Positions 1 through 64,000 of a stretch of 64,000 bases of DNA are shown piece after piece (positions within the stretch are counted from its first letter, which is position 1; each line of letters begins with the position of its first letter). The notes under the pieces were generated by a model. It was not told the DNA's origin. It was given only the letters and a program-made list of their open reading frames with translations, and ran no database searches. This DNA comes from Bacteroidota bacterium. GTDB lineage: Bacteria; Bacteroidota; Bacteroidia; B-17B0; Aurantibacillaceae. The stretch covers positions 62,001 to 126,000 of the forward strand of contig JAJNDK010000012.1 in the NCBI GenBank assembly GCA_021156365.1, written 5' to 3'. A program made the position numbers and the translations under genes.

Positions 1-465
1 GCTGATCTCATACATACCATTTACAGTTGGTGTGAAGAGATACCAGTAATTACGGCCAAGAGCGGTATACATTCCTGTATCTGCAACAATCGCCTGGTTG
101 CAGTTACTGCCCGGAGGACAATTGAAAGAGGTGATCTCCGAATTGCCGTAGTTGCCACCGGAAGCTACAGTAGAGCCACCATAAGTCACATGATACGATC
201 CGGTACCATAACTGCAACAGATTCCATCACCAAACGTGTCGAAAATAGAGAAAGTAAGACATTTGGTGGAATCCACACAAACAGAAGCACTGTTGCTGGT
301 TCCGGCAAGTAGGATAGTGCCCGCATTGTCTTTCAGGTTCCAGCTTATTTCAGCCGGGTAGTTATCGGGGATAATAGTAACAACTACTTGTTTTTGGCCG
401 GGAGGGCATTGCGCGAAAATGCTTGTACTAACGATGCTTAATAGCAGGAGTAATTTTTTCATCAT
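1..465 (-). CDS. Exported cysteine-containing protein, C-terminus cut by window edge
   Basis: The frame is open from a start at 465 to base 1, 155 codons without a stop, so the C-terminus lies outside the window. A Lys-Lys start and a leucine-rich core ending in FAQ form a signal peptide of about 19 residues. The mature part has a Gly/Asp/Cys segment (DTFGDGICCSYGTGSYHV) near residues 75-92, a motif I associate with secreted Bacteroidota proteins that often end in a T9SS sorting domain; that end cannot be seen here. Two ATG codons lie in tandem (465 and 462); either could be used. A -7 box at 484-491 would give a short leader. Function unknown; probably cell-surface or secreted. Confidence 0.8.
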   Translation of the reverse strand, partial: MMKKLLLLLSIVSTSIFAQCPPGQKQVVVTIIPDNYPAEISWNLKDNAGTILLAGTSNSASVCVDSTKCLTFSIFDTFGDGICCSYGTGSYHVTYGGSTVASGGNYGNSEITSFNCPPGSNCNQAIVADTGMYTALGRNYWYLFTPTVNGMYEIS

Positions 466-483
466 GATACAGGGGATTTTAAC

Positions 484-491
484 CAAATTTA
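484..491 (-). promoter_or_regulatory. Bacteroidota -7 box inside an inverted repeat
   Basis: Read on the minus strand the sequence is TAAATTTG, an exact match to TAnnTTTG, about 19 bases upstream of the exported-protein start at 465. It lies in the loop of a perfect 9-base inverted repeat, GGGGATTTT at 472-480 and AAAATCCCC at 494-502. That placement could mean an operator over the promoter or a hairpin at the transcript start. No clear -33 TTG is seen. Confidence 0.5.
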
Positions 492-567
492 TGAAAATCC
501 CCGAAGAATCGCAAAAAAGACAAGAAGAATAAACAGTTAATTGCCGTATTTAACAAATGGAAACTAC

Positions 568-786
568 TTATCCAGGTTTTTCCGGATGTTTTCCTACATC
601 CACCGGAGGTAGAGATGGGTATGATTCTGAAAATCCAACGTATTTCGTCAGGTCAATGGTACCTAGGAAACTTGGTTGGCATATACCGAAGCTTTTGCTG
701 TTGTCTTCTCCCGAAAATGCAGGTGTGGAATATCCGGCAAGCAGCATAAGAATGATAGCAAGAATATGTTTATGCAGGAAATTCAC
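568..786 (-). CDS. Small exported protein, 72 aa, unknown function
   Basis: From a GTG at 786 the frame encodes 72 residues. It begins with a good signal peptide: His/Lys-containing N-region, a hydrophobic ILAIILMLLAGY core and a PAFS cleavage-like end. The mature part of about 48 residues is rich in Pro, Ser and Gly and has one Cys. No family is recognised. A TTG at 825 would lengthen the protein but would put charged residues before the signal peptide, so GTG is preferred. It sits just upstream of another exported-protein gene on the same strand. It could be a chance frame; the signal peptide is the main support. Confidence 0.4.
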   Translation of the reverse strand: MNFLHKHILAIILMLLAGYSTPAFSGEDNSKSFGICQPSFLGTIDLTKYVGFSESYPSLPPVDVGKHPEKPG

Positions 787-899
787 TTTTTGAACCCGGC
801 GATCCGAATTTAATCCGTAAAGCAAAATCTATGCAAAAACTGTTAATAACCCCGTTGATTATATTCCCTGTCGCTTTATTCCCCAACTTTGCAGTGTTT

Positions 900-907
900 T
901 ATCTTTG
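900..907 (+). promoter_or_regulatory. -7 box for the Ddl-like fusion gene
   Basis: TATCTTTG, an exact TAnnTTTG match, ends 24 bases before the ATG at 932. This puts the transcription start near 913 with a leader of about 20 bases. No TTG lies at the usual distance upstream (a TTTG at 888-891 is too close). Confidence 0.5.
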
Positions 908-931
908 AAAGGATCAATTGTAGCTTAGATT

Positions 932-3625
932 ATGGAAAAAATCCGTGTTGGAATCATTTTTGGCGGGCGTTCGAAAGAGCGGGAGATCTCGTTTGCAGGC
1001 GGGAGAACGGTGTATGATAACCTCAATAAAGCCATATTCGAGGCTATTCCGCTATTCGTGGACTCTTTCGGGAATTTTGTGTTGCTCGACTGGAATTTTG
1101 TATACAAAGGCACGATCCGCGATTTTTATCCCCCGGTAGAATTCCTGCCTTCCATCGGATCCGAATTTCCATATTATGCCGAAAACCTGGGCAATTTAAC
1201 AACCGCTCAGCAAAATGAAATGATCTCCCGGATCGGAAAAAAAGTTGAAGTAAATGAGCTGAAAGCACTTTTTGATATTGCTTTTCTGTGTCTTCACGGG
1301 CCTTATGGCGAAGATGGAAAAATACAGGGCTTGCTGGAATACCTGCAGATCCCGTATTCCGGATCGGGAATTTTACCTTCTGCCATCGGGATCGACAAAA
1401 GTGTGCAGAAAAAATTGATGGTCAATGCCAAATTCAATTCGCCACCGTTTTTCAGTATCGACCGGAATGCCTGGATCAGCGGAACGGCAAAAGGAGTTTG
1501 GGACAAAGCAAAAAAAGAGATCGGTTTCCCCATTGTGATCAAGCCGGCCAACCAGGGTTCCTCGATCGGTGTCACCATCCTGATGGAGGACAGCGAATAT
1601 AAATTCATGGAGGCAGTGGAGAAAGCTTTGTTCACAAGATGGGTAGACAGCGCGATGTGGATCGGAATGGATGAGGGGTCAAAAAAATCGTACATACACA
1701 CTTTATCCGATATCCGTGAAGGCATGGGAATTCCTGTGAAGATCGGAAAGGATATTATTTACAATCCGGATGAGCTGATCCGATACCTGGATGCGAATGC
1801 TTCAAAGAACGAAGGTTTTGTGGTGGAAGCACTGGATGGAGAAAGCACGGTTTTGATAGAAGGTTTTATTGAAGGAAAAGAATTCAGCTGCATCGTTGTG
1901 GAGGACGAGAATGGGAAAGCGATCGCATTACCGCCTACTGAGATCCGTAAAGGGAAAGAGCTGTTCGATTACCGCAGTAAATACCTGCCGGGCTTGTCGA
2001 GAAAGATCACACCGATAGAAGAAACCGATGAAATTATCCAGGCGATCCGTAAAGAATGCGAACGTTTGTTTTACGAATTGAATTTCGATGTGTATGCACG
2101 GATCGATGGTTTTTTAAGCAAAGACGGAAAGATCTTTTTGAACGATCCGAATACCACTTCGGGCATGATGCCATCTTCTTTCTTTTTTCATCAGGCAGCA
2201 GAGATCGGGTTGAATCCTTCTCAATTCCTTTCCTTCATTATCCGCACTTCTTTTTCCAAACGGATCAAACAAGCCAAAGGAGAGATAAGCTACGATGCGA
2301 TACTCGAACGACTGGATCTGTTTTTGCAAAACGAAAAAACGCAGGGAACCAATAAGATCCCGGTGGCAGTTCTGTTAGGAGGTTATTCATCCGAACGCCA
2401 TATCTCGGTAGAGAGCGGAAGAAATATTTACGAGAAACTGGCTTCTTCCGAAAAATATGCACCGGTGCCTGTTTTCCTTACCGGTAGCAGTGGGAATCAC
2501 CAGATGTACCGTATCCCGATCAATGCTTTGCTGAAAGACAATGCAGATGATATCAAAGAAAAGATCAATAAGTGGAAGATCCATGAGGTAGTGCAACAGA
2601 TCATCGGTGAATGTCATTCTATCACGGAAAAATACAGCTCTTCCAACAACCTGCAGGAACCGAAGCTACTGAGCTATAAGGCCCTGGCGAAACAGGTGCA
2701 GGAAGTGTTCATCGCACTGCATGGACGTCCGGGTGAAGACGGGGAAGTGCAGGAGCAACTCGAAGCGATCGGCTTGTCGTATAACGGATCGGAGAAAGAA
2801 AGCGCAGCCATCACGATCGATAAATACAAAACGAATGAGATCCTGTTGAAGAACGGATTCCTGGTGGCGAAGCATTGCCTCGTGACTGCCGACGACTGGA
2901 ATACGAACAAGGACAATATCAAAGGCATGCTTCAGAATGACTACAAATATCCCTTCATTGCCAAACCAGTGGATGACGGTTGTAGCAGCGCCGTGAAAAA
3001 GATCAAAACCTTTGAGGAATTTGAAGCTTTTGCAAAGCTGATCTTCCGTACATCAGAAGCCCTGGATCCTGCAGCGGCAGAAACGCTGCATATCCGGGAC
3101 AAAGAAGAATTTCCGCAAAAGCCGGTTGTGCTTATCGAAGAACTGATCTCAAAAAAGGGAGCAAAACATTTCCTCGAAATCACCGGTGGAATGTTAACTC
3201 ATTTTAACGACAAAGGTGAAGTGGAGTATGAAGTGTTTGAAGCAAGCGAAGCATTAGCAGAAGGAGATATCCTGAGCCTTGAAGAGAAATTCCTCGCAGG
3301 GCAGGGACAAAATATTACGCCGGCACGTTATGCAAAAGATCCGAAAGAACGCCAGGCTATTTCAGATAAAATAAAAGCAACATTAGGTGCAGCGGCAAAA
3401 GTATTGGGTGTAGCCGGTTATTGCAGGATCGATGCGTTTGTGCGGATATTCGATAATCAGCAGGTGGAAGTGATCTTCATTGAAGTGAACAGCCTGCCGG
3501 GTATGACCCCTGCTACCTGTATCTATCACCAGGCTGCTATTAATGAATACAAGCCGTATGAGTTTATTGACAATATTCTTGATTTCGGTGTGAAGCGTAA
3601 AATGAGGAAAGCGGTGAATACGTAG
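932..3625 (+). CDS. Tandem D-alanine--D-alanine ligase-like fusion protein (two ATP-grasp units)
   Basis: The 897-residue product is about three times a normal Ddl and contains two complete Ddl-like units, roughly residues 1-450 and 474-897. Each starts with a Rossmann-like strand and an SxERxIS-type motif (SKEREIS, SSERHIS), then HGxxGEDGxxQ, a (I)DK motif, a KPxxxG loop and a C-terminal metal site. Unit 1 has KPANQGSSIGV near residue 204 but DPNTTSGMM (404-413) in place of E-x-N-x-x-P-G-M. Unit 2 has the canonical EVNSLPGMT (851-859) but a KPVDDGCSSAV loop near 678. Known Ddl enzymes join two D-alanines with ATP for peptidoglycan precursors; the product here is inferred to be D-Ala-D-Ala or a similar depsipeptide or dipeptide. 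The units have diverged, so they may have different roles. The gene appears monocistronic. Confidence 0.85.
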   Translation: MEKIRVGIIFGGRSKEREISFAGGRTVYDNLNKAIFEAIPLFVDSFGNFVLLDWNFVYKGTIRDFYPPVEFLPSIGSEFPYYAENLGNLTTAQQNEMISRIGKKVEVNELKALFDIAFLCLHGPYGEDGKIQGLLEYLQIPYSGSGILPSAIGIDKSVQKKLMVNAKFNSPPFFSIDRNAWISGTAKGVWDKAKKEIGFPIVIKPANQGSSIGVTILMEDSEYKFMEAVEKALFTRWVDSAMWIGMDEGSKKSYIHTLSDIREGMGIPVKIGKDIIYNPDELIRYLDANASKNEGFVVEALDGESTVLIEGFIEGKEFSCIVVEDENGKAIALPPTEIRKGKELFDYRSKYLPGLSRKITPIEETDEIIQAIRKECERLFYELNFDVYARIDGFLSKDGKIFLNDPNTTSGMMPSSFFFHQAAEIGLNPSQFLSFIIRTSFSKRIKQAKGEISYDAILERLDLFLQNEKTQGTNKIPVAVLLGGYSSERHISVESGRNIYEKLASSEKYAPVPVFLTGSSGNHQMYRIPINALLKDNADDIKEKINKWKIHEVVQQIIGECHSITEKYSSSNNLQEPKLLSYKALAKQVQEVFIALHGRPGEDGEVQEQLEAIGLSYNGSEKESAAITIDKYKTNEILLKNGFLVAKHCLVTADDWNTNKDNIKGMLQNDYKYPFIAKPVDDGCSSAVKKIKTFEEFEAFAKLIFRTSEALDPAAAETLHIRDKEEFPQKPVVLIEELISKKGAKHFLEITGGMLTHFNDKGEVEYEVFEASEALAEGDILSLEEKFLAGQGQNITPARYAKDPKERQAISDKIKATLGAAAKVLGVAGYCRIDAFVRIFDNQQVEVIFIEVNSLPGMTPATCIYHQAAINEYKPYEFIDNILDFGVKRKMRKAVNT

Positions 3626-3678
3626 AAACGGAGACTATTCCTCATAACATGGGAATTTTTTTGGCTGGTGGAAATTTT

Positions 3679-3686
3679 TATATTTG
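3679..3686 (+). promoter_or_regulatory. -7 box fixing the start of the T9SS cargo gene
   Basis: TATATTTG is an exact TAnnTTTG match 18 bases before the ATG at 3705. An in-frame TTG at 3684 overlaps this box and therefore cannot be a start for a transcript made here, which supports the ATG at 3705. A TTGG at 3661 is a possible -33 element, with a spacer somewhat short at 15 bases. Confidence 0.5.
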
Positions 3687-3704
3687 ATTCAAAATATAAA
3701 AAGC

Positions 3705-4775
3705 ATGAAAAAACATCTACTCCTACTTATTGCAGCTTCGTCGTTTATTACGGCCGGAGCACAGATCACCCTTACACAGGCAGACATTGCCACTGCCGGA
3801 AACACTTTCCGAAGGGGCAATGATACTATTTTTTCCGGCATCATCGGGCCAGGCGGTACCAACATGACCTGGAACTATACCGGCAGCCTGGATATTGACT
3901 ATGTGGACACGATCAGCTTTGTGAATCCGAACACATTGCCTTCCTTCAGCACATTTCCTACGTCCAACATCGGGATCAAATTTGGTTCTTTTGCCGACGG
4001 ATACGGGATCTCTTCCCCTACTTCGCTGAGCCTTATTGGACAGGCTGGTACTTTTTTCGGTGTTTACGGCGAACTGGAATTTACAGATCCGGAAAAACTG
4101 ATGGAATTCCCCTGCACTTTCGGTACAACGTATACAGACTATGTTGAATACGGTGCGCAGGTGGAGTATACGACAACCGGGGTTGATTCTGTTCGTTTGA
4201 AAACCATGAAAAATAAATCGGTGAATGTGGATGGCTGGGGAAGCCTCACTACTTTGTCGGGTACCTACAATGTGCTTCGCCAGATGGAATACACCACACA
4301 GATCGATTCTATCTGGATCCATACTCCCGGATTCCCACCGATTGTACCGCCATCCTGGCAATTCTATACTGAACAGCTGGATACTACGTATCACTATGCT
4401 TTCTGGTCCAATGGAACCGGATATCCGGTAGCGGAAATTGATAGCTCGTACAACGCTACTGCCGGCGCATTTGAAGTAACGGCAAACTGGATCCTTGCTC
4501 CGGGCGTGTCGTTAAAAGAAAACAATACTGTTTCGGGATCCCTTGTATATCCGAATCCTGCAGCAGACGCTGTTACGATCCGCCTGACAAATGCTCCTCA
4601 AACGAATTATGAAATAGAAGTGTACACTGCTATCGGTACCGTTGTGAAAAGAGCAGATGTATCGGGAGCGAAAAATGTAGTAGCTATCGATGAATTGTCT
4701 CCGGGCTTTTACCTGTACCGTGCAGTATCAAAAGAGGGCGCCGTTTTAGGTCAGGGGAAATTCCAAAAGAACTGA
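3705..4775 (+). CDS. Secreted protein with T9SS type A C-terminal sorting domain
   Basis: The 356-residue protein starts with a signal peptide (MKKHLLLL core, ending GAQ). Its last 75 residues form a T9SS type A sorting domain: a YPNPAAD start, two beta segments, and a GFYLYR strand before the end KFQKN. In T9SS the domain directs export through the outer membrane and is cleaved on surface attachment or release. The central 260 residues are rich in Thr, Ser, Gly and Tyr and look like a beta-rich passenger; no catalytic motif is seen. The start at 3705 is preferred because the alternative upstream TTG lies in the -7 box. A strong terminator follows. Confidence 0.85.
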   Translation: MKKHLLLLIAASSFITAGAQITLTQADIATAGNTFRRGNDTIFSGIIGPGGTNMTWNYTGSLDIDYVDTISFVNPNTLPSFSTFPTSNIGIKFGSFADGYGISSPTSLSLIGQAGTFFGVYGELEFTDPEKLMEFPCTFGTTYTDYVEYGAQVEYTTTGVDSVRLKTMKNKSVNVDGWGSLTTLSGTYNVLRQMEYTTQIDSIWIHTPGFPPIVPPSWQFYTEQLDTTYHYAFWSNGTGYPVAEIDSSYNATAGAFEVTANWILAPGVSLKENNTVSGSLVYPNPAADAVTIRLTNAPQTNYEIEVYTAIGTVVKRADVSGAKNVVAIDELSPGFYLYRAVSKEGAVLGQGKFQKN

Positions 4776-4793
4776 TAAGAAACCTGTTTTCTG

Positions 4794-4830
4794 AAATGCC
4801 CGTTCGCTGGAAGTGAACGGGCATTTTTTT
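4794..4830. terminator. Bidirectional intrinsic terminator
   Basis: A perfect 12-base stem (4794-4805 with 4815-4826) with a 9-base loop is followed by a run of T to 4830. It lies between convergent genes, the T9SS cargo gene on the plus strand and the sensor phosphatase on the minus strand. A-rich sequence at the left end suggests it can also serve the minus strand. Confidence 0.85.
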
Positions 4831-7180
4831 ATATACGAATACCTATAATGCAGACGTCATCGATCTGTTCCAACTTGTTCTTCCAACCTTCAAACTTTGC
4901 ATTCAGCTCATCAGCCTGTTTTTCGAAAGCGAGTTTTGTGTTGGTTTCGATAATCTCCTGCAGCTGTTTGTATTTGAATTTTTTTCCTTTCGGTCCGCCA
5001 AACTGATCGGCATACCCATCGGTGTACATGTAAAAGGTGGTTCCCGGTTCCCACTCCAGTGCATGTGTGGTAAAAGGGTTTTGTTCTGCGTATTTACCGA
5101 TTGGTTGTTTATCGGCTTTTATTTCACGGATCCCCTGTGTTTCTCCGGGTGGAATAAACCACAGCGGATTGTTGGCACCGCTCCAGAATATTTTTTTGTT
5201 CCCCTTATCCACACACAATAAAGATATGTCCATTCCATCCTTCACTTCGCTTTCACTTTTTTCGAAGGTAGCTATCACCAGCTCGCGCACTTTATCGAGG
5301 ATCTTCCCCGGCTCTGTTATATTAAATTCTTTTACGGTCCTGTTCAGTGCATTGCTGCAAACTACGCTCACCATCGCACCCGGTACACCATGCCCTGTAC
5401 AATCAGCCGCAGCTATAAACACAAGCTCCGATGAATTTTCTGCCACAACTGTTTCCAGCCAGTAAAAATCACCTGCCACGATGTCTTTTGGTTTATACAA
5501 CACAAAGCTCTCCGGGAAATACTGCTTAATGAGGCTGATGGGAGGAAGAATAGCTTCCTGTAATCGTTTGGCATAAGTAATACTATCGGTGATCTCCTTG
5601 TTCTTTTCATCCACGATCTCTTTCTGGTGTTCCACTTCTTTTTTCTGCTGGTTGATCAGCTCATTCTTATCGGTAAGCTCTTTGTTGGCTTTTTGTTTTT
5701 GCCGGTAGCCACGATAGATCAGGAAGAGCATAACCAGTACAAGGCCTGATACGGCAAGCAATCCATAGAGTTGCTGCGTGCGCCGTGCCGAAAGCTCATC
5801 TGCCTGCTTTTTTTCTGCTTCGCTCCGTGCCAGCTCCGCTTTTTTTACCTGCTGGTCCATCTTCAATACTTCATTCTCTTTGTTTTTCGCTTCCGTTTCG
5901 GCATGTGATTTTTGCAGCAGTACTTCCTGCATTTCTTTTTCGGTGTTCAGCAATTCCACTTCCTGTATTTTGCGCATGCGTTCTGCATTGCTACGGAGCA
6001 GCTCTGCCTCGTTCAGCTGTTTTTGTTTGTTCAGTAAATTGATCTGCTGTTCTTTTTTCTCTGTTTTGTACTTGGTTTCCATCTCATTCACCGCTTTGAA
6101 TTTTTCGGTGGAGATAAAAGAATCCCGCGCGCTTGCATATATGTAGTAATACGAAAGCGCTTTTTTGAGATCGTTCCGGCTCTTGTTGATGAAGCTGAGT
6201 TTAAAAGCTGCCTGTGAAAGAGCCTGCATATTGCTGCTTTTATCGGCAAGATCGTAGGCGTGCATGTAATTTTTTTCAGCCGACACGGTATCTGCAAGCT
6301 TCAGGTTAATATCTGCCAGCTCTTCCAGTGCCAGGATCTGCACTTTCACATCCCCGAGCTTCTCACTGATCGCGAGGGATTTTTCTGCAACCTCTTTTGC
6401 TTTGGCATAGTCTTTTTTGCGGTCATACAATTCAGCGAGTGTATGCAGCGTGTAGGAAATTCCCTGCGCCTCACCGATCTCTTCTTTTAGCTTCAGGCTT
6501 TTGGTGAGGTAGACTTCTGCTTCGGTGAAATTTTTCTCCAGCATCAGCTGCGAGCCCAGGTTGTTATAGGCAATCGCTGTGCTTTTTTTGTTTCCGGATT
6601 TTTCAGCCAGTTCGGCTGCCATCGTGTAATATTTTTTTGCCTTTTGATTTTGCTCCAGCGAGCGATAGATACCGCCGATATTACCGGCAAAATAGGCCTG
6701 CAAAGAAAGATTCTTTTTCTTTTCGTAGTATTCGAGCGTTTCTATATACAGAGGCAATGCTTTCTCGTAATTGCCGGCATTGTACTGCACGATGCCCAAT
6801 GAGCTGAGGCAGGCAATGATCCCGCCTTCATCATTGATCTTCCGGTTAAGTCCAAGTGCACTGTCGATGTACACGATGGATTTTTTTGTATCGCCTTCGA
6901 TGTCGTAATAAATGCCTACCTGCCGTAGGGCAAAAGCTTTGGTGTACTGATTGTTGTATTTGGAGGCGATTTTCAATCCCTGCGAGGCATATTCATAGAA
7001 TTTGTTGTAGTCTTTCCCGAGGAACAGGTTGGCTACGCTGCAATACAATTGCGCTTTTTCGGGTTCTTTGCTTCGTTCGATCACCCGGAGAAGCGAATCG
7101 GCTTTGGTCTGGCTTTGAAGGGTATAAAAAAATCCTGTAAGGAAAAAGAAAATCAATGGTACGCAAAGCCGGAATCTCAT
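4829..7180 (-). CDS. TPR sensor protein phosphatase (SpoIIE/PP2C family), membrane bound
   Basis: Order of parts in 783 residues: signal peptide or N-terminal anchor (1-23, ending LQSQ), about seven TPR-like repeats (30-350), a long Glu/Lys/Ala coiled coil (350-460), a membrane span near 465-488, a second short coiled coil, then a SpoIIE-type PP2C domain (about 540-783). PP2C metal and catalytic motifs are present: GDFYW, ADCTGHGVPGA, DGMD, TDGYADQFGG and a final DDVCIIGI. The family dephosphorylates Ser/Thr, often on anti-anti-sigma (STAS) proteins; no STAS gene is in the window, so the substrate is unknown. The TPR part is expected in the periplasm and the phosphatase in the cytoplasm. The next gene downstream in coordinate (7323-9437) is a paralogue on the same strand. 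Confidence 0.9.
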   Translation of the reverse strand: MRFRLCVPLIFFFLTGFFYTLQSQTKADSLLRVIERSKEPEKAQLYCSVANLFLGKDYNKFYEYASQGLKIASKYNNQYTKAFALRQVGIYYDIEGDTKKSIVYIDSALGLNRKINDEGGIIACLSSLGIVQYNAGNYEKALPLYIETLEYYEKKKNLSLQAYFAGNIGGIYRSLEQNQKAKKYYTMAAELAEKSGNKKSTAIAYNNLGSQLMLEKNFTEAEVYLTKSLKLKEEIGEAQGISYTLHTLAELYDRKKDYAKAKEVAEKSLAISEKLGDVKVQILALEELADINLKLADTVSAEKNYMHAYDLADKSSNMQALSQAAFKLSFINKSRNDLKKALSYYYIYASARDSFISTEKFKAVNEMETKYKTEKKEQQINLLNKQKQLNEAELLRSNAERMRKIQEVELLNTEKEMQEVLLQKSHAETEAKNKENEVLKMDQQVKKAELARSEAEKKQADELSARRTQQLYGLLAVSGLVLVMLFLIYRGYRQKQKANKELTDKNELINQQKKEVEHQKEIVDEKNKEITDSITYAKRLQEAILPPISLIKQYFPESFVLYKPKDIVAGDFYWLETVVAENSSELVFIAAADCTGHGVPGAMVSVVCSNALNRTVKEFNITEPGKILDKVRELVIATFEKSESEVKDGMDISLLCVDKGNKKIFWSGANNPLWFIPPGETQGIREIKADKQPIGKYAEQNPFTTHALEWEPGTTFYMYTDGYADQFGGPKGKKFKYKQLQEIIETNTKLAFEKQADELNAKFEGWKNKLEQIDDVCIIGIRI

Positions 7181-7185
7181 ATGCT

Positions 7186-7193
7186 CAAAATTA
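7186..7193 (-). promoter_or_regulatory. -7 box very close to the phosphatase start
   Basis: On the minus strand this reads TAATTTTG, an exact TAnnTTTG match ending only 5 bases before the ATG at 7180. If used, transcription would begin at or next to the start codon, giving a leaderless or near-leaderless mRNA. Confidence 0.4.
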
Positions 7194-7322
7194 CTAAAGT
7201 CTTTGGGGAATAAGATGACGGAAAATAAAATATTCCATAAACCGGGGAATATTTTTGTCTATAGACGGATACCCACTCCGCAAATATCTCTCGTCAGGCT
7301 CGAAGCAGGCTCCTCCTTTGCA

Positions 7323-9437
7323 TTATAGTTTAATGCCAATAATGCAAACATCGTCAACCTGTTCAAGCTCACCTTTCCATGCTTCGAATTTTTGGTTCAG
7401 TATGTTGGATTGTTGCTCCAGGGGCAAATGAAGATTGTTGGCCAGGGCTTCTTCCAGCTGTTTGTATTTGAATTTTTTTCCTTTGGGTCCTCCGAACTGA
7501 TCAGGGAATCCATCCGTAAATGCATAAATAGTATCCCCCTCTTTTAATTGCAGAGAATGTTTGGTAAAGGAATCCACTGTGTCCACGTGCTTGCCTACCG
7601 GCATTTTATCGCCTTTGTATTCGGTGAAAGACTGGTCCTCTTTGCGGAAGACATACAGGGCGTTGTTGGCGGCAGCGAAGTCCATCTGTTTGTTCTCAAT
7701 GTGTATCCTGCATAGTACCATGTCCATTCCGTCATTGGTTTCTTCTTCCGCATCTTCGCCGTTCAGGTTCCGCATGATCTCCTCGCGCATGATATCAAGG
7801 ATCAGTGCCGGGTTGCTGCATTTACGCTGCACGATGATCTCATTCAGCAGGTTGATCCCGATCATGCTCATAAAAGCACCGGGTACTCCATGGCCGGTAC
7901 AATCTGCTACCGCAAAGTAAAAATATTCGTTCTGCCGCAGCCCCCAGTAAAAATCACCACTCACAATATCCTTCGGCTTATAAAGAATGAAATGATCCTT
8001 TACCTGGCGTGCAAAGTATTTGTCCTGCGGCAAGAGCGCCATTTGGATCCGTTTGGCATACTGTATCCCATCCGTTATTTCTTTGTTCTTTTCCGCAAGC
8101 TCACTGTTTTTATTCTCGATCTGCTCTTTTTGCTGTTCGATATCACGATTCTTTTTTTCGAGCAATTTATTCGCTTTTTGTTTGGTGCGGAAGCGTACAA
8201 AAACGATGGCCGCGATCAGGAAAACCGCAATGATGGATGCAATCAGGTAATTGCGCATTGCAGCATGCGAGCGCTTTTCTTCCTGTTTGTTGAGGTCGGC
8301 GATCTCTTTCTCCTTTTTCAGCAGCTCGATAGTCTTGTTCTTTTGTTCGTCTTTGTATTTGGCGTTCAGCTCGGCTACCTGCTTGGCTGCATCCTGGTTA
8401 TGTATCGTATCTTTCAGCGAAGCATATTTTCCGAGGTTGAAATACGCGTCTTTAAAACTGTTCATGTTGGCGTAGGTTTCTGCCAGCTTCAGATAAATCG
8501 TCTGTTGATTGTTGAGAGAGTTCATCTTTTCGGAGTAGCCCATTGCTTTCTTCAGGTATTCTTCCGACTTTTTATGCTGGCCTTTCCCGCTGGCTGCATT
8601 GGCCATACCTAAGAGCGCGTATACCATGTTCGGGACATCACCGGTCTGTTCAAGCTGCACAAAAGCTCTCTTTAAATAAACTTCTGCTTCGTCATAATGT
8701 TTGAGCTCCGAACAGAGATCTGCTATATTGGTACAGGCCAGTCCCACTCCGCTGCTGTCTCCTGCGTTTTCATATGCCTGCAAAGAAAGCTTGAAATACC
8801 CGAGCGACTTTTTATAGTCTTTCATGTAATAATAAACACCGCCAATATTGCTGTAAGTGCCGGCTGCAGAAACATTGTCCCCGGCTTTTTTGAATGTTTC
8901 AAGTGTTGCCTGAAAATATTCCAGTGCTTGCTGATGCTGTCCGAGGTCCCAGTAGATAAGACCGATATTATTTTCGGTAGGTGCGTTCTCGATAGGATCC
9001 ACTTTGCCTTCGGAGGCTTTGAGAGAGCGGACAAAATAATCCAGCGCCAGTTTGTTATTCCCTTTTTTCAGGTATACAGTACCGAGATTGTTGTACAAAC
9101 CGGAGATATTGTACCAGTTCTTCACCGAGTCACAGAGGGAAAGTCCTTTTTTATAGGAAGCGATGGCTCTGTCGTAATTCCCGGTTTGGCGGAAGAGTCG
9201 CCCCTGTGTATTATACGCTACGATCAGCCCGTTCTTGAACCGGGATTTTTGGGCGAGGGCGATGGCTGCTTTTACGGTAACGAATGCTTTGGCAGTATCG
9301 TTTTTGGCTTCTGTTTTGGCTTTTTCGAGTAGTCTGTTTACTTCAATAGTATCTTTTGGATTCTGCGCTTTTGCTTCAACAGCAAAAAAGAACAAAATGC
9401 CTGTAAGCAGGAGGATATGTTTGAAAGCGGGTAGCAA
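7323..9437 (-). CDS. TPR sensor protein phosphatase (SpoIIE/PP2C family), paralogue
   Basis: The 704-residue protein has the same plan as its neighbour: signal peptide (to about residue 25, AKAQ), six to seven TPR repeats (about 30-340), a charged coiled coil, a membrane span near 393-415, a second coiled coil, and a SpoIIE/PP2C domain from about 465. Motifs GDFYW, ADCTGHGVPGAFMS, DGMD, TDGFPDQFGG and DDVCIIGI are intact, so it is predicted active. The start is a TTG; no in-frame ATG precedes the signal peptide, and a -7 box at 9458-9465 fits this start. The C-terminal domains of the two paralogues are very alike while their TPR sensors differ more, as expected for receptors with different signals feeding one substrate. 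Its own promoter suggests separate control. Confidence 0.9.
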   Translation of the reverse strand: MLPAFKHILLLTGILFFFAVEAKAQNPKDTIEVNRLLEKAKTEAKNDTAKAFVTVKAAIALAQKSRFKNGLIVAYNTQGRLFRQTGNYDRAIASYKKGLSLCDSVKNWYNISGLYNNLGTVYLKKGNNKLALDYFVRSLKASEGKVDPIENAPTENNIGLIYWDLGQHQQALEYFQATLETFKKAGDNVSAAGTYSNIGGVYYYMKDYKKSLGYFKLSLQAYENAGDSSGVGLACTNIADLCSELKHYDEAEVYLKRAFVQLEQTGDVPNMVYALLGMANAASGKGQHKKSEEYLKKAMGYSEKMNSLNNQQTIYLKLAETYANMNSFKDAYFNLGKYASLKDTIHNQDAAKQVAELNAKYKDEQKNKTIELLKKEKEIADLNKQEEKRSHAAMRNYLIASIIAVFLIAAIVFVRFRTKQKANKLLEKKNRDIEQQKEQIENKNSELAEKNKEITDGIQYAKRIQMALLPQDKYFARQVKDHFILYKPKDIVSGDFYWGLRQNEYFYFAVADCTGHGVPGAFMSMIGINLLNEIIVQRKCSNPALILDIMREEIMRNLNGEDAEEETNDGMDMVLCRIHIENKQMDFAAANNALYVFRKEDQSFTEYKGDKMPVGKHVDTVDSFTKHSLQLKEGDTIYAFTDGFPDQFGGPKGKKFKYKQLEEALANNLHLPLEQQSNILNQKFEAWKGELEQVDDVCIIGIKL

Positions 9438-9457
9438 TGCCTGTTGTCTGAATGCTT

Positions 9458-9465
9458 CAAAGATA
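9458..9465 (-). promoter_or_regulatory. -7 box for the second sensor phosphatase
   Basis: On the minus strand this reads TATCTTTG, an exact TAnnTTTG match 20 bases before the TTG start at 9437. It supports that unusual start codon. No good -33 element is visible. Confidence 0.5.
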
Positions 9466-9538
9466 AGAGAATCTCCTTAGCCGGCTTCATTTCTTTATCG
9501 CCAGTTTCGGGGTGCTGGTCGCAATTGTAAGGCCTGTT

Positions 9539-9955
9539 TTAGTCCAGTTTTTTAATTTCTGTAGCATCGATCCTGTATCCCGTGGCGCTCTGTTCGTATT
9601 CGTGTTTGCCACCGATAATGGTCCCGTAAAAGATATTACCGCTGACAAGGACCTTTTTGCCTTCAAAGGACTTGTAATCAATATTCTTGTTGATCTTGCT
9701 TAACGGAACAGCTGTGGAATCCGACAAAAGGACTTCCCAGTCCCAAAACATAAAATTGGCGCCTTTACCTTTTGTATTGGGTGTGTACTTTCGAAAAAAG
9801 CCTTGTACCTGGGTGTTTGTATTTTGATTTTTTTCAATACAGTCCCAGTTTGTGCAGGGCGAAACAGATTTATTTTTGTTTGTCATTTGCGCGTGTAGTG
9901 CAGGAGCGAGGAAAAATGTTGCAACAACGAATAGCAGCAGGCTTGTATTTTTCAT
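9539..9955 (-). CDS. Small exported protein, possible OB-like fold, unknown function
   Basis: 138 residues with a clear signal peptide (to about residue 22, ALHAQ). The mature part has two early Cys in SPCTNWDC and a C-terminal beta pattern (KVLVSGNIFYGTIIGG, then ATGYRIDATEI) that resembles small OB-fold periplasmic proteins; that fold call is inference only. The gene lies 18 bases after the tandem thioredoxin gene on the same strand, so the two are probably co-transcribed. A role with thiol or metal chemistry in the envelope is possible but not shown. Confidence 0.75.
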   Translation of the reverse strand: MKNTSLLLFVVATFFLAPALHAQMTNKNKSVSPCTNWDCIEKNQNTNTQVQGFFRKYTPNTKGKGANFMFWDWEVLLSDSTAVPLSKINKNIDYKSFEGKKVLVSGNIFYGTIIGGKHEYEQSATGYRIDATEIKKLD

Positions 9956-9973
9956 TTGGGATCTGATTGGATT

Positions 9974-11002
9974 CTATTTCAATTTACGCTCTTTGTATTC
10001 TTTCAAAAAGTCATCCCACTTCATTGTCTTGTATTTATTCTCTCCGTAGAAGTGTAGGATGGCAAGGGCGGTTTGCTCGGCAAGATAAAAAGGGATCACA
10101 TCCATGATCTCCTGCTTTTCATCCAGCAGCGACATGGAAGGCAGTACAAAATTCTTCCGTGTCATTTCCAGTACTATCGGGTTGAAAGGAAAACCCGGAA
10201 CAGATCCGGTGACGTATTTCACACCTTTGAATTCGATCTCTTCGGTTGTTTCTGCATTCATATCCACGAGGTAAAAATTCTCATTGATGTACCTGGCCAC
10301 TGCCGTATCATTGTATACCGTTTTGTTCATCACTTTGCAGGCATTGCAGAATCCGGCATGCACATCCACGATCATTTTTTTCGGTTTCTTTTTATAGAGT
10401 GCCAGCGCTTCGTTCATGCTATGCCATTTCACGATGTCTTCCTTTTTAGTGGTATCGTAAAACGTCTTTTCGAAATTGATCCTGAATTCTTCGTATTGGG
10501 TTGTCCGGAATACATTTTCTACCGTGTAAATGAGGAGTGGTTCTATTTTGCGGACTTCGAGGTAACCCTGCGACAGGAGATTGAACTGGAAATTATTATT
10601 GACGAAGATCGTCGAAGGGTAAGAGAGTTGTCCGTTCAGCAGTTTGACTGCGAGCTGGTGTGCCGATTTTTTTTCGGTTCCGGTGTTATAATACTTTGTG
10701 CCGTTGTACTCGATAGTATCATGTGTTTCGGCATCGAATTGCACAGGATAAAAATAGGTGTTGATATAATTGGCCAACCCGGGATCGGAATAGGTGGTTT
10801 TATTCATGTGTTTACACCAGCCGCACCATTCGGTGTATATATCGATCAAAATGGGTTTGGCTTGTTTTTTATTGGCTTCCTGGGCTTCTTTAAAATTCAT
10901 CCACTTCACCAGGCCGTGCGAGGCCTTATCGGTTCCTCCAGGTCCATGCTGGGCAAAAACTGTGAAGTGGAATAACAGTGCAATACAGAGTAATTTTTTC
11001 AT
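9974..11002 (-). CDS. Exported protein with two thioredoxin-like domains
   Basis: 342 residues: a signal peptide (ending FAQ, about residue 18) and two thioredoxin-like domains. Domain 1 (about 30-165) has CGWC within EWCGWCKHMNKT, followed by a YPSTIFV segment with the expected cis-Pro. Domain 2 (about 205-320) has CNAC within GFCNACKVMNKT. The two CxxC segments are so similar that they look like an internal duplication. Such DUF255/thioredoxin_7-type proteins work as thiol reductases or isomerases in the periplasm; the substrate is unknown. It is the first gene of a probable two-gene unit with the small exported protein at 9539-9955. Confidence 0.85.
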   Translation of the reverse strand: MKKLLCIALLFHFTVFAQHGPGGTDKASHGLVKWMNFKEAQEANKKQAKPILIDIYTEWCGWCKHMNKTTYSDPGLANYINTYFYPVQFDAETHDTIEYNGTKYYNTGTEKKSAHQLAVKLLNGQLSYPSTIFVNNNFQFNLLSQGYLEVRKIEPLLIYTVENVFRTTQYEEFRINFEKTFYDTTKKEDIVKWHSMNEALALYKKKPKKMIVDVHAGFCNACKVMNKTVYNDTAVARYINENFYLVDMNAETTEEIEFKGVKYVTGSVPGFPFNPIVLEMTRKNFVLPSMSLLDEKQEIMDVIPFYLAEQTALAILHFYGENKYKTMKWDDFLKEYKERKLK

Positions 11003-11079
11003 GATCTATGGTCGCTCTAAATTACAAATTCTTTGCCAGAATATCTTTACTGTTTACGGGATATTGTTAATTTTATGCT

Positions 11080-12579
11080 ATGGAAATAAAACGCTTATTC
11101 CCCGCTTTCTTCTTTTTTGTTTTTCTTTTTAACAGTTTGAAGGCCCAGGACTTCTATCTGCCGGAGCCCAGCGGCCAGGTGGTTACGGACTATGAGAACC
11201 TTCTTACGGAGGAAGAGAAGGGAAAACTGGCCGGACTCTGCAAAACGTCCTACAATTCCAGCTCCAACCAGCTGATGATCGTTTGTATCCCTACCAAATT
11301 TATGGGCAGTCTTATGATAGAAGAGTACGCCAATAAGCTGTTCAAGAAATGGCAACCCGGCCAGAAAGGACTTAATAACGGAGTGCTGATGATCATTTCG
11401 GGCTCGAAGCTCGACAGCGTGAACCGCAAGCTGCGATTTGAAGTAGGTTACGGACTGGAAGGCGCCCTGCCTGATTTGCTGTGTAAAAAGATACAAAAGG
11501 AGCTGATGGTGCCAAAGCTCAAAGAACATCAATATTATGAAGCCATCAGCCTGGGCACGAAAGCGATCCTCGATGCCATTTCGGGAGAGAATGCAGGAAA
11601 AACACCTGTATTCCGATTTAAAGTTCAAAACACACCTGTATTGAAAGACCAGGCAGGTTTACTGAGCCCGGCTGAATTCGGCGTTTTGTCCGAAAAATTA
11701 AAAGACATCGTGAAGGACGAGAATGAAGCGGCTGTTATCAGTGTGAACCAGGCTGGTTATACGTATGGCTATAATTATGTTAGTTTATCTGTAAAATGGA
11801 CCGGATACCCGGTTTTAACCCTGGACTTTCCCAACCCTTACCTGATCGAACAATCGGATAGTGGCGGTATAAAAGTATCCAGACCTGATAAGCTACAGGG
11901 AGTTTCTCTGACGGCGGCCTGCCTGTTAGGACACTCGGATGAGGAACAGAAGGAAATGAGCGCACATCTGAAATCCCTGTTGGATAGCGGCCAATATACC
12001 GAAGCAGTGCAGACTGCGATTACCTATTATACCGATGCGAAGGCAGCCCGCACCCGTGTGTTCTATGGCTGGATGATCGGCCAGATGTGTGTGGGATTGC
12101 TGGCAGCAGTAGTATATTATATGGCCCGTGCCCGTTTGAAAAAACGCGGTGCGAAACTGTATTATAAAAAACAAAAAGGTCACAGGATGCTAACGGTTTT
12201 TTCTATCCTGGCAGGTATTGTTGTCTGGCCGGGAGTGGTAACATTTGAAATACCACAGATGGCTATCTGGAATATAGCATTGGATGGATTACCGACTGTA
12301 ACTATGTGGATCTGGGGAAGCCTGCTCTTTGTATTCCATGTGTTGGGAGTCGTGTATCTTGTTAAGCTCGGTTCCCTGAAGCAGCAGTCCAAATCCAGGT
12401 CATCGGGAGGTTATACCTCGCCGAATACATACAGCAATTCAAACGATTACAATTCTTCTTCCAGCAGCTCTTCATCTGATAGCTCTTATTCCTCTTCTTC
12501 CTCATCCAGCGACAGCAATTCGGATTATGGCGGTGGTGGCGGCGATTCGGGCGGTGGTGGATCCAGCAGTGATTGGTAA
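11080..12579 (+). CDS. TPM-domain membrane protein (YgcG-like) with Ser/Gly tail
   Basis: 499 residues. A signal peptide (to about 22, LKAQ) leads into a TPM domain (about 30-165; VVTDYENLLTEEEKGKL start, GVLMIIS strand, EVGYGLEGALPD motif). Residues 185-300 open with DQAGLLSPAEFGVLSEKL, which looks like the start of a second, degenerate TPM domain. Three to four membrane spans follow between about 325 and 435. The tail is Ser-rich and ends GGGGDSGGGGSSSDW, a Gly-rich ending common in this family. TPM proteins are linked to phosphatase activity or to membrane-protein quality control in other organisms; the role here is unknown. It diverges from the thioredoxin gene across 77 bases. Confidence 0.85.
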   Translation: MEIKRLFPAFFFFVFLFNSLKAQDFYLPEPSGQVVTDYENLLTEEEKGKLAGLCKTSYNSSSNQLMIVCIPTKFMGSLMIEEYANKLFKKWQPGQKGLNNGVLMIISGSKLDSVNRKLRFEVGYGLEGALPDLLCKKIQKELMVPKLKEHQYYEAISLGTKAILDAISGENAGKTPVFRFKVQNTPVLKDQAGLLSPAEFGVLSEKLKDIVKDENEAAVISVNQAGYTYGYNYVSLSVKWTGYPVLTLDFPNPYLIEQSDSGGIKVSRPDKLQGVSLTAACLLGHSDEEQKEMSAHLKSLLDSGQYTEAVQTAITYYTDAKAARTRVFYGWMIGQMCVGLLAAVVYYMARARLKKRGAKLYYKKQKGHRMLTVFSILAGIVVWPGVVTFEIPQMAIWNIALDGLPTVTMWIWGSLLFVFHVLGVVYLVKLGSLKQQSKSRSSGGYTSPNTYSNSNDYNSSSSSSSSDSSYSSSSSSSDSNSDYGGGGGDSGGGGSSSDW

Positions 12580-12658
12580 ATGTTGAATCGTACTAATACA
12601 GACTGTATCCGGCATCTGCATTCTACATATTTCTAAAGTACAGAAGCATTAATTTTCG

Positions 12659-12666
12659 TACTTTTG
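12659..12666 (+). promoter_or_regulatory. -7 box for tatC, short leader
   Basis: TACTTTTG, an exact TAnnTTTG match, ends 10 bases before the tatC ATG at 12677. A transcript from here would have only a few leader bases. No -33 TTG is evident. Confidence 0.45.
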
Positions 12667-12676
12667 CCCCGCATTT

Positions 12677-13513
12677 ATGGCATTGTTTTCAAAAAATAGT
12701 CCGAACGCTCAGGCAGAAATGGGGTTTATGGATCACCTCGAAGCCCTGCGCTGGCATCTGGTACGCTCCGTAGTGGTGGTGATCTCGCTGGCTGTGGTTG
12801 TGTTTTGTTTTCCTGATTTTGTTTTTGGAAAGATCATTTTCGGGCCGATGCGCACCGATTTCATTACGTATATTCAGCTTTGCCGTTTGTCCGACAAATT
12901 AGGAGGTATAGAAGGCCTGTGTGTAAATAAGATCAATTTCTCGCTCATCAGTAACCAGCTTTCGGGCCAGTTTACCAACCATATGTGGATCTCTTTCCTG
13001 GGTGGGCTTATCCTTGGAATGCCTTATGTACTCTATGAAATATGGCGCTTTGTAAAACCAGCCCTGAAAAATTCGGAAACAAAACCCGTTCGCGGATTTG
13101 TATGGACAGGCACCCTGCTTTTCATGATAGGAGTGTTATTTGCCTATTTCATCATCGTACCGCTTTCGGTTCAATTCCTTGGTAACTATTCTATCACCAG
13201 CGATAATTTTATTACCACCTTACCTACGATCGATGATTATATTTCATTAGTATCGACGCTCGTACTGGCGACCGGTATCGTATTCGAAATGCCTATCCTC
13301 GTTTATTTTCTGACGCGTTTAGGGATCTTTACGCCTGCGTTCATGCGCAAATTCAGGAAACATGCGGTAGTGGTGCTATTGATCGTAGCGGCCGTTATTA
13401 CTCCTTCGCCGGACATTACCTCGCAGATGCTGGTATTTGTACCGATCTACCTGCTTTATGAGATCAGTATTTTTGTTTCCCGATATGTGGAAAATAAATA
13501 CAGGAAATTCTAA
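12677..13513 (+). CDS. tatC: Sec-independent protein translocase subunit TatC
   Basis: 278 residues, the usual TatC length, with six predicted membrane spans. The family's N-terminal MDHLEALRWHLVRS motif, the periplasmic loop followed by LGMPYVLYEIWRFVKPAL (Pro and Glu conserved in TatC) and the later FEMPILVYF segment are all present. TatC is the receptor that binds twin-arginine signal peptides and, with TatA, exports folded proteins across the inner membrane. No tatA lies beside it. The stop codon overlaps the stop of the convergent gene at 13510-13950 by four bases. Confidence 0.95.
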   Translation: MALFSKNSPNAQAEMGFMDHLEALRWHLVRSVVVVISLAVVVFCFPDFVFGKIIFGPMRTDFITYIQLCRLSDKLGGIEGLCVNKINFSLISNQLSGQFTNHMWISFLGGLILGMPYVLYEIWRFVKPALKNSETKPVRGFVWTGTLLFMIGVLFAYFIIVPLSVQFLGNYSITSDNFITTLPTIDDYISLVSTLVLATGIVFEMPILVYFLTRLGIFTPAFMRKFRKHAVVVLLIVAAVITPSPDITSQMLVFVPIYLLYEISIFVSRYVENKYRKF

Positions 13514-13950
13514 TCATCAGTAGGCTCTGCCGCTTTTTTAAAGGAAGCTTTTTTCGGTTTTAATTTTTTCGGCCATAAGATATTTACCAGGATATTGTCT
13601 TTGGAAATGATGGTCCTGCTGATCCCGTTGGTGATCGGAATGTCTTTGATGTCCGATTTCCATACACGTACCACTTGTTCGTAAGTGCCGTCTTCCAGCT
13701 CAATAAAGAAAGTCTGAACTTTGCCGTCCTTTACAATAACCTTTCCATTGTAGCAATCCGATTCGGCAGCCTGGCGAAAAGTGACAATTACATCGGTATA
13801 GGTACCATCGGCAATATCTTCGGTCCCGCGCTCTTCAAATTTCTGAGCCCATTTGTTGTAACAATTCAGCTCATGCGTGGCAGTGGTTTCCTGGGCTTTT
13901 GCTGTAATAAATAAACATAATACTGCTAATAGGGTAAGTGTACTTTTCAT
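13510..13950 (-). CDS. Exported protein of unknown function, 146 aa
   Basis: A signal peptide (to about residue 19, TAKAQ) is followed by a 127-residue mature part with two Cys (ELNCYNKW and ESDCYNGK) that could form a disulfide. The middle is beta-rich (KVIVKDGKVQTFFIELEDGTY) and the tail is Lys-rich and basic. I recognise no family. The 3 prime end overlaps the tatC stop by four bases in convergent orientation, with no terminator between them. Confidence 0.75.
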   Translation of the reverse strand: MKSTLTLLAVLCLFITAKAQETTATHELNCYNKWAQKFEERGTEDIADGTYTDVIVTFRQAAESDCYNGKVIVKDGKVQTFFIELEDGTYEQVVRVWKSDIKDIPITNGISRTIISKDNILVNILWPKKLKPKKASFKKAAEPTDD

Positions 13951-13983
13951 AAAATGGTTTTTTAATTTTCTGCCTTCTCCAAA

Positions 13984-14001
13984 TCCCGATAGCTATCGGG
14001 A
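13984..14001. repeat. Perfect 18-base palindrome between divergent genes
   Basis: TCCCGATAGCTATCGGGA is its own reverse complement. It lies in the 260-base gap between the exported-protein gene at 13510-13950 and gcvP. I recall CCCGATAG/CTATCGGG palindromes as common dispersed elements in Bacteroidota genomes; this is memory, not a search. There is no T run, so it is not a typical terminator. Confidence 0.55.
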
Positions 14002-14177
14002 CTATCCAAAATTCCGAGTTGCTTCTCAAGTCCATAAATGTATAAAATCTTTGCTAAAAACAAAATTCCGGTGTCGAAATCTATACCTTTATTTAACTGG
14101 TTGGTAACTTGTGTGTATTTAGTGGGTTAAAGCATGGAAATCAGCTAAAAGACCCATGAAAATCCCTTCCGATTTCG

Positions 14178-14185
14178 TAAATTTG
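14178..14185 (+). promoter_or_regulatory. -7 box for gcvP
   Basis: TAAATTTG, an exact TAnnTTTG match, ends 25 bases before the gcvP ATG at 14211. No glycine riboswitch-like structure is evident in the leader, which would be about 20 bases. Confidence 0.5.
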
Positions 14186-14210
14186 CAGCCTCATTATTCT
14201 TATCATATAT

Positions 14211-17078
14211 ATGACAACAGATAAATTTGTTTCACGTCACAATGGCCCTCGTGCGGGGGAAGTAAAAGAAATGCTGGCAAAGATCGGCGTTTCCAGTGTT
14301 GATGAGCTGATCAGCCAGACAGTTCCGCCTGCTATCCGGTTGAAACAGCCGCTGAAGGTAGGTGCTGCCATGAGTGAATATCAGTATCACAAACACCTGA
14401 AAGCTTTATCGAAAAAAAATAAAGTGTTTCGCTCGTATATCGGGCTGGGATATTACAACAATATATTGCCGGCGGTGGTGCAACGTAATGTGTTTGAAAA
14501 TCCGGGCTGGTACACTGCTTATACACCTTACCAGGCAGAGATCGCGCAGGGGCGTCTGGAGGCACTGCTGAATTACCAAACGATGGTGATCGATCTTACG
14601 GGTTTGCCAATTGCCAATGCTTCCCTGTTGGATGAATCGACTGCAGCTGCAGAGGCAGTATTTATGTTCCATGGCAACAGGAGCAAAACAAAACAAAATG
14701 CGCATAAATTTTTTGTGAGCAAAAACAGTTTTCCGCAAACCATCGATGTGATCAAAACCCGCTCGGAGCCGATCGGTGTGGAAGTAGTAGTGGGCGACAT
14801 CGAATCATTCAGCTTTGATGATTCGTTCTTTGGCGCCTTGATTCAGTACCCGGATATTAACGGGGAAGTGATGGACTACCGGAAATTCACAGAGAAATGC
14901 AAATCAAAAGAAATACAGGTAGCAGTTGCTTCCGATCTGCTGGCGCTTGCTATGTTAGCTGCTCCCGGAGAATGGGGCGCTGATTGCGTAGTAGGTAATT
15001 CCCAGCGTTTTGGCGTACCACTTGGATATGGCGGTCCTCATGCCGCTTTCTTTGCCTGCCGTGAAGATTATAAACGTCTGATCCCCGGACGGATCATTGG
15101 CCTGAGTGTGGATGCGGAAGGAAACCCAGCTCTTCGTATGGCATTGCAAACGCGCGAACAACATATTAAACGTGATAAAGCAACTTCGAACATTTGTACT
15201 GCGCAGGCATTGCTGGCGATCATGGCCAGTATGTATGCTGTTTATCACGGTAAGGATGGCATCAAAGCGATCGCCGAAGGTGTTCACGGAGCTATTGCAT
15301 TTGTGGCGTCCGAGCTGAAAAAATTAGGTTATGAAGTAAAAACAAAATTATATTTCGATACGATCGTTGTAGCTGCAGATGCGGCAAAAGTGCGTTCGAT
15401 AGCCGAATCCAAAGAGATCAACCTGCGTTATATAGACGATAATCATGTTGCTTTGTCATTGGATCAGACAGTGGAAGAGGAAGATGTGAACGATGTGGTA
15501 CGTGTTTTTGCAGAAGCATCGGGCAAGTCATTCAATGGAGCGGAGTGTTCGGACTTCGACCTGATCAAAGGAACCTTCGCAGAACGTAAAACACCTTATT
15601 TAACGCATCCTGTTTTTAATTCCTATCACAGCGAAAGCGAAATGATGCGTTATATCAAACGTCTTGAGAACAAAGATCTTTCCCTGGTGCATTCCATGAT
15701 CTCATTGGGTTCCTGTACGATGAAGCTGAATGCGGCTTCTGAGCTATTGCCTCTGACATGGCCGGAGTTTGCCAATATGCATCCCTTCGCACCGCAAGAT
15801 CAGGTGCAGGGTTACAAAGCTATTATAGATGAGCTGGACAAAGATCTTTCTGATATCACCGGTTTTGCAAAAATGAGCTTCCAGCCGAATTCCGGCGCGC
15901 AGGGTGAATATGCAGGACTGATGGTGATCCGTGCGTATCATATCGCAAACGGACATGCAAATCGTAACGTTGCACTGATCCCTTCTTCCGCACATGGAAC
16001 CAATCCTGCGAGTGCAGCGATGGCCGGCATGAAGATCGTGGTTACGAAATGTGACGACAAAGGAAACATCGACCTGAACGATCTGCGCGAAAAAGCAGAA
16101 TTGCACAAAGAGAATCTTTCCTGTTTGATGGTGACGTATCCGAGCACACACGGTGTTTACGAAGAAGCGATCATGGAGATCACAAAGATGATCCACGACA
16201 ACGGCGGACTCGTGTATATGGATGGTGCCAATATGAATGCGCAGGTTGGTTTGACAAGCCCGGGAAATATTGGTGCGGATGTATGTCATTTGAACCTGCA
16301 CAAAACATTTGCGATCCCTCACGGCGGTGGTGGTCCCGGAATGGGCCCGATCGGTGTGGTGGAGAAACTGGTTCCTTTCCTGCCGTCACATCCAATCGTT
16401 AACACAAGTGGCGCCAAAGGGATTACGGCAGTATCTGCCGCACCTTATGGAAGTGCATTAATCCTTTTGATCTCTTACGGATATATCAAAATGCTGGGAA
16501 GTGAAGGATTGAAAGCAGCAACGGAGACCGCGATCCTGAATGCGAATTATATGAAAGAAGTACTTAAAGATCATTACAAGATTTTATATACGGGGAAGAG
16601 CGGACGTTGTGCACACGAGATGATCCTGGATTGCAACGATTTCAAAATGGCAAGTGGAGTGGAAGTAGCCGATATCGCAAAACGATTGATGGATTATGGA
16701 TTCCATGCACCTACAGTTGCTTTCCCTGTGGTGAATACACTGATGGTAGAGCCTACGGAAAGTGAGAACAAAGCCGAGCTGGACCGTTTCTGTGAAGCGA
16801 TGATCACTATCCGGAAGGAGATCCAGGAAGTACTGGATGGCAAAGCGGACAAAACGGATAACGTGATCAAAAATGCACCACACACCGCGAAACTGGTGGT
16901 AAGTGATAGCTGGAACAAATCGTACAGCCGTGAAAAAGCAGCCTTTCCGCTGAAGTGGGTGAAAGCAAATAAATTCTGGCCGAGTGTTGCCCGTGTGGAC
17001 AATGCCTATGGTGACAGGAATCTTGTATGCTCCTGTGCCCCGATCGAAGCTTATATGGAAGAAGCTGCTCACGCTTAA
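14211..17078 (+). CDS. gcvP: Glycine dehydrogenase (decarboxylating), P protein of the glycine cleavage system
   Basis: 955 residues, the full length of the fused alpha2-type GcvP. The N-terminus has the family FVSRHNGPR motif. The pyridoxal phosphate Lys is K698 in HLNLHKTFAIPHGGGGPGMGP. The two homologous halves are both complete. The enzyme decarboxylates glycine and passes the aminomethyl group to lipoylated GcvH. No gcvH or gcvT is nearby, so the system is split on the chromosome. The gene ends in a region with two dyad elements and a bidirectional terminator. Confidence 0.97.
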   Translation: MTTDKFVSRHNGPRAGEVKEMLAKIGVSSVDELISQTVPPAIRLKQPLKVGAAMSEYQYHKHLKALSKKNKVFRSYIGLGYYNNILPAVVQRNVFENPGWYTAYTPYQAEIAQGRLEALLNYQTMVIDLTGLPIANASLLDESTAAAEAVFMFHGNRSKTKQNAHKFFVSKNSFPQTIDVIKTRSEPIGVEVVVGDIESFSFDDSFFGALIQYPDINGEVMDYRKFTEKCKSKEIQVAVASDLLALAMLAAPGEWGADCVVGNSQRFGVPLGYGGPHAAFFACREDYKRLIPGRIIGLSVDAEGNPALRMALQTREQHIKRDKATSNICTAQALLAIMASMYAVYHGKDGIKAIAEGVHGAIAFVASELKKLGYEVKTKLYFDTIVVAADAAKVRSIAESKEINLRYIDDNHVALSLDQTVEEEDVNDVVRVFAEASGKSFNGAECSDFDLIKGTFAERKTPYLTHPVFNSYHSESEMMRYIKRLENKDLSLVHSMISLGSCTMKLNAASELLPLTWPEFANMHPFAPQDQVQGYKAIIDELDKDLSDITGFAKMSFQPNSGAQGEYAGLMVIRAYHIANGHANRNVALIPSSAHGTNPASAAMAGMKIVVTKCDDKGNIDLNDLREKAELHKENLSCLMVTYPSTHGVYEEAIMEITKMIHDNGGLVYMDGANMNAQVGLTSPGNIGADVCHLNLHKTFAIPHGGGGPGMGPIGVVEKLVPFLPSHPIVNTSGAKGITAVSAAPYGSALILLISYGYIKMLGSEGLKAATETAILNANYMKEVLKDHYKILYTGKSGRCAHEMILDCNDFKMASGVEVADIAKRLMDYGFHAPTVAFPVVNTLMVEPTESENKAELDRFCEAMITIRKEIQEVLDGKADKTDNVIKNAPHTAKLVVSDSWNKSYSREKAAFPLKWVKANKFWPSVARVDNAYGDRNLVCSCAPIEAYMEEAAHA

Positions 17079-17094
17079 AGGATTACTCTGCCTC

Positions 17095-17159
17095 TGTTGG
17101 TGTTGTCACCAGCAGATTAGGTATATACGTGGAATTCATTGTTGGTGACAACACCAACA
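17095..17159. repeat. Two 20-base dyad elements forming a large inverted repeat
   Basis: The sites at 17095-17114 and 17140-17159 match the other's reverse complement at 19 of 20 bases. Each is itself a quasi-palindrome TGTTGGTG-N4-CACCAACA: the right copy has perfect 8-base arms, the left has one mismatch. Centres are 45 bases apart. They lie just after the gcvP stop and before the terminator. They may fold as paired hairpins in the 3 prime RNA or act as operator-like protein sites. Confidence 0.7.
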
Positions 17160-17188
17160 ATGGCCAAACTTCAGCAAAGGCTAAAATT

Positions 17189-17223
17189 AAAAACGTCCTG
17201 ACATTTATCGTCAGGACGTTTTT
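17189..17223. terminator. Strong bidirectional intrinsic terminator
   Basis: A perfect 14-base stem, AAAAACGTCCTGAC (17189-17202) with its complement (17210-17223), has a 7-base loop and flanking A and T runs. It can end gcvP on the plus strand and the lipoprotein gene (17299-18759) on the minus strand. Confidence 0.9.
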
Positions 17224-17298
17224 GTTAGGAGAACATTTTGGAAACAGCCTCCGGTCTCTTACACAAACGAACCGGAGATTCTCCACCACTAATCAACA

Positions 17299-18759
17299 TC
17301 ACAAATTCTTAAAATACTTCTGAATATCTTCCTGTGTTTTGATCTTTACTTTTTCTTTGAAAACAATCTGGCGTTGTTGCTTTGAGTTTTTGTCCCCGCT
17401 GATCGCCATCAGGTCTTTGGCCGGAACTTCTGCCAGCATATTGTCTTTTAATACCGTCAGCAAAACCGCGCTTGGATCCTTGCAGAGCGTGATCTCCTGC
17501 AGATCCTGGTACGCATAGGTGATCAGGCACTTGTCGCGGGTACTTACATAAAATACTTTTTCTGGCTTAAACGTTTCGTTCCCGGCGGGTAGCTGAAAAT
17601 CTGCTTTTATTACGAAGGCTTCTTCTACGGTGTAAAAGCGGTCGCAATTATAAGTACCGAATTTATTTACTTCCAGTGTGCGATATACATCAGCCATAGC
17701 AGCCATACGTGCTTCATCTTCCTGTATCTGTTTCATGGCTTCATCGTAGCTGGAGGTCCAGTATTCCGGATCATAGGCAAAGAGATGTTTGATGCGCATC
17801 ACCGAACGGATTTTGGTTTGGAAGGTGTCTTTTCCTTCGGTGAACACTTTCAGCATATGCACGTTCCCGTTCAGGTGTTCAATTCTTGCACTTTTTTCAC
17901 GCGTCCATTTCGGGAAGGCTTTACCGTTTATGTTTTCCCAAACAAGATAGCTGGCGGCCTCCTCCTGTTTATTCAGGAAGGCATTGTTCCAGCAATACAG
18001 CTCGCTCGATATGATTCCATATTGCAGCAGACGTTTCGGAAGCTTTGCTTTTTTTCGGTTGTAATACGAATAGATCTTGCGGTAATCATCCTTGAAATAA
18101 ATATCCAGCATAGTGGACGTACTCATTACGAAATAGTTTTTTCCGGCAAAGGCAAGTGTCTGTTTCAGCTTTTTGATCTGTTTATTCAGGCTGATCTTAT
18201 CAAGGTTTTGAATGATCTTTTCTTCGCCACTGTATACCCACTGTCCTGTGTTTGGATTGAGAAAAAAGTTGGAGTAGCCCTGTTTTGAATTGTTGGAAGC
18301 AAGATTGACAGTAATGGGATTTTTGTTCGAGACAAAGATATCTTTTCCTGTTTTTGTTTTTCCTTTCAGCTCAAACATACCTGCGGATGTAAAGCTTTTG
18401 TCCAGGTTTGCTTCCGCATCTTTGAAACCCATTGGTATCCCCGAAACCATGATGCTTGCCGGATCCATAAATTCACGATAGGACAATACACATGGCTCTG
18501 TAACGGGATTTCCGGCACTGTCGGTGATGGCACCTGCAGGAATAATGATCTTTGTTCCGGAAGCGCTTGTGATCGTATCATTGACGGCAGCCAGCACTGT
18601 GTATTCGGTATAAGGCACATCAATGCCTTTGAAGGCCGGATTGATAACCGGTTTCGGAGCCTGTACAAGGTTAACCTGATTTTTACAGGCTGCAACTAAC
18701 AATAAGGTGAAAAGGATCCCGATCCCCGCGTAGAGGATGATTTGTTTTTTTGTTCGCAT
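17299..18759 (-). CDS. Lipoprotein with ZU5-like beta module, unknown function
   Basis: 486 residues. The N-terminus has a lipoprotein signal with lipobox LVAAC (Cys25). A beta module follows (about 55-155): GTKIIIPAGAITDSAGNPV, then an Asp/Ala/Gly segment and SAGMFELKGKT. The same order of motifs occurs in the anti-sigma/cytochrome protein at 60286-62700 (GGILFAIEAGTF, then ETGGMFYLNA), so the two likely share this extracytoplasmic domain. The rest is charged, with an EEA-rich helical part near 330-350, and is not recognised. It begins 11 bases after the lysozyme-like gene and is probably co-transcribed with it. It ends at a bidirectional terminator. Confidence 0.8.
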   Translation of the reverse strand: MRTKKQIILYAGIGILFTLLLVAACKNQVNLVQAPKPVINPAFKGIDVPYTEYTVLAAVNDTITSASGTKIIIPAGAITDSAGNPVTEPCVLSYREFMDPASIMVSGIPMGFKDAEANLDKSFTSAGMFELKGKTKTGKDIFVSNKNPITVNLASNNSKQGYSNFFLNPNTGQWVYSGEEKIIQNLDKISLNKQIKKLKQTLAFAGKNYFVMSTSTMLDIYFKDDYRKIYSYYNRKKAKLPKRLLQYGIISSELYCWNNAFLNKQEEAASYLVWENINGKAFPKWTREKSARIEHLNGNVHMLKVFTEGKDTFQTKIRSVMRIKHLFAYDPEYWTSSYDEAMKQIQEDEARMAAMADVYRTLEVNKFGTYNCDRFYTVEEAFVIKADFQLPAGNETFKPEKVFYVSTRDKCLITYAYQDLQEITLCKDPSAVLLTVLKDNMLAEVPAKDLMAISGDKNSKQQRQIVFKEKVKIKTQEDIQKYFKNL

Positions 18760-18770
18760 GGTGTGGATTT

Positions 18771-19493
18771 TTAGTTGTTGATGTGGAGCTTTTTCCGGTA
18801 GGTATTCCTGTAGAAGTAGTCGGCTACATCGGCGTACGCATATTGTTTTCCATTGTAAGCAGTTCCGTAGGGATAGTATTTTTTTCCTTCGAGTGACAGG
18901 ATCTGCTCGGAGCTTCGGTGATATCCCGAGTTATAGGCGGTCGAATAAAAACGGATGCTGTCGGATGCCGTTTGGAAATTTTCATTTGGAAATTTCATTT
19001 GAACAAGGGAAACAAAGCAGTTTAGATAGATCAATTGCCAGGTGCCTGACTGTAAGCGTTTGAGTCGCTCTTTCCGAGCAGCTCTTGCATCCGCAATTTT
19101 AAAAGAAATGACAGGGGCATACAGTTTTTTCAGCGAATCGTTTTTGCTTAGCTGTATTTCCAGGTCTTCCACAAAGGAAGGTTTCATCTGGAAACGACCG
19201 ATGGAAAAATCCGCAGCTTCCGTACCTTTTTCTACGTATGCCATTTCAAGAGCACCGGTTTCCAATACATCTTTCAGGGCTGAGTACCGCATGAGCTCTG
19301 GAAACACGATCGTACTGAGCAATTCTGAAGAGTGTCCGAATTTTTTACCGGCCTGAGCAAAAGAACTGCTGTTAGCGGCAAGGTAGGTCAATGCACTTTT
19401 GTAATCGCTAGCAAAAAGCAAATCAAATTTCTCTTCACCGGCGGGCTGCAAAGGCCAGATAATGCTAAGCGATATGAAGAGTAATTTGTGCAT
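18771..19493 (-). CDS. Exported protein with lysozyme/SLT-like features
   Basis: 240 residues with a hydrophobic N-terminal signal segment. The middle resembles the lytic transglycosylase fold: a Glu in VFPELMRYS, then ADFSIGRFQMKPSF (compare the SxGxxQ motif) and a late FYSTAYNSGYHRS (compare AYNxG). These three motifs come in the right order for an SLT-type lysozyme domain, but identity is weak, so cleavage of peptidoglycan is inference. It is the first gene of a probable operon with the lipoprotein at 17299-18759. Alternative: a non-catalytic exported protein. Confidence 0.6.
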   Translation of the reverse strand: MHKLLFISLSIIWPLQPAGEEKFDLLFASDYKSALTYLAANSSSFAQAGKKFGHSSELLSTIVFPELMRYSALKDVLETGALEMAYVEKGTEAADFSIGRFQMKPSFVEDLEIQLSKNDSLKKLYAPVISFKIADARAARKERLKRLQSGTWQLIYLNCFVSLVQMKFPNENFQTASDSIRFYSTAYNSGYHRSSEQILSLEGKKYYPYGTAYNGKQYAYADVADYFYRNTYRKKLHINN

Positions 19494-19569
19494 TTGAATA
19501 TATAATGCACAATAGAAAAAAAGTTACAGGCGGGTGGGATTTTTCTTTCGGAAGGTTGTATCCAGCTAG

Positions 19570-19727
19570 CCAGACGCAGATTTCGCGGATGGCGCAGATA
19601 TATGATGTTATGCGATGTGGATATGAAAAATTAATGCAGATGTCAGCTGACCAGACACAGATTTCACTAATGACGCAGATATGAGATTCTATGTGATGCG
19701 TATGAAAAATTAACGCGGATGCCTGAT
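19570..19727. repeat. Degenerate tandem repeat of about 80 bases in a 342-base gap
   Basis: Two diverged copies, 19570-19650 and 19651-19727, share a start (CCAGACrCAGATTTC), a middle GACGCAGATAT-like part and a GTATGAAAAATTAA segment near the end. A further AATCCGTGGAATCTGCG piece lies near 19793. Such CGCAGATTT/AATCCGTGG words recur in intergenic Bacteroidota repeats, from memory. The gap 19494-19835 holds no convincing gene. Confidence 0.55.
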
Positions 19728-19835
19728 TCAGAAATACTCATAACAATCAGAAGAAACCTTATATGTATCTCAGGCTAAATAATTACAGTAAAATCCGTGG
19801 AATCTGCGAAATCCTCGTCTGCATTCAACACGACA

Positions 19836-20660
19836 TCACGATTTCCGGAAGGCGAGGAAATTGGGGTTCTCGATATTTTCTTTGTTATAGCGCAATGGCA
19901 GATTGTCTTCGAGGGAAATAATTTCGCCTCCTGCATTTTTCAGGATACAATGTCCCGCACAGGTGTCCCATTCCATCGTTCTTCCATACCGCGGATATTC
20001 ATGCGCTTTTCCTTCAGCGATAAGGCACATTTTTATGCTGCTGCCTGTATAGATCGACTGGACATCGCCTTGTTCCTGTTTGCGCTCCTGCACAAATTTC
20101 TTCGTTTCTATATTGGGATGTGAGCGGCTGGCCACAATGGTATGCGCTTTAGGAAGCGCCTGTAACGGAAGCTTTACGGAGAGCCTTATGATCTCTTCGA
20201 GGCTCAGCGAAGTAAACCTGTTTATATTTTCTATATATACATGCTTGTCGAGTTTGAAAGAGCCCAGGCCATTGGCAGCAAAGTACAGATCTTTAAATAC
20301 AGGAGAAAAAATAACACCGATCACGGTCTGGTTGTTTTCGGAAAGTGCGATATTCACAGTAAATTCTCCGTTGCGGTTAATGAATTCCTTGGTGCCATCC
20401 AGGGGATCCACGATCCAGATGTGGTCCCAATTCTTTCTTTTGTCGTAAATGAAATGTTCCCCTTCTTCCCCTAAAACAGGAACACCGAATGCTTCCAGTT
20501 CTTTTTCGATAATGGCATTGGCTTCTTTATCCGCTATGGTGACAGGAGTTGAATCCGATTTGTATTCGACTTCAAAAGGATTTTGATAAATACGTTCGAT
20601 ACATTTACCTGCCTTAACTGAAGCCTGTATAGCGGCATATAAAAGTTCGTTGTAATTCAC
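19836..20660 (-). CDS. cysQ: 3'(2'),5'-bisphosphate nucleotidase CysQ (inositol monophosphatase fold)
   Basis: 274 residues, normal family length. Metal and catalytic motifs are present: GEEGE near 82, WIVDPLDGTKEFI near 100 and EWDTCAGHCIL near 230. CysQ removes the 3 prime phosphate of adenosine 3',5'-bisphosphate, a by-product of sulfate assimilation and of phosphopantetheine transfer; it needs Mg2+ and is Li+-sensitive in known members. The start is GTG at 20660; no better ATG is in frame. The preceding gene (20698-22023) ends 37 bases away on the same strand. Confidence 0.93.
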   Translation of the reverse strand: MNYNELLYAAIQASVKAGKCIERIYQNPFEVEYKSDSTPVTIADKEANAIIEKELEAFGVPVLGEEGEHFIYDKRKNWDHIWIVDPLDGTKEFINRNGEFTVNIALSENNQTVIGVIFSPVFKDLYFAANGLGSFKLDKHVYIENINRFTSLSLEEIIRLSVKLPLQALPKAHTIVASRSHPNIETKKFVQERKQEQGDVQSIYTGSSIKMCLIAEGKAHEYPRYGRTMEWDTCAGHCILKNAGGEIISLEDNLPLRYNKENIENPNFLAFRKS

Positions 20661-20697
20661 AGGTTGTTTGTTAATGAAGAGGCAGCCGTAGCAAAAC

Positions 20698-22023
20698 CTA
20701 TTTCATGTGCATGTCTTTTGTTTCACTGAAAGAAGGCCAGTTGTTATAATGCCAGTTGGCAATCACTTTACAGTCTTGCATCAGCATCAGTCCCGGATTG
20801 GAACGGATCATTGTTTTCAATACCACCCCGTCGGCGCTTGCAAAATCATAGAGCGCATTGTGTTTGTGCTTAAAATCATTGATCTGTTCGCTGCTGGAAG
20901 AAGTGATGGCCGTAACACGGATGTTGTTTTTCTTAGCCAGCTCGTAAAAGTCGTTGATCTTTGCATGCAGCGATGGATCCTGTTCGGCCTTATCGAGATT
21001 CCAGTAAATGATATAGAAGTTATATCCTTTCAGCGCGAGGATACTGTCCGTAATATTATTGCCATCCAGATCGCTAAGCGTAAAGTCAACAATTTTAGGT
21101 GCATCTACTGCCGGTGCCAGCTCAACGGAGCCAAGAGCAGATTCATAGGCCCAGGTGAGTGTATCCTGCCACGGCATGTTCTTATCTGTAAATTCTTTTT
21201 TCTCGCCGTTTTTCAGGTTCTTATAAATGAACCGCGATTCGTAAACAGCAGGTTTAAAATTCGGTCCGGGCTTCAGTCCGTCGCAAATGCTTTTTCCGGG
21301 AGCATATGCTCTGAAGTCCTTCACAGGCAGGTTCCTGAATGTATAGATCGGGAACCAAACAGAATAAACGATAAAGAGAAAGGCGATCCCTAAATTGATA
21401 GCATTGCGCGAAAACAAGGGATTGATATTGTTCCTGCCTACAAATAGCACGGTGATGAGGATCAGCAATACAAGGTCTTTTACAAAGGAGGTCCATGGTT
21501 TCAGCACCAGGAAATCACCAAAACAGCCGCAGGTAGTTACTTTGTTGTAGCAGGCCGAGTAGAAAGTAAGGAAAGTAAAGAATACGATCTGCAGCATAAG
21601 CAACCAAAGCGTAATATTTCGCCAGATGCCGATCAATAATAAACAGCCGAGCACCATTTCGGAAATACAAATGACAGTGGCAAGCGGTTGTGCAATATGA
21701 GCGAATGCATCGAACATTCCCCAGCCGGTAGCTTCTTTGAATACTTCGAAATACTCTTCCAGCTTATAGCCAAATCCTACGGTATCATTGGCTTTTATCC
21801 AGCCTGAAAAAATGAACAAACCACCCACCACGAAGCGGCAAAAATGTGTAAGCCAGGAAAAGCGTGCAAAGAAATGTGAACCGTTAATGAAAATAAGCAA
21901 GGTCAGCAATACAATACTCAGCCACATCTTGCTGTAACAGGGAGGGCAAATGAAGAAAAGGAGTACGGCCAGTCCTGTTGACAGGATAAATTTAAAAAAA
22001 CGGGTTTGTAAAAATTTCTTCAT
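20698..22023 (-). CDS. DoxX/MauE-type membrane protein with C-terminal thioredoxin-like domain lacking CxxC (BT_3928-like)
   Basis: 441 residues. The first 240 hold about eight membrane spans, with a CGCFGD motif after YNKVTT typical of MauE/DoxX proteins. The last 130 residues (PKIVDFTLSDLDGNNI onward) look like an AhpC/thioredoxin fold, but where CxxC is expected the sequence is IYWNLDKAEQD with no Cys. MauE/DoxX proteins are linked to periplasmic thiol chemistry; here the soluble part cannot act as a normal disulfide exchanger. It is probably co-transcribed with cysQ downstream. Confidence 0.75.
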   Translation of the reverse strand: MKKFLQTRFFKFILSTGLAVLLFFICPPCYSKMWLSIVLLTLLIFINGSHFFARFSWLTHFCRFVVGGLFIFSGWIKANDTVGFGYKLEEYFEVFKEATGWGMFDAFAHIAQPLATVICISEMVLGCLLLIGIWRNITLWLLMLQIVFFTFLTFYSACYNKVTTCGCFGDFLVLKPWTSFVKDLVLLILITVLFVGRNNINPLFSRNAINLGIAFLFIVYSVWFPIYTFRNLPVKDFRAYAPGKSICDGLKPGPNFKPAVYESRFIYKNLKNGEKKEFTDKNMPWQDTLTWAYESALGSVELAPAVDAPKIVDFTLSDLDGNNITDSILALKGYNFYIIYWNLDKAEQDPSLHAKINDFYELAKKNNIRVTAITSSSSEQINDFKHKHNALYDFASADGVVLKTMIRSNPGLMLMQDCKVIANWHYNNWPSFSETKDMHMK

Positions 22024-22086
22024 AGATCGTATGTTTTTTGAGCGTTTACATTCAACAAATATCGTACCTCAATTACCTGCGTTAAT

Positions 22087-22542
22087 TTACCAAATTTTCT
22101 TTATTTCGTATTCAATACCATTCACTTCTACTTTCTCATTCCGTTTATGCCCTACGATCTCTTTCCCTAAAGGCGAAGAGGTAGACACGGCGAACACCAG
22201 GTTGTCTTTTACTTTCACTTTTCCCAGCCCGATAGCTACAAACAAATAGCCCTGGTTGGTGGAAACAAGGCTTCCTTTCATGATATAACCTAAGTCAAGG
22301 CTCAGGTCGATCCTTTGCAGATCGGTTTTTTGCTTTTCCAGTTCTTCGATCTGGGTTCCGATCTTCTCCTGCTCCAGCTGGTTCATGGCTTTGGCGGTTT
22401 CATGTTTGTCACCTGCCGAGCTTTTCGATTCATTGTTGCCGTCTTTTATTAATGAATGAAGTTCCTGCTTCATCAGGCTGATCTTCTCATCTACCGCTGC
22501 CACACATGCTTCGTGTACCAGGTATTTAAAGTCTAAGTTCAT
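22087..22542 (-). CDS. GreA/GreB-like protein
   Basis: 151 residues. The N-terminal half (about 1-80) is helical and charged, as in the Gre coiled coil; the C-terminal half (STNQGYLFVAIGLGKVKV, then VFAVSTSSPLGKEIVGHKRNEKVEVNG) matches the FKBP-like Gre domain with its SPLGKxxxGxxxGD-type signature in degenerate form. Gre factors bind the RNA polymerase secondary channel and restart backtracked complexes. The acidic tip residues are not clearly conserved, so this may be a Gre paralogue that competes at the channel. I recall close relatives being misnamed as 3-oxoacyl-ACP synthase in databases. Confidence 0.75.
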   Translation of the reverse strand: MNLDFKYLVHEACVAAVDEKISLMKQELHSLIKDGNNESKSSAGDKHETAKAMNQLEQEKIGTQIEELEKQKTDLQRIDLSLDLGYIMKGSLVSTNQGYLFVAIGLGKVKVKDNLVFAVSTSSPLGKEIVGHKRNEKVEVNGIEYEIKKIW

Positions 22543-22664
22543 TGTTTATTTCTGGTTTTTGATTCCGGATTTCGGGTTAACCTGTTTAAATAATATCATC
22601 ATTTCTACTCTTACTATCTTTTATGCTTTCGTGAAGCCTCGTGATGGTTCAATTGATTAGTTCC

Positions 22665-23561
22665 TCAATGCAGCGGTCGTTTCTTGATCATGCCCCCCTT
22701 TGTTTCGTTGATGGAATGCTGTATCACAAAAGCCCTTGAATCTACTTTTTCTATTTCTACTAATATCTTATGTGTTTCGAGGCGGGTTACCACGCAAAAA
22801 AGAATTTTCCGGTCATCTTCTTTTAAACCTGTACTGCCGAAGCCTGATTCACCTTTATAGACCGTTACTCCACGACCAAGGTTTTTGATGATAATGTGCT
22901 TCACTTCATCTGCCTTCTCCGAAACGATGGTAATGCCAATGTATTCCTCAATACCATTGGTGACAAAATCAACGGTTTTGGAAGCTACAAAATAAGTAAG
23001 CATAGAGTACAGGGCGATCTTGATCCCTACGAGATAGGCAGAAGCGGAGAAAATAACAACATTGATAATGGAGATCACGTCACCTACCGAAAGCGAAGAT
23101 TTTTTACTCAGGGCGATCGCCAATACTTCTGTTCCATCGATCACACTGCCACCCCGGATGCACAGGCCTATCCCTGCGCCTAAGAAGAAACCGCCAAATA
23201 CCGATATCAGCAGTGTATCGGTGTTTTTATCAATATTCAGATTGATCTCTACAAAGGAAAGCGTGATAGCCAGTGCAATGATCGCTATCAGGGTTTTAAT
23301 AGCAAAAGCAGGTGAGATCTGCCTGTAGCCGATAAAAATAAATGGGATATTGATCACCACGATCAGTATGGAAATGTTGATGTCGGTAAGCTGGTTGGTG
23401 AGCAGGGAGATCCCCGTTACGCCACCATCTAAAAAATCATTGGGAAGAAGAAAGCCTTTCAGTCCGATGGTAGCAGAAGCAATTCCCAGCGCGATCAGGA
23501 TAATGTTCTTTACATTATTCTTAAAGTCAATGGTATTGCTCAGCTGTGTCGTCTTAGTCAT
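22665..23561 (-). CDS. YitT family membrane protein
   Basis: 298 residues with five to six membrane spans (about 20-220): GLKGFLLPNDFLDGGVTGISLL and a glycine-rich GGFFLGAGIGLCIRGGSVIDGTE repeat are typical of YitT (DUF161). The C-terminal 80 residues (IEEYIGITIVSEKADEVKHII) form the DUF2179 cytoplasmic domain. Function of the family is unknown; transport is often assumed. Its ATG overlaps the end of the MMPL transporter gene by 8 bases, so the two are translated from one mRNA. Confidence 0.9.
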   Translation of the reverse strand: MTKTTQLSNTIDFKNNVKNIILIALGIASATIGLKGFLLPNDFLDGGVTGISLLTNQLTDINISILIVVINIPFIFIGYRQISPAFAIKTLIAIIALAITLSFVEINLNIDKNTDTLLISVFGGFFLGAGIGLCIRGGSVIDGTEVLAIALSKKSSLSVGDVISIINVVIFSASAYLVGIKIALYSMLTYFVASKTVDFVTNGIEEYIGITIVSEKADEVKHIIIKNLGRGVTVYKGESGFGSTGLKEDDRKILFCVVTRLETHKILVEIEKVDSRAFVIQHSINETKGGMIKKRPLH

Positions 23562-25956
23562 CTTTACCTGAATCTACAACCGGTTCTATCGGCTCTATTG
23601 GTTCAATGTCTTCTTCGGGTATAACAGCATTACTTTCTTCGATTTCTTTACGGGATATTACATTCGACAGAGAAATAAGAATGGCGGGTAATAATACGAG
23701 GTTGGTACACATGGAAACCAGTAAGGTCAATGAGATCAGAACACCCAATGCGACGGTTCCTCCAAAGCTTGACCAGATAAAAATGGAAAATCCGCTGAAC
23801 AGGATCACGGCAGTGTATACCATGCTCACTCCCATATCTCTCACACAAATGGAAATGGCCTGTGGAACGGTGATCAGCTTGTTGTTTTTCAATTCCTGCC
23901 GGTAGCGGGTGAGGAAATAAATGGTCCCGTCGGAGGCAATACCAAAAGCAATACTGAAAATCAAAATAGTAGAAGGCTTGAAACGGATATCCATGAAACC
24001 CATCACACCCGCTGTGATCACAAGTGGGATGAGGCAGGGTAGCTTGGACAATACAATGATCTTCCAGGAGCGGAACAAGGCCAAACCAACCAATGCGATC
24101 AGTATGATTTCGATCAGTAAGCTCTCGATCAGGTTGTTCAGCAGATAGTCATTCCCTTTCAGGAAGGTTAGACTGTGCCCGGTCATTGATACTTTTGCAT
24201 CGGTTCCTTTAAACAGGGAATCGATCTTCGGTTTCAGATCTGCTACCAGCTCTTTGGTTTTTTTGGAGCCTATATCCTGCATACGATAGCTGATCCGTGT
24301 TACCTGTTTGGCAGTATCGATATATCCGGTGAATTTATTTTCCTGGCCTTTCACTGTAGCGCTGAAGTCGCTTAATTTTTTCAGCTCACCGATACTCGGA
24401 ACCATATAATATTTTGTATCACCGCCCCGGAAAGCCTGGTAGGAAAATTTGATCCCTTCGTCAATGGACAGTGGGCGGGAGAATTCGGGATATTTTGCAA
24501 TGATCTTTTCCAGCGCTTTGATCTTATAGATGATCTGTGCATTGTCGGCAAATACACCGTTTGGTTTTTTCGTGTCAACCGTAATTTCAAATGGAAGAAT
24601 ACCGTTAAAATTACTTTCAAAGAATTTGAGGTCCGTATATACTTTGTCTTTTTCCGGAAGGTCATCCACCACAAAGCCGATCACGCTTACCTGTGTCATT
24701 CCCCAAAGTCCCAAAGCCGTAATGATTCCTGTAACAATATATATATGCTTGCGCCTGTTTTGAACAAGATGATCGATGAAGGCAATGAAGGCATTGATGC
24801 GTTTGCCTTCCACGTGTTTGGTGTGTTTCAGTGAAGGTTCGGGCAGGAAGCTCAATATGATGGGGATCAGTACCAGTGTGATCAGGTAAGTAACAAGAAC
24901 GTTGATGGCAGAAACGATTCCGAACTCAACCAGTAATGCAGTGTTGGTGAAATACAGTACAGCGAACCCGATAGCAGTGGTAATGTTGGCGAGGAAGAGC
25001 GTGATGGCCATTGTCTCCACCATGCGGGAGATACTTTTGATTTTATTGTTGTGTTTGGTATACTCCCGGTGATACCGGTTGATAAAGAAAATACAGTTGG
25101 GTATCCCGATCACAATGATCAGCGGGGGCAATAAGCCGGAAAGAATAGTGATCTTGTATCCGCAAAGATGCATGATCCCCAGGGCCCATATCACGCCTAT
25201 AATAACAACGAGCAGGGAAAATATCACCGTGGAAAAAGAGCGGAAGAAGAACCACAGAACAATAGCTGTAACGATGATGGCCAGCAGGGAAAATAATTTC
25301 ATTTCACCTGATACTTTTTTCATCACGGCAGAACGGATATACGGCATACCGGAGTAATGCATTTCCGTAGCGTGTTTTTTCGAAAAGGCTTCGCAATAGG
25401 TTTTGATGCTATCCACGATCTCCAGCCTGCGCGAAGAGTTCAGCTCTTTTTCATTAAAGGTGATCGCCAGCAGGGTGGATTTTTCTTTTTTATTGTAGAT
25501 AACACCTTCGTAGAACGGAAGGGAATTTATTCTGTCTTTTATTCCTTTTACCTCTTCTTCGGAAAGCACCGGTTTGTTGATCAGCGGCACTACATTGAAT
25601 TTCTCGAGCGAGTCGTCGAATACAAAGTCATAGGCATTGCCAAGTGACAATACATCTTTGATCCCGCCCGTACTTTTAATTTCTTTGGTGAGTTTGATCC
25701 AGTCGTTGAAGAAATCCTTTTTGAAAATATTGTCGGATTTAACCCCAACGGCCATTACGTTGCCATCCTCTCCGAAATATTTTTTGAATTGCTGGTAAGC
25801 GATATAAGAGGAGTCCTGCTCCGGAAGGATTTTGGCAAAATTGTAAGAAAGTTCGATTTTAGTGGCGTGATAGCCAAAAAAGCCGGTAAGCAGAAGTACT
25901 ACCGATATATAAGCGAGCCTGTTTCTTAATAATGATCTTGTTAGCGCCTTCCACAT
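23554..25956 (-). CDS. MMPL/RND-superfamily transporter
   Basis: 800 residues with the RND plan: one span at 13-32, a periplasmic domain, five spans from about 220, a second single span near 400, another periplasmic domain, then five spans (about 620-770). Two homologous halves are visible. Members move lipids, hopanoids or drugs using proton force, often to the outer membrane; substrate cannot be read from sequence. The C-terminus is acidic and Pro-rich (EEDIEPIEPIEP). It overlaps the downstream YitT gene by 8 bases. It is divergent from pntA across 173 bases. Confidence 0.9.
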   Translation of the reverse strand: MWKALTRSLLRNRLAYISVVLLLTGFFGYHATKIELSYNFAKILPEQDSSYIAYQQFKKYFGEDGNVMAVGVKSDNIFKKDFFNDWIKLTKEIKSTGGIKDVLSLGNAYDFVFDDSLEKFNVVPLINKPVLSEEEVKGIKDRINSLPFYEGVIYNKKEKSTLLAITFNEKELNSSRRLEIVDSIKTYCEAFSKKHATEMHYSGMPYIRSAVMKKVSGEMKLFSLLAIIVTAIVLWFFFRSFSTVIFSLLVVIIGVIWALGIMHLCGYKITILSGLLPPLIIVIGIPNCIFFINRYHREYTKHNNKIKSISRMVETMAITLFLANITTAIGFAVLYFTNTALLVEFGIVSAINVLVTYLITLVLIPIILSFLPEPSLKHTKHVEGKRINAFIAFIDHLVQNRRKHIYIVTGIITALGLWGMTQVSVIGFVVDDLPEKDKVYTDLKFFESNFNGILPFEITVDTKKPNGVFADNAQIIYKIKALEKIIAKYPEFSRPLSIDEGIKFSYQAFRGGDTKYYMVPSIGELKKLSDFSATVKGQENKFTGYIDTAKQVTRISYRMQDIGSKKTKELVADLKPKIDSLFKGTDAKVSMTGHSLTFLKGNDYLLNNLIESLLIEIILIALVGLALFRSWKIIVLSKLPCLIPLVITAGVMGFMDIRFKPSTILIFSIAFGIASDGTIYFLTRYRQELKNNKLITVPQAISICVRDMGVSMVYTAVILFSGFSIFIWSSFGGTVALGVLISLTLLVSMCTNLVLLPAILISLSNVISRKEIEESNAVIPEEDIEPIEPIEPVVDSGKDD

Positions 25957-26129
25957 AATTTCAACCTGAATAAAGGCGTGAATATACGCAAAAAAACCGT
26001 AATCGGCGGTTTAAAAATTGTGAGTATTTACCTCATTTTGAATTAACATTTATTAGTAATGTGCAATATATTTTTCTTTCTTTGTCTCTTTAAAATTTGC
26101 GAATAAAAATAAATCATTAAACTTTAGAT

Positions 26130-27677
26130 ATGAAGGTAGGAATTCCATCCGAAATATTCCCGAATGAATTGAGAGTTGCTGCAACTCCCAAAACAGTCAA
26201 ACGACTGCAAAAGCAGGGATTTGAAGTGTACATTCAGCACAATGCCGGGATAAAAGCAAATTTTTCTGATAAAGAATTTGAAGAGGCAGGGGCTAAGATA
26301 GTAAACACGGCTGCTGATATTTACGGCAATTCGGATATTGTATTGAAAGTTAAAGAACCTTCCGCAGAAGAAGTGAGTATGATGAAGGAAGGTTTGGTTT
26401 TGTTGAGCTATCTGTGGCCGGCACAAAATCAGGAATTGCTTAAAAAGCTTGCTGAGAAAAAAGTGAATGCAGTAGCGATGGATGCCATCCCACGTATCTC
26501 AAGGGCTCAAAAAATGGATGTCCTTTCTTCCATGGCAAACATTGCAGGATACAGATCTGTGATCGAAGGATCGTTTCATTTCGGAAGATTCCTGAATGGC
26601 CAGATCACTGCTGCCGGAAAGGTAGAACCTGCTAAAGTACTCGTAATTGGCGCCGGTGTTGCCGGTTTGGCTGCTATCGGCGCTGCTAATTCATTAGGTG
26701 CGATCGTAAGGGCTTTTGATACACGTAAGGAAGTGGCTGAACAGATCGAATCAATGGGAGCGCAGTTCCTTACCGTAGAAATAGAAGAAGATGGGGCCAC
26801 TTCCTCCGGTTACTCAAAAGAAATGAGTAAAGAATTTATTGAAGCGGAGATGAAACTCTTCTTAGAACAAGCGAAGGAAGTTGATATTGTAATTACCACC
26901 GCACAAATTCCGGGCAGACCCGCTCCCAAATTATGGTTGGATTATCACGTGGCTGCAATGAAGCCAGGTTCAGTAATTGTGGATCTGGCGGCATCAACAG
27001 GTGGTAATTGTGCGTTAACTAAAGATGGGGAAGTATATACAACTGACAATGGAGTTACTATAGTTGGTAAATTGAACCAGCTGCCAAATCAGGCTTCGCA
27101 GTTATATGGCAATAACCTGTGTCACCTGTTGGATGATATGGGCAAAGCAGAGAAATTTAAGATCGATATGGAGGATGCCGTTGTATCCAGGGCCATGGTG
27201 ACTTATGACGGTAAGGTCAACTGGCCGCCTGCTCCTTTGCAGGTAAGTCCGACTGCGGGTGGTGGCGCAAAAAAGGCAACTGCTCCTACCACGGAAGAAG
27301 TAAAAATTTCGGAACAGGAAAAAGCAAAAAAAACAGCGCTAACGACGCTCATTAGTCTGGCAGTAGTTGGGGGCTTATTGTTGCTGGTAGGAAAATTTGC
27401 ACCAAGCGAATTCATTCAACATTTCACCGTATTTGTACTGGCTGTTTTCGTGGGCTGGCAGGTGATCTCAAATGTGTCGCACTCCTTGCACACCCCTTTA
27501 ATGGCTGTAACCAACGCCATTAGCGGGATTATCATTATCGGTGGTTTATTGCAGACAACAGATGATTTTGCCAATCCCATAACCATACTTGCCTGTATAG
27601 CCATCCTGGTAGCAAGTATAAATGTTGTGGGAGGTTTTGTGGTTACACACCGGATGTTGAAAATGTTTAAAAAGTAA
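26130..27677 (+). CDS. pntA: NAD(P) transhydrogenase subunit alpha
   Basis: 515 residues, as in single-chain PntA. Residues 1-370 form the NAD(H)-binding domain I with an alanine-dehydrogenase-like fold: VLVIGAGVAGLAAIGAANSLGA near 170-191 and the RAxxDxR segment VRAFDTRKEV. A Lys/Ala/Thr linker follows, then four membrane spans (about 405-510) equal to the separate PntAB of other bacteria. With PntB it couples proton entry to hydride transfer from NADH to NADP+. It is followed 59 bases later by pntB. A TAAAATTTG upstream is near, but not exactly, a -7 box. Confidence 0.96.
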   Translation: MKVGIPSEIFPNELRVAATPKTVKRLQKQGFEVYIQHNAGIKANFSDKEFEEAGAKIVNTAADIYGNSDIVLKVKEPSAEEVSMMKEGLVLLSYLWPAQNQELLKKLAEKKVNAVAMDAIPRISRAQKMDVLSSMANIAGYRSVIEGSFHFGRFLNGQITAAGKVEPAKVLVIGAGVAGLAAIGAANSLGAIVRAFDTRKEVAEQIESMGAQFLTVEIEEDGATSSGYSKEMSKEFIEAEMKLFLEQAKEVDIVITTAQIPGRPAPKLWLDYHVAAMKPGSVIVDLAASTGGNCALTKDGEVYTTDNGVTIVGKLNQLPNQASQLYGNNLCHLLDDMGKAEKFKIDMEDAVVSRAMVTYDGKVNWPPAPLQVSPTAGGGAKKATAPTTEEVKISEQEKAKKTALTTLISLAVVGGLLLLVGKFAPSEFIQHFTVFVLAVFVGWQVISNVSHSLHTPLMAVTNAISGIIIIGGLLQTTDDFANPITILACIAILVASINVVGGFVVTHRMLKMFKK

Positions 27678-27736
27678 CAAAGCAAAGCTTCAACGAGACA
27701 ATAGTAAAAAAATTAACAAGGAGTTAAAAGAGATTT

Positions 27737-29140
27737 ATGATCGAAATAGGAAAAGAAATACAAACAGCAGCATACTTATTCGCCAGTATCCTGTTCATTT
27801 TGAGTTTGAGTGGTTTATCATCCCAGGAATCGGCAAAACGCGGAGTGCTTTACGGCATTGTGGGCATGGCCATAGCGATTATTGCAACCCTACTCGGAAA
27901 AGGCGTTGGAGGACACGTTTACATTATCGCTGCGATTGCAGTCGCGTCCGTGATCGGGATCCTGGTCGCGCGCAAAGTGGAAATGACGGCCATGCCTCAA
28001 CTGGTAGCAATCTTACACAGCTTTGTGGGATTGGCTGCCGTATTGGTAGGGTTCGGATCTTACCTCGATCCTAAAACGCACACCCTCACAGGTGCAGCGC
28101 ATACCATTCACCTCGTGGAAGTGTTTGTGGGAATATTTATCGGGGCTATTACACTCACCGGTTCTATTATCGCCTGGGGAAAATTAGACGGAAAAGTTCC
28201 TTCCAAACCCTGGAGCTTTAAAGGACTTCAATTAATGAACCTGTTGCTGCTGTCGGCTTGCATCGTCCTTGGCGTTTTCTTTTGCAAAGCCGAAGGAACA
28301 GGCGGAATGGTGTATCTCGGTATAATGACGGCAATTGCCTCGTTCATTGGTGTTGTGCTTGTTATGGCGATCGGTGGCGGAGATATGCCCGTTGTGGTAA
28401 GTATGCTTAACTCCTATTCGGGCTGGGCGGCTTCGGCAGCAGGGTTTATGCTGGGTAACGATCTGCTCATTGTAACAGGCGCGCTTGTAGGAAGTTCGGG
28501 GGCCATTCTTTCCATGCACATGTGTCATGCCATGAATCGGTCTTTCTTCTCGGTGATATTTGCAAGTGGTTCGGGTGCGGGCAACGGCGGTGAGAAAAAA
28601 GCGATTGAAGGCGAAGTAACTGCCTTGAATCATGAAGAAGTAGCCGGATTGCTGAAAGAAGCAAGGTCGGTGGTGATCGTTCCTGGTTATGGTATGGCTG
28701 TAGCCAAGGCGCAGTACCCGATCTACGACATGGTGCAGACACTTCGCAAAGCCGGAAAAAATGTGCGTTTCGCTATCCACCCTGTGGCAGGGCGTTTACC
28801 CGGCCATATGAACGTATTGCTGGCAGAAGCGAATGTACCTTACGATATTGTGATGGAAATGGATGAGATAAATGACGATATGCCGGATACGGATGTGGTA
28901 ATGGTAATTGGTGCCAATGATGTAGTAAACCCAAGCGCACAGGATGATCCTGCAAGCTCTATATACGGAATGCCGGTAATTGAAGCCTGGAAAGCAGACA
29001 AAGTTATCATCATGAAGCGCTCCATGTCGGCCGGTTATTCGGGTGAAGATAATCCTTTGTTCTACAAGCCGAATTCGGAAATGCTGTATGGTGATGCAAA
29101 GGCCAGTGTGGAGAAGATACTTGGTTTTTTGAAAAACTAA
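27737..29140 (+). CDS. pntB: NAD(P) transhydrogenase subunit beta
   Basis: 467 residues. The first 270 hold about nine membrane spans; the last 180 form the NADP(H)-binding domain III with [36 protein letters not shown] and the [22 protein letters not shown] signature. The partner of PntA in the proton-pumping complex that supplies NADPH. A terminator at 29152-29181 ends the operon. Confidence 0.97.
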
Positions 29141-29151
29141 TTTGATACAAG

Positions 29152-29181
29152 AAAAGGGCAAATGAGAGTTTGCCTTTTTTT
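29152..29181 (+). terminator. Intrinsic terminator of pntAB
   Basis: A GGCAAA/TTTGCC stem (29157-29162 with 29169-29174), flanked by A and T runs, with a 6-base loop and seven T, 11 bases after the pntB stop. The stem is short, so strength is moderate. Confidence 0.75.
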
Positions 29182-29229
29182 GTAGCCGCTGGCATCCGTA
29201 TTGATACATTAACCCGGGATATTAAAAAT

Positions 29230-30699
29230 ATGAAACGGAAAACTATACGGAATATACTTCTCCTGGTATTGGTGTTGGGTCTTGCTGTGGGCGGATTTCT
29301 GTTCTTCAGCGGAGAACGGATACAGCCAACACCGCCTCTCGCCACCACGCGGGATACCACCCTGATTATTCCCCAATCGGAACTTATCTTCCCCGTTAAT
29401 TTCGGGGTGAAAGAATTGTGCGATATACTCAACACTGCCATCTCGGGTACTTTTTTCAAAGCGCCACTTACTATCAACGAACGGGGAGATATTGTGGATC
29501 TCGAATTGAAACGCTCAGCCCCAATAACTATCACCTGGCAAATGCCTTACCTGGAGATGCGTGTACCACTTCATATGTCGGGGGTAGGAAAGATCAAAGT
29601 CGGAAAAAACGTCGTTACCAATAAGGAAGCGGTGGAAAGCGATCTTGTTCTGACCATGCGCTCACAAATAGATATTAGCAGCGACTGGAAATTAAAAACA
29701 AAAAGCACGATCCAGGAGATTACCTGGGTTAAAGAGCCTATTGTGAAGATCGCATTTTTGAAACTGAACCTGCGGAAAAAAGTGGACGAAGCCATAAAAA
29801 AAAGGGAATCCGAGCTACTTAAAAATTTTGACCAGCAGGTAGGAGAAAAGATCGAATTGAAAAAGGCGATCGGGAAGATCTGGAGGGATATCCAAAGGCC
29901 CGTACGTGTCAATAAAAAAGAGGTACTGGTTTGGTTAATGACTCACTGCGATTCGATCTCGGCACTTATGGTGGATAAAGGGCCTACGCTTATTTCCATA
30001 CAGGTGGCCTGTTACACACAATCGGAGATCGTATTCGATAAGGATACGGCATCTGTGATAAACAGAATACTTCCTCCATATACAAGGTCTGAAAGAGGAC
30101 TTGAAGATCGCATAGAACTGTATATCGGAGCAACAATACCTTATTCACTGCTCAATAAAAAACTAAACGAAAAAGTGGGTAGTCTGAAGATCGGCTCGGA
30201 TAAATACAGCATAAAAATAAAAAAGGTGGAAGTGTATGGGACAGACAGCGCTCTCGCAGTAAAAGTAAATGTACGCGGCGATATAAAAGGCGATATTTAC
30301 CTCACTGCAAAAGTTTATTTCGATCCCCTGACCAATTATATTGGCCTCAACGATGTACGATACGATGTCAATACGCAAAATTCATTGGTGCAAACGGCCG
30401 ATTGGATCTTTCATGATAGCTTACCTGCTATGATAGGGAACAGGATCCGGATCCCGCTCGATTCGCTCACTAATAAACTCCCTTTGGTGCTCGGGCGAGG
30501 GATCGAAGACAGTAAAGTAGGAAAAAAACTGGATGCGGATATTGTGATCGACAACGTCGGCCTTACGGATATGATCATTACAAAAAATGACATACAGCTG
30601 ATCGCACGGGTCAGAGCCATTGCAAAGATCCAAATAGAAAAGGAAGCCTTTTCGAAAAAACTGAAACCGATCCGGATCACGAGTGTTAAAAAGAAATAA
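29230..30699 (+). CDS. DUF4403 family protein, probable membrane-anchored lipid-binding-like protein
   Basis: 489 residues from the ATG at 29230. One N-terminal membrane span (about 6-26) is followed by a long beta-rich body typical of DUF4403: paired barrels with SELIFPVNFGVKELCDILN, GDIVDLELKRS and later DRIELYIGATIPYSLLNKKLNE. The family is found in Bacteroidota and relatives; its tubular-lipid-like fold is my recollection and its role is unknown. An upstream in-frame start at 29170 lies inside the pntB terminator, so the ATG before MKRKTIR is chosen. Probably anchored in the inner membrane facing the periplasm. Confidence 0.82.
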   Translation: MKRKTIRNILLLVLVLGLAVGGFLFFSGERIQPTPPLATTRDTTLIIPQSELIFPVNFGVKELCDILNTAISGTFFKAPLTINERGDIVDLELKRSAPITITWQMPYLEMRVPLHMSGVGKIKVGKNVVTNKEAVESDLVLTMRSQIDISSDWKLKTKSTIQEITWVKEPIVKIAFLKLNLRKKVDEAIKKRESELLKNFDQQVGEKIELKKAIGKIWRDIQRPVRVNKKEVLVWLMTHCDSISALMVDKGPTLISIQVACYTQSEIVFDKDTASVINRILPPYTRSERGLEDRIELYIGATIPYSLLNKKLNEKVGSLKIGSDKYSIKIKKVEVYGTDSALAVKVNVRGDIKGDIYLTAKVYFDPLTNYIGLNDVRYDVNTQNSLVQTADWIFHDSLPAMIGNRIRIPLDSLTNKLPLVLGRGIEDSKVGKKLDADIVIDNVGLTDMIITKNDIQLIARVRAIAKIQIEKEAFSKKLKPIRITSVKKK

Positions 30700-30754
30700 A
30701 GACAACCGTTCGTTTGAAGAGTGATTAAAATAAGGTCATACTTTTACACAAACC

Positions 30755-31393
30755 ATGAAAACGATATATGTCCTTAGCGGGTTAGGTGCCGACCATCGTG
30801 TATTTCAAAACCTAAATTTTGGAAATAATATCGTTATTCCTCTTCCCTGGCTGCTCCCTGAAAAGAATGAAAGGATAGAGGACTATGCAAAACGTATGGC
30901 AGCCTGCATACAGCATGAAAAACCAATCCTTGCAGGTCTTTCCTTTGGTGGTATGATGTCTATGGAAATAGCCAAACACAAAGAATTTGAAAAGATCATT
31001 TTAATTTCTTCTTCCAAAACGAAGAGCGAGATCCCTGCCTTGTATAAATTGTGCGGTATACTTCGCTTGCAGAAACTGGTGTCCGGTTCCTTTATGAAAA
31101 GATGCAGGGCCATCGTCGGCCGTGTTTTTTCTATACATTCTTCATCCGAAAAAGAAATTGTTGATCAGATGTTGCGGGATACGGATCCTGTATTGCTGGA
31201 ATGGTCGATAGAAAAGATCCTATATTGGAAAAACACATTGGTCCCCGCAAATGTTTTTCACATCCACGGAACGAAAGACCGGATATTGCCGATTCGAAAT
31301 ATCAGCTGCAACAAGGTGATTGATAAAGGCGGGCATTTGATGGTCATGAACAGAGCGGAGGAAGTATCTGGGCTTATCCAGGGCTTTATTTAG
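30755..31393 (+). CDS. Alpha/beta hydrolase
   Basis: 212 residues. The catalytic triad is visible: nucleophile Ser63 in GLSFGG, Asp175 in HIHGTKDRILP and His194 in KGGHLMV. An oxyanion segment VLSGLGADHRVF is at the N-terminus. No signal peptide, so it is cytoplasmic. The lid region is short and basic. Substrate unknown; an ester or thioester is likely. It is 55 bases downstream of the DUF4403 gene and has a near-consensus TACTTTTA box of its own. Confidence 0.85.
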   Translation: MKTIYVLSGLGADHRVFQNLNFGNNIVIPLPWLLPEKNERIEDYAKRMAACIQHEKPILAGLSFGGMMSMEIAKHKEFEKIILISSSKTKSEIPALYKLCGILRLQKLVSGSFMKRCRAIVGRVFSIHSSSEKEIVDQMLRDTDPVLLEWSIEKILYWKNTLVPANVFHIHGTKDRILPIRNISCNKVIDKGGHLMVMNRAEEVSGLIQGFI

Positions 31394-31419
31394 CGGGTGT
31401 AAATTTCCATCCAAATACC

Positions 31420-31427
31420 TATATTTG
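31420..31427 (+). promoter_or_regulatory. -7 box for the double amidohydrolase
   Basis: TATATTTG, an exact TAnnTTTG match, ends 19 bases before the ATG at 31447, predicting a leader of about 14 bases. Confidence 0.5.
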
Positions 31428-31446
31428 TTGCTATTCAAAAAATAGC

Positions 31447-34400
31447 ATGAGATATTTTACCAGCGTTTTCCTATCCCTGTTTGTTAGTGCTTTTTGCAAT
31501 GCGCAAACTACTTTTCAAACCAACGGGGCTCCCAATCCAAATCACACCTGTTATGTATTCACCAATTGCACGCTGCATGTTGATTATGAAACAGTGATCG
31601 CTAATGCTACCCTCGTGGTGAAAAACGGACTGGTGATGGATGCCGGGGAAAAGATCACTGCACCTGCAGGAGCTGTTTCCATTGATCTGAAAGGAAAACA
31701 CATTTATCCCGCTTTTATAGAACTCTACAGCGACTATGGAATGCCGGAGGTAAAGCCGGTTCAACGACACAGGGGCGGGGGGGCTCCACAAATGGAATCG
31801 GATGTGAAAGGTGCATACGGAGCCAACCAGGCTGTGAAACCGGAAACAGATGCGTTTAAAATGTATGTGAATAATGAGAAGCAGGCCGATGAGCTGCGAA
31901 AGATCGGTTTTGGCATTGCACTCACTTCGCAGAAAGACGGGATCGTTCGCGGTTCCGGTACACTGGTAACACTGAGCAACAGCAAAGAGAACGAAAATAT
32001 TATAACAGACAGGGCCGCAGCTTTTTATTCGTTCCATAAGGGCATCTCTACGCAGGATTATCCGTCTTCTCTCATGGGCTCGATCGCCCTGATCCGTCAG
32101 ACTTACCTCGATGCCAATTGGTACAAAGCGCTGCCTGCAAAAAAAGAATATAATATTTCACTCGAAGCATTCAATAGTCTTCAGAGCCTGCCTCAGATCT
32201 TCGAGGTGAACGACAAGCTCAGCGCATTGCGTGCCGATAAAATAGGAGATGAGTTCAAGGTGAAATACATTATCAAAGGAAGTGGGAATGAGTATCAGCG
32301 GATCGATGCAATTTTCGGAACCTTTTGCAAATATATTATCCCGATTAATTTTCCGGATGCACTGGATGTAGAGGACCCGCTGGATGCAGAAATGGTGACA
32401 ACAGCTGAACTGAAGCACTGGGAGCTGGCCCCGTCCAATCCAAAAGTGCTGGCAGAAAATGAGGTCCAGTTTGCATTGACCAGCAGCGACCTGAAGGAGA
32501 AAAAAATGTTCCTGAAAAACCTGCGAAAAGCGGTTTTGTACGGCCTCACGGAAAAGAACGCATTAAAAGCACTTACGGCCACGCCGGCTCAACTGCTTGG
32601 AATAGCAGACAAAGCAGGCAGCCTGAAAAAAGGAATGATGGCCAATTTCTTTATTTCCTCCTCCGGTATTTTTGAAGACAATGCAACGATCCACGAGACC
32701 TGGGTGAAAGGTGAGCCATACAAATATTCGGATCTGGATACCATCGACCTGCGTGGCAAATACGAATTGAATTTCGGAGATAAGAAACTGAAAGCAGAAA
32801 TAAAAGGAGAAGCAGATAAGCCCGAAATGCACGTATTCACAAAAGATACGATCAAAACAAAGGCAGGCTTTACATTCAAAAACAATATGGTCTCTTTCAA
32901 TTTCAACATGGATTCTGTTTCTATGTTGCGCTTTTCGGGCAATTACAACGAAGCCAAAAAGGCGATCGAGGGCCAGCTGCAGCAACAGGACGGAAGCTGG
33001 AAGAGCTTTGTGCTTCAACGGACGGATGATCTTCCAGCAGATAAGAACGAAACGAAAGAAAAAGAGAAGGATAAGAAAAAGGAAGCGCCAGCAATAGGCG
33101 AGGTGTTTTATCCGTTCACTTCATTCGGTAAACCGGAGAAAAGAGAAAACATCATTGGTCGTTATAAGAACCGTCTTGGAGCGATCCTTATCAAGGATGC
33201 AACGATCTGGACCAATGAATCGGAAGGCATCCTGAAAGAGTATGATGTGTATGTGGTGGATGGCAAGATCGTTCGGATAGCGGAGAATATCGATGCACCC
33301 AAAACCGCTTTTGCAAAAGTGATAGACGGAAAAGGAAAACACCTGACTGCCGGGATCATCGACGAGCATTCACACATTGCCATCAGCGAAGGAGTGAATG
33401 AGGGAACAGAAGCATCCAGCGCCGAAGTGCGGATAGGAGATGTAGTGAATTCGGAAGACGTTAATATCTATCGTCAGCTGGCAGGAGGTGTTACTACTGC
33501 GCAGCTGCTGCATGGCTCGGCCAATCCGATCGGAGGGCAGGCATCCCTGATCAAATTGCGCTGGGGACTTCCACCGGAAGATATGAAATATGAGAAGGCA
33601 GACGGCTTCATCAAATTTGCATTGGGTGAGAATGTGAAACAAAGCAATTGGGGCGAACGGAACAATGTACGTTTCCCGCAAACCCGTATGGGTGTGGAGC
33701 AGGTATACTACGATTATTTTATCCGGGCAAAGGAATATGAAAAAGCAGTGAAAGATTTTGAGTCATCCAAAGACAAGAATAGGATTGCACCGCGCAAAGA
33801 CCTTGAGCTGGATGCACTGGTGGAGATCCTGAATAAAAAGCGCTTCATTACCTGCCACAGCTATGTGCAGAGTGAGATCAACATGCTGATGAAAGTGGCG
33901 GACAGCATGGGTTTTAAAGTAAATACCTTTACACACATTCTCGAAGGATACAAAGTGGCTGATAAGATGAAAGAACATGGAGTAGCAGCTTCCACCTTTG
34001 CCGATTGGTGGGCTTACAAAATGGAAGTGAATGATGCCATTCCCTACAATGCTGCGATCATGACAAAGATGGGACTCACTACTTCTATCAATAGCGATGA
34101 TGCAGAAATGGGCAGGCGACTGAACCAGGAAGCAGCAAAAGCGATCAAATACGGCGGATTGAGTGAAGAAGAAGCGCTGAAGCTTTGCACATTGAATCCG
34201 GCTAAGATGTTGCATATTGATGACAAAGTGGGAAGTGTGAAAACGGGTAAAGTTGCAGACCTTGTTTTATGGAGCGATAATCCCCTCAGCATTTATGCAA
34301 AAGCGGAAAAAACGATCGTAGACGGGATCATTTATTATGATATCGCAGAAGAAACTGCTATGCGTGAAGACCTGAAAAAGGAACGTTCGAGAATTATTAT

Positions 34401-34500
34401 CAAAATGATCGACGAGAAGAAAAAGGGTGGGAATGTAGTGAAACCTTCACCTAAAAAACCACGTATCTATCATTGCGAAACGTTGGAAGAAGAAAAGTAG
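31447..34500 (+). CDS. Exported tandem amidohydrolase-family protein
   Basis: 1017 residues with a signal peptide (to about 20, CNAQ). Two amidohydrolase-like units follow. The C-terminal unit (about 575-985) is complete: metal motif DEHSHIA, then CHSY, FTHILEG and INSDDAEM, with the composite beta domain at both ends (ILIKDATIWTNESEG and GSVKTGKVADLVLWSDNP). The N-terminal unit (about 30-425) keeps the beta-sandwich start and its end (KAGSLKKGMMANFFI), but the metal site HxH is replaced by YSDYG, so it is predicted to be inactive. A linker of about 140 residues with a Lys/Glu-rich piece lies between. Likely a periplasmic amide or peptide-like bond hydrolase; the nearest named relatives are imidazolonepropionase-like and dipeptidase-like. 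Substrate unknown. Confidence 0.85.
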   Translation: MRYFTSVFLSLFVSAFCNAQTTFQTNGAPNPNHTCYVFTNCTLHVDYETVIANATLVVKNGLVMDAGEKITAPAGAVSIDLKGKHIYPAFIELYSDYGMPEVKPVQRHRGGGAPQMESDVKGAYGANQAVKPETDAFKMYVNNEKQADELRKIGFGIALTSQKDGIVRGSGTLVTLSNSKENENIITDRAAAFYSFHKGISTQDYPSSLMGSIALIRQTYLDANWYKALPAKKEYNISLEAFNSLQSLPQIFEVNDKLSALRADKIGDEFKVKYIIKGSGNEYQRIDAIFGTFCKYIIPINFPDALDVEDPLDAEMVTTAELKHWELAPSNPKVLAENEVQFALTSSDLKEKKMFLKNLRKAVLYGLTEKNALKALTATPAQLLGIADKAGSLKKGMMANFFISSSGIFEDNATIHETWVKGEPYKYSDLDTIDLRGKYELNFGDKKLKAEIKGEADKPEMHVFTKDTIKTKAGFTFKNNMVSFNFNMDSVSMLRFSGNYNEAKKAIEGQLQQQDGSWKSFVLQRTDDLPADKNETKEKEKDKKKEAPAIGEVFYPFTSFGKPEKRENIIGRYKNRLGAILIKDATIWTNESEGILKEYDVYVVDGKIVRIAENIDAPKTAFAKVIDGKGKHLTAGIIDEHSHIAISEGVNEGTEASSAEVRIGDVVNSEDVNIYRQLAGGVTTAQLLHGSANPIGGQASLIKLRWGLPPEDMKYEKADGFIKFALGENVKQSNWGERNNVRFPQTRMGVEQVYYDYFIRAKEYEKAVKDFESSKDKNRIAPRKDLELDALVEILNKKRFITCHSYVQSEINMLMKVADSMGFKVNTFTHILEGYKVADKMKEHGVAASTFADWWAYKMEVNDAIPYNAAIMTKMGLTTSINSDDAEMGRRLNQEAAKAIKYGGLSEEEALKLCTLNPAKMLHIDDKVGSVKTGKVADLVLWSDNPLSIYAKAEKTIVDGIIYYDIAEETAMREDLKKERSRIIIKMIDEKKKGGNVVKPSPKKPRIYHCETLEEEK

Positions 34501-35153
34501 GATCCGTTTCTTTTTTTGAACAGTGAAAACCGCTTTTGCTCCCGCTACCATTGGGGAAAATTAATCCCGAATTGTTTCCACAAAGTGGGGAAAAAATGGA
34601 ACAATTTTCTATCAATTTGATAAGATATTATCAAAAGAAAGCGCCCCACTCTAAACACGAAAACCGAAACTACTTATTTTCCAATGTTTTCGAAAAAAAA
34701 CCGGGAAGCTTTAATTATTGGTGCACACTTTGCGTACTGTATGGCAACAGCATAATAAATTGAGCGTTCTTTGATATTAGCTGATAAGGGTAGTATACAA
34801 ATTATCGGGAGCCCGACACAGGTTAGTGTTCATATTGATAGCATCTATGTTATTTTTTGTTTGTTTATAGGTAGGGCTCCCGATTTTTTCTTTTAAAAAT
34901 TCTCGAAAAACCACATTACCCCTTTTTCTCTTTTTCCTTTCTTTCTCACATTATGAAACCCGATCGTAAAATACCACAGGCAACTCACACATTAGAGTCG
35001 CATCACATACACCATTTTGCCACCACAGCTAAAATGGATATCCCGTACAGGGAAAAATTCCACATCGTTCTCAGAAGATTCAAAAAATGCAGCAGAGGTT
35101 TTCATTCAAGCCTTGTAATTGATCTGCGTAGTTATATCACACAGGAGTAAGAT
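34501..35153. other. 650-base stretch without a convincing gene
   Basis: The only frames are a 75-codon one from a TTG at 34536 and a 65-codon one from an ATG at 34953; neither shows a signal peptide, domain or promoter, so both are left out. The stretch holds an imperfect inverted repeat near 34570-34610 (ATTGTTTCCA with TGGAACAAT) and the candidate structured RNA at 34804-34889. Confidence 0.5.
34804..34889 (+). ncRNA. Candidate small structured RNA or terminator-like element
   Basis: A perfect 11-base closing stem, ATCGGGAGCCC (34804-34814) with GGGCTCCCGAT (34874-34884), encloses 59 bases and is followed by five T. Inside are possible short hairpins: ACAC/GTGT around 34816-34830 and ATAGCAT/ATGTTAT around 34839-34854. 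A long closing stem around an unpaired-looking interior followed by a U tract resembles 6S-type RNAs; the family is not proven. No exact -7 box is found just upstream. Confidence 0.4.
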
Positions 35154-35732
35154 CTATTTCAGACCGATCCGCACCAGCAAAAAAGTGCTTGTCTCCAGCG
35201 CTTTCACCGGAAGAATATTTTCGATAAGCGAGCGCTCCACGAGAAGAAAATCATTTTCCTGCAGTACGGTTTCCGCCGCTTCGGTTTTTCCACTGAGCAT
35301 AAAAACACCAACAAAATCAAATTCTTGCAGCGAAACGAGCTGAGCCTCGCCTTTGGAGATCTCTTTTTTCTCCAGGATTGCTTTTTCTGTGTCTTTTTCG
35401 GAAAAGATCACATTAAAATCCCTAACCTGGCCTTCGGCTTTAGTTTCCCAGCCTCCGTAAAAATGATCCACATCAAAAGGCTGTAGGGCTGTAGTGTACT
35501 GATCCGTATGGTCAAGATGCAGTTTCCCTTCCAGCACCATCAACAGGCGCTGGTAGCCGGGAAAAGACGTGAAAACAGAGTTCTGGGTGTTGGTAGTGGC
35601 GGTACTTATCCGGAAAATGAACGTCTGCTCCTTAAAATCAGATTCGAAGGGGAAAATAGCTAACTGTGTACTGCTCCCGCCGCTCCAGTCAGTTGTTACC
35701 TGCTTATCAGGCGTGATGTGATATAATTTCAT
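35154..35732 (-). CDS. HutD/Ves-family cupin-like protein
   Basis: 192 residues with HutD hallmarks: DWSGGSSTQLAIFP near 15, FIFRISTATT near 38, FTSFPGYQRLLMVLEGKLHLD near 54 and FDVDHFYGGWETKAEGQVRDFNVIF. HutD proteins are bicupins that often accompany histidine-use genes; Ves of E. coli is cold-linked. No hut genes are in the window, so the role is open. The ATG overlaps the stop of the flavoprotein gene (35732-37216) by one base (TAATG), meaning translational coupling. Confidence 0.8.
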   Translation of the reverse strand: MKLYHITPDKQVTTDWSGGSSTQLAIFPFESDFKEQTFIFRISTATTNTQNSVFTSFPGYQRLLMVLEGKLHLDHTDQYTTALQPFDVDHFYGGWETKAEGQVRDFNVIFSEKDTEKAILEKKEISKGEAQLVSLQEFDFVGVFMLSGKTEAAETVLQENDFLLVERSLIENILPVKALETSTFLLVRIGLK

Positions 35733-37216
35733 TATTCCTGGGCCAATTTTTCAATTGGTGTGCAAATTCCGTTCTCGCAGAGATAACACTTCAGTTTGTC
35801 TTTGAAAATAGCCGATTTGTATATGGATTTGCCCAACAGCATACGTAAACATTCCTGCACTCCTTCGATAATACTCGGATGCGGATGCATCATATCAGCC
35901 AGATCGCGGATGCCCTGGTTGGTGTAGATGAGGTAAGCCACGGCCTGGATGGCGCTGCTGGCATGTTCTCCAACTGCACGCATACCTAAAATGCGCATAC
36001 CATTATCATTGGTTACGATGATCTTGAAGAATCCTTTTGTCTTGCGCATCGCAATGGCCCTTGCGTTGGTGCTGTAATCCAGCTTCACTACTTTGTGCGG
36101 AATGTTCTGTTTTTTCAATTCCTGCTCGCTCATGCCCACACTTGCTACTTCCGGGCTGAGGAACATGATGGTGGAAATATTCTTGTAGGAAAGCGGTTTC
36201 ACGGCCGGCCCGAACATTCTCACGATCGCGTGACGGGCTTCCCGTTCGCCTACATTAACGAGGGCCATTTCTGTGGTCACATCACCTGCCACATAAATAT
36301 TGCTGATATTGGTTTGCGTGTCATCATCCCAGATGGAGCCCCTTTCGTTCAATTTCAGTCCGATCTTATCGAGTGCAAGCTCTTCAATATTGGGTATACG
36401 TCCTACAGACACCAGTGCTTTATCGACAGTAATCACTTCCGTTTTACCATTGGTATATTCCAGCTCATACTCCACCTTTCCGTTAATGATCTCCATACGT
36501 TTTAAGGAGGCTCCGTGATGGATGGTTGCCCCTTGTCGTTCGAGGTTCTCGCTTACCACCTGAGCTACATCATCGTCCTCGAATGGAAGGATGCGGTCCG
36601 CTTTATCGATCAGGTATACTTTCGTCCTGCCAAAATTGGCAAAAATGGTAGCAAATTCACAACCGATGACCCCTGCTCCTAACACTACAAAACTTTTTGG
36701 GATCTCCGTGAGATTGTTGAGCCCGTTGCTGGTCATGATGATCTGCTCATCGATAGGAATGTGCGAAAGATAACGCGGGCGGCTTCCTGTAGCGATCAGG
36801 ATCTTGTCGCCGTATACCTGTTTCAGCTCTTTGCCTTCTTTTTTAATTTGAATGGTATGGTTATCGATAAAGCTGGCTTCGCCTTTTTCATAGAAGAATG
36901 TTTGTTCCCCCTCTTGTTTTTCCAGGAGCTGCAGATGGACTGTCATTTGCGTTTTACGCTCGAATACCGCTTCTTTTACGGTTTTATCGATGTCTGCGAA
37001 ATCGACCTCGTAATCAGGCAGCATTTCACGGATGGAGGAGATCTTTTGAGAGAATTCCCACAGTGTTTTGGAAGTTAGTACGCCGTTGTACACTCCGGCC
37101 CCGCCAATACGGTTCTTTTCGATCAGGAGCACTTTTTTCTTAAAATCCAGTGCGCGCATAGCTCCGGCATAACCACTTGGGCCACCGCCAATTACAATAA
37201 GGTCGTATTTTTCCAT
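35732..37216 (-). CDS. Lipoamide-dehydrogenase-like FAD/NAD(P) oxidoreductase without the active-site disulfide
   Basis: 494 residues. FAD-binding GGGPSGYAGA (10-19), NAD(P)-binding VLGAGVIGCEFA near 190, a YVAGDV FAD motif near 310 and the C-terminal HPHPSIIEGVQE base motif identify the class I pyridine nucleotide-disulfide fold. The redox pair normally in GGtCLnvGCIPSK is missing: the sequence is GGAGVYNGVLTSK, with Gly41 and Val46 at the Cys positions. The tail instead carries Cys477, Cys480 and Cys485 in CYLCENGIC. It may act like a soluble transhydrogenase, or use the tail thiols. It is coupled to the HutD-like gene. It is not a normal E3 for the 2-oxoglutarate dehydrogenase at 52.8 kb. 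Confidence 0.82.
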   Translation of the reverse strand: MEKYDLIVIGGGPSGYAGAMRALDFKKKVLLIEKNRIGGAGVYNGVLTSKTLWEFSQKISSIREMLPDYEVDFADIDKTVKEAVFERKTQMTVHLQLLEKQEGEQTFFYEKGEASFIDNHTIQIKKEGKELKQVYGDKILIATGSRPRYLSHIPIDEQIIMTSNGLNNLTEIPKSFVVLGAGVIGCEFATIFANFGRTKVYLIDKADRILPFEDDDVAQVVSENLERQGATIHHGASLKRMEIINGKVEYELEYTNGKTEVITVDKALVSVGRIPNIEELALDKIGLKLNERGSIWDDDTQTNISNIYVAGDVTTEMALVNVGEREARHAIVRMFGPAVKPLSYKNISTIMFLSPEVASVGMSEQELKKQNIPHKVVKLDYSTNARAIAMRKTKGFFKIIVTNDNGMRILGMRAVGEHASSAIQAVAYLIYTNQGIRDLADMMHPHPSIIEGVQECLRMLLGKSIYKSAIFKDKLKCYLCENGICTPIEKLAQE

Positions 37217-37343
37217 AAACGTGTTTCTACCGGTAAAAGTAGTAATATTTTCCTTGAGACGAAGTCCTCATAAATATCGGTAAATCAATTCGTAGGGTGT
37301 GGCTGGTAACAATATTTTTCCGAAATTAGCGTTTTATATTTCG

Positions 37344-38189
37344 ATGAGAAAACACCTCTTTATATTTTTCTTTTGCCTGAACGGTCTCTTTGTTTTCGGA
37401 CAGGGAAACAATCACAAGGATTTTTATTCGCATGATATCGGAATTTTTCTTGGGGGAAGCTATTATATCGGCGATCTCAATCCGCGCGGACATTTTGCAT
37501 TGTCGCAGCCGGCTTTTGGCGCCTTTTATCGTTTCAATTACAATTACCGTTTTTCTTTCAGAGGCGGCTTCAATTACGGGCAGGTGATGGCCGACGATTC
37601 ACAATCGGACAATGTCGATCAGCTGGAGCGGAACTTTAATTTTAAATCAAAGATCTACGAAGGATACGTGATCAGCGAGTTTAACTTCATTGAATACAAA
37701 ATAGGGCATAATAAATATTTTTTCACGCCCTATGTTTACCTGGGTATCGCCGGATTTTATTACAATCCACAGGGAAGTATTGATAATAACTGGGTAAATC
37801 TCCGCAAGCTGAGCACCGAAGGACAAAAAACGTCTCAAAACCCGGGACAAAAGCAGTATAGCCTGTTCCAGCCTTCTATCCCATTCGGTTTAGGGATCAA
37901 ATTGAACGTAGCAAAAAGTTTCGGTCTGGGATTTGAATGGGGCCCACGCAAAGCATTCACCGATTACATTGATGATGTAAGCAACAAATATGTGGACCCT
38001 ATGATACTGGCTGCAGAAAAGGGTACCATGGCCGGACTGATGAGCAACCGGAGCCCGGATGCCGTGGATTACGTTAATAATACCGGTAAGCTGCGCGGAA
38101 ACCCGAATACCAAAGACTGGTATTTCTTTTACGGATTGACTTTAAGTGTTAAACTGAAACAAAAGCCGAAAGAGTGCAGAAGACATTGA
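37344..38189 (+). CDS. Outer membrane beta-barrel protein, PorG/DUF6089-like
   Basis: 281 residues from the ATG at 37344; the signal peptide ends VFGQ near 19. The mature protein begins DIGIFLGGSYYIGDLNP, the typical start of this barrel family, and has alternating aromatic strands with Gly-rich turns, ending in YGLTLSVKLKQKPKECRRH. PorG in Porphyromonas gingivalis is a T9SS outer membrane part; the DUF6089 family includes it and relatives of unknown role, so a T9SS role is likely but not certain. The window has two T9SS cargo proteins. The upstream TTG/ATG extension lacks a signal sequence and is rejected. It converges on the SprT-like gene with two bases between stops. Confidence 0.75.
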   Translation: MRKHLFIFFFCLNGLFVFGQGNNHKDFYSHDIGIFLGGSYYIGDLNPRGHFALSQPAFGAFYRFNYNYRFSFRGGFNYGQVMADDSQSDNVDQLERNFNFKSKIYEGYVISEFNFIEYKIGHNKYFFTPYVYLGIAGFYYNPQGSIDNNWVNLRKLSTEGQKTSQNPGQKQYSLFQPSIPFGLGIKLNVAKSFGLGFEWGPRKAFTDYIDDVSNKYVDPMILAAEKGTMAGLMSNRSPDAVDYVNNTGKLRGNPNTKDWYFFYGLTLSVKLKQKPKECRRH

Positions 38190-38191
38190 TC

Positions 38192-38824
38192 TTAGCCTGC
38201 TAATTTCTCATCAAAGATCTCCACTTCGGCCAGCGGATTGAATAAATAGATCCTTCCCGATTTTAATTCCCTGCACTGATGACGTGTGCGGATGCGCTCG
38301 CCTTTTTCGAATAGTCTTCCTTCATACACAAAAACGGTTTTCAGCGGAAGCTTCTCTACATAGATCCCCGCGGCCGGGTTCTCGTCATACAGGCGCAGCG
38401 CCCTGTACAGATTTTTGTCGGTACAGCTGGAAGCAGCAGGATTGTTGAGGTATTTGCGCAGTGCATACAGGAGCTCCACCGGAAAAATATCGGTATCCAG
38501 GAATGGCTGCATCATCACTTTGAACTCGTGTTTCCATTCGGCACCATGCGGCAACACCGAATGTTTGTATTTGTTGTGCGTGGTGAGGTGCGCGATCTCG
38601 TGGACAAGCGTTACAAGAAAAGCGTATTTGTTCAGGTTGTAATTGATCGTGATCTGGTGATTGCTGCCGTTGAAAGGAGCGCGCCAGTCACCCAGCTTCG
38701 TGCTGCGTTCTTTTTTGATCTTGAGCTTAAAATCCAGCTCTACGATCCATTTCACAATAACAGGAACGGCCTTTTCGGGAAGATACTTATTGAGAATATG
38801 TCCGTTGCGGTTTTCCTGATCCAT
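38192..38824 (-). CDS. SprT-like zinc metalloprotease-domain protein
   Basis: 210 residues. The SprT-like motif HEIAH is at 75-79 with a third candidate ligand His93 in LPHGAEWK. SprT/Spartan-type domains act on DNA-protein crosslinks in eukaryotes; the bacterial roles are little known. The second half (about 115-205) carries several Cys and basic residues (SSCTDKNL, RTRHQCRELKSG), possibly a zinc ribbon-like part. No signal peptide, so cytoplasmic. A -7 box lies only four bases before the ATG. Confidence 0.85.
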   Translation of the reverse strand: MDQENRNGHILNKYLPEKAVPVIVKWIVELDFKLKIKKERSTKLGDWRAPFNGSNHQITINYNLNKYAFLVTLVHEIAHLTTHNKYKHSVLPHGAEWKHEFKVMMQPFLDTDIFPVELLYALRKYLNNPAASSCTDKNLYRALRLYDENPAAGIYVEKLPLKTVFVYEGRLFEKGERIRTRHQCRELKSGRIYLFNPLAEVEIFDEKLAG

Positions 38825-38828
38825 GATG

Positions 38829-38836
38829 CAAATTTA
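38829..38836 (-). promoter_or_regulatory. -7 box almost adjoining the SprT-like start
   Basis: On the minus strand this reads TAAATTTG, an exact TAnnTTTG match ending 4 bases before the ATG at 38824. If functional, the mRNA would be leaderless. No later in-frame start precedes the metalloprotease motif convincingly. Confidence 0.4.
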
Positions 38837-38904
38837 CCTTTTTGGAATACTTAAAAAGAGCAGGGCGGTAAAAGTTTTTTAACCGGAGCTGTTGAAAATT
38901 CGGG

Positions 38905-39516
38905 CTACTCCTGTTCAAATTCCATTTCCAGCTGTGTAGGCAGCAGGGTGAAACTCATCCGGTGGAGTGGGGTAGGCCCGTGCGAAGTAATACCTTCGCG
39001 GTGTGCAAGGGTGGGATAGCCTTTGTTCTCGTTCCACCTGTAATGCGGGTATTGGATATGAAGCTCCTGCATGATATCATCGCGGTATGTTTTGGCCAAT
39101 ATGGAAGCGGCTGCGATACTCAGAAATTTTCCATCGCCTTTGATGATACATTGGTACGGAATGGTTTTGTAGGGCTTGAAACGGTTACCGTCGATGAGTA
39201 GTAATTCAGGTGCTTGTTTCAGCTGGTCTACTGCGAGGTGCATGGCCAGGAAGGAAGCATTCAGAATATTGATCTCGTCGATCTTATTGTTGTCTACAAC
39301 GGCATAGGCCCATTCAATGGCTTTGTGCTGGATCTCTTCACGGAGCTCATAACGTTGTTTCTCGTTCAGTTTTTTGGAGTCGTTGAGGTATTTGTTCTTA
39401 TAGTTTTTCGGCAGAATGACAGATGCCGCTACCACAGGACCGGCCAGGCAGCCTCTTCCGGCCTCATCACAGCCGGCTTCTATCAGCGTTTTATCGTAGA
39501 AGGATTTAAGAGGCAT
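38905..39516 (-). CDS. rnhB: Ribonuclease HII
   Basis: 203 residues, usual length. The active-site start AGCDEAGRGCLAGPVVAASVILP (Asp17, Glu18) is present, as is LLIDGNRFKP with the third acidic residue and AASILAKTYRD with the fourth. RNase HII cuts the RNA strand of RNA-DNA hybrids and removes single ribonucleotides from DNA. Its gene starts 10 bases after the peroxiredoxin gene and is probably in one operon with it. Confidence 0.96.
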   Translation of the reverse strand: MPLKSFYDKTLIEAGCDEAGRGCLAGPVVAASVILPKNYKNKYLNDSKKLNEKQRYELREEIQHKAIEWAYAVVDNNKIDEINILNASFLAMHLAVDQLKQAPELLLIDGNRFKPYKTIPYQCIIKGDGKFLSIAAASILAKTYRDDIMQELHIQYPHYRWNENKGYPTLAHREGITSHGPTPLHRMSFTLLPTQLEMEFEQE

Positions 39517-39526
39517 TGTTTTTCTG

Positions 39527-39991
39527 TTATTGAAGATTTTTCAAAGTATTTTGTATCGCTTCAAAATTCGGTACTTCGCTTGCATTCTCCAGGATTTCGG
39601 CATAACGAATGATCCCATCTTTATCAATAACAAAGGCCGAACGCTTGCTTACTCCATCCATATCCAGTATAAAATGCTCATACAAACTATTGTAAGCTTT
39701 GGAAACTGTTTTGTTGAAATCCGACAGCAGGCTGAAATTGATCTTCTGTTCTTCTTTGAATTTGCCTAATGAAAACAGCGAATCGACCGAGATACCAAGT
39801 ATCTCCGCATTCATGGAATTGTAGAAAGTGAGGTTGTCACGCATAGAGCACAACTCTGCCGTGCAGGTAGAAGTGAATGCAAGCGGGAAGAAAAGTAAAA
39901 CAACATTTTTTCCTTTCAATTCGGAAAGGGTGATCTTTTTCTTTTCAGTGTTGTATAAAGAGAAGTCCGGGGCTGCCTGGTTGATCTGCAT
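39527..39991 (-). CDS. Peroxiredoxin, PrxQ/BCP type
   Basis: 154 residues. The peroxidatic Cys43 lies in PLAFTSTCTAELC and Cys48 follows in the C-x4-C spacing of PrxQ (BCP) enzymes, where it acts as the resolving Cys. The AhpC/TSA core LKGKNVVLLFFPLAF and the late RSAFVIDKDGIIRYAE strand are typical. It reduces hydrogen and organic peroxides with electrons from thioredoxin in the cytoplasm. No signal peptide. It precedes rnhB by ten bases. Confidence 0.93.
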   Translation of the reverse strand: MQINQAAPDFSLYNTEKKKITLSELKGKNVVLLFFPLAFTSTCTAELCSMRDNLTFYNSMNAEILGISVDSLFSLGKFKEEQKINFSLLSDFNKTVSKAYNSLYEHFILDMDGVSKRSAFVIDKDGIIRYAEILENASEVPNFEAIQNTLKNLQ

Positions 39992-40069
39992 AAATTTTTT
40001 TGCTAAAAATACAGAAGAATCAGCGCTTGCGGAAGCGTTGTTCGTTTTATCTGAAAAATTGTGGAAATC

Positions 40070-40348
40070 TTAAGCTGCGGAATATTCTTCTTTCAGGAAT
40101 TCTTTCCAATCACCGAGATTGGCAATTACCTGTAGCTGACGGTAGGCATTGTGGAAATCATCTTCGCTTTCCTGTGAATTCAGGATATTGATGCGGTAGG
40201 TGTCATAATTAGACAAAGCTTTTTTCTCTTCGGCGTTTAATTTATTCCCACCAAATTCCCTATCGCGTAAATCATTGATGCTGATCTCACCGCCAATATC
40301 TTTCTTCGTAAAAAATCGCTGAATTATTTGATTGCTTAGTCCCTTCAT
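40070..40348 (-). CDS. Conserved-looking small cytoplasmic protein, 92 aa, unknown
   Basis: 92 residues, mostly helical and charged (EEKKALSNYDTYRINILNSQESEDDFHNAYRQLQ), with no signal peptide, membrane span or Cys. I recognise no family. An exact -7 box at 40363-40370 sits 14 bases upstream, which supports it as a real gene with its own promoter. It lies 78 bases from the peroxiredoxin gene on the same strand. Confidence 0.65.
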   Translation of the reverse strand: MKGLSNQIIQRFFTKKDIGGEISINDLRDREFGGNKLNAEEKKALSNYDTYRINILNSQESEDDFHNAYRQLQVIANLGDWKEFLKEEYSAA

Positions 40349-40362
40349 AAAAATCCTTGCTA

Positions 40363-40370
40363 CAAAGATA
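40363..40370 (-). promoter_or_regulatory. -7 box for the 92-aa protein gene
   Basis: On the minus strand this reads TATCTTTG, an exact TAnnTTTG match ending 14 bases before the ATG at 40348. Confidence 0.5.
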
Positions 40371-40376
40371 CTTTTT

Positions 40377-40407
40377 AAAAAGTAAACAGGACTTTAAATT
40401 CCTGTTT
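40377..40407 (-). terminator. Minus-strand intrinsic terminator after lptB
   Basis: Arms AAACAGGA (40384-40391) and TCCTGTTT (40400-40407) give a perfect 8-base stem with an 8-base loop. On the minus strand the stem is followed by ACTTTTT. It lies 117 bases after the lptB stop; the 175-base gap contains no gene. A 16-base palindrome at 40369-40384 overlaps its left edge. Confidence 0.6.
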
Positions 40408-40523
40408 GATTTTAAACAAAATATTGTTAAGAACAATTTTCTGCAGTTTATGAAACCTTTTTGAAAAGCCCGTTAAATCTAAGAACTAAACCGGTATAAG
40501 TGTCAGGATGAGCGCTTCCCTGT

Positions 40524-41249
40524 TTATTTACGGAGCTCAAAATTCTGTCCGAGGTACACTCGTCTCACCTGTTCATCATTCGCCAGATCTTCAGCACTTC
40601 CGGCTTTTATCACACTTCCAGAAAAAAGAAGGTAAGCACGGTCGGTGATGCTCAGCGTTTCGTGCACATTATGGTCGGTGATGAGGATACCGATATTTTT
40701 TTCTTTTAATTTCCGGATCACCGATTGGATATCCTCGACCGCAATTGGATCAACACCGGCAAAAGGCTCATCCAGCAGGATAAATTTAGGGTTGGTAGCA
40801 AGGCATCTGGCGATCTCTGTTCTCCGGCGCTCGCCTCCTGAGAGCTGATCCCCGAGATTTTTGCGCACATGATCGAGATTGAACTCTGCGATCAGGGATT
40901 CCAGCTTGTCTTTCTGCTCTTCTTTGTTGAGTGAGGTCATTTCCAGTACCGCTTTCAGGTTATCCTCAATGCTTAATTTCCTGAAAACCGATGCTTCCTG
41001 TGGCAGGTAGCCGATCCCTAACTGCGCCCGTTTGTACATAGGAAAGGGGGTGATCTCCATATCGTCCAGGAAAACCTTGCCCGAATTGGGTTTCACCATG
41101 CCTACGATCATGTAGAAAGATGTGGTTTTGCCGGCTCCGTTTGGCCCCAGTAAACCCACTATTTCTCCCTGTTTCACTTCCACGGACACATCTTTGGCAA
41201 CGGTCCTGCTTTTGTATTTTTTTACTAGGTTTTCTGAACGTAGGATCAT
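40524..41249 (-). CDS. lptB: LPS export ABC transporter ATP-binding protein LptB
   Basis: 241 residues. Walker [10 protein letters not shown] near 35, the [13 protein letters not shown] signature near 138 and Walker [14 protein letters not shown] near 158 are intact, and the sequence [14 protein letters not shown] is typical of LptB. It energises extraction of lipopolysaccharide from the inner membrane with LptF/G; an LptF/G-type permease lies at 43921-45390. The gene begins 11 bases after the cyclophilin gene and is probably co-transcribed with it. Confidence 0.96.
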
Positions 41250-41260
41250 AGCTGTTTTCT

Positions 41261-42187
41261 TTAGTGTTTTTTCAGGATGCTTACCGACATACGGATATCC
41301 TGCATAGGCCGGTCATTCGAATCGGTCTGGCTTGTTGCAATTTTATCGATCACCGGCAGGCCCCATACGATCTCCCCATACACGGTGTAAGAGCCATCGA
41401 GGTGCGGTGTTCCACCCAGGGTTTTGTAGGTTTCACGCTGCCTTTCGGAAAAAACATAATGAGCTGTTTTTTCATAATACGGCGAAATGAGCGCATCGAT
41501 CTTTTTTTGTGTCAAAGCAAGACTATCCTTTTTCCCTTCATTCTTAAAACGATTTTCTTCTTCTTTCAGGTAGCGGTTCTTGTCCACTTCCAGCAGGTCA
41601 TTTTTCAATTTTGTACGTATGTCCCTGTTCACTCTGTACTCCACCGTTTTCATGCTTTCGTCCGTAAATTTTTTCCCCTGGACAATATAGAACTGGCAGG
41701 CAGAGGAAGCTTTCATCGGATTGATATCATCACCTTCCCGTGCAGCGCAGAGCATGCCTTTTTTATGGAAGAGCGTGTTGTTGAATTCGGCAGGGACCGT
41801 GTAGCCAATATCACCATCACCCAGCTTTTGTCCTGTCTTTGCTTTTTTTGAATCGGGATCTCCTCCCTGAATCATAAAATCGCTGATCACCCGGTGAAAA
41901 AGAAGGCTGTCATAGAATTTGTGTTCGACCAGCCTGATGAAATTATCCCTGTGTGCAGGTGTTTCGTTGAAAAGCCGCGCTACCATTTCTCCCATTGGAG
42001 TCTTGATCAGGATCAGGTTTTCATCCGGATATTTCTTCACAAGAGCGGTTATATCTGATTTTGTGAGTTCTATGTTATTTAAAACCGTGGAGGGCTTATT
42101 AGTCGTGGTTTTTTGGCGATGTTTGCAGGCAAAAAAAACAAGGCTCAGCAACAAAAAAAGAAGTTGAAAACTGTTTTTTTTTGACAT
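41261..42187 (-). CDS. Cyclophilin-type peptidyl-prolyl isomerase lipoprotein with a large insertion
   Basis: 308 residues. Lipobox FFAC with Cys21 marks a lipoprotein. The cyclophilin core shows [17 protein letters not shown] (near 95-111), [24 protein letters not shown] (near 163-172) and, after a charged insertion of about 80 residues, [22 protein letters not shown]. The insertion (about 175-255) is Lys/Glu/Asp-rich and probably helical; in ordinary cyclophilins these two segments are nearly adjacent. It likely helps fold envelope proteins. It heads the unit with lptB and diverges from the lipoprotein gene at 42256. Confidence 0.9.
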
Positions 42188-42210
42188 CTTAACAAAATTT
42201 GTTATCTTTG
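42181..42210 (+). promoter_or_regulatory. Complete Bacteroidota promoter (-33 TTG and -7 TATCTTTG)
   Basis: TTG at 42181-42183, a 19-base spacer, and TATCTTTG at 42203-42210 give the best promoter in the window. The predicted start of transcription is near 42216, about 40 bases before the lipoprotein ATG at 42256. The -33 element overlaps the first codons of the divergent cyclophilin gene. Confidence 0.7.
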
Positions 42211-42255
42211 TTTATTAGAGTGAAGTTGTAAAATTAGCTTATTCTAAGACACAAT

Positions 42256-42681
42256 ATGAAGAAATTTAGTTTTTTTACGATTGTTATCGTAATGGTACTG
42301 GGAGGGATTTCTGTTTTTTCCAGTTCCTGTAACAAACCCGAACCCTGCAAAGGAATCATAACTGTGATGGATACTACCGGCACCGCTGTTCAGGCAGGTG
42401 TGTTGGTGGAGCTAAGAGCAACGGTAACTACCGCTTCCGGAGGCACAGCCCAGGGAGATCTGAAAGCAACCGGAACTACCGATGGATCCGGTAGGGTTGA
42501 GTTTACACTGAAGCTACCTGCGATCATGGATATTTATGCAGAAAAACCAAACTGCACACCTGTTGCTCCTCATTACAACACAAGCGGTCAGTATGTAGCC
42601 GGATCTTATTGTACAGGGAAAGCGATCCTGAAATTTGAAGAAGGCAAGACCAACGAAAAGATCGTGTACCTGAAGTATTAA
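42256..42681 (+). CDS. Lipoprotein with a carboxypeptidase-regulatory/Ig-like domain
   Basis: 141 residues. A long hydrophobic N-terminus ends in a lipobox FSSSC with Cys25. The mature part has one beta-sandwich pattern: ITVMDTTGTAVQAGVLVELRAT, a Thr/Gly turn, TGTTDGSGRVEFTLKLPAIMDIYAEK and an end strand. This resembles carboxypeptidase-regulatory-like or transthyretin-like domains common in Bacteroidota lipoproteins. Cys residues at CKG, NCTP and YCTG could form disulfides. It has the strongest promoter in the window. Convergent with the glycosyltransferase gene, five bases apart. Confidence 0.82.
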   Translation: MKKFSFFTIVIVMVLGGISVFSSSCNKPEPCKGIITVMDTTGTAVQAGVLVELRATVTTASGGTAQGDLKATGTTDGSGRVEFTLKLPAIMDIYAEKPNCTPVAPHYNTSGQYVAGSYCTGKAILKFEEGKTNEKIVYLKY

Positions 42682-42686
42682 GCGGG

Positions 42687-43880
42687 TTACAGGCTTCTGT
42701 AAAATCCGATCAATTCTCCAACCAATTTTGTATTATCGAAATGAGTCTCTATAAATGCGCGTGCATTGGTGGATATCTTCTTTTTTAATTCCGGATCATC
42801 ACATAACATTTGTATGGCATCTGAAAAGGCTGCGGGCGTGTCTGCAATAACAATGTTCTCCATGTGTGTAACAGGGATCCCTTCGGCACCGACACTTGTA
42901 GAGACGATCGCTTTTCCCATCGCCAGGCCTTCTATGATCTTGATACGCATACCGCTTCCCGACTGCAAAGGTACGAGCATGATGTCGTACTCATTGTAAA
43001 AGTCAATATTGTTATCGATAGAAGAACGCACTTGTAAATTCCCTTTGTTTAGCTGCATCAGGTACTCCGGCATGAATCGCCCGGCCAGCGTGCATTGAAG
43101 GGAAGAGTTATTTTGAAGCAATGGTTTCCATACCTGTTCCAGGAACCAGCTCACCGCCTCCACATTCGGCATCCAGTCCATCGAAGCGAGATGGAAAATC
43201 GTATTCTTTTTTGTGCGCGCTTGTTCTATCCGGTATTTATCGAGAACGATGCCCGTAGGGGAAACAAAATACTTTGAACGGATCCCCATTTTTTGAAGGA
43301 GCTCGGCATCATACGCAGTAATAGGAACGATCGCATCTGCCTGCTTTAACAGCTGCAGCTCCAGTTTTTTCAGACGCTTGTTCTGAAGTGATAAATAAGT
43401 CTTTTTTAATGGGCTCTTTGCGCTTGCGATAAGCCGGTCCCAGATCAGATGTTCTACATTGTGTGCACGCACTACAATTTTTGCCTTACTGTGTTTGCGG
43501 ATCAGATCCATGTACGGGGCTACAAACAGGCCCTCGAGATGCACAATGTCAAAGGCATGCACCTTTAATTTTTTAATGATAGCTTCTTCAAATTCTTTAA
43601 AAATGAATCGGGATACAAAGAAGGATTGTGAGCTGAAAATATTTAATAAAGCCCCGATGGCAGTAACATCCGTATTCCTGAACACATCCGTGTAATGGCT
43701 TTTCTCTATAAAATCTGCGGGAATATCCTTCCGGTCTTTGAAATGTTTTTTTGTATTAATAGTAAGCAGATGCAATTCGGCTCCGTTATCAATGCAGCCT
43801 TTGGCAATATTATAGATCGCAATGGAGCTTCCGTCGTTGGTAGGATAGGGGGCTTTGTTACTTATCTGGAGAATCCGCAT
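42687..43880 (-). CDS. Glycosyltransferase family 4 protein
   Basis: 397 residues from the ATG before MRILQISNKAPYPTNDGSS; an upstream TTG would add three residues only. The GT-B fold shows an N-terminal Rossmann-like strand with KxPYPxxDG, the ARIVVRAHNVEHLIWDRL-type acceptor region (IVVRAHNVEHLIW), and the C-terminal donor-binding part LVPLQSGSGMRIKIIEGLAMGKAIVSTSVGAEGI with the conserved E-x7-E-like motif. Such enzymes add sugars to LPS, capsule or exopolysaccharide; donor and acceptor unknown. It follows the LptF/G gene by 40 bases on the same strand. Confidence 0.93.
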   Translation of the reverse strand: MRILQISNKAPYPTNDGSSIAIYNIAKGCIDNGAELHLLTINTKKHFKDRKDIPADFIEKSHYTDVFRNTDVTAIGALLNIFSSQSFFVSRFIFKEFEEAIIKKLKVHAFDIVHLEGLFVAPYMDLIRKHSKAKIVVRAHNVEHLIWDRLIASAKSPLKKTYLSLQNKRLKKLELQLLKQADAIVPITAYDAELLQKMGIRSKYFVSPTGIVLDKYRIEQARTKKNTIFHLASMDWMPNVEAVSWFLEQVWKPLLQNNSSLQCTLAGRFMPEYLMQLNKGNLQVRSSIDNNIDFYNEYDIMLVPLQSGSGMRIKIIEGLAMGKAIVSTSVGAEGIPVTHMENIVIADTPAAFSDAIQMLCDDPELKKKISTNARAFIETHFDNTKLVGELIGFYRSL

Positions 43881-43920
43881 GAAGGCCAAAAATACTAAGG
43901 AAAAAGGGAATAATCAAGGA

Positions 43921-45390
43921 TCATTCCTCTATATCTTCCTTCAGTTTTTTCGCGAACAGAACCCGTACGATAGGCGGTATGACAAGGTAATTGATAAATT
44001 TGAAATAGCTCTTCACTTCAAAAAGTGCCGAATCCCTTGCGGCTTTATACGATAGCCACATACCGAATGGGAGAAATAACAAAGGACCGATCCACATAGC
44101 TACCACTGGGCTCATCTTGCCTTCGAGGGCCATTTTCTCGCAGGAAAACGAAATAACATGATAAATAATGAATAAAATAACGGAAATGACCACCGGCATT
44201 CCCAATCCGCCTTTTCGCACAATAGCGCCAAGTGGAGCACCTACAAAGAACAAAACAATACAGGCAAAAGAAAGCGTAAATTTTTTGTGCCAGTTCACTT
44301 CAAATTTTGCTTTATCGAGTACATTCGTTTCCGCATCGTGTACTTTCCCATCAAGGAAAGCACTGCTGCTGCGGGCCTGGTTGAGCGCATTTTCGATCAC
44401 CTGATCCTTTGCCACGGGATCGAGCGAGCGCAAATAGTCATGAATGCTTTGCATGTTCCTGTTCAGTGAATCCGTTTGCCGGGAAGCTTTTACTGCCCGT
44501 GCATTGAAAAATTTTGTAAAGTTCTCTGTGATATTGTCGCTGAGTTCATGCTGTTCTTTTTTTATAGTATCGATGTAATTATTCAGCTGGCTTACATTCA
44601 TCATTTCTGCATTGTTCCGGAACAGCTCTTCATCCGTGCGTTTCATCTGGAATGCGCTGAGGTCGAAAAACACTACCTGCTTTTCGTAAGAAGCGGAGAT
44701 CATCGGGCGCCGCTGCACATCCGAGTTATCGTTCAAAACCTGCTGGTAGCGATTGCCATTGAACAGTGTCATTATCATCGCATTTTTATTGCCGCTGGTC
44801 TGCAGCCTTCCGGAGTCGGCATACATCTGTACGATGTTGCCGCGTTTTTCACTGTGGTCATAGATCAGGATATTGCGGATCGTTTGGCCGTCGGTCTCTT
44901 TTTTTCCTACCCGGATGCTGTAGCCTTCGATCCCATTGTAAAAAACCGATTCTTTGATATTCAGCGTGGGTTTGGCTCCACGCACATCATACAGCATGGA
45001 AGCCTGTTTCAAATGGATATAGGGAAGGGTATAATTACTGAACGAGAAACAAAAAGCCGAAAGGAAGAAAATAAATACGAGCATGGGCCTCATGATGCGG
45101 AGCAAAGAAAGACCGGAAGATTTCATAGCAGCCAGCTCATAGTTCTCACCCAGGTTGCCGAAGGTCATGATAGAGGACAATAATACAGCAAGGGGCATCG
45201 ATGTTGGGATGAACATCAGGAACGTATATAAGAACAATTGCGTCAGTGTCCAGGTTTCAATTCCCTTTCCGGCTATCTCATCGATATACGTAAATACGAA
45301 TACCATAAAAAACACAAATACCGCAATGAAAAGCGTACCGATAAAAGGCGGGATGTACTTTTTTATGAGGTATATATGCAGTGTTTTCAA
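43921..45390 (-). CDS. LptF/LptG-family permease (YjgP/YjgQ)
   Basis: 489 residues from a TTG start at 45390. The N-terminal three membrane spans (about 15-120) start KTLHIYLIKKYIPPFIGTL and include FIPTSMPLAVLLSSIMTFGNL; a periplasmic beta-jellyroll (about 125-330) and the last three spans (about 380-470) follow. This is the LptF/G plan: with LptB it pulls LPS from the inner membrane. The periplasmic part has a long charged segment (KKEQHELSDNITENF). The ATPase gene lptB is nearby at 40524. A -7 box at 45414-45421 supports the TTG start. Confidence 0.93.
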   Translation of the reverse strand: MKTLHIYLIKKYIPPFIGTLFIAVFVFFMVFVFTYIDEIAGKGIETWTLTQLFLYTFLMFIPTSMPLAVLLSSIMTFGNLGENYELAAMKSSGLSLLRIMRPMLVFIFFLSAFCFSFSNYTLPYIHLKQASMLYDVRGAKPTLNIKESVFYNGIEGYSIRVGKKETDGQTIRNILIYDHSEKRGNIVQMYADSGRLQTSGNKNAMIMTLFNGNRYQQVLNDNSDVQRRPMISASYEKQVVFFDLSAFQMKRTDEELFRNNAEMMNVSQLNNYIDTIKKEQHELSDNITENFTKFFNARAVKASRQTDSLNRNMQSIHDYLRSLDPVAKDQVIENALNQARSSSAFLDGKVHDAETNVLDKAKFEVNWHKKFTLSFACIVLFFVGAPLGAIVRKGGLGMPVVISVILFIIYHVISFSCEKMALEGKMSPVVAMWIGPLLFLPFGMWLSYKAARDSALFEVKSYFKFINYLVIPPIVRVLFAKKLKEDIEE

Positions 45391-45413
45391 GCAGGTATAT
45401 TGGAGGAGCTACA

Positions 45414-45421
45414 CAAAAATA
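45414..45421 (-). promoter_or_regulatory. -7 box for the LptF/G permease gene
   Basis: On the minus strand this reads TATTTTTG, an exact TAnnTTTG match ending 23 bases before the TTG start at 45390. It lies in the 59-base gap after rnpA. Confidence 0.45.
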
Positions 45422-45449
45422 CTATTAAATATGATTTTCTTCTTTTGGC

Positions 45450-45857
45450 TCAGTCTTCCTTAACATTGTTTGGAGAGTTTTTCAGCGCCTCCTCTATGGC
45501 AAAGGCCAGCGCTTTTTGCACCAGCTTCATCAGTTCCGGCATCAGTGCTTTTTCTTTTCCCGAATAAAGGAGCAGCAGGTCCAGCTGCTTCCCGGATTGT
45601 GTAAGGAGCTCGTAAAAGGGTTGTTTCTGCAGGCGGTATGCTTCCCGGAGCCTTCGTTTGATGAGGTTGCGGTCAACGGCTTTTTTGTATATCCGTTTGG
45701 GAACACTCACCATCATCCGGATCGGATAGGGACTATCAAAACGATTTTCTCTCCAATAAAGCTTTACTGGAAAAAAAGTTTTTGATTTGCCCGAATTGTA
45801 TAGCAGGGAAATGTCTTTTTTGGATGAAAGACGTTCTATTTTTTTAAACGTAAACAA
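45450..45857 (-). CDS. rnpA: Ribonuclease P protein component
   Basis: 135 residues. The RNR signature KKAVDRNLIKRRLREAYRLQ is complete, preceded by MMVSVPKRIYKKAV and by the F-x-F-type N-terminal FKKIERLSSKKDISLLY. The protein helps the RNase P RNA cut 5 prime leaders from tRNA precursors. Start is TTG at 45857, the only plausible one before FTFKK. It is four bases downstream of hemD, so coupled to it; no rpmH is next to it, unlike many bacteria. Confidence 0.95.
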   Translation of the reverse strand: MFTFKKIERLSSKKDISLLYNSGKSKTFFPVKLYWRENRFDSPYPIRMMVSVPKRIYKKAVDRNLIKRRLREAYRLQKQPFYELLTQSGKQLDLLLLYSGKEKALMPELMKLVQKALAFAIEEALKNSPNNVKED

Positions 45858-45861
45858 TTGT

Positions 45862-47055
45862 TTAGCGTTTGTTTACTTCTTTGATGTAATTTTCGATAGC
45901 AGTGGCCATGGAAGGTGTCTCACGGGTAGGTGCTGCAATGTCCAACCGGAAACCGGCATCTTTCAATGCCTGGCAGGTAGCATAGCCGAATGCACCTATA
46001 CGCAGGTCGCCCTGTTTCAGGTTAGGGAAATTCTTCTGCAGGGATTTGATACCCATTGGCGTGAAGAACACCACTACATCATAATCCAGCTTACCATTGA
46101 AGTCCGTAAGATCCGCACACACTGTTCTGTAGAAAGTGGCTTTGGAATAGTTCAGCTTCATTTCGTCCAGGAAATCCACGATGCGCTCACGGTGTACATC
46201 CGAAACGGGCAACAGGAATTTTTCTTCCTTGTGTTTTTTGATCACATCCACAAGGTCGTTGATGGATTGCTGTCCGAAAAATATTTTACGCTTGCGGTAT
46301 TGTACGTATTTCTGCAGGTAATAAGCGATAGACTCGGTAAGGCAAAAATATTTCGTGGTTTCAGGAACGGTGTAACGCATTTCATTACACATCCTGAAAT
46401 AATGGTCGATAGCTACGCGGCTGGTGAGGATCACGGCATTGTGCTCCATCAGGTTGATACGTTGCTGCCTGAATTCCCTTGCAGGTACCGGATCGATCTG
46501 GATGAACTGGCGGAAATTCATTTTCACATTGTACTTGCGTGCAATTTCGAGAAAAGGAGATTTTTCGCTTTCCGGTTTTGGCTGGGAAATAAGTATGGTC
46601 CGAACTTTCACCCGCGGGCTGTTCTTATCTGCTTCTACGTATTGAGGACCCGGGTTTACAGGTATTTTTCCTGCAGGACGTGCGGGTTTAGCTGCTTTTG
46701 TTGCCGGTGCTTTTTTTTCTTCGGTGCTGGCTTGGGTAATGCCAACCACAACGGGTTTTTCAACAGATTTTACGGCTTTCCCGACTGCCGCTTTCGCAAG
46801 AGGTTTCGCGATGGCGGTTTTAGTACCGGAGCTTTTGGATATTTTTTTAACCGGTTTGGTTACCTTCACCGGAGCTTTTACTTTTTTTGCTGGAGCTTTT
46901 GTTTTTTTCGACGGCTTGCTTACTGCTTTCCCGCCTGAGACCTGGCGGGCAGATTTAGCAACCCCCTTGGCTTTTGGGGCAGTAGCAGTTTTTTTGGTGC
47001 TTTTTTTTCCGGTAGCCACGTTTTTCTTCGAAGCTTTGTTTTTTTTCTGCGCCAT
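45862..47055 (-). CDS. hemD: Uroporphyrinogen-III synthase with histone-H1-like N-terminal tail
   Basis: 397 residues. The last 248 (about 150-397) are a HemD-like protein: VRTILISQPKPESEKSPF, LMEHNAVILTSRVAIDHYF, FLLPVSDVHRERIVDFL and VVVFFTPMGIKSLQKNF followed by RIGAFGYATCQALKDAGFRLDIAAPTRETPSM. HemD closes hydroxymethylbilane to uroporphyrinogen III for haem. The first 125 residues are almost only Lys, Ala, Pro, Thr, Ser and Val, like histone H1 tails, and are not part of known HemD enzymes. The frame is continuous, so this is not a frameshift. It sits between DUF4271 and rnpA with short gaps. Confidence 0.88.
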   Translation of the reverse strand: MAQKKNKASKKNVATGKKSTKKTATAPKAKGVAKSARQVSGGKAVSKPSKKTKAPAKKVKAPVKVTKPVKKISKSSGTKTAIAKPLAKAAVGKAVKSVEKPVVVGITQASTEEKKAPATKAAKPARPAGKIPVNPGPQYVEADKNSPRVKVRTILISQPKPESEKSPFLEIARKYNVKMNFRQFIQIDPVPAREFRQQRINLMEHNAVILTSRVAIDHYFRMCNEMRYTVPETTKYFCLTESIAYYLQKYVQYRKRKIFFGQQSINDLVDVIKKHKEEKFLLPVSDVHRERIVDFLDEMKLNYSKATFYRTVCADLTDFNGKLDYDVVVFFTPMGIKSLQKNFPNLKQGDLRIGAFGYATCQALKDAGFRLDIAAPTRETPSMATAIENYIKEVNKR

Positions 47056-47087
47056 TAGTCTTTTAACCCTTTAATTTTATAGCTGAA

Positions 47088-47924
47088 TCAGAATATTTTA
47101 CTCACTAACAATTTAATAACAACGATTAACGGTAGAATTTCTAAGGCGCAAAGGTACAAAAATAAATGGAAAACAGAAAATCGTCCTGAAACATAGGCAA
47201 TAACGATACCTTTTAAGAGCCGGATGACATAAAACAGCAGCAATACAAATAAACCGGCCATCAGCAGATAATGAGCAGGCAGGTTGGCATACTCCAGGCA
47301 GATAACTACCGGGAATAAAAAGAGGCCGATCGCATTGGTAGATATGAAAATATTGAAGATATACTCGTCCGTTTCATTGGCGGCCAGCATCAGCCTTGCC
47401 AGCAGCCGGGCGGCCACAATCTTGAAAAAATAGACTGAAAGCACACAAAGCGCTGTAAGAAGGAAAAAAAATAAGTCGTTGAACGAGTAATGAATATATC
47501 CGTAAAACTGGTTGATCTTTAAAAGAAAATAAGAAAAATGCAGTACGAAAACGATGGAAAACAATACCGAGGAAGCTTTATTCAGCTTATAGTCCTCCCG
47601 CATCAGCTGTCGGGCCGCTGCCAGGCTGAAATAAGCTTTCAGCAGTACAAAGAACCTTCGGGCACTTGTTACCCGGATGGTTACCAGCAGGATAAAACTC
47701 AATGTGAACACAAAGACCGGCCATACCATTCCGGTTTTTTTGATCAGTTCTGGCTCCTGTGACTTTATACGGAGCTCATGGTTCGTAAATATATGCGAAT
47801 AGCTGAAAACCTTGATGGCATTCGTGTCCTGCTTCCCCTGGAGACTGTCTGTTGGTGTACCCGGCATATAATAAGCCAAAGATACAACTATAAAAAGAAA
47901 AGCTGTTTTTAATTTTCTGAACAA
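47088..47924 (-). CDS. DUF4271 family membrane protein
   Basis: 278 residues from a TTG at 47924. A short N-terminal hydrophobic segment (about 6-22) and an exposed stretch are followed by six to seven membrane spans (about 70-275): MVWPVFVFTLSFILLVTIRV, LFFFLLTALCVLSVYFFKIVAAR and LFLYLCALEILPLIVVIKLLV. This matches DUF4271, a Bacteroidota family of unknown function that, as I recall, often precedes hemD. It is separated from hemD by 33 bases and probably heads the DUF4271-hemD-rnpA unit. Confidence 0.85.
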   Translation of the reverse strand: MFRKLKTAFLFIVVSLAYYMPGTPTDSLQGKQDTNAIKVFSYSHIFTNHELRIKSQEPELIKKTGMVWPVFVFTLSFILLVTIRVTSARRFFVLLKAYFSLAAARQLMREDYKLNKASSVLFSIVFVLHFSYFLLKINQFYGYIHYSFNDLFFFLLTALCVLSVYFFKIVAARLLARLMLAANETDEYIFNIFISTNAIGLFLFPVVICLEYANLPAHYLLMAGLFVLLLFYVIRLLKGIVIAYVSGRFSVFHLFLYLCALEILPLIVVIKLLVSKIF

Positions 47925-47943
47925 TGCCAGTGGAATAGAATTG

Positions 47944-47951
47944 TAATTTTG
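47944..47951 (+). promoter_or_regulatory. -7 box for the PKD/T9SS protein gene
   Basis: TAATTTTG is an exact TAnnTTTG match. A transcript starting near 47957 would include about 95 leader bases before the ATG at 48052, or would begin just after the upstream ATG at 47953, which makes that upstream start less likely. Confidence 0.4.
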
Positions 47952-48051
47952 GATGAGTAAGAAACAGCTTAAATTGTCTTGCCGGGGAACGATGAATACG
48001 CCACTTTTGTATCAGAAACAGGAAATAACAATTAAATCAAAATCAATACAA

Positions 48052-49545
48052 ATGAAAACAAGTTTACAAAAAATCAGCAAGCGACTGCTAACCCTCGGAT
48101 TGGCATTTGCAGCCTACACAGGGGCCAATGCACAGTGTGCAGCTACCACTGCGGTTACGCCGAACAGTGCAAATGACATTACCACCAATACATCGATGAC
48201 TTTCCCTGCAGGCTGGAATGCATATGTAAGTGTATATTTCGGTGATGGAAATTCTTCAAATTCCTTCCTGGGAACAGCAACGAGCTACTCCTTATCTCAC
48301 AGTTATGCTGTAAATGGTATTTATTCTATTTATACAAGTGTCCATGCTTTTAATCCGGCAGACAGCTCCTTCTTCTGTGATGTAACGGATGTTGACACTT
48401 TTGTGGTGAATATGCCTTGCTCGGTAGATCTGAGTGCTATCAACTACAACCAGAACAGCGGTTACAATTTCGATTTTTCAACTACTGTAACCAGCACAAA
48501 TTATGTGGATCTGTACTGGTCGGTAACAGATTCGGCGGGAGGCCTGATGTATTCACAAACAGGTGGAACAAACCTTAATTATACGTTCCCGAACAGTGGA
48601 ACGTACAATGTGCTGTGTTTTGCAAATGCATACGATAGTCTTACTATGACTTCCTGCTTCGACAGTGCGTATGTATGGATCCCGCTTGATACGATGGGCG
48701 GCAATCCGGGTGGCTGCAATCTGCAGGCATATGTGAACGTGACCCCTACAACCGGTCTTAACGTTATTGTGAATGGGTATGCAAATAACAATTACCAGTA
48801 CAGTTACCTGCTGATCGACAACCAGTATTATTACAACCAGGATAGTGTAAATTACACCTTCCCGGCAGCAGGAAGCTACAATGTATGTTTCTATGCGCAG
48901 GATACTACTGCAGCTACTTATTGCTACGACTCGATTTGTATGATATACAACACCAATGGTACTCCTAATCCGATCCAGTGTAATGCTTATTTCTATGTGT
49001 ACCAGGATTCATTGAATCCTACTGTATGGCATGGTTACAATGCTTCCACAGGATCTGCTTACATGACGTATCTGTGGGATTTCGGTGATGGTTCTACTTC
49101 CACTTTGCCTTACCCTACACATACGTATGCAACACCAGGTAACTATGTGATCTGTCTTACGGTGGTAGATACTTCTACTATGTGTACTTCTACGCATTGT
49201 GATTCTTCTGCCGCTTTCCGTTTGTCGACTGCCGCATTGATGGGTTCCATCTCTATTGCTTCTCCAACCGGTATCAAAGACAACAGTCATATCGTGAGCG
49301 GAGCAAAAGTATTCCCTAACCCAATGGCTGACTTCTCTGCTATCGCATTCAGCTCAACGACAGCTACAAACGGTAAGATAGAAGTAGTAGGTGTTTTAGG
49401 CAACACCGTTCTTTCTGAGAACGTTTCTATCGCAAAAGGCTCGAATGAGATCAAACTGAACACGGCTACGCTTACCAATGGAGTGTATTACATAAAAGTA
49501 GTAAGCGGCACAGAAGTGCTGAGCACGATCAAAGCCGTGAAATAA
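48052..49545 (+). CDS. Secreted PKD-domain protein with T9SS type A sorting domain
   Basis: 497 residues from the ATG at 48052, chosen because the signal peptide (KRLLTLGLAFAAYTGANAQ) begins there; the 33 residues before it carry no signal. The body is Asn/Tyr/Thr/Ser-rich beta structure. A PKD domain lies near 345-400 with the WDFGDGS motif and HTYATPGNYVICLTV. The last 80 residues are a T9SS sorting domain (VFPNPMADFSAI, then NGVYYIKVVSG and a final KAVK). It is expected on the cell surface or released; binding to polymers is possible. A strong terminator follows. Confidence 0.87.
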   Translation: MKTSLQKISKRLLTLGLAFAAYTGANAQCAATTAVTPNSANDITTNTSMTFPAGWNAYVSVYFGDGNSSNSFLGTATSYSLSHSYAVNGIYSIYTSVHAFNPADSSFFCDVTDVDTFVVNMPCSVDLSAINYNQNSGYNFDFSTTVTSTNYVDLYWSVTDSAGGLMYSQTGGTNLNYTFPNSGTYNVLCFANAYDSLTMTSCFDSAYVWIPLDTMGGNPGGCNLQAYVNVTPTTGLNVIVNGYANNNYQYSYLLIDNQYYYNQDSVNYTFPAAGSYNVCFYAQDTTAATYCYDSICMIYNTNGTPNPIQCNAYFYVYQDSLNPTVWHGYNASTGSAYMTYLWDFGDGSTSTLPYPTHTYATPGNYVICLTVVDTSTMCTSTHCDSSAAFRLSTAALMGSISIASPTGIKDNSHIVSGAKVFPNPMADFSAIAFSSTTATNGKIEVVGVLGNTVLSENVSIAKGSNEIKLNTATLTNGVYYIKVVSGTEVLSTIKAVK

Positions 49546-49573
49546 TAATTAACTACCCCTAAAAAGTGGAAAG

Positions 49574-49608
49574 GCTTCCTGACAGTATTGTCGGGAAGCT
49601 TTTTTTTT
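49574..49608 (+). terminator. Intrinsic terminator after the PKD/T9SS gene
   Basis: GCTTCCTGACA (49574-49584) pairs with TGTCGGGAAGC (49589-49599) with one G-T wobble and a 4-base loop, then nine T. The following gap to 49760 holds no gene. Confidence 0.85.
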
Positions 49609-49760
49609 GAAGTAATTGTAACTTCACAACATTCCCGCAGTGTGAAATTTCACCGCAGTATTTTTACTGTTTTATTGCGAAGTACATAATAAACGTATAT
49701 TTATGCTTTTGGTTTGTGATCCGTAAGGCGCAGTGATGATATGAATGACTATAGAATGAT

Positions 49761-52688
49761 ATGAAAAAGATTTTTTTGTTTATTTTCCTGGTGGCAACGA
49801 TTGGTTCCCGGGCGCAGGATACAACCCTTGATTCCCTGAAGCTGTTACTGAAGAATGCCGGGCATGATTCCACGCGGGTAGCTGTACTTGTTGCTTTTGG
49901 TGAGACTATTTACGCACAGGACCCGGATACTGCAATTGTACTATGGAAACAGGCAAACAACCTTGCAGAACAAAATCTGAAAAATTATGCTGCAAGCTCA
50001 CCGGAATATTTAAATCTAAGCCGGTATCTTGCCAATTCGCTGAATAATATTGGCTATGTATACCACAACCAGGGTGATATACCTAAAACAATAGAGTATT
50101 GGAACAAAAGCCTGAAAGCGCGGGAGCAGATGAACGATAAAACCGGCATTGCCACTTCCTATAACAATTTTGGAGTGATGTACCTGCTGCAGGGTGATGT
50201 AGCCAAAGGCATCGACTATTTTCAAAAAAGCCTGAAACTTCAGGAAGAGCTCGGTAATAAAGATGGGATTGCAAATTCACTGAACAATATGGGAGTCATC
50301 TACGACGATCAGGGCGATCCGCAGAAAGCGCTGGAATATTATCAGCGAAGCTTACTGATGAATGAAGAAGTGAATAATAAAAAGAACATGGCTATAGCTC
50401 TCAATAATATTGCATACGTACTTCAGGGGCGCGGTGATCTGTCAAGAGCCCTTGAATATATGTTTAAAAGCCTGAAGATAAATGAAGAAATAAATGACAA
50501 ATATGGTCTGGGAGTTTGTTTCAATAACATTGGCAGTTTGTACGGCGACCAGGGGGATATACCAAGATCAATGGAGTATCAGCAAAAAAGCCTGGAAACA
50601 TTTGAAGCGATCGATCATAAAAAAGGAATGGTAACCTCGCTCAGAAACATTGGCAATGGATACGATCTGCAAGGTAATAGTGCAAAAGCGATGGACTATT
50701 TCCAGAATAGCCTGAAAGTAGCCGAGGAGATCAATGACAAGCAGGAAATAGCGTCTGCATTGTATTATATCGCTGGTATATATATGGAGCAGGGCGATCT
50801 GTCCAAAGCCCTGGACTACTTTGAAAGATCGCTGAAAATGAACGAAGAAATAAACTATAAGAAAAATATTTCTCTCAGCCTGATCAGTATCGCAGCTGTA
50901 TACAGAAAACAAAAGGAACACAGTAAAGCGATAGAATATCTGGACAGAAGCTTGAAATTGAGCCGTGAATTGAATTTTCCGATGAATATTAAAAACACGT
51001 CAAGGAACCTGTGTATAAACCACCTTGCATTGGCTTCATCTGATTCGGCATATGTATACGCATCGCTTTTGAAAAAAACAGCCAGCCAGCAGCTCGACAA
51101 AAATTACTACTCGCTTTCGGAAAATGAAAAGGAAAAATACTTTGCTACCATGGAAAAAGATTTTGCCTTGTACTTCGATTTTGCTGCAGGGTTTCATAAG
51201 AAATTCCCGAACCTTACGGATACAGCATACAATATCGCTTTAACCAACAAAGGATTGAGCTTAAAATCAAGTACCGCCATGCGTACGGCCATATTGAGCA
51301 GCAAGGATCCTTTATTGATTGCTCAGTATGAAAACTGGATTTTCCTTAAAAAGAAGATCGCTAAGCTTTATGAGAGTGGAAAGGATACAAAAGAACTGGA
51401 TAACAAAGCCAACGAACTCGAAAAAGAACTGGTTAAACAGTCGACGGCGTTCAGCGATTTTGATAAAGTAAAAAAACTGAACTGGAAGCAGGTGCAACAA
51501 GGATTAAAGACAGGCGAGGCTGCCATTGAATTTGTTCATTTCAAAAGTGAGCTGGACACCCTGCATCCGGTTAAATATGCTGCGCTGCTGATCAGGCAAC
51601 AGAGTGTTCATCCCGAAATGATCAGCCTGTGCACGGAAGCCGATCTGCAAAAAATACTGGGAACCTTCCAGGGGAACAATGCTGGTTTTGTGAATAAGAC
51701 ATACGGGACAAAAACCGAAGCACAAACTGCCTTATACGAAAAGATCTGGCAGCCAATGGAACCTTACCTGAAGGATGTTACTACGGTTTATTATTCACCT
51801 TCAGGACTGTTGCACAAAATTTCGTTCTCTGCGATAAGCCATAAAAAAAACAGTTTCCTGTGCGATACATACAATTTGAACAGGCAGGGCAGCACAGGAA
51901 AAATTGTTTTGCCGGATAATGCCAACTACTCGCATACAGATGAAGTAATGCTGATAGGCGGTATAAACTACAATACCGACAGTACGCCCAAGGAGATATG
52001 GAGCTACCTGCCGGGCACATTGAGCGAAGTGGAACAGATAGAAAAGCTGTTAGAAATAAAAAAAACAAAGACCGATTATTTTGTGGCGGTGAATGCGAAC
52101 GAAGAAAATGTGAAAAAAGTAGTTTCACGTGTGCAGCTGCTGCATATAGCCACGCATGGCTTCTTTTTTCCTGATCCTGAACAGGTGCGTGGAGAGCAAA
52201 AGTCAAAAACAGATCAGCCCGAAAATCTGACTTTCAGGGGAACTACGCATTATGCTGACTGGAGCTTTGTAAACAATAAAAATCCACTGATGCGGTCCGG
52301 TCTTGTGCTGGCTGCTGCTAATGATGTGTGGGAACGTGATCCACTGGCTGAAGGAGAGGATGGGATCTTAACGGCGCAGGAAGTAGCCAACCTGGATATG
52401 CGAAAAACGAAACTGGTGGTGCTTTCCGCCTGTGAAACCGGTTTGGGTGATATTAAAGGCAGCGAAGGCGTTTATGGCTTGCAGCGGGCTTTTAAAATGG
52501 CGGGAGTAAAAAATATAATTATGAGCCTGTGGCAGGTGCCTGATAAAGAAACCTCCGAATTTATGATCGGTTTCTACCAAAACCTGACTGCGGTAAAAGA
52601 CATAAAAAAAGCCTTCAACACCACACAAAAAGAAATGCGAAAAAAATACGATCCATATTACTGGGCGGCTTTTGTGCTGGTAGAATAA
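49761..52688 (+). CDS. Exported TPR-CHAT protein (caspase-like fold)
   Basis: 975 residues: a signal peptide (to about 19, GSRAQ), then eight or more 40-residue TPR repeats (about 70-430) of the type NNIGxVYxxQGDxxKAxEYxxKSLKxxEExNDK, a coiled helical region (about 480-600) and a CHAT domain (about 620-975). The caspase-like dyad is visible: His799 in LLHIATHGFFF and Cys891 in LSACETGLGD, followed by SEGVYGLQRAFKMAGVKNIIMSLWQVPD. CHAT proteins are cysteine proteases of the caspase/separase clan; TPR-CHAT partners of type III CRISPR are cytoplasmic, but this one has an export signal. No CRISPR genes are in the window. Substrate unknown; periplasmic proteolysis or signalling is inferred. Confidence 0.9.
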   Translation: MKKIFLFIFLVATIGSRAQDTTLDSLKLLLKNAGHDSTRVAVLVAFGETIYAQDPDTAIVLWKQANNLAEQNLKNYAASSPEYLNLSRYLANSLNNIGYVYHNQGDIPKTIEYWNKSLKAREQMNDKTGIATSYNNFGVMYLLQGDVAKGIDYFQKSLKLQEELGNKDGIANSLNNMGVIYDDQGDPQKALEYYQRSLLMNEEVNNKKNMAIALNNIAYVLQGRGDLSRALEYMFKSLKINEEINDKYGLGVCFNNIGSLYGDQGDIPRSMEYQQKSLETFEAIDHKKGMVTSLRNIGNGYDLQGNSAKAMDYFQNSLKVAEEINDKQEIASALYYIAGIYMEQGDLSKALDYFERSLKMNEEINYKKNISLSLISIAAVYRKQKEHSKAIEYLDRSLKLSRELNFPMNIKNTSRNLCINHLALASSDSAYVYASLLKKTASQQLDKNYYSLSENEKEKYFATMEKDFALYFDFAAGFHKKFPNLTDTAYNIALTNKGLSLKSSTAMRTAILSSKDPLLIAQYENWIFLKKKIAKLYESGKDTKELDNKANELEKELVKQSTAFSDFDKVKKLNWKQVQQGLKTGEAAIEFVHFKSELDTLHPVKYAALLIRQQSVHPEMISLCTEADLQKILGTFQGNNAGFVNKTYGTKTEAQTALYEKIWQPMEPYLKDVTTVYYSPSGLLHKISFSAISHKKNSFLCDTYNLNRQGSTGKIVLPDNANYSHTDEVMLIGGINYNTDSTPKEIWSYLPGTLSEVEQIEKLLEIKKTKTDYFVAVNANEENVKKVVSRVQLLHIATHGFFFPDPEQVRGEQKSKTDQPENLTFRGTTHYADWSFVNNKNPLMRSGLVLAAANDVWERDPLAEGEDGILTAQEVANLDMRKTKLVVLSACETGLGDIKGSEGVYGLQRAFKMAGVKNIIMSLWQVPDKETSEFMIGFYQNLTAVKDIKKAFNTTQKEMRKKYDPYYWAAFVLVE

Positions 52689-52843
52689 CCTGCCGGATCG
52701 TTCCGTTTTGCACTTTTCAGCTGTCTTTTGGGATATACCTCCTGTTTTTTGCTGATAATCAGCGTGATTGATCTCTTTTTGGGTGTGCAAATTCCTTATA
52801 TTTTTTCTAACTTCGTAGCCTGTCTTTATAAAAATCCCTTATT

Positions 52844-55573
52844 ATGGATAAATTTTCTTACCTCGGTACCAGTGACGTGAATGCAATCGAAAGCCTGTAC
52901 CAACAATACCTAAAAGATGAAAATTCGGTGGATACTTCCTGGAAGGATTTTTTCCGCGGATTCGATTTTGCCAAAGCCAATTATGACGAGCCGGTTTCCG
53001 GTGGCGCAATTCCTGAGAACATTGGGAAGGAATTTAAAGTAATAACCCTGATCAACGGGTACCGTCAGCGCGGACATTTGTTTACCAAAACCAATCCGGT
53101 GCGTCAACGCCGTTCATATGAGCCATCCCTTGCGCTTGAAAACTTCGGACTGGGCGACAAAGACCTGGATACAGTATTCCAGGCAGGAAATGAGATCGGC
53201 ATCGGGCCGGCTAAACTGAAAGATATTGTAGCGCACCTTGATCAGACATATTGCCAGAGTATAGGGGTAGAGTATTTGTTCATGCGCGAGCCTAAAGTAC
53301 TGAAGTGGTTGCAGGAGCGTATGGAAAAAAGCCGAAACACGCCCACTTTCAGCATCGAAGAAAAACGGACTATTCTTAAAAAATTAACACAGGCAGTTGT
53401 ATTCGAAAATTACCTGCATACCAAATTCGTCGGGCAAAAACGTTTTTCACTGGAAGGTGGAGAGGCCTTGATCCCTGCGATGGATACATTGATGGAACAT
53501 GCGGCCGATCTGGGTGTAGAAGATTTTGTGATCGGGATGCCACATCGCGGGCGTTTGAATGTGCTCACCAACATCATGAACAAAACCTATAAGGATGTGT
53601 TCACGGAATTTGAAGGCAGACCGAGCGAAGACAGCCTTTTCGACGGTGATGTAAAATACCACATGGGTTACAGCAGTGACCAGGTAAGCAATACCGGGAA
53701 GAAGATCCACATGAGCCTTACCCCGAACCCTTCTCACTTAGAAACGGTAAACCCGGTAGTGGAAGGAATTGTTCGTGCGAAGATCGACAACCGCCACAAC
53801 GGTGATTATAGCAAAGCATTACCGATCCTGCTTCATGGTGATGCAGCTATTGCAGGCCAGGGCATCGTATACGAAGTGTTGCAGATGAGCCAGCTGGATG
53901 GGTACAAAACAGGTGGAACGATCCATTTTGTAGTGAATAACCAGGTAGGCTTCACCACTAATTTTACCGATGGACGTTCATCCACCTATTGTACGGATGT
54001 GGCCAAAGTAGTATTGTCACCGGTATTCCACGTGAACGGCGATGATATTGAAGCGGTTTGTTTTGTAGCTAAATTAGCTATGGAATTCCGCCAGACTTTC
54101 CACAGGGATGTATTTGTGGATCTATTGTGCTACCGTAAATACGGACATAACGAAGGCGACGAGCCGCGTTTCACACAGCCGGTATTGTACAAAGCGATCG
54201 CTGCGCATCCGAACCCGAAAGATATTTACGTAAACAAATTAAAAGCAGAAGGCTCCCCATTAGGAGAAGAAGCGAAGGAAATAGAGACAGCTTTCAAAGC
54301 GGAGTTAGATGCTAACCTCGACGAAGCGAAGAAAACAGAAAAAGCAAAGATCACTTCTTTCCTCGAAGGCAACTGGACAGGGATTAAAAAAGCAGCGGAG
54401 CAGGATTTCGAAACTTCTCCCGGAACAGCTCTGGATAAAAAAGTATTCCTTGATCTCGCTAAGAAAATAACAGAATTGCCGAAGGATAAAAAGTTCTTCA
54501 ACAAGATCCAGAAAGTGTTTGACGACCGCAAAGCCATGATCGAAAATGATACTTACGATTGGGCAATGGGCGAGCTGTTAGGTTATGCATCCCTGATGAA
54601 CGAAGGGAACCATGTGCGTTTCAGCGGACAGGATGTGGAGCGTGGAACATTCTCTCACCGTCATGCAGTGGTGAAAGTAGAAGACAGCGAAGAAGAATAC
54701 ACACCGCTGAATAACATTGGTGCAAAAGGAGAATTAAGGATTTACAATTCATTGTTGAGTGAGTACGGTGTTTTAGGATTCGAATACGGGTATGCATTTG
54801 CTTCACCCAACATCCTTACCATTTGGGAAGCACAGTTCGGTGATTTTTTCAACGGGGCGCAGATCATTTTCGATCAGTACCTTTCTTCTGCCGAATACAA
54901 ATGGCAACGGATGAATGGCCTGGTGGTTTTATTACCGCATGGCTATGAAGGACAGGGCCCGGAGCATTCCTCCGCACGTATGGAGCGTTTCCTGCAAATG
55001 TGTGCAAAGAACAATATGCAGATCATCAATGCAACTACTCCGGCTCAGCAGTTCCATGCGATCCGCCGTCAGTTGAAGCGTGATTTCCGCAAGCCGCTGA
55101 TCTGTTTCACACCAAAGAAATTATTACGTTACCCATCCTGCGTAAGCAAGCTGGAAGATTTTACAAAAGAGAATTTCAGAGAAGTGCTGGATGATACAGC
55201 AGCAGATGCGAAGAAAGTAACACGTATTGCATTTTGCTCGGGTAAAGTGTATTACGACCTGTTGGAAAGAAGGGAGAAAGAAGGAACAGATGATATCGCA
55301 TTGGTGCGTATCGAACAGCTGTATCCATTCCCGCACAAGCAGGTGGATGCGATCCTGAAAAAATATGCGAAAGCGAAAGACCTGATGTGGGTGCAGGAAG
55401 AACCGGAAAACGCAGGACCGTGGAGACACGTGGATCATGCAGTGCGTTCGCTGAACCTGAAATACATTGGCCGTGATGAAGGGGCGTCTCCTGCAACCGG
55501 TTTCAGTAAAAAGCACAACCAGGAATTCGAAGAGATCATGAGCAAAGTATTTTCGAAAGTATTGGTGAAATAA
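52844..55573 (+). CDS. sucA: 2-oxoglutarate dehydrogenase E1 component
   Basis: 909 residues, normal SucA length. The N-terminus (SYLGTSDVNAIESLYQQYLKDENSVDTSWKDFF) is the E1o-specific start that binds E2. The thiamine diphosphate region shows HGDAAIAGQGIVYEVLQMSQL, FVVNNQVGFTT and NGDDIEAV; the C-terminal transketolase part has GYEGQGPEHSSARMERFLQ. It decarboxylates 2-oxoglutarate in the TCA cycle and passes the succinyl group to lipoyl-SucB. sucB follows 112 bases later; no lpd is adjacent. A TAACTTCG box near 52811 is one base off the -7 consensus. Confidence 0.97.
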   Translation: MDKFSYLGTSDVNAIESLYQQYLKDENSVDTSWKDFFRGFDFAKANYDEPVSGGAIPENIGKEFKVITLINGYRQRGHLFTKTNPVRQRRSYEPSLALENFGLGDKDLDTVFQAGNEIGIGPAKLKDIVAHLDQTYCQSIGVEYLFMREPKVLKWLQERMEKSRNTPTFSIEEKRTILKKLTQAVVFENYLHTKFVGQKRFSLEGGEALIPAMDTLMEHAADLGVEDFVIGMPHRGRLNVLTNIMNKTYKDVFTEFEGRPSEDSLFDGDVKYHMGYSSDQVSNTGKKIHMSLTPNPSHLETVNPVVEGIVRAKIDNRHNGDYSKALPILLHGDAAIAGQGIVYEVLQMSQLDGYKTGGTIHFVVNNQVGFTTNFTDGRSSTYCTDVAKVVLSPVFHVNGDDIEAVCFVAKLAMEFRQTFHRDVFVDLLCYRKYGHNEGDEPRFTQPVLYKAIAAHPNPKDIYVNKLKAEGSPLGEEAKEIETAFKAELDANLDEAKKTEKAKITSFLEGNWTGIKKAAEQDFETSPGTALDKKVFLDLAKKITELPKDKKFFNKIQKVFDDRKAMIENDTYDWAMGELLGYASLMNEGNHVRFSGQDVERGTFSHRHAVVKVEDSEEEYTPLNNIGAKGELRIYNSLLSEYGVLGFEYGYAFASPNILTIWEAQFGDFFNGAQIIFDQYLSSAEYKWQRMNGLVVLLPHGYEGQGPEHSSARMERFLQMCAKNNMQIINATTPAQQFHAIRRQLKRDFRKPLICFTPKKLLRYPSCVSKLEDFTKENFREVLDDTAADAKKVTRIAFCSGKVYYDLLERREKEGTDDIALVRIEQLYPFPHKQVDAILKKYAKAKDLMWVQEEPENAGPWRHVDHAVRSLNLKYIGRDEGASPATGFSKKHNQEFEEIMSKVFSKVLVK

Positions 55574-55580
55574 GCAAAAC

Positions 55581-55605
55581 GACCCCTTCGGGAATCTTAG
55601 GGGTC
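55581..55605 (+). other. Stem-loop between sucA and sucB
   Basis: GACCCCT (55581-55587) pairs with AGGGGTC (55599-55605) around an 11-base loop. There is no T run, so it is unlikely to terminate; it could set the mRNA end or the relative level of sucA and sucB. Confidence 0.4.
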
Positions 55606-55685
55606 ACATAATAAAATAAAACAAGGACTTGAAATAAAATTGAGAATAAACAAGAAACCCGAAACCCCAAATAAAAAATATTAAT

Positions 55686-56951
55686 ATGGCAATCGTAGAA
55701 CTTAAAGTACCAAGCCCGGGAGAATCCATTACAGAAGTAACCATTGCACGCTGGGTGAGAAACACCGGCGATGTGGTGGAAAAGGATGAAGTGCTTGCCG
55801 AGATCGACTCCGACAAAGCGACACTGACCCTCAACGCAGAAGAATCCGGAAAGATAGAAGTCCTGGCTGCGGAAGGAGACACCGTAAAAGTAGGGCAGGT
55901 AGTAGTAAAGATCGATACCTCCGTGAAACCGGAAGCGAAAAAGGCAGAGGCTCCGAAGACTGAAGTTAAAAAGGAAGAAGCGAAAAAAGAAGCTGCTCCT
56001 GAAGTTAAAAAGGAAACAGTTGTTGCTGAAAAAGGTACTACGTATGCTACCGGAACACCAAGCATTTCGGCTGCCAAAATAATGGCGGAGAATAATGTAA
56101 AATCCTCGCAGGTAAACGGCACCGGAAAAGACGGTCGCATTACCAAACAGGATGTATTATCAGCTTTATCCAACGGATTGCCTACAGCTGCTGCTGTTCT
56201 TTCCAACTCATGGAAAGGTGGCAGGGACAAGGATGTTCAGAAAATGACCTCGCTGCGAAAAGTGGTGGCCAAGCGTTTGGTTTCTGTGAAGAACGAAACA
56301 GCGATGCTGACTACTTTCAATGAAGTGGACATGAGTGCGATCTATGCATTGCGCGCAAAATACAAAGAGCAGTTTACCAAAGTGCATGGAGTGAATGTAG
56401 GGTTTATGAGCCTTTTTACCAAAGCAATATGTGAGGCATTGTACCATTATCCTGCCGTGAATGCGATGATCAATGGCGAAGAAATTGTTTACCATAAATA
56501 TTGTGATATCGGTATTGCAGTGAGTGCTCCGAAAGGATTGATGGTACCGGTGTTGAGGAATGCAGAGCAAATGAGCCTTGCACAGATCGAAGGTGGCATC
56601 AAAGAGCTTGCGCTAAAAGCACGCGATGGAAAATTAACGATCCCGGATATGGAAGGTGGAACTTTTACCATTACCAATGGCGGTGTGTTCGGTTCCATGA
56701 TGAGTACTCCGATCATTAACCCTCCGCAAAGTGCTATTTTAGGAATGCACAATGTGGTGGAACGTCCGATGGCAGTGAATGGTCAGGTGGTGATCCGCCC
56801 AATGATGTATGTGGCGCTCAGCTACGATCACCGTATTATCGACGGAAGAGAAAGCGTTGGTTTCCTGGTGAAAGTAAAAGAAATGCTGGAGAATCCGAGC
56901 CGTATATTGTTCGGAGGCAAAAATCCGGAAGAAGTATTATTAGGACTGTAA
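55686..56951 (+). CDS. sucB: Dihydrolipoyllysine-residue succinyltransferase (E2 of 2-oxoglutarate dehydrogenase)
   Basis: 421 residues. A lipoyl domain (1-80) carries the lipoylated Lys in [11 protein letters not shown]; a Lys/Glu/Ala-rich linker follows (80-120); an E3/E1-binding domain has [20 protein letters not shown] and GRITKQDVL (about 125-160); the catalytic domain (about 190-421) has [17 protein letters not shown] with the active-site His and Asp near 380. One lipoyl domain, as in most SucB. It transfers the succinyl group to CoA. It is 112 bases after sucA and ends at a long imperfect terminator hairpin. Confidence 0.97.
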
Positions 56952-56963
56952 ACAAAATAATAA

Positions 56964-57025
56964 CCCGCCTGCTTCCAATTGGTCCCTGAGGCTCTCGAAA
57001 GGACAATTTGAAGCGGGCGTTTTTT
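56964..57025 (+). terminator. Long imperfect terminator hairpin adjoining the next start codon
   Basis: Sequence 56964-56985 pairs imperfectly with 57001-57019: the outer CCCGC/GCGGG, GCTTC/GAAGC and inner GGTCC/GGAC segments, with small bulges. Six T follow at 57020-57025. The ATG of the next gene is at 57028, so the hairpin occupies its whole 5 prime flank. Confidence 0.7.
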
Positions 57026-57027
57026 AT

Positions 57028-57648
57028 ATGGAGAAGCAACCGATCGAATTACATATTCAGCTTACGGAAACGGATTATTACGATTTTCTGAAAGCGAATT
57101 ACAAAGTCCGGGGTATTTATACCAACTTGTGGTTCTTTGGTATCTATGCCTTCCTGATCCTTATTATTGCAGCTGTAACCGCTATATTCACCGGGAGTTT
57201 TTCTTTTGGCAGCCTCATCTTGCCTTGCATTTTCACGGTTTTCGTGGTCGCTATGTTTTATGAGATGAAGAAAAAAAGCAGGAAGTATTTTTATACCGAT
57301 GCTACTATCAGTAAACCATTTACGATCCTCATCGACGAAGAAGGACTGGAAGTAAAAAGCGATGCCAGCTACTGGAGATTGAAATGGCAGGAGCTGTACA
57401 ATTTTATGGTTACACAAAAAGGCATCCTCATTTATACTTCACCTGTGAAAGCGCTTATAATTCCTGAACGATTCCTCGCTACCGGAATGCAGATAGAGAC
57501 TGTTTCAAATCTGTTGCATGAGCATTTAAACGTAAAGAAGATAGACAAGAGCGTAAAGATCCGTAATTATGTCCGCATCGGAATACTCATCGTGGTTGTT
57601 CTTTTTGTTGTCTTCACGATGTACGAAGTGTTGTCGGAAGTGAAATAA
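57028..57648 (+). CDS. YcxB-like membrane protein
   Basis: 206 residues. Two adjacent membrane spans (about 33-75: FFGIYAFLILIIAAVTAIFTG and LILPCIFTVFVVAMFY) are followed by a YcxB-type domain (DATISKPFTILIDEEGLEVKSDASYWRLKWQELYNFMVTQKGILIYTSPVKALIIPERF) and a third C-terminal span (YVRIGILIVVVLFVVFTMY). Family function is unknown. The terminator of sucB lies directly before the ATG, so expression must come from read-through or from an unseen promoter within it. Confidence 0.8.
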   Translation: MEKQPIELHIQLTETDYYDFLKANYKVRGIYTNLWFFGIYAFLILIIAAVTAIFTGSFSFGSLILPCIFTVFVVAMFYEMKKKSRKYFYTDATISKPFTILIDEEGLEVKSDASYWRLKWQELYNFMVTQKGILIYTSPVKALIIPERFLATGMQIETVSNLLHEHLNVKKIDKSVKIRNYVRIGILIVVVLFVVFTMYEVLSEVK

Positions 57649-57656
57649 TAATGCAC

Positions 57657-58226
57657 TCAGACAAATTTCCGGTTCCGGATGTCCTCGAAAAATTCCACAA
57701 AATATTCATACAACAAATCTTCATTTTCTATAAAGAGTTGCAATGATTCATTCAGGATCATCCTGTTCTTTATGCGATAGGTAATGCCTTTCAGTACCTG
57801 CTCGATCCCTTCCAGGTCGGCATACCGAAGCAGTATATTTTCTTTCAGCATATACCCGAAAAAACGCCCGGCATTCTCGGGAAACAAATATTGCCAGGGA
57901 CGTAGAATGTCGTAGGTGTGAATCGCAAATTCATTCAGGGGAATCGTGGAATAGTTCCCGAAATGTTTTGCGAGCAGGTGATCAAAATACACATCGATCA
58001 GCACGCCACTGTATTTATCAAATTGAGAGGAGAAAACTTTTTTACCGGACAACACTACCGGATGGTGATCCGTGAAGTCGTCAATCGCCCTGTGCATAAG
58101 GATCCCATCCCGTACGCCAGGAGGATAATCATTAAAGTGATCGCCCTTCACCGAGTCGGCAATGAAGTTACCGGTCATCCGTTCAGGATCGGGCGAAGAG
58201 AGATATAAGTGGGCCAGGTAGTTCAT
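57657..58226 (-). CDS. acpH: Acyl carrier protein phosphodiesterase-like protein (DUF479)
   Basis: 189 residues. N-terminal MNYLAHLYLSSPDPERMTGNFIADSVKG and the GILMHRAIDDFTDHHP motif (His and Asp residues of the family) are present, as are DVYFDHLLAKHF and a helical rest. AcpH removes the phosphopantetheine arm from acyl carrier protein in E. coli; whether Bacteroidota members do so is inferred. The product is cytoplasmic. The gene converges on the YcxB-like gene with eight bases between stops. Confidence 0.85.
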   Translation of the reverse strand: MNYLAHLYLSSPDPERMTGNFIADSVKGDHFNDYPPGVRDGILMHRAIDDFTDHHPVVLSGKKVFSSQFDKYSGVLIDVYFDHLLAKHFGNYSTIPLNEFAIHTYDILRPWQYLFPENAGRFFGYMLKENILLRYADLEGIEQVLKGITYRIKNRMILNESLQLFIENEDLLYEYFVEFFEDIRNRKFV

Positions 58227-58286
58227 TTATAAATAATACCAGTGTCAGTTTTTGGTTAAGTGAATATAGTATATTTACATTGGAAA

Positions 58287-60233
58287 ATGAAGCACTTTCT
58301 CTATGGTTTTATACTGCTCTTTCTGATGTGCCAGCAAGCAAAGGCACAGGTTTCGCTCTATAAAATACTGCAGGGAAAAACGGATGGCGAAAAACTGGAT
58401 TACCTGGTTCGCCTGCCTGCCCGGGATAAGGTCAGTGAACAGGAGTTTATCCTGAAAGTGCTTGAAAATATTAAAGCCAAAGCCGAAAAGGAGAACAATT
58501 TTTATTCGCTCACAAAAATAGAGATCATAAAAGGCTCTCTTGACTATAGTATCAAACGCTACGATAAAGCGATTCCTGCCTTCAACGACCTGCTGGACAA
58601 TTCCAAGTTACTTACAACAGATGATAGTGTGTATGTGCTCTTCTTTTTAAAGAACAGCTATGTGTGCATCCGCAATGCAGCAAAGGCGCTGGAAATACAC
58701 AAGAGTTTGCTTGCTATCCATAAGCGTGGAAAAATAAAAGACAACAACATGCTGAATCCACCCCTGAGCGTGATCTATATGCAAATGGAACTGTTTGAGG
58801 AAGCGATCCGGGAGCTAAAACAGGAATTCAGATTACGGCAGGAAAGCGGAGCCGTTACACAGCTTGAGTTGGCCCAGTTTTACAACAATGTGGGGGTGTA
58901 TTACAATCGGAATGAAAAATACGACAGCGCATATGCAAATTTTGTAAGAGCAGGAGAGATCGTTAAAAAGGGATTGTTGAATGCTCACAAAAATGACGAC
59001 AATATGCAATTCTTTAATGCACTTATCGATGGCAACCTTGGAAGTGTCCTTACAAAGCAACGAAAATACAAGGAGGCCATACCCCTGATAAAACGGGATA
59101 TTTTCTGGAGCCTGAACACGATGAACATTGAGAGTGCAGCCAATGCTTATTGCGGAGTTGCGGAATGTTATTGCAGGCTCGGCCAGCACGATCGTGCACG
59201 AAAAGCTATCGACAGTGCCTTTGTTTTATATAAAGGGATCAATTCTTCTTCTCTGCTCAATGCCCATAAAATAAACGGAGAAGTATACCAGGCTGCGAAG
59301 AATTATAAAATGGCGGCAGAAGAATTTGCATATTACATACGCAGGAAAGATTCAGTGACACAGGCTGACAGGCAGATCCAGATGGTAAACGACCAGGTGG
59401 CATTTGAGCTGGACGAAAAAGAAAGTCAATTGAAACAGCAAAAACTTAAGATCGAGGAGGGACAGCGGGCACTGGACAATAACAAGTCGGACCAGATCAT
59501 TATGCTGATCGCCATTTTTGCCACCGCTCTTATCAGCCTGATCCTTTTCGTGGCCTACAGGAATTCTACTAAAAAACAAAGAGAATTAGAGATCAAGAAC
59601 GAAGAGATCTCTACTAAGAACACAGTGATCGAACATTCCCTTCACGAGAAAGAAGCATTGATCAAAGAAGTGCATCACCGGGTGAAAAATAATCTCCAGA
59701 TTATTTCGAGCCTGCTGCGCTTGCAGTCTTCCAAACAGGGAGACGAGCATGTGCAGAATATGTTTGACGACAGTGTAAAGCGGATCCAGTCGATGGCACT
59801 GGTGCATGAGCTCCTGTATAAAAACAAGAACCTTGTTTCCATTCCTATTCACACCTATATTCAAAACCTGGCAGAAGGGCTTTCCGTTTCATATGGGCTC
59901 AGCAACCAGATCAGTATTACCGTACATAGCGATGCCGTGCAACTGGATATAGACACCACCATTCCGCTTGGGCTTATCATCAATGAGCTGGTGACCAACA
60001 GTATCAAACATGCCTTTGACGAAAAAGGCGGAAGAGTGGATGTACTGTTTATACTAAAAGACGGAAAGCACAAGCTCATCGTACGAGACAATGGGAAAGG
60101 ACTTCCTGCCAACTTTGCCACACTGAAGGAAACCAGCCTGGGGATGGAATTGGTGGAAGCGCTTTCCGAGCAGATCGGTGCCTGTTATACCTACAGTTCG
60201 GAAAACGGAAGTAAATTCGAGTTTGAGTTTTAA
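58287..60233 (+). CDS. TPR sensor histidine kinase, HisKA_2 type
   Basis: 648 residues from the ATG at 58287, where the signal peptide MKHFLYGFILLFLM begins (cleavage near AKAQ, 21). TPR-like helices fill about 30-360, then a coiled coil with DEKESQLKQQKLKIEEGQ, a membrane span near 410-430 (IIMLIAIFATALISLILFVAY) and a second coil. The kinase part has EVHHRVKNNLQIISSLLRLQS with phospho-acceptor His463 or His464, NELVTNSIKHAF, and DNGKGLP in the ATPase domain. This HisKA_2/HWE type is typical of light and stress sensors. No response regulator is adjacent. It converges on the sigma/anti-sigma operon through a terminator. Confidence 0.92.
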   Translation: MKHFLYGFILLFLMCQQAKAQVSLYKILQGKTDGEKLDYLVRLPARDKVSEQEFILKVLENIKAKAEKENNFYSLTKIEIIKGSLDYSIKRYDKAIPAFNDLLDNSKLLTTDDSVYVLFFLKNSYVCIRNAAKALEIHKSLLAIHKRGKIKDNNMLNPPLSVIYMQMELFEEAIRELKQEFRLRQESGAVTQLELAQFYNNVGVYYNRNEKYDSAYANFVRAGEIVKKGLLNAHKNDDNMQFFNALIDGNLGSVLTKQRKYKEAIPLIKRDIFWSLNTMNIESAANAYCGVAECYCRLGQHDRARKAIDSAFVLYKGINSSSLLNAHKINGEVYQAAKNYKMAAEEFAYYIRRKDSVTQADRQIQMVNDQVAFELDEKESQLKQQKLKIEEGQRALDNNKSDQIIMLIAIFATALISLILFVAYRNSTKKQRELEIKNEEISTKNTVIEHSLHEKEALIKEVHHRVKNNLQIISSLLRLQSSKQGDEHVQNMFDDSVKRIQSMALVHELLYKNKNLVSIPIHTYIQNLAEGLSVSYGLSNQISITVHSDAVQLDIDTTIPLGLIINELVTNSIKHAFDEKGGRVDVLFILKDGKHKLIVRDNGKGLPANFATLKETSLGMELVEALSEQIGACYTYSSENGSKFEFEF

Positions 60234-60239
60234 AACTAA

Positions 60240-60267
60240 TTCCTGAAGGTTTTAGAACCTTCAGGAA
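60240..60267. terminator. Hairpin between convergent genes, probable bidirectional terminator
   Basis: A perfect 12-base stem, TTCCTGAAGGTT (60240-60251) with AACCTTCAGGAA (60256-60267), and a TTAG loop. The right flank TTTATTAT and the left flank AAAACTAA are A/T-rich but have no long T run, so efficiency is uncertain. Confidence 0.6.
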
Positions 60268-60285
60268 TTTATTATCGCGAACGTA

Positions 60286-62700
60286 CTAATGAGCGCTATC
60301 ATCGATAATATGACCTTCGCTCCAGAATAGCTGTGGAGCACATGGAAAAACAATCGGATATACTTTCATTTTGAACTTTTCTCTCTCCGCAATTTTTTTC
60401 TGACGGATGTTTTCTTTCTGATCAAACACCTGGAATTTATAGTCTTTCAACAAATCCGTTTTGGCTGATACGGCGTGTGAAGTATTCAACCTGTTTTCAA
60501 CTTCCTGCTCCGTACTTTCCTTTAAGACACTTGTGTAAGATTGTGCACTTATGGTTTTCGTTTCGGAATAAAAGAGCTTATTCCCTTTAAAACCTATTAC
60601 AACAAGGTCGTAATGCAGCAGTTCATTCAGGTTTTCTTCAAACCGCACTCCTTTGTTTTTCATCAGCTGGAAGCTACTGAGCTTATCCGGCAGGAGGTAG
60701 GCTACTACTTTGTCGTATTCATTTTGTTTGGTTACATTAACTGTTGCTGTTTTATATTGGATCATTGCTTTTTTACCGGTTTGCGGGTCCGTGTAATCCA
60801 GTGTCGTTCTGTTAGTAGTCGATTCTATTACATATGCATCCACATTTTTCCATCCTGCCGAGCTTACAGGCGCTGAAACATAAGATACAGGAGGCGGTGC
60901 AGGATTTCGTAGTTTTCCCAACTGGCGGTATGCTTCATCCAGGTTCATTTCTAACTCTTCTTCAAATACTTTTGATTGACGGATCGATTCGCTTAAAGCG
61001 TGGGTATTTCTTTCGGAAAATGCAGCGATATTTTGTTTGTTCTCCTCTGCCATTAAGTTTTCCATCGCGTCGAAGGCTGCTTTTTCATAGATCCGTTTTT
61101 TGTCGCTGGCATATTTTTGCAGACTGCGCATGTGCTTACTGTCGATCCGCACACCTCCTTTACGCTCTTTGTAAAAATCACGGAATGCCTGCTTTTGTTC
61201 TCCGCTGCACATATCTGCCGCTATACTGTCGAGGACATATAAGTTCTTGTCTAAATTTTGGACATACAGGTTCAGGATCCGGTCGTCGCATGTTTTGAAG
61301 ATGACCTGCAGACGTTGTTCGAACTCGGTAGTTGCAAGGAAGGTATTGTCGAATTTTTTATCCCAGATAGCTTTGATGCGGGAAGGATTGATCTCTTCAC
61401 AGTCATCTGTTTTATAGCAATCACCTTTCACTATATAATCTACGATCGCATTGAGATCGTTGGAACTTAAGGTTCCTTCGAATACAGGCATCGCTGGGCC
61501 ACCGTTTTCTTTCAGGATTTTGTTGGCATACACATCCCCCTTCCTGATCAGTTTTTCATTATTTTTTATATAATCAAACAGCCATCTTCCCGGAGGCACA
61601 CGATCGGCAATACCTTTCATTCCCGGACCGGTAAGATGCTGGTCACACATTGAATGGCACACTGCGCAGTTTTGTTTGAAGAGCGATTTACCATCGGCAG
61701 AAAGCATTACTCCAGGTTCCACGGAATAACCTTTTTTCATCGCTTTTGTCGGACGCATTTTCTCTTCGATGATACTGTCCGATGCTGCCGGAGCAACCGG
61801 TAAGGCTATGTCCATATTGCCGCAGATAAAAGAATAATACAAACTATCCGTAAATTTTTTATCGCGAATATTATATCCCCATTTTTGCAGGGAATCAAGA
61901 TAACCCGGAGGATAAAAATTAAGTTGCTTGATATCAGTGGTAGTCAGCTGTCGTACTGTTTGAATCGGGTTTACCCAATTGATGCTTCCGTCTTTTTCAC
62001 GTTTGCCGTCGAACAGCATCATGTCATTCCGCTTGCCATTGTAGGGAACACTTGCCTGGATCGGTTTTTCCTGGTCGATGTCGAGGTTCTCATTCCCTTC
62101 ACGGGCGTTGAGGTAGAACATCCCACCTGTTTCGAGTAATTGCCCATTGCTGGTAGTGCTCAGACCTGCCTTCATGATATCAAGAGCGGTAAGTGCTTCC
62201 TTGATCTCAATATCGACGGGGTTCTTTTCCGCTTCTCCGAATTTGTTCAGGAAAGTACCGGCTTCTATGGCAAATAGGATCCCGCCTTTCGTTTCGATCA
62301 CCGTATCTCTCAATGGGTTGATCCGGATCGTTTGCGAGGGTAGCATCTTGTCTGCTTCCGACCAGCTTTTGTTGCCTTCTTCATTCAGCTCGTAGCGGAT
62401 CTCATTGTCATTTTTATCCAATTGTTTTTTAACAAAATAGCCGGTGGCAATAACGGCTACTGCAATAGTAGCGGCGATCACCGTTTTCAAAATAGTTTTC
62501 GTGAGCTTTGTCTTTTTGAAGGATCTTCTCACTTCATTCTTCAGACCCATGCGTTGAGCGCCTTTGATCACCTGGGTTTGTAGATCGAATTCGTTTTTTA
62601 AAGCCAGGTTGTTTTTTAGTTGTTCCTCAAAATTTTTCCTTTCCTCTGCGGAAAGCTCATTGTTGAGGTATTTATCTATGAGTTCGGTATATGCGTTCAT
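60286..62700 (-). CDS. Membrane anti-sigma-like protein fused to a c-type cytochrome
   Basis: 804 residues in this order: an N-terminal cytoplasmic helical part (1-50; IDKYLNNELSAEERKNFEEQL) like the anti-sigma modules beside Bacteroidota ECF factors; a basic stretch and one membrane span (about 69-90); a beta module (about 120-230; GGILFAIEAGTF, LETGGMFYLNA) like the lipoprotein at 17299-18759; a cytochrome c domain (about 333-430) with CAVCH (Cys345, Cys348, His349) and a candidate axial Met404 in GGPAMPVF; then about 370 residues of helices and beta strands with PAPPPVSYVSAPVSS. Positive residues before the span favour N-in, C-out topology, so haem lies in the periplasm where c-type maturation occurs. 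It starts 12 bases after the ECF sigma gene, the normal sigma then anti-sigma order. The domain combination is what makes it unusual; regulation by redox state or haem loading is inference. Confidence 0.88.
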   Translation of the reverse strand: MNAYTELIDKYLNNELSAEERKNFEEQLKNNLALKNEFDLQTQVIKGAQRMGLKNEVRRSFKKTKLTKTILKTVIAATIAVAVIATGYFVKKQLDKNDNEIRYELNEEGNKSWSEADKMLPSQTIRINPLRDTVIETKGGILFAIEAGTFLNKFGEAEKNPVDIEIKEALTALDIMKAGLSTTSNGQLLETGGMFYLNAREGNENLDIDQEKPIQASVPYNGKRNDMMLFDGKREKDGSINWVNPIQTVRQLTTTDIKQLNFYPPGYLDSLQKWGYNIRDKKFTDSLYYSFICGNMDIALPVAPAASDSIIEEKMRPTKAMKKGYSVEPGVMLSADGKSLFKQNCAVCHSMCDQHLTGPGMKGIADRVPPGRWLFDYIKNNEKLIRKGDVYANKILKENGGPAMPVFEGTLSSNDLNAIVDYIVKGDCYKTDDCEEINPSRIKAIWDKKFDNTFLATTEFEQRLQVIFKTCDDRILNLYVQNLDKNLYVLDSIAADMCSGEQKQAFRDFYKERKGGVRIDSKHMRSLQKYASDKKRIYEKAAFDAMENLMAEENKQNIAAFSERNTHALSESIRQSKVFEEELEMNLDEAYRQLGKLRNPAPPPVSYVSAPVSSAGWKNVDAYVIESTTNRTTLDYTDPQTGKKAMIQYKTATVNVTKQNEYDKVVAYLLPDKLSSFQLMKNKGVRFEENLNELLHYDLVVIGFKGNKLFYSETKTISAQSYTSVLKESTEQEVENRLNTSHAVSAKTDLLKDYKFQVFDQKENIRQKKIAEREKFKMKVYPIVFPCAPQLFWSEGHIIDDSAH

Positions 62701-62712
62701 GACGGAATGTTT

Positions 62713-63249
62713 TTAATTGGTTTTTAAATATTCTTTGGCTTTCTCAATGCAGCGGTATTTCTGGTTCTTCGCTACTTTTTCGGAGCTGAAGCCCAGGTCA
62801 TTCGCTATTTCTTTCATACTTACTTTTTTGAAGTAGAATAGCTCCAGGATCTGTTTGCATTTGCTGCCAAGCTGCTCTATTGCTGCCTGGGCCTTTTTTA
62901 CTTTGCTGTCTTCGCGGATGTCTGCTTCGATCCCGGTTTCCGCCAATTGATTGTAGGCGATTGTTTCAGAGCTGATCTTCTTGTTTTTCTTCCGGAGCTC
63001 TTCCAACCAGAGCAATCTTGCCACGCCAAATAAATAGGTATGCAATCCGGAGCTGAGCTCAAAGTTTCCCGATCTTATTTTAGTGAAAAGCACAATAAGC
63101 GAATCCTGGAAGATGTCCTCTGCTTCCTGCCTGGAGCCGCTGTTGCCGATGATGTGTTTTTTGACGACCGGGTAATAAGTGTACAATTTTTTGATAACGG
63201 GACGAAGTTTTTCCTCCTGTATCAGCTGTAGTATTTCTGCATCTGTCAT
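62713..63249 (-). CDS. RNA polymerase sigma factor, ECF (sigma-70) family
   Basis: 178 residues, ECF size. Region 2 shows AEDIFQDSLIVLFTKI and LHTYLFGVARLLWLEELRKK; region 4 has GSKCKQILELFYFKKVSMKEIANDLGFSSEKVAKNQKYRCIEKAKEYL, a helix-turn-helix. It directs RNA polymerase to its own promoters and is presumably held by the membrane protein encoded 12 bases downstream. No exact -7 TAnnTTTG box is found in the 150 bases upstream, as might be expected for an autoregulated ECF operon. Confidence 0.95.
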   Translation of the reverse strand: MTDAEILQLIQEEKLRPVIKKLYTYYPVVKKHIIGNSGSRQEAEDIFQDSLIVLFTKIRSGNFELSSGLHTYLFGVARLLWLEELRKKNKKISSETIAYNQLAETGIEADIREDSKVKKAQAAIEQLGSKCKQILELFYFKKVSMKEIANDLGFSSEKVAKNQKYRCIEKAKEYLKTN

Positions 63250-63376
63250 GCTGTATGTTTTACTATGAATGTCGGTTTGGCGAAAAGGTCATCAAAAAAA
63301 TGAAAATAATTGTTCTTTTTCGATAAGTTATTGAGTATGAATTTGTTTTTTGAGCAACCGACCGTGTAAAAATTAA

Positions 63377-63384
63377 TATCTTTG
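63377..63384 (+). promoter_or_regulatory. -7 box supporting the non-ATG start at 63404
   Basis: TATCTTTG, an exact TAnnTTTG match. A TTG 24 bases upstream is slightly far for a -33 element. Predicted transcription start is near 63391, about 13 bases before the CTG at 63404. Confidence 0.5.
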
Positions 63385-63403
63385 AATATAAATCCAATCT
63401 TAT

Positions 63404-64000
63404 CTGAGCACATTACTCACATACAAATCCTTTTCGCACCTTGACCAGGCGAATGAGTATATCTCCCTGCTGGATAGCAACGGGCTGGTGTATGAACTGG
63501 AAGACAATTCCGGTGTAGGTCCGGATCCCATACTTGGTCAGGATGTTGCACTTTCCATCAACCTGAAGCTTCTCCCGGAGGATTTTGAACGGATGAATGA
63601 GCTGGTAAAAGAGCAAACACAGGAGATGCTAACGAATGTAGATCCGGATTATTATCTTTTTTCCTTTGAGGATCACGAGCTTATCGACATCATCCGCGAA
63701 CCTGATAAATGGAGTCCTTTCGACAAGGAGCTGGCAATACGGCTATTGAATGAAAGAGGAATTGCTGTAACAAAAGAAACCGAACGCGAGTTTTACGATA
63801 AACGGATCAAAAAACTTTCTCTTACAGAAGAAGCCAGTCCTGTGCTGATCATTTTAGGTTATTTGTTCGCTTTTTGCGGAGGACTTATCGGCCTTGCGAT
63901 CGGTGTAGCGCTGTTCACACTTAAAAAAACACTTCCAAACGGGAACCGGATATTTGTTTATACAAAGAATACAAGGACGCATGGAATCTTTATCGCCCTT
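63404..64000 (+). CDS. Membrane protein with DUF2007-like N-terminus, probable CTG start, cut by window edge
   Basis: The frame is open for 199 codons from CTG at 63404 to the window end. It reads STLLTYKSFSHLDQANEYI after the start, then LLDSNGLVYELEDNSG and LPEDFERMNELV, which resembles the DUF2007-like putative signal-transducing domain of Bacteroidota (YKxFxxxxEAxxYIxLLxxNxIxYELEDNS). A second small helical part and one membrane span (about 147-172; PVLIILGYLFAFCGGLIGLAIGV) follow. The first in-frame ATG (63593) would delete the domain, and a stop lies 12 bases before CTG, so a rare CTG start, or a sequence error for ATG, is the best reading. It is divergent from the sigma operon. The C-terminus is outside the window. 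Confidence 0.75.
   Translation, partial: MSTLLTYKSFSHLDQANEYISLLDSNGLVYELEDNSGVGPDPILGQDVALSINLKLLPEDFERMNELVKEQTQEMLTNVDPDYYLFSFEDHELIDIIREPDKWSPFDKELAIRLLNERGIAVTKETEREFYDKRIKKLSLTEEASPVLIILGYLFAFCGGLIGLAIGVALFTLKKTLPNGNRIFVYTKNTRTHGIFIAL

Follow-up and report, generated by a model that had tools for sequence, protein, structure and literature searches.

An ECF sigma factor operon of Bacteroidota whose membrane anti-sigma-like protein carries an ActA-type cytochrome c domain in a swappable slot

Closest described systems

ECF sigma factors consist of regions 2 and 4 without region 3, and ECF/anti-sigma pairs, sensors with c-type haem and long anti-sigma factors of Bacteroidota are already known. 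To our knowledge, most ECF sigma factors of Bacteroidota have no known regulator. In the Class I anti-sigma factors (ASDI), such as RseA, RskA, RsiW and RslA, an upstream sigma gene accompanies a protein with a helical cytoplasmic N-terminal domain, one membrane span and a periplasmic sensing half, and the operon is autoregulated. The protein described here resembles them in this layout but has no zinc motif in its N-terminal domain and carries a c-type cytochrome domain, as no known ASDI does; its periplasmic half is unrelated to that of RseA. According to PMC7406223, ASDIs accompany just 6% of the ECFs of Bacteroidetes, so that proteins of this type are little charted in this group. Another relative in design is Dma (PMC13088901), also from Bacteroidota, which combines an N-terminal anti-sigma domain, a membrane helix and a long periplasmic part with an adjacent ECF gene. 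In Dma a disordered tether leads to an outer-membrane beta-barrel, whereas the periplasmic part of our protein consists of a beta module and a slot, followed by a tail of predicted helical and Ig-like structure.

Covalent haem in membrane signalling proteins is represented by the Geobacter chemoreceptor domains GSU0582/GSU0935 and by haem Cache domains (PMC3460858, PMC12889525). In these the haem motif is part of a PAS or Cache fold of chemoreceptors and other signalling proteins, while here the motif sits in a cytochrome c domain and a whole respiratory cytochrome domain is built into an anti-sigma-like factor. The homologue of this domain is the N-terminal domain of ActA, a subunit of alternative complex III (ACIII). 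The role proposed for this mobile, membrane-anchored domain with the sixth haem in Flavobacterium johnsoniae is to carry electrons to cytochrome aa3 (PMC8552683). ActA has five further haems and is linked to the ACIII operon; the cytochrome described here has a single haem motif and no such link, being fused to a sigma-linked membrane protein.

The preliminary description of this locus knew of no anti-sigma factor with a built-in c-type haem. We found none with a cytochrome c domain in the literature searched, which did not take in most subscription papers, and a planctomycete lead gave nothing usable. Against this literature, an anti-sigma factor that has a slot for domain swaps and holds in it a respiratory cytochrome domain which tracks the host's ActA appears to be new.

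The two-gene operon and its sigma linkage

The window is the whole stretch of 64,000 nucleotides that was analysed, part of a 5.3-Mb genome (G000) of the class Bacteroidia. Positions below are window positions, and the features of the operon are on the minus strand, except for the hairpin, to which no strand applies. An ECF sigma gene followed 12 bases later by an 804-residue ORF had been claimed, and both ORFs lie exactly as described, the 178-aa sigma factor at 62713..63249 and the 804-aa protein at 60286..62700, with 12 bases between the sigma stop codon and the ATG and both genes in one frame. The sigma ORF scores 71.9 bits with the sigma70-ECF profile TIGR02937 (cut-off 42.9; 4.6e-20). 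Its region 2 (Sigma70_r2) passes the Pfam cut-off, region 4 falls just under it (4.7e-5), and in structure comparison the predicted fold resembles SigE, SigW, AlgU and SigK. Judged by these profiles and the fold, this is a clear ECF sigma factor. The 804-aa protein has full-length relatives, L002-L005, at 38-48% identity. These two genes make up the entire operon, which is probably terminated by a hairpin at 60238..60269 (14-bp perfect stem, -19.2 kcal/mol) between convergent genes. The convergent neighbour (58260-60233) encodes a TPR-containing HisKA_2-type histidine kinase and shows no sign of membership in the sigma/anti-sigma system.

Residues 1-66 (62503..62700) form the putative cytoplasmic anti-sigma domain. 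None of the curated anti-sigma families among the Pfam and TIGR-type profiles passes its cut-off here; zf-HC2, an anti-sigma family, stays below the Pfam cut-off at 0.009, and the match to RslA of the SigL/RslA complex is weak (E 1.6). The N-terminus, described earlier as anti-sigma-like, is nevertheless conserved in at least 26 sigma-linked relatives. The single membrane span that had been proposed is found at residues 69-91 (62428..62496), at the sole strong hydrophobic peak of the protein (around residues 66-90, KD 1.9; next best 1.07).

Among the non-redundant members that have the anti-sigma domain and readable upstream DNA, an ECF gene lies upstream in all 16 with the cytochrome and equally in 20 of 20 tabulated ones without it. 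The distance is usually within 50 bases, with one intervening gene at L052. The fusion recurs and nearly always sits next to an ECF gene, but four relatives (L043, L055, L059 and the lipoprotein-like L109) keep the cytochrome, the beta module and the tail without an anti-sigma domain or a sigma gene. L043 is nested in the clade of the window protein and has the leuS neighbour also found at L044, so it has probably lost its sigma and anti-sigma parts.

These sigma-less relatives, taken with the lack of a curated anti-sigma match above cut-off, could mean that the N-terminus is not an anti-sigma domain, that the neighbouring genes are independent and that the protein is a membrane cytochrome only. 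We give this very little credence, as a sigma gene lies upstream wherever the N-terminal domain is present and the DNA before it is readable, no cytochrome-bearing member without the domain has one, and a joint model of sigma factor and domain is of high confidence. For this model the sigma factor and residues 1-100 were folded as one chain with the stop codon read as Ser, using an alignment that included unpaired and in-frame paired relatives. It reached pLDDT 93.8 and pTM 0.85, with a five-residue read-through linker that forces proximity and without a negative control, and in it the N-terminal domain is helical. Its PDB neighbours are ECF sigma chains, many of them from sigma/anti-sigma complexes (SigW-RsiW, AlgU-MucA, SigE-RseA, SigK-RskA). 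The predicted structure is support for the pairing, not proof of it.

A swappable slot and the ActA origin of its cytochrome

Behind the membrane span, residues 101-291 (61828..62400) form a beta module that is kept family-wide. Its earlier description as ZU5-like finds no support in Pfam, as ZU5 had no match in the 804-aa protein at E<=1 or in the genome at E<=0.001, with control genomes also giving no match. The best non-cytochrome fold match of residues 97-250 is instead the GAIN domain of GPR56, a weak one (Z 6.6, 132 residues aligned), and the canonical GAIN/PIDD self-cleavage motif (H-L/F-S/T) was not seen by eye in the family consensus. Residues 335-430 (61411..61698) occupy what we call the slot. 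Cytochrome c families pass the curated Pfam cut-offs over residues 335-425 (PF13442, 1.2e-8; PF00034, 1.8e-8), and the predicted fold resembles Rhodothermus cytochrome c 3cp5 (Z 11.3). The domain has the haem attachment motif CAVCH at residues 345-349 (61654..61668) and a candidate axial ligand, Met404 (61489..61491), as first noted, and with CXXCH, distal Met and cytochrome c fold it has the hallmarks of class I monohaem c-type cytochromes. The long tail of 370 residues was likewise recovered, with residues 435-799 (60304..61398) conserved in the family alignment A3 and predicted to form helices and an Ig-like sheet, with no barrel. When the model of the 804-aa protein was searched by itself with Foldseek, no structure matched at E<=0.001; its cytochrome, GAIN-like and Ig-like parts became visible only on a second comparison.

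The tail alignment A3 was used as the query for a family census since it avoids other cytochromes. It retrieved 30 loci in genome contigs, with matches in 40 of 395 genomes of the class, 14 of 87 genomes of the window's own family and 4 of 395 genomes of a phylum sample, all four from the same class. This census sampled the class rather than exhausting it, and many of the genomes are metagenome assemblies. The result is a Bacteroidota family of about 40 sigma-linked proteins which, by domain mapping, have one scaffold of anti-sigma domain, membrane span, beta module, slot and tail. What differs is the slot, which is empty or holds a parvulin, a DsbD-like domain or cytochrome c. Most members have just 30-70 residues from the beta module to the tail, i.e., an empty slot. 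PPIC-type parvulin domains are present in L105 (1e-21) and L107 (2e-12), while L108 has a sub-threshold match to DsbD_N (0.0086) and L106 and L064 look similar by eye only. The swap is clearest for L049 (cytochrome), L053 (empty) and L105 (parvulin), which have a common backbone and differ mainly in the slot, L053 being 81% and L105 60% identical to L049. The tree set contains 17 in-slot cytochromes. Their placement as a single clade is rejected (AU p=5.6e-6), which rules out one common insertion and indicates several gains or losses of the cytochrome in the slot.

Other variants were seen alongside these. Three sigma-linked anti-sigma relatives of one family have TonB_C behind the tail (L103:2927-5575, L104:4114-6771, L094:451-3066), above the cut-off in L104 (3.8e-9) and L094 (4.3e-10) and just under it in L103. 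A further ECF gene in the genome of the window (L034:1408-3296) is preceded by a gene for a membrane-anchored protein of 435 aa that has this beta module and no anti-sigma domain, cytochrome or long tail. Genome G067, in which no ActA was hit, has two adjoining sigma/anti-sigma pairs (L102:3911-13192), each with a divergent cytochrome.

The nearest relatives of the slot cytochrome are the N-terminal domains of ActA. The window genome encodes an ActA with six haem motifs beside ActB, followed by ActC-ActF, CoxB and CoxA (L033), and it also encodes cytochrome c assembly proteins. The slot domain of the window protein is 66% identical to the N-terminal domain of its own ActA and 73% to that of a congener; across members, identity to the host's own ActA domain reaches 75%. 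In a domain tree the window slot groups with ActA of its own genus (97/88) and not with the slots of other anti-sigma factors, whereas its backbone groups with other anti-sigma factors. Judged by homology, the slot domain is derived from the mobile shuttle domain of ActA and is not a generic cytochrome. G006 encodes a separate 195-aa membrane-anchored protein with an ActA-type cytochrome domain outside the ACIII operon (L037:3075-3659).

We compared slot and ActA domains by permutation in the 18 genomes that have both. Mean identity of the slot domain is 61% to the ActA of its own genome versus 47% to the ActA of other genomes (p=5e-5 both over all genomes and within the family; within a single genus p=1e-4). 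In 12 genomes the host's ActA ranks first, alone or in a tie, and in the other 6 it does not; in 11 of the 18 the slot domain is nearer to its own ActA than to any other anti-sigma slot. Particular stretches are common to both proteins: in G189 the slot and the ActA have YGDVDxWL...KVRASGD together with its lineage-specific insertion, and in G241 both have RWEGxGDIYAWIKNSSAYLKTGN. Shared host bias as the cause of this tracking is ruled out by a control in which ActE replaced the slot domain and no own-genome effect appeared (p=0.27 by identity, 0.88 by score). Silent-site identity exceeds the codon-usage expectation in G000 (0.56 vs 0.41), G017, G189 and G241 and not in several others, so that recent gene conversion is not the sole cause and older captures or co-divergence are needed too. 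Assuming roughly similar rates, one ancient insertion that had merely diverged would be as far from own as from foreign ActA; the difference seen calls for captures that were repeated, for conversion or for co-divergence with a common partner. The cytochrome c domain first reported in this anti-sigma-like protein is real, recurrent and conserved in its haem signature, and can now be described more closely as an ActA-type domain that tracks the ActA of its host. This tracking points to the electron junction between ACIII and aa3.

Two other uses of the haem can be weighed here. The domain may be a sentinel of cytochrome maturation, in which a haem-free and unfolded apo-domain leads to proteolysis of the anti-sigma factor and so reports haem supply or a failed cytochrome c assembly; the domain of ActA would have been captured as a monohaem unit that is small and can be tethered. 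This would agree with the haem signature, as CXXCH occurs in all slot cytochromes found and 22 of 23 slot-type domains have a distal Met, and with the presence of the assembly proteins. Any monohaem domain would serve such a purpose, but time and again it was an ActA-type domain close to that of the host which was taken, and the parvulin and DsbD-like occupants of the same slot require no haem; we regard a sentinel as improbable. Direct binding of NO, CO or oxygen by the haem, as in c-haem Cache domains, has a precedent in the c-type haem sensors of NO (PMC12889525). It is a far more distant prospect for the slot domain, which has the conserved Met ligand of electron-transfer cytochromes and no open site recognizable by sequence, and a gas sensor would have no need to track the host's ActA.

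Promoter, output and proposed function

A conserved motif, GATGACCTTTT-N11-CATTMAT-N4-AAA, precedes the sigma gene (63258..63293) and was identified by family conservation and a genome search. Of the family's 27 sigma genes, 24 have GACCTTT upstream, mostly as GATGACCTTTT-N11-CATTAAT, and the window copy is the only such site in its genome with up to 3 mismatches allowed. In 26 genomes, all ten exact sites for GACCTTTT-N11-CATTMAT lie before these operons, one of them, in G224, before a truncated remnant, while sites with one mismatch are near the control level. Autoregulation of the operon is well supported by this distribution. Since the exact motif occurs only before these operons, no target other than their own promoter is predicted, and a broader regulon would have to depend on weaker sites; beyond that promoter nothing rose above control in a search that detects only promoters close to the autoregulatory motif. 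The G224 remnant has the conserved promoter directly before a fragment with part of the cytochrome and the tail (L101:4700-6224), and deletion seems to have removed its sigma, anti-sigma and beta parts. In G017 the motif, with one mismatch, accompanies a further ECF/anti-sigma pair of this kind whose periplasmic half is unrelated (L032:251-2490).

One possible reason for such a narrow output is that the circuit serves to make its own protein. The periplasmic module could be an effector, its cytochrome doing electron-transfer or assembly work beside the ACIII-aa3 complexes, and the sigma/anti-sigma part an on-board controller of its supply: consumption, cleavage or engagement of the module would free sigma, and more of the same protein would be made. 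This is a serious alternative and the strongest one, although we consider it rather unlikely. It is favoured by the confinement of the exact motifs to these operons, by the hairpin-terminated operon of just two genes and by the relatives that have lost or lack the sigma and anti-sigma parts and retain beta module, cytochrome and tail, one of them inside the window's own clade; parvulin, an enzyme fold, is moreover among the slot domains. Against it, the motif search sees only promoters near the autoregulatory one, and the slot is empty in most members of the family.

We favour, at a probability of about 0.45, a reading in which the operon senses the respiratory junction by mimicry of ActA. The two genes would be an autoregulated ECF sigma/membrane anti-sigma operon and the periplasmic half a modular receptor, whose slot holds a copy of the host's own mobile cytochrome c domain. 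Once loaded with haem, the slot domain may sample the docking sites at ACIII or aa3, or the electron pool, that ActA uses. A particular redox or docking state could then be relayed through the beta module and the tail to the cytoplasmic domain, which would otherwise bind and inhibit sigma, and the sigma factor so released would transcribe its own operon. Several observations speak against mimicry of ActA. The tracking could stem from captures that each time drew on the nearest DNA at hand, and in six of the 18 genomes own ActA does not rank first. Most relatives function without a cytochrome, four others keep it without anti-sigma domain or sigma gene, both copies in G067 bear cytochromes although no ActA was hit there, and the own operon is the sole target found. 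The earlier interpretation, in which periplasmic redox state, oxygen or haem supply would control the release of sigma, is partly supported; it is weakened by the four sigma-less relatives, by the slots that are more often empty or hold a parvulin or DsbD-like domain, and by the single promoter. The claim in its full extent, that Bacteroidota have anti-sigma factors with a domain-swap slot repeatedly loaded with the host's shuttle cytochrome, that the circuit reads ACIII-aa3 electron flow by mimicry and that these are the first anti-sigma factors with covalent haem, we put forward slightly more tentatively still.

The series of empty, parvulin, DsbD-like and cytochrome-bearing slots on nearly one backbone makes the input of an anti-sigma receptor directly testable. 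If the proposed reading is true, signalling proteins would have gained their input in a new way, by taking up the electron-shuttle domain of the host again and again, and the cell may read its own respiration directly into gene expression.
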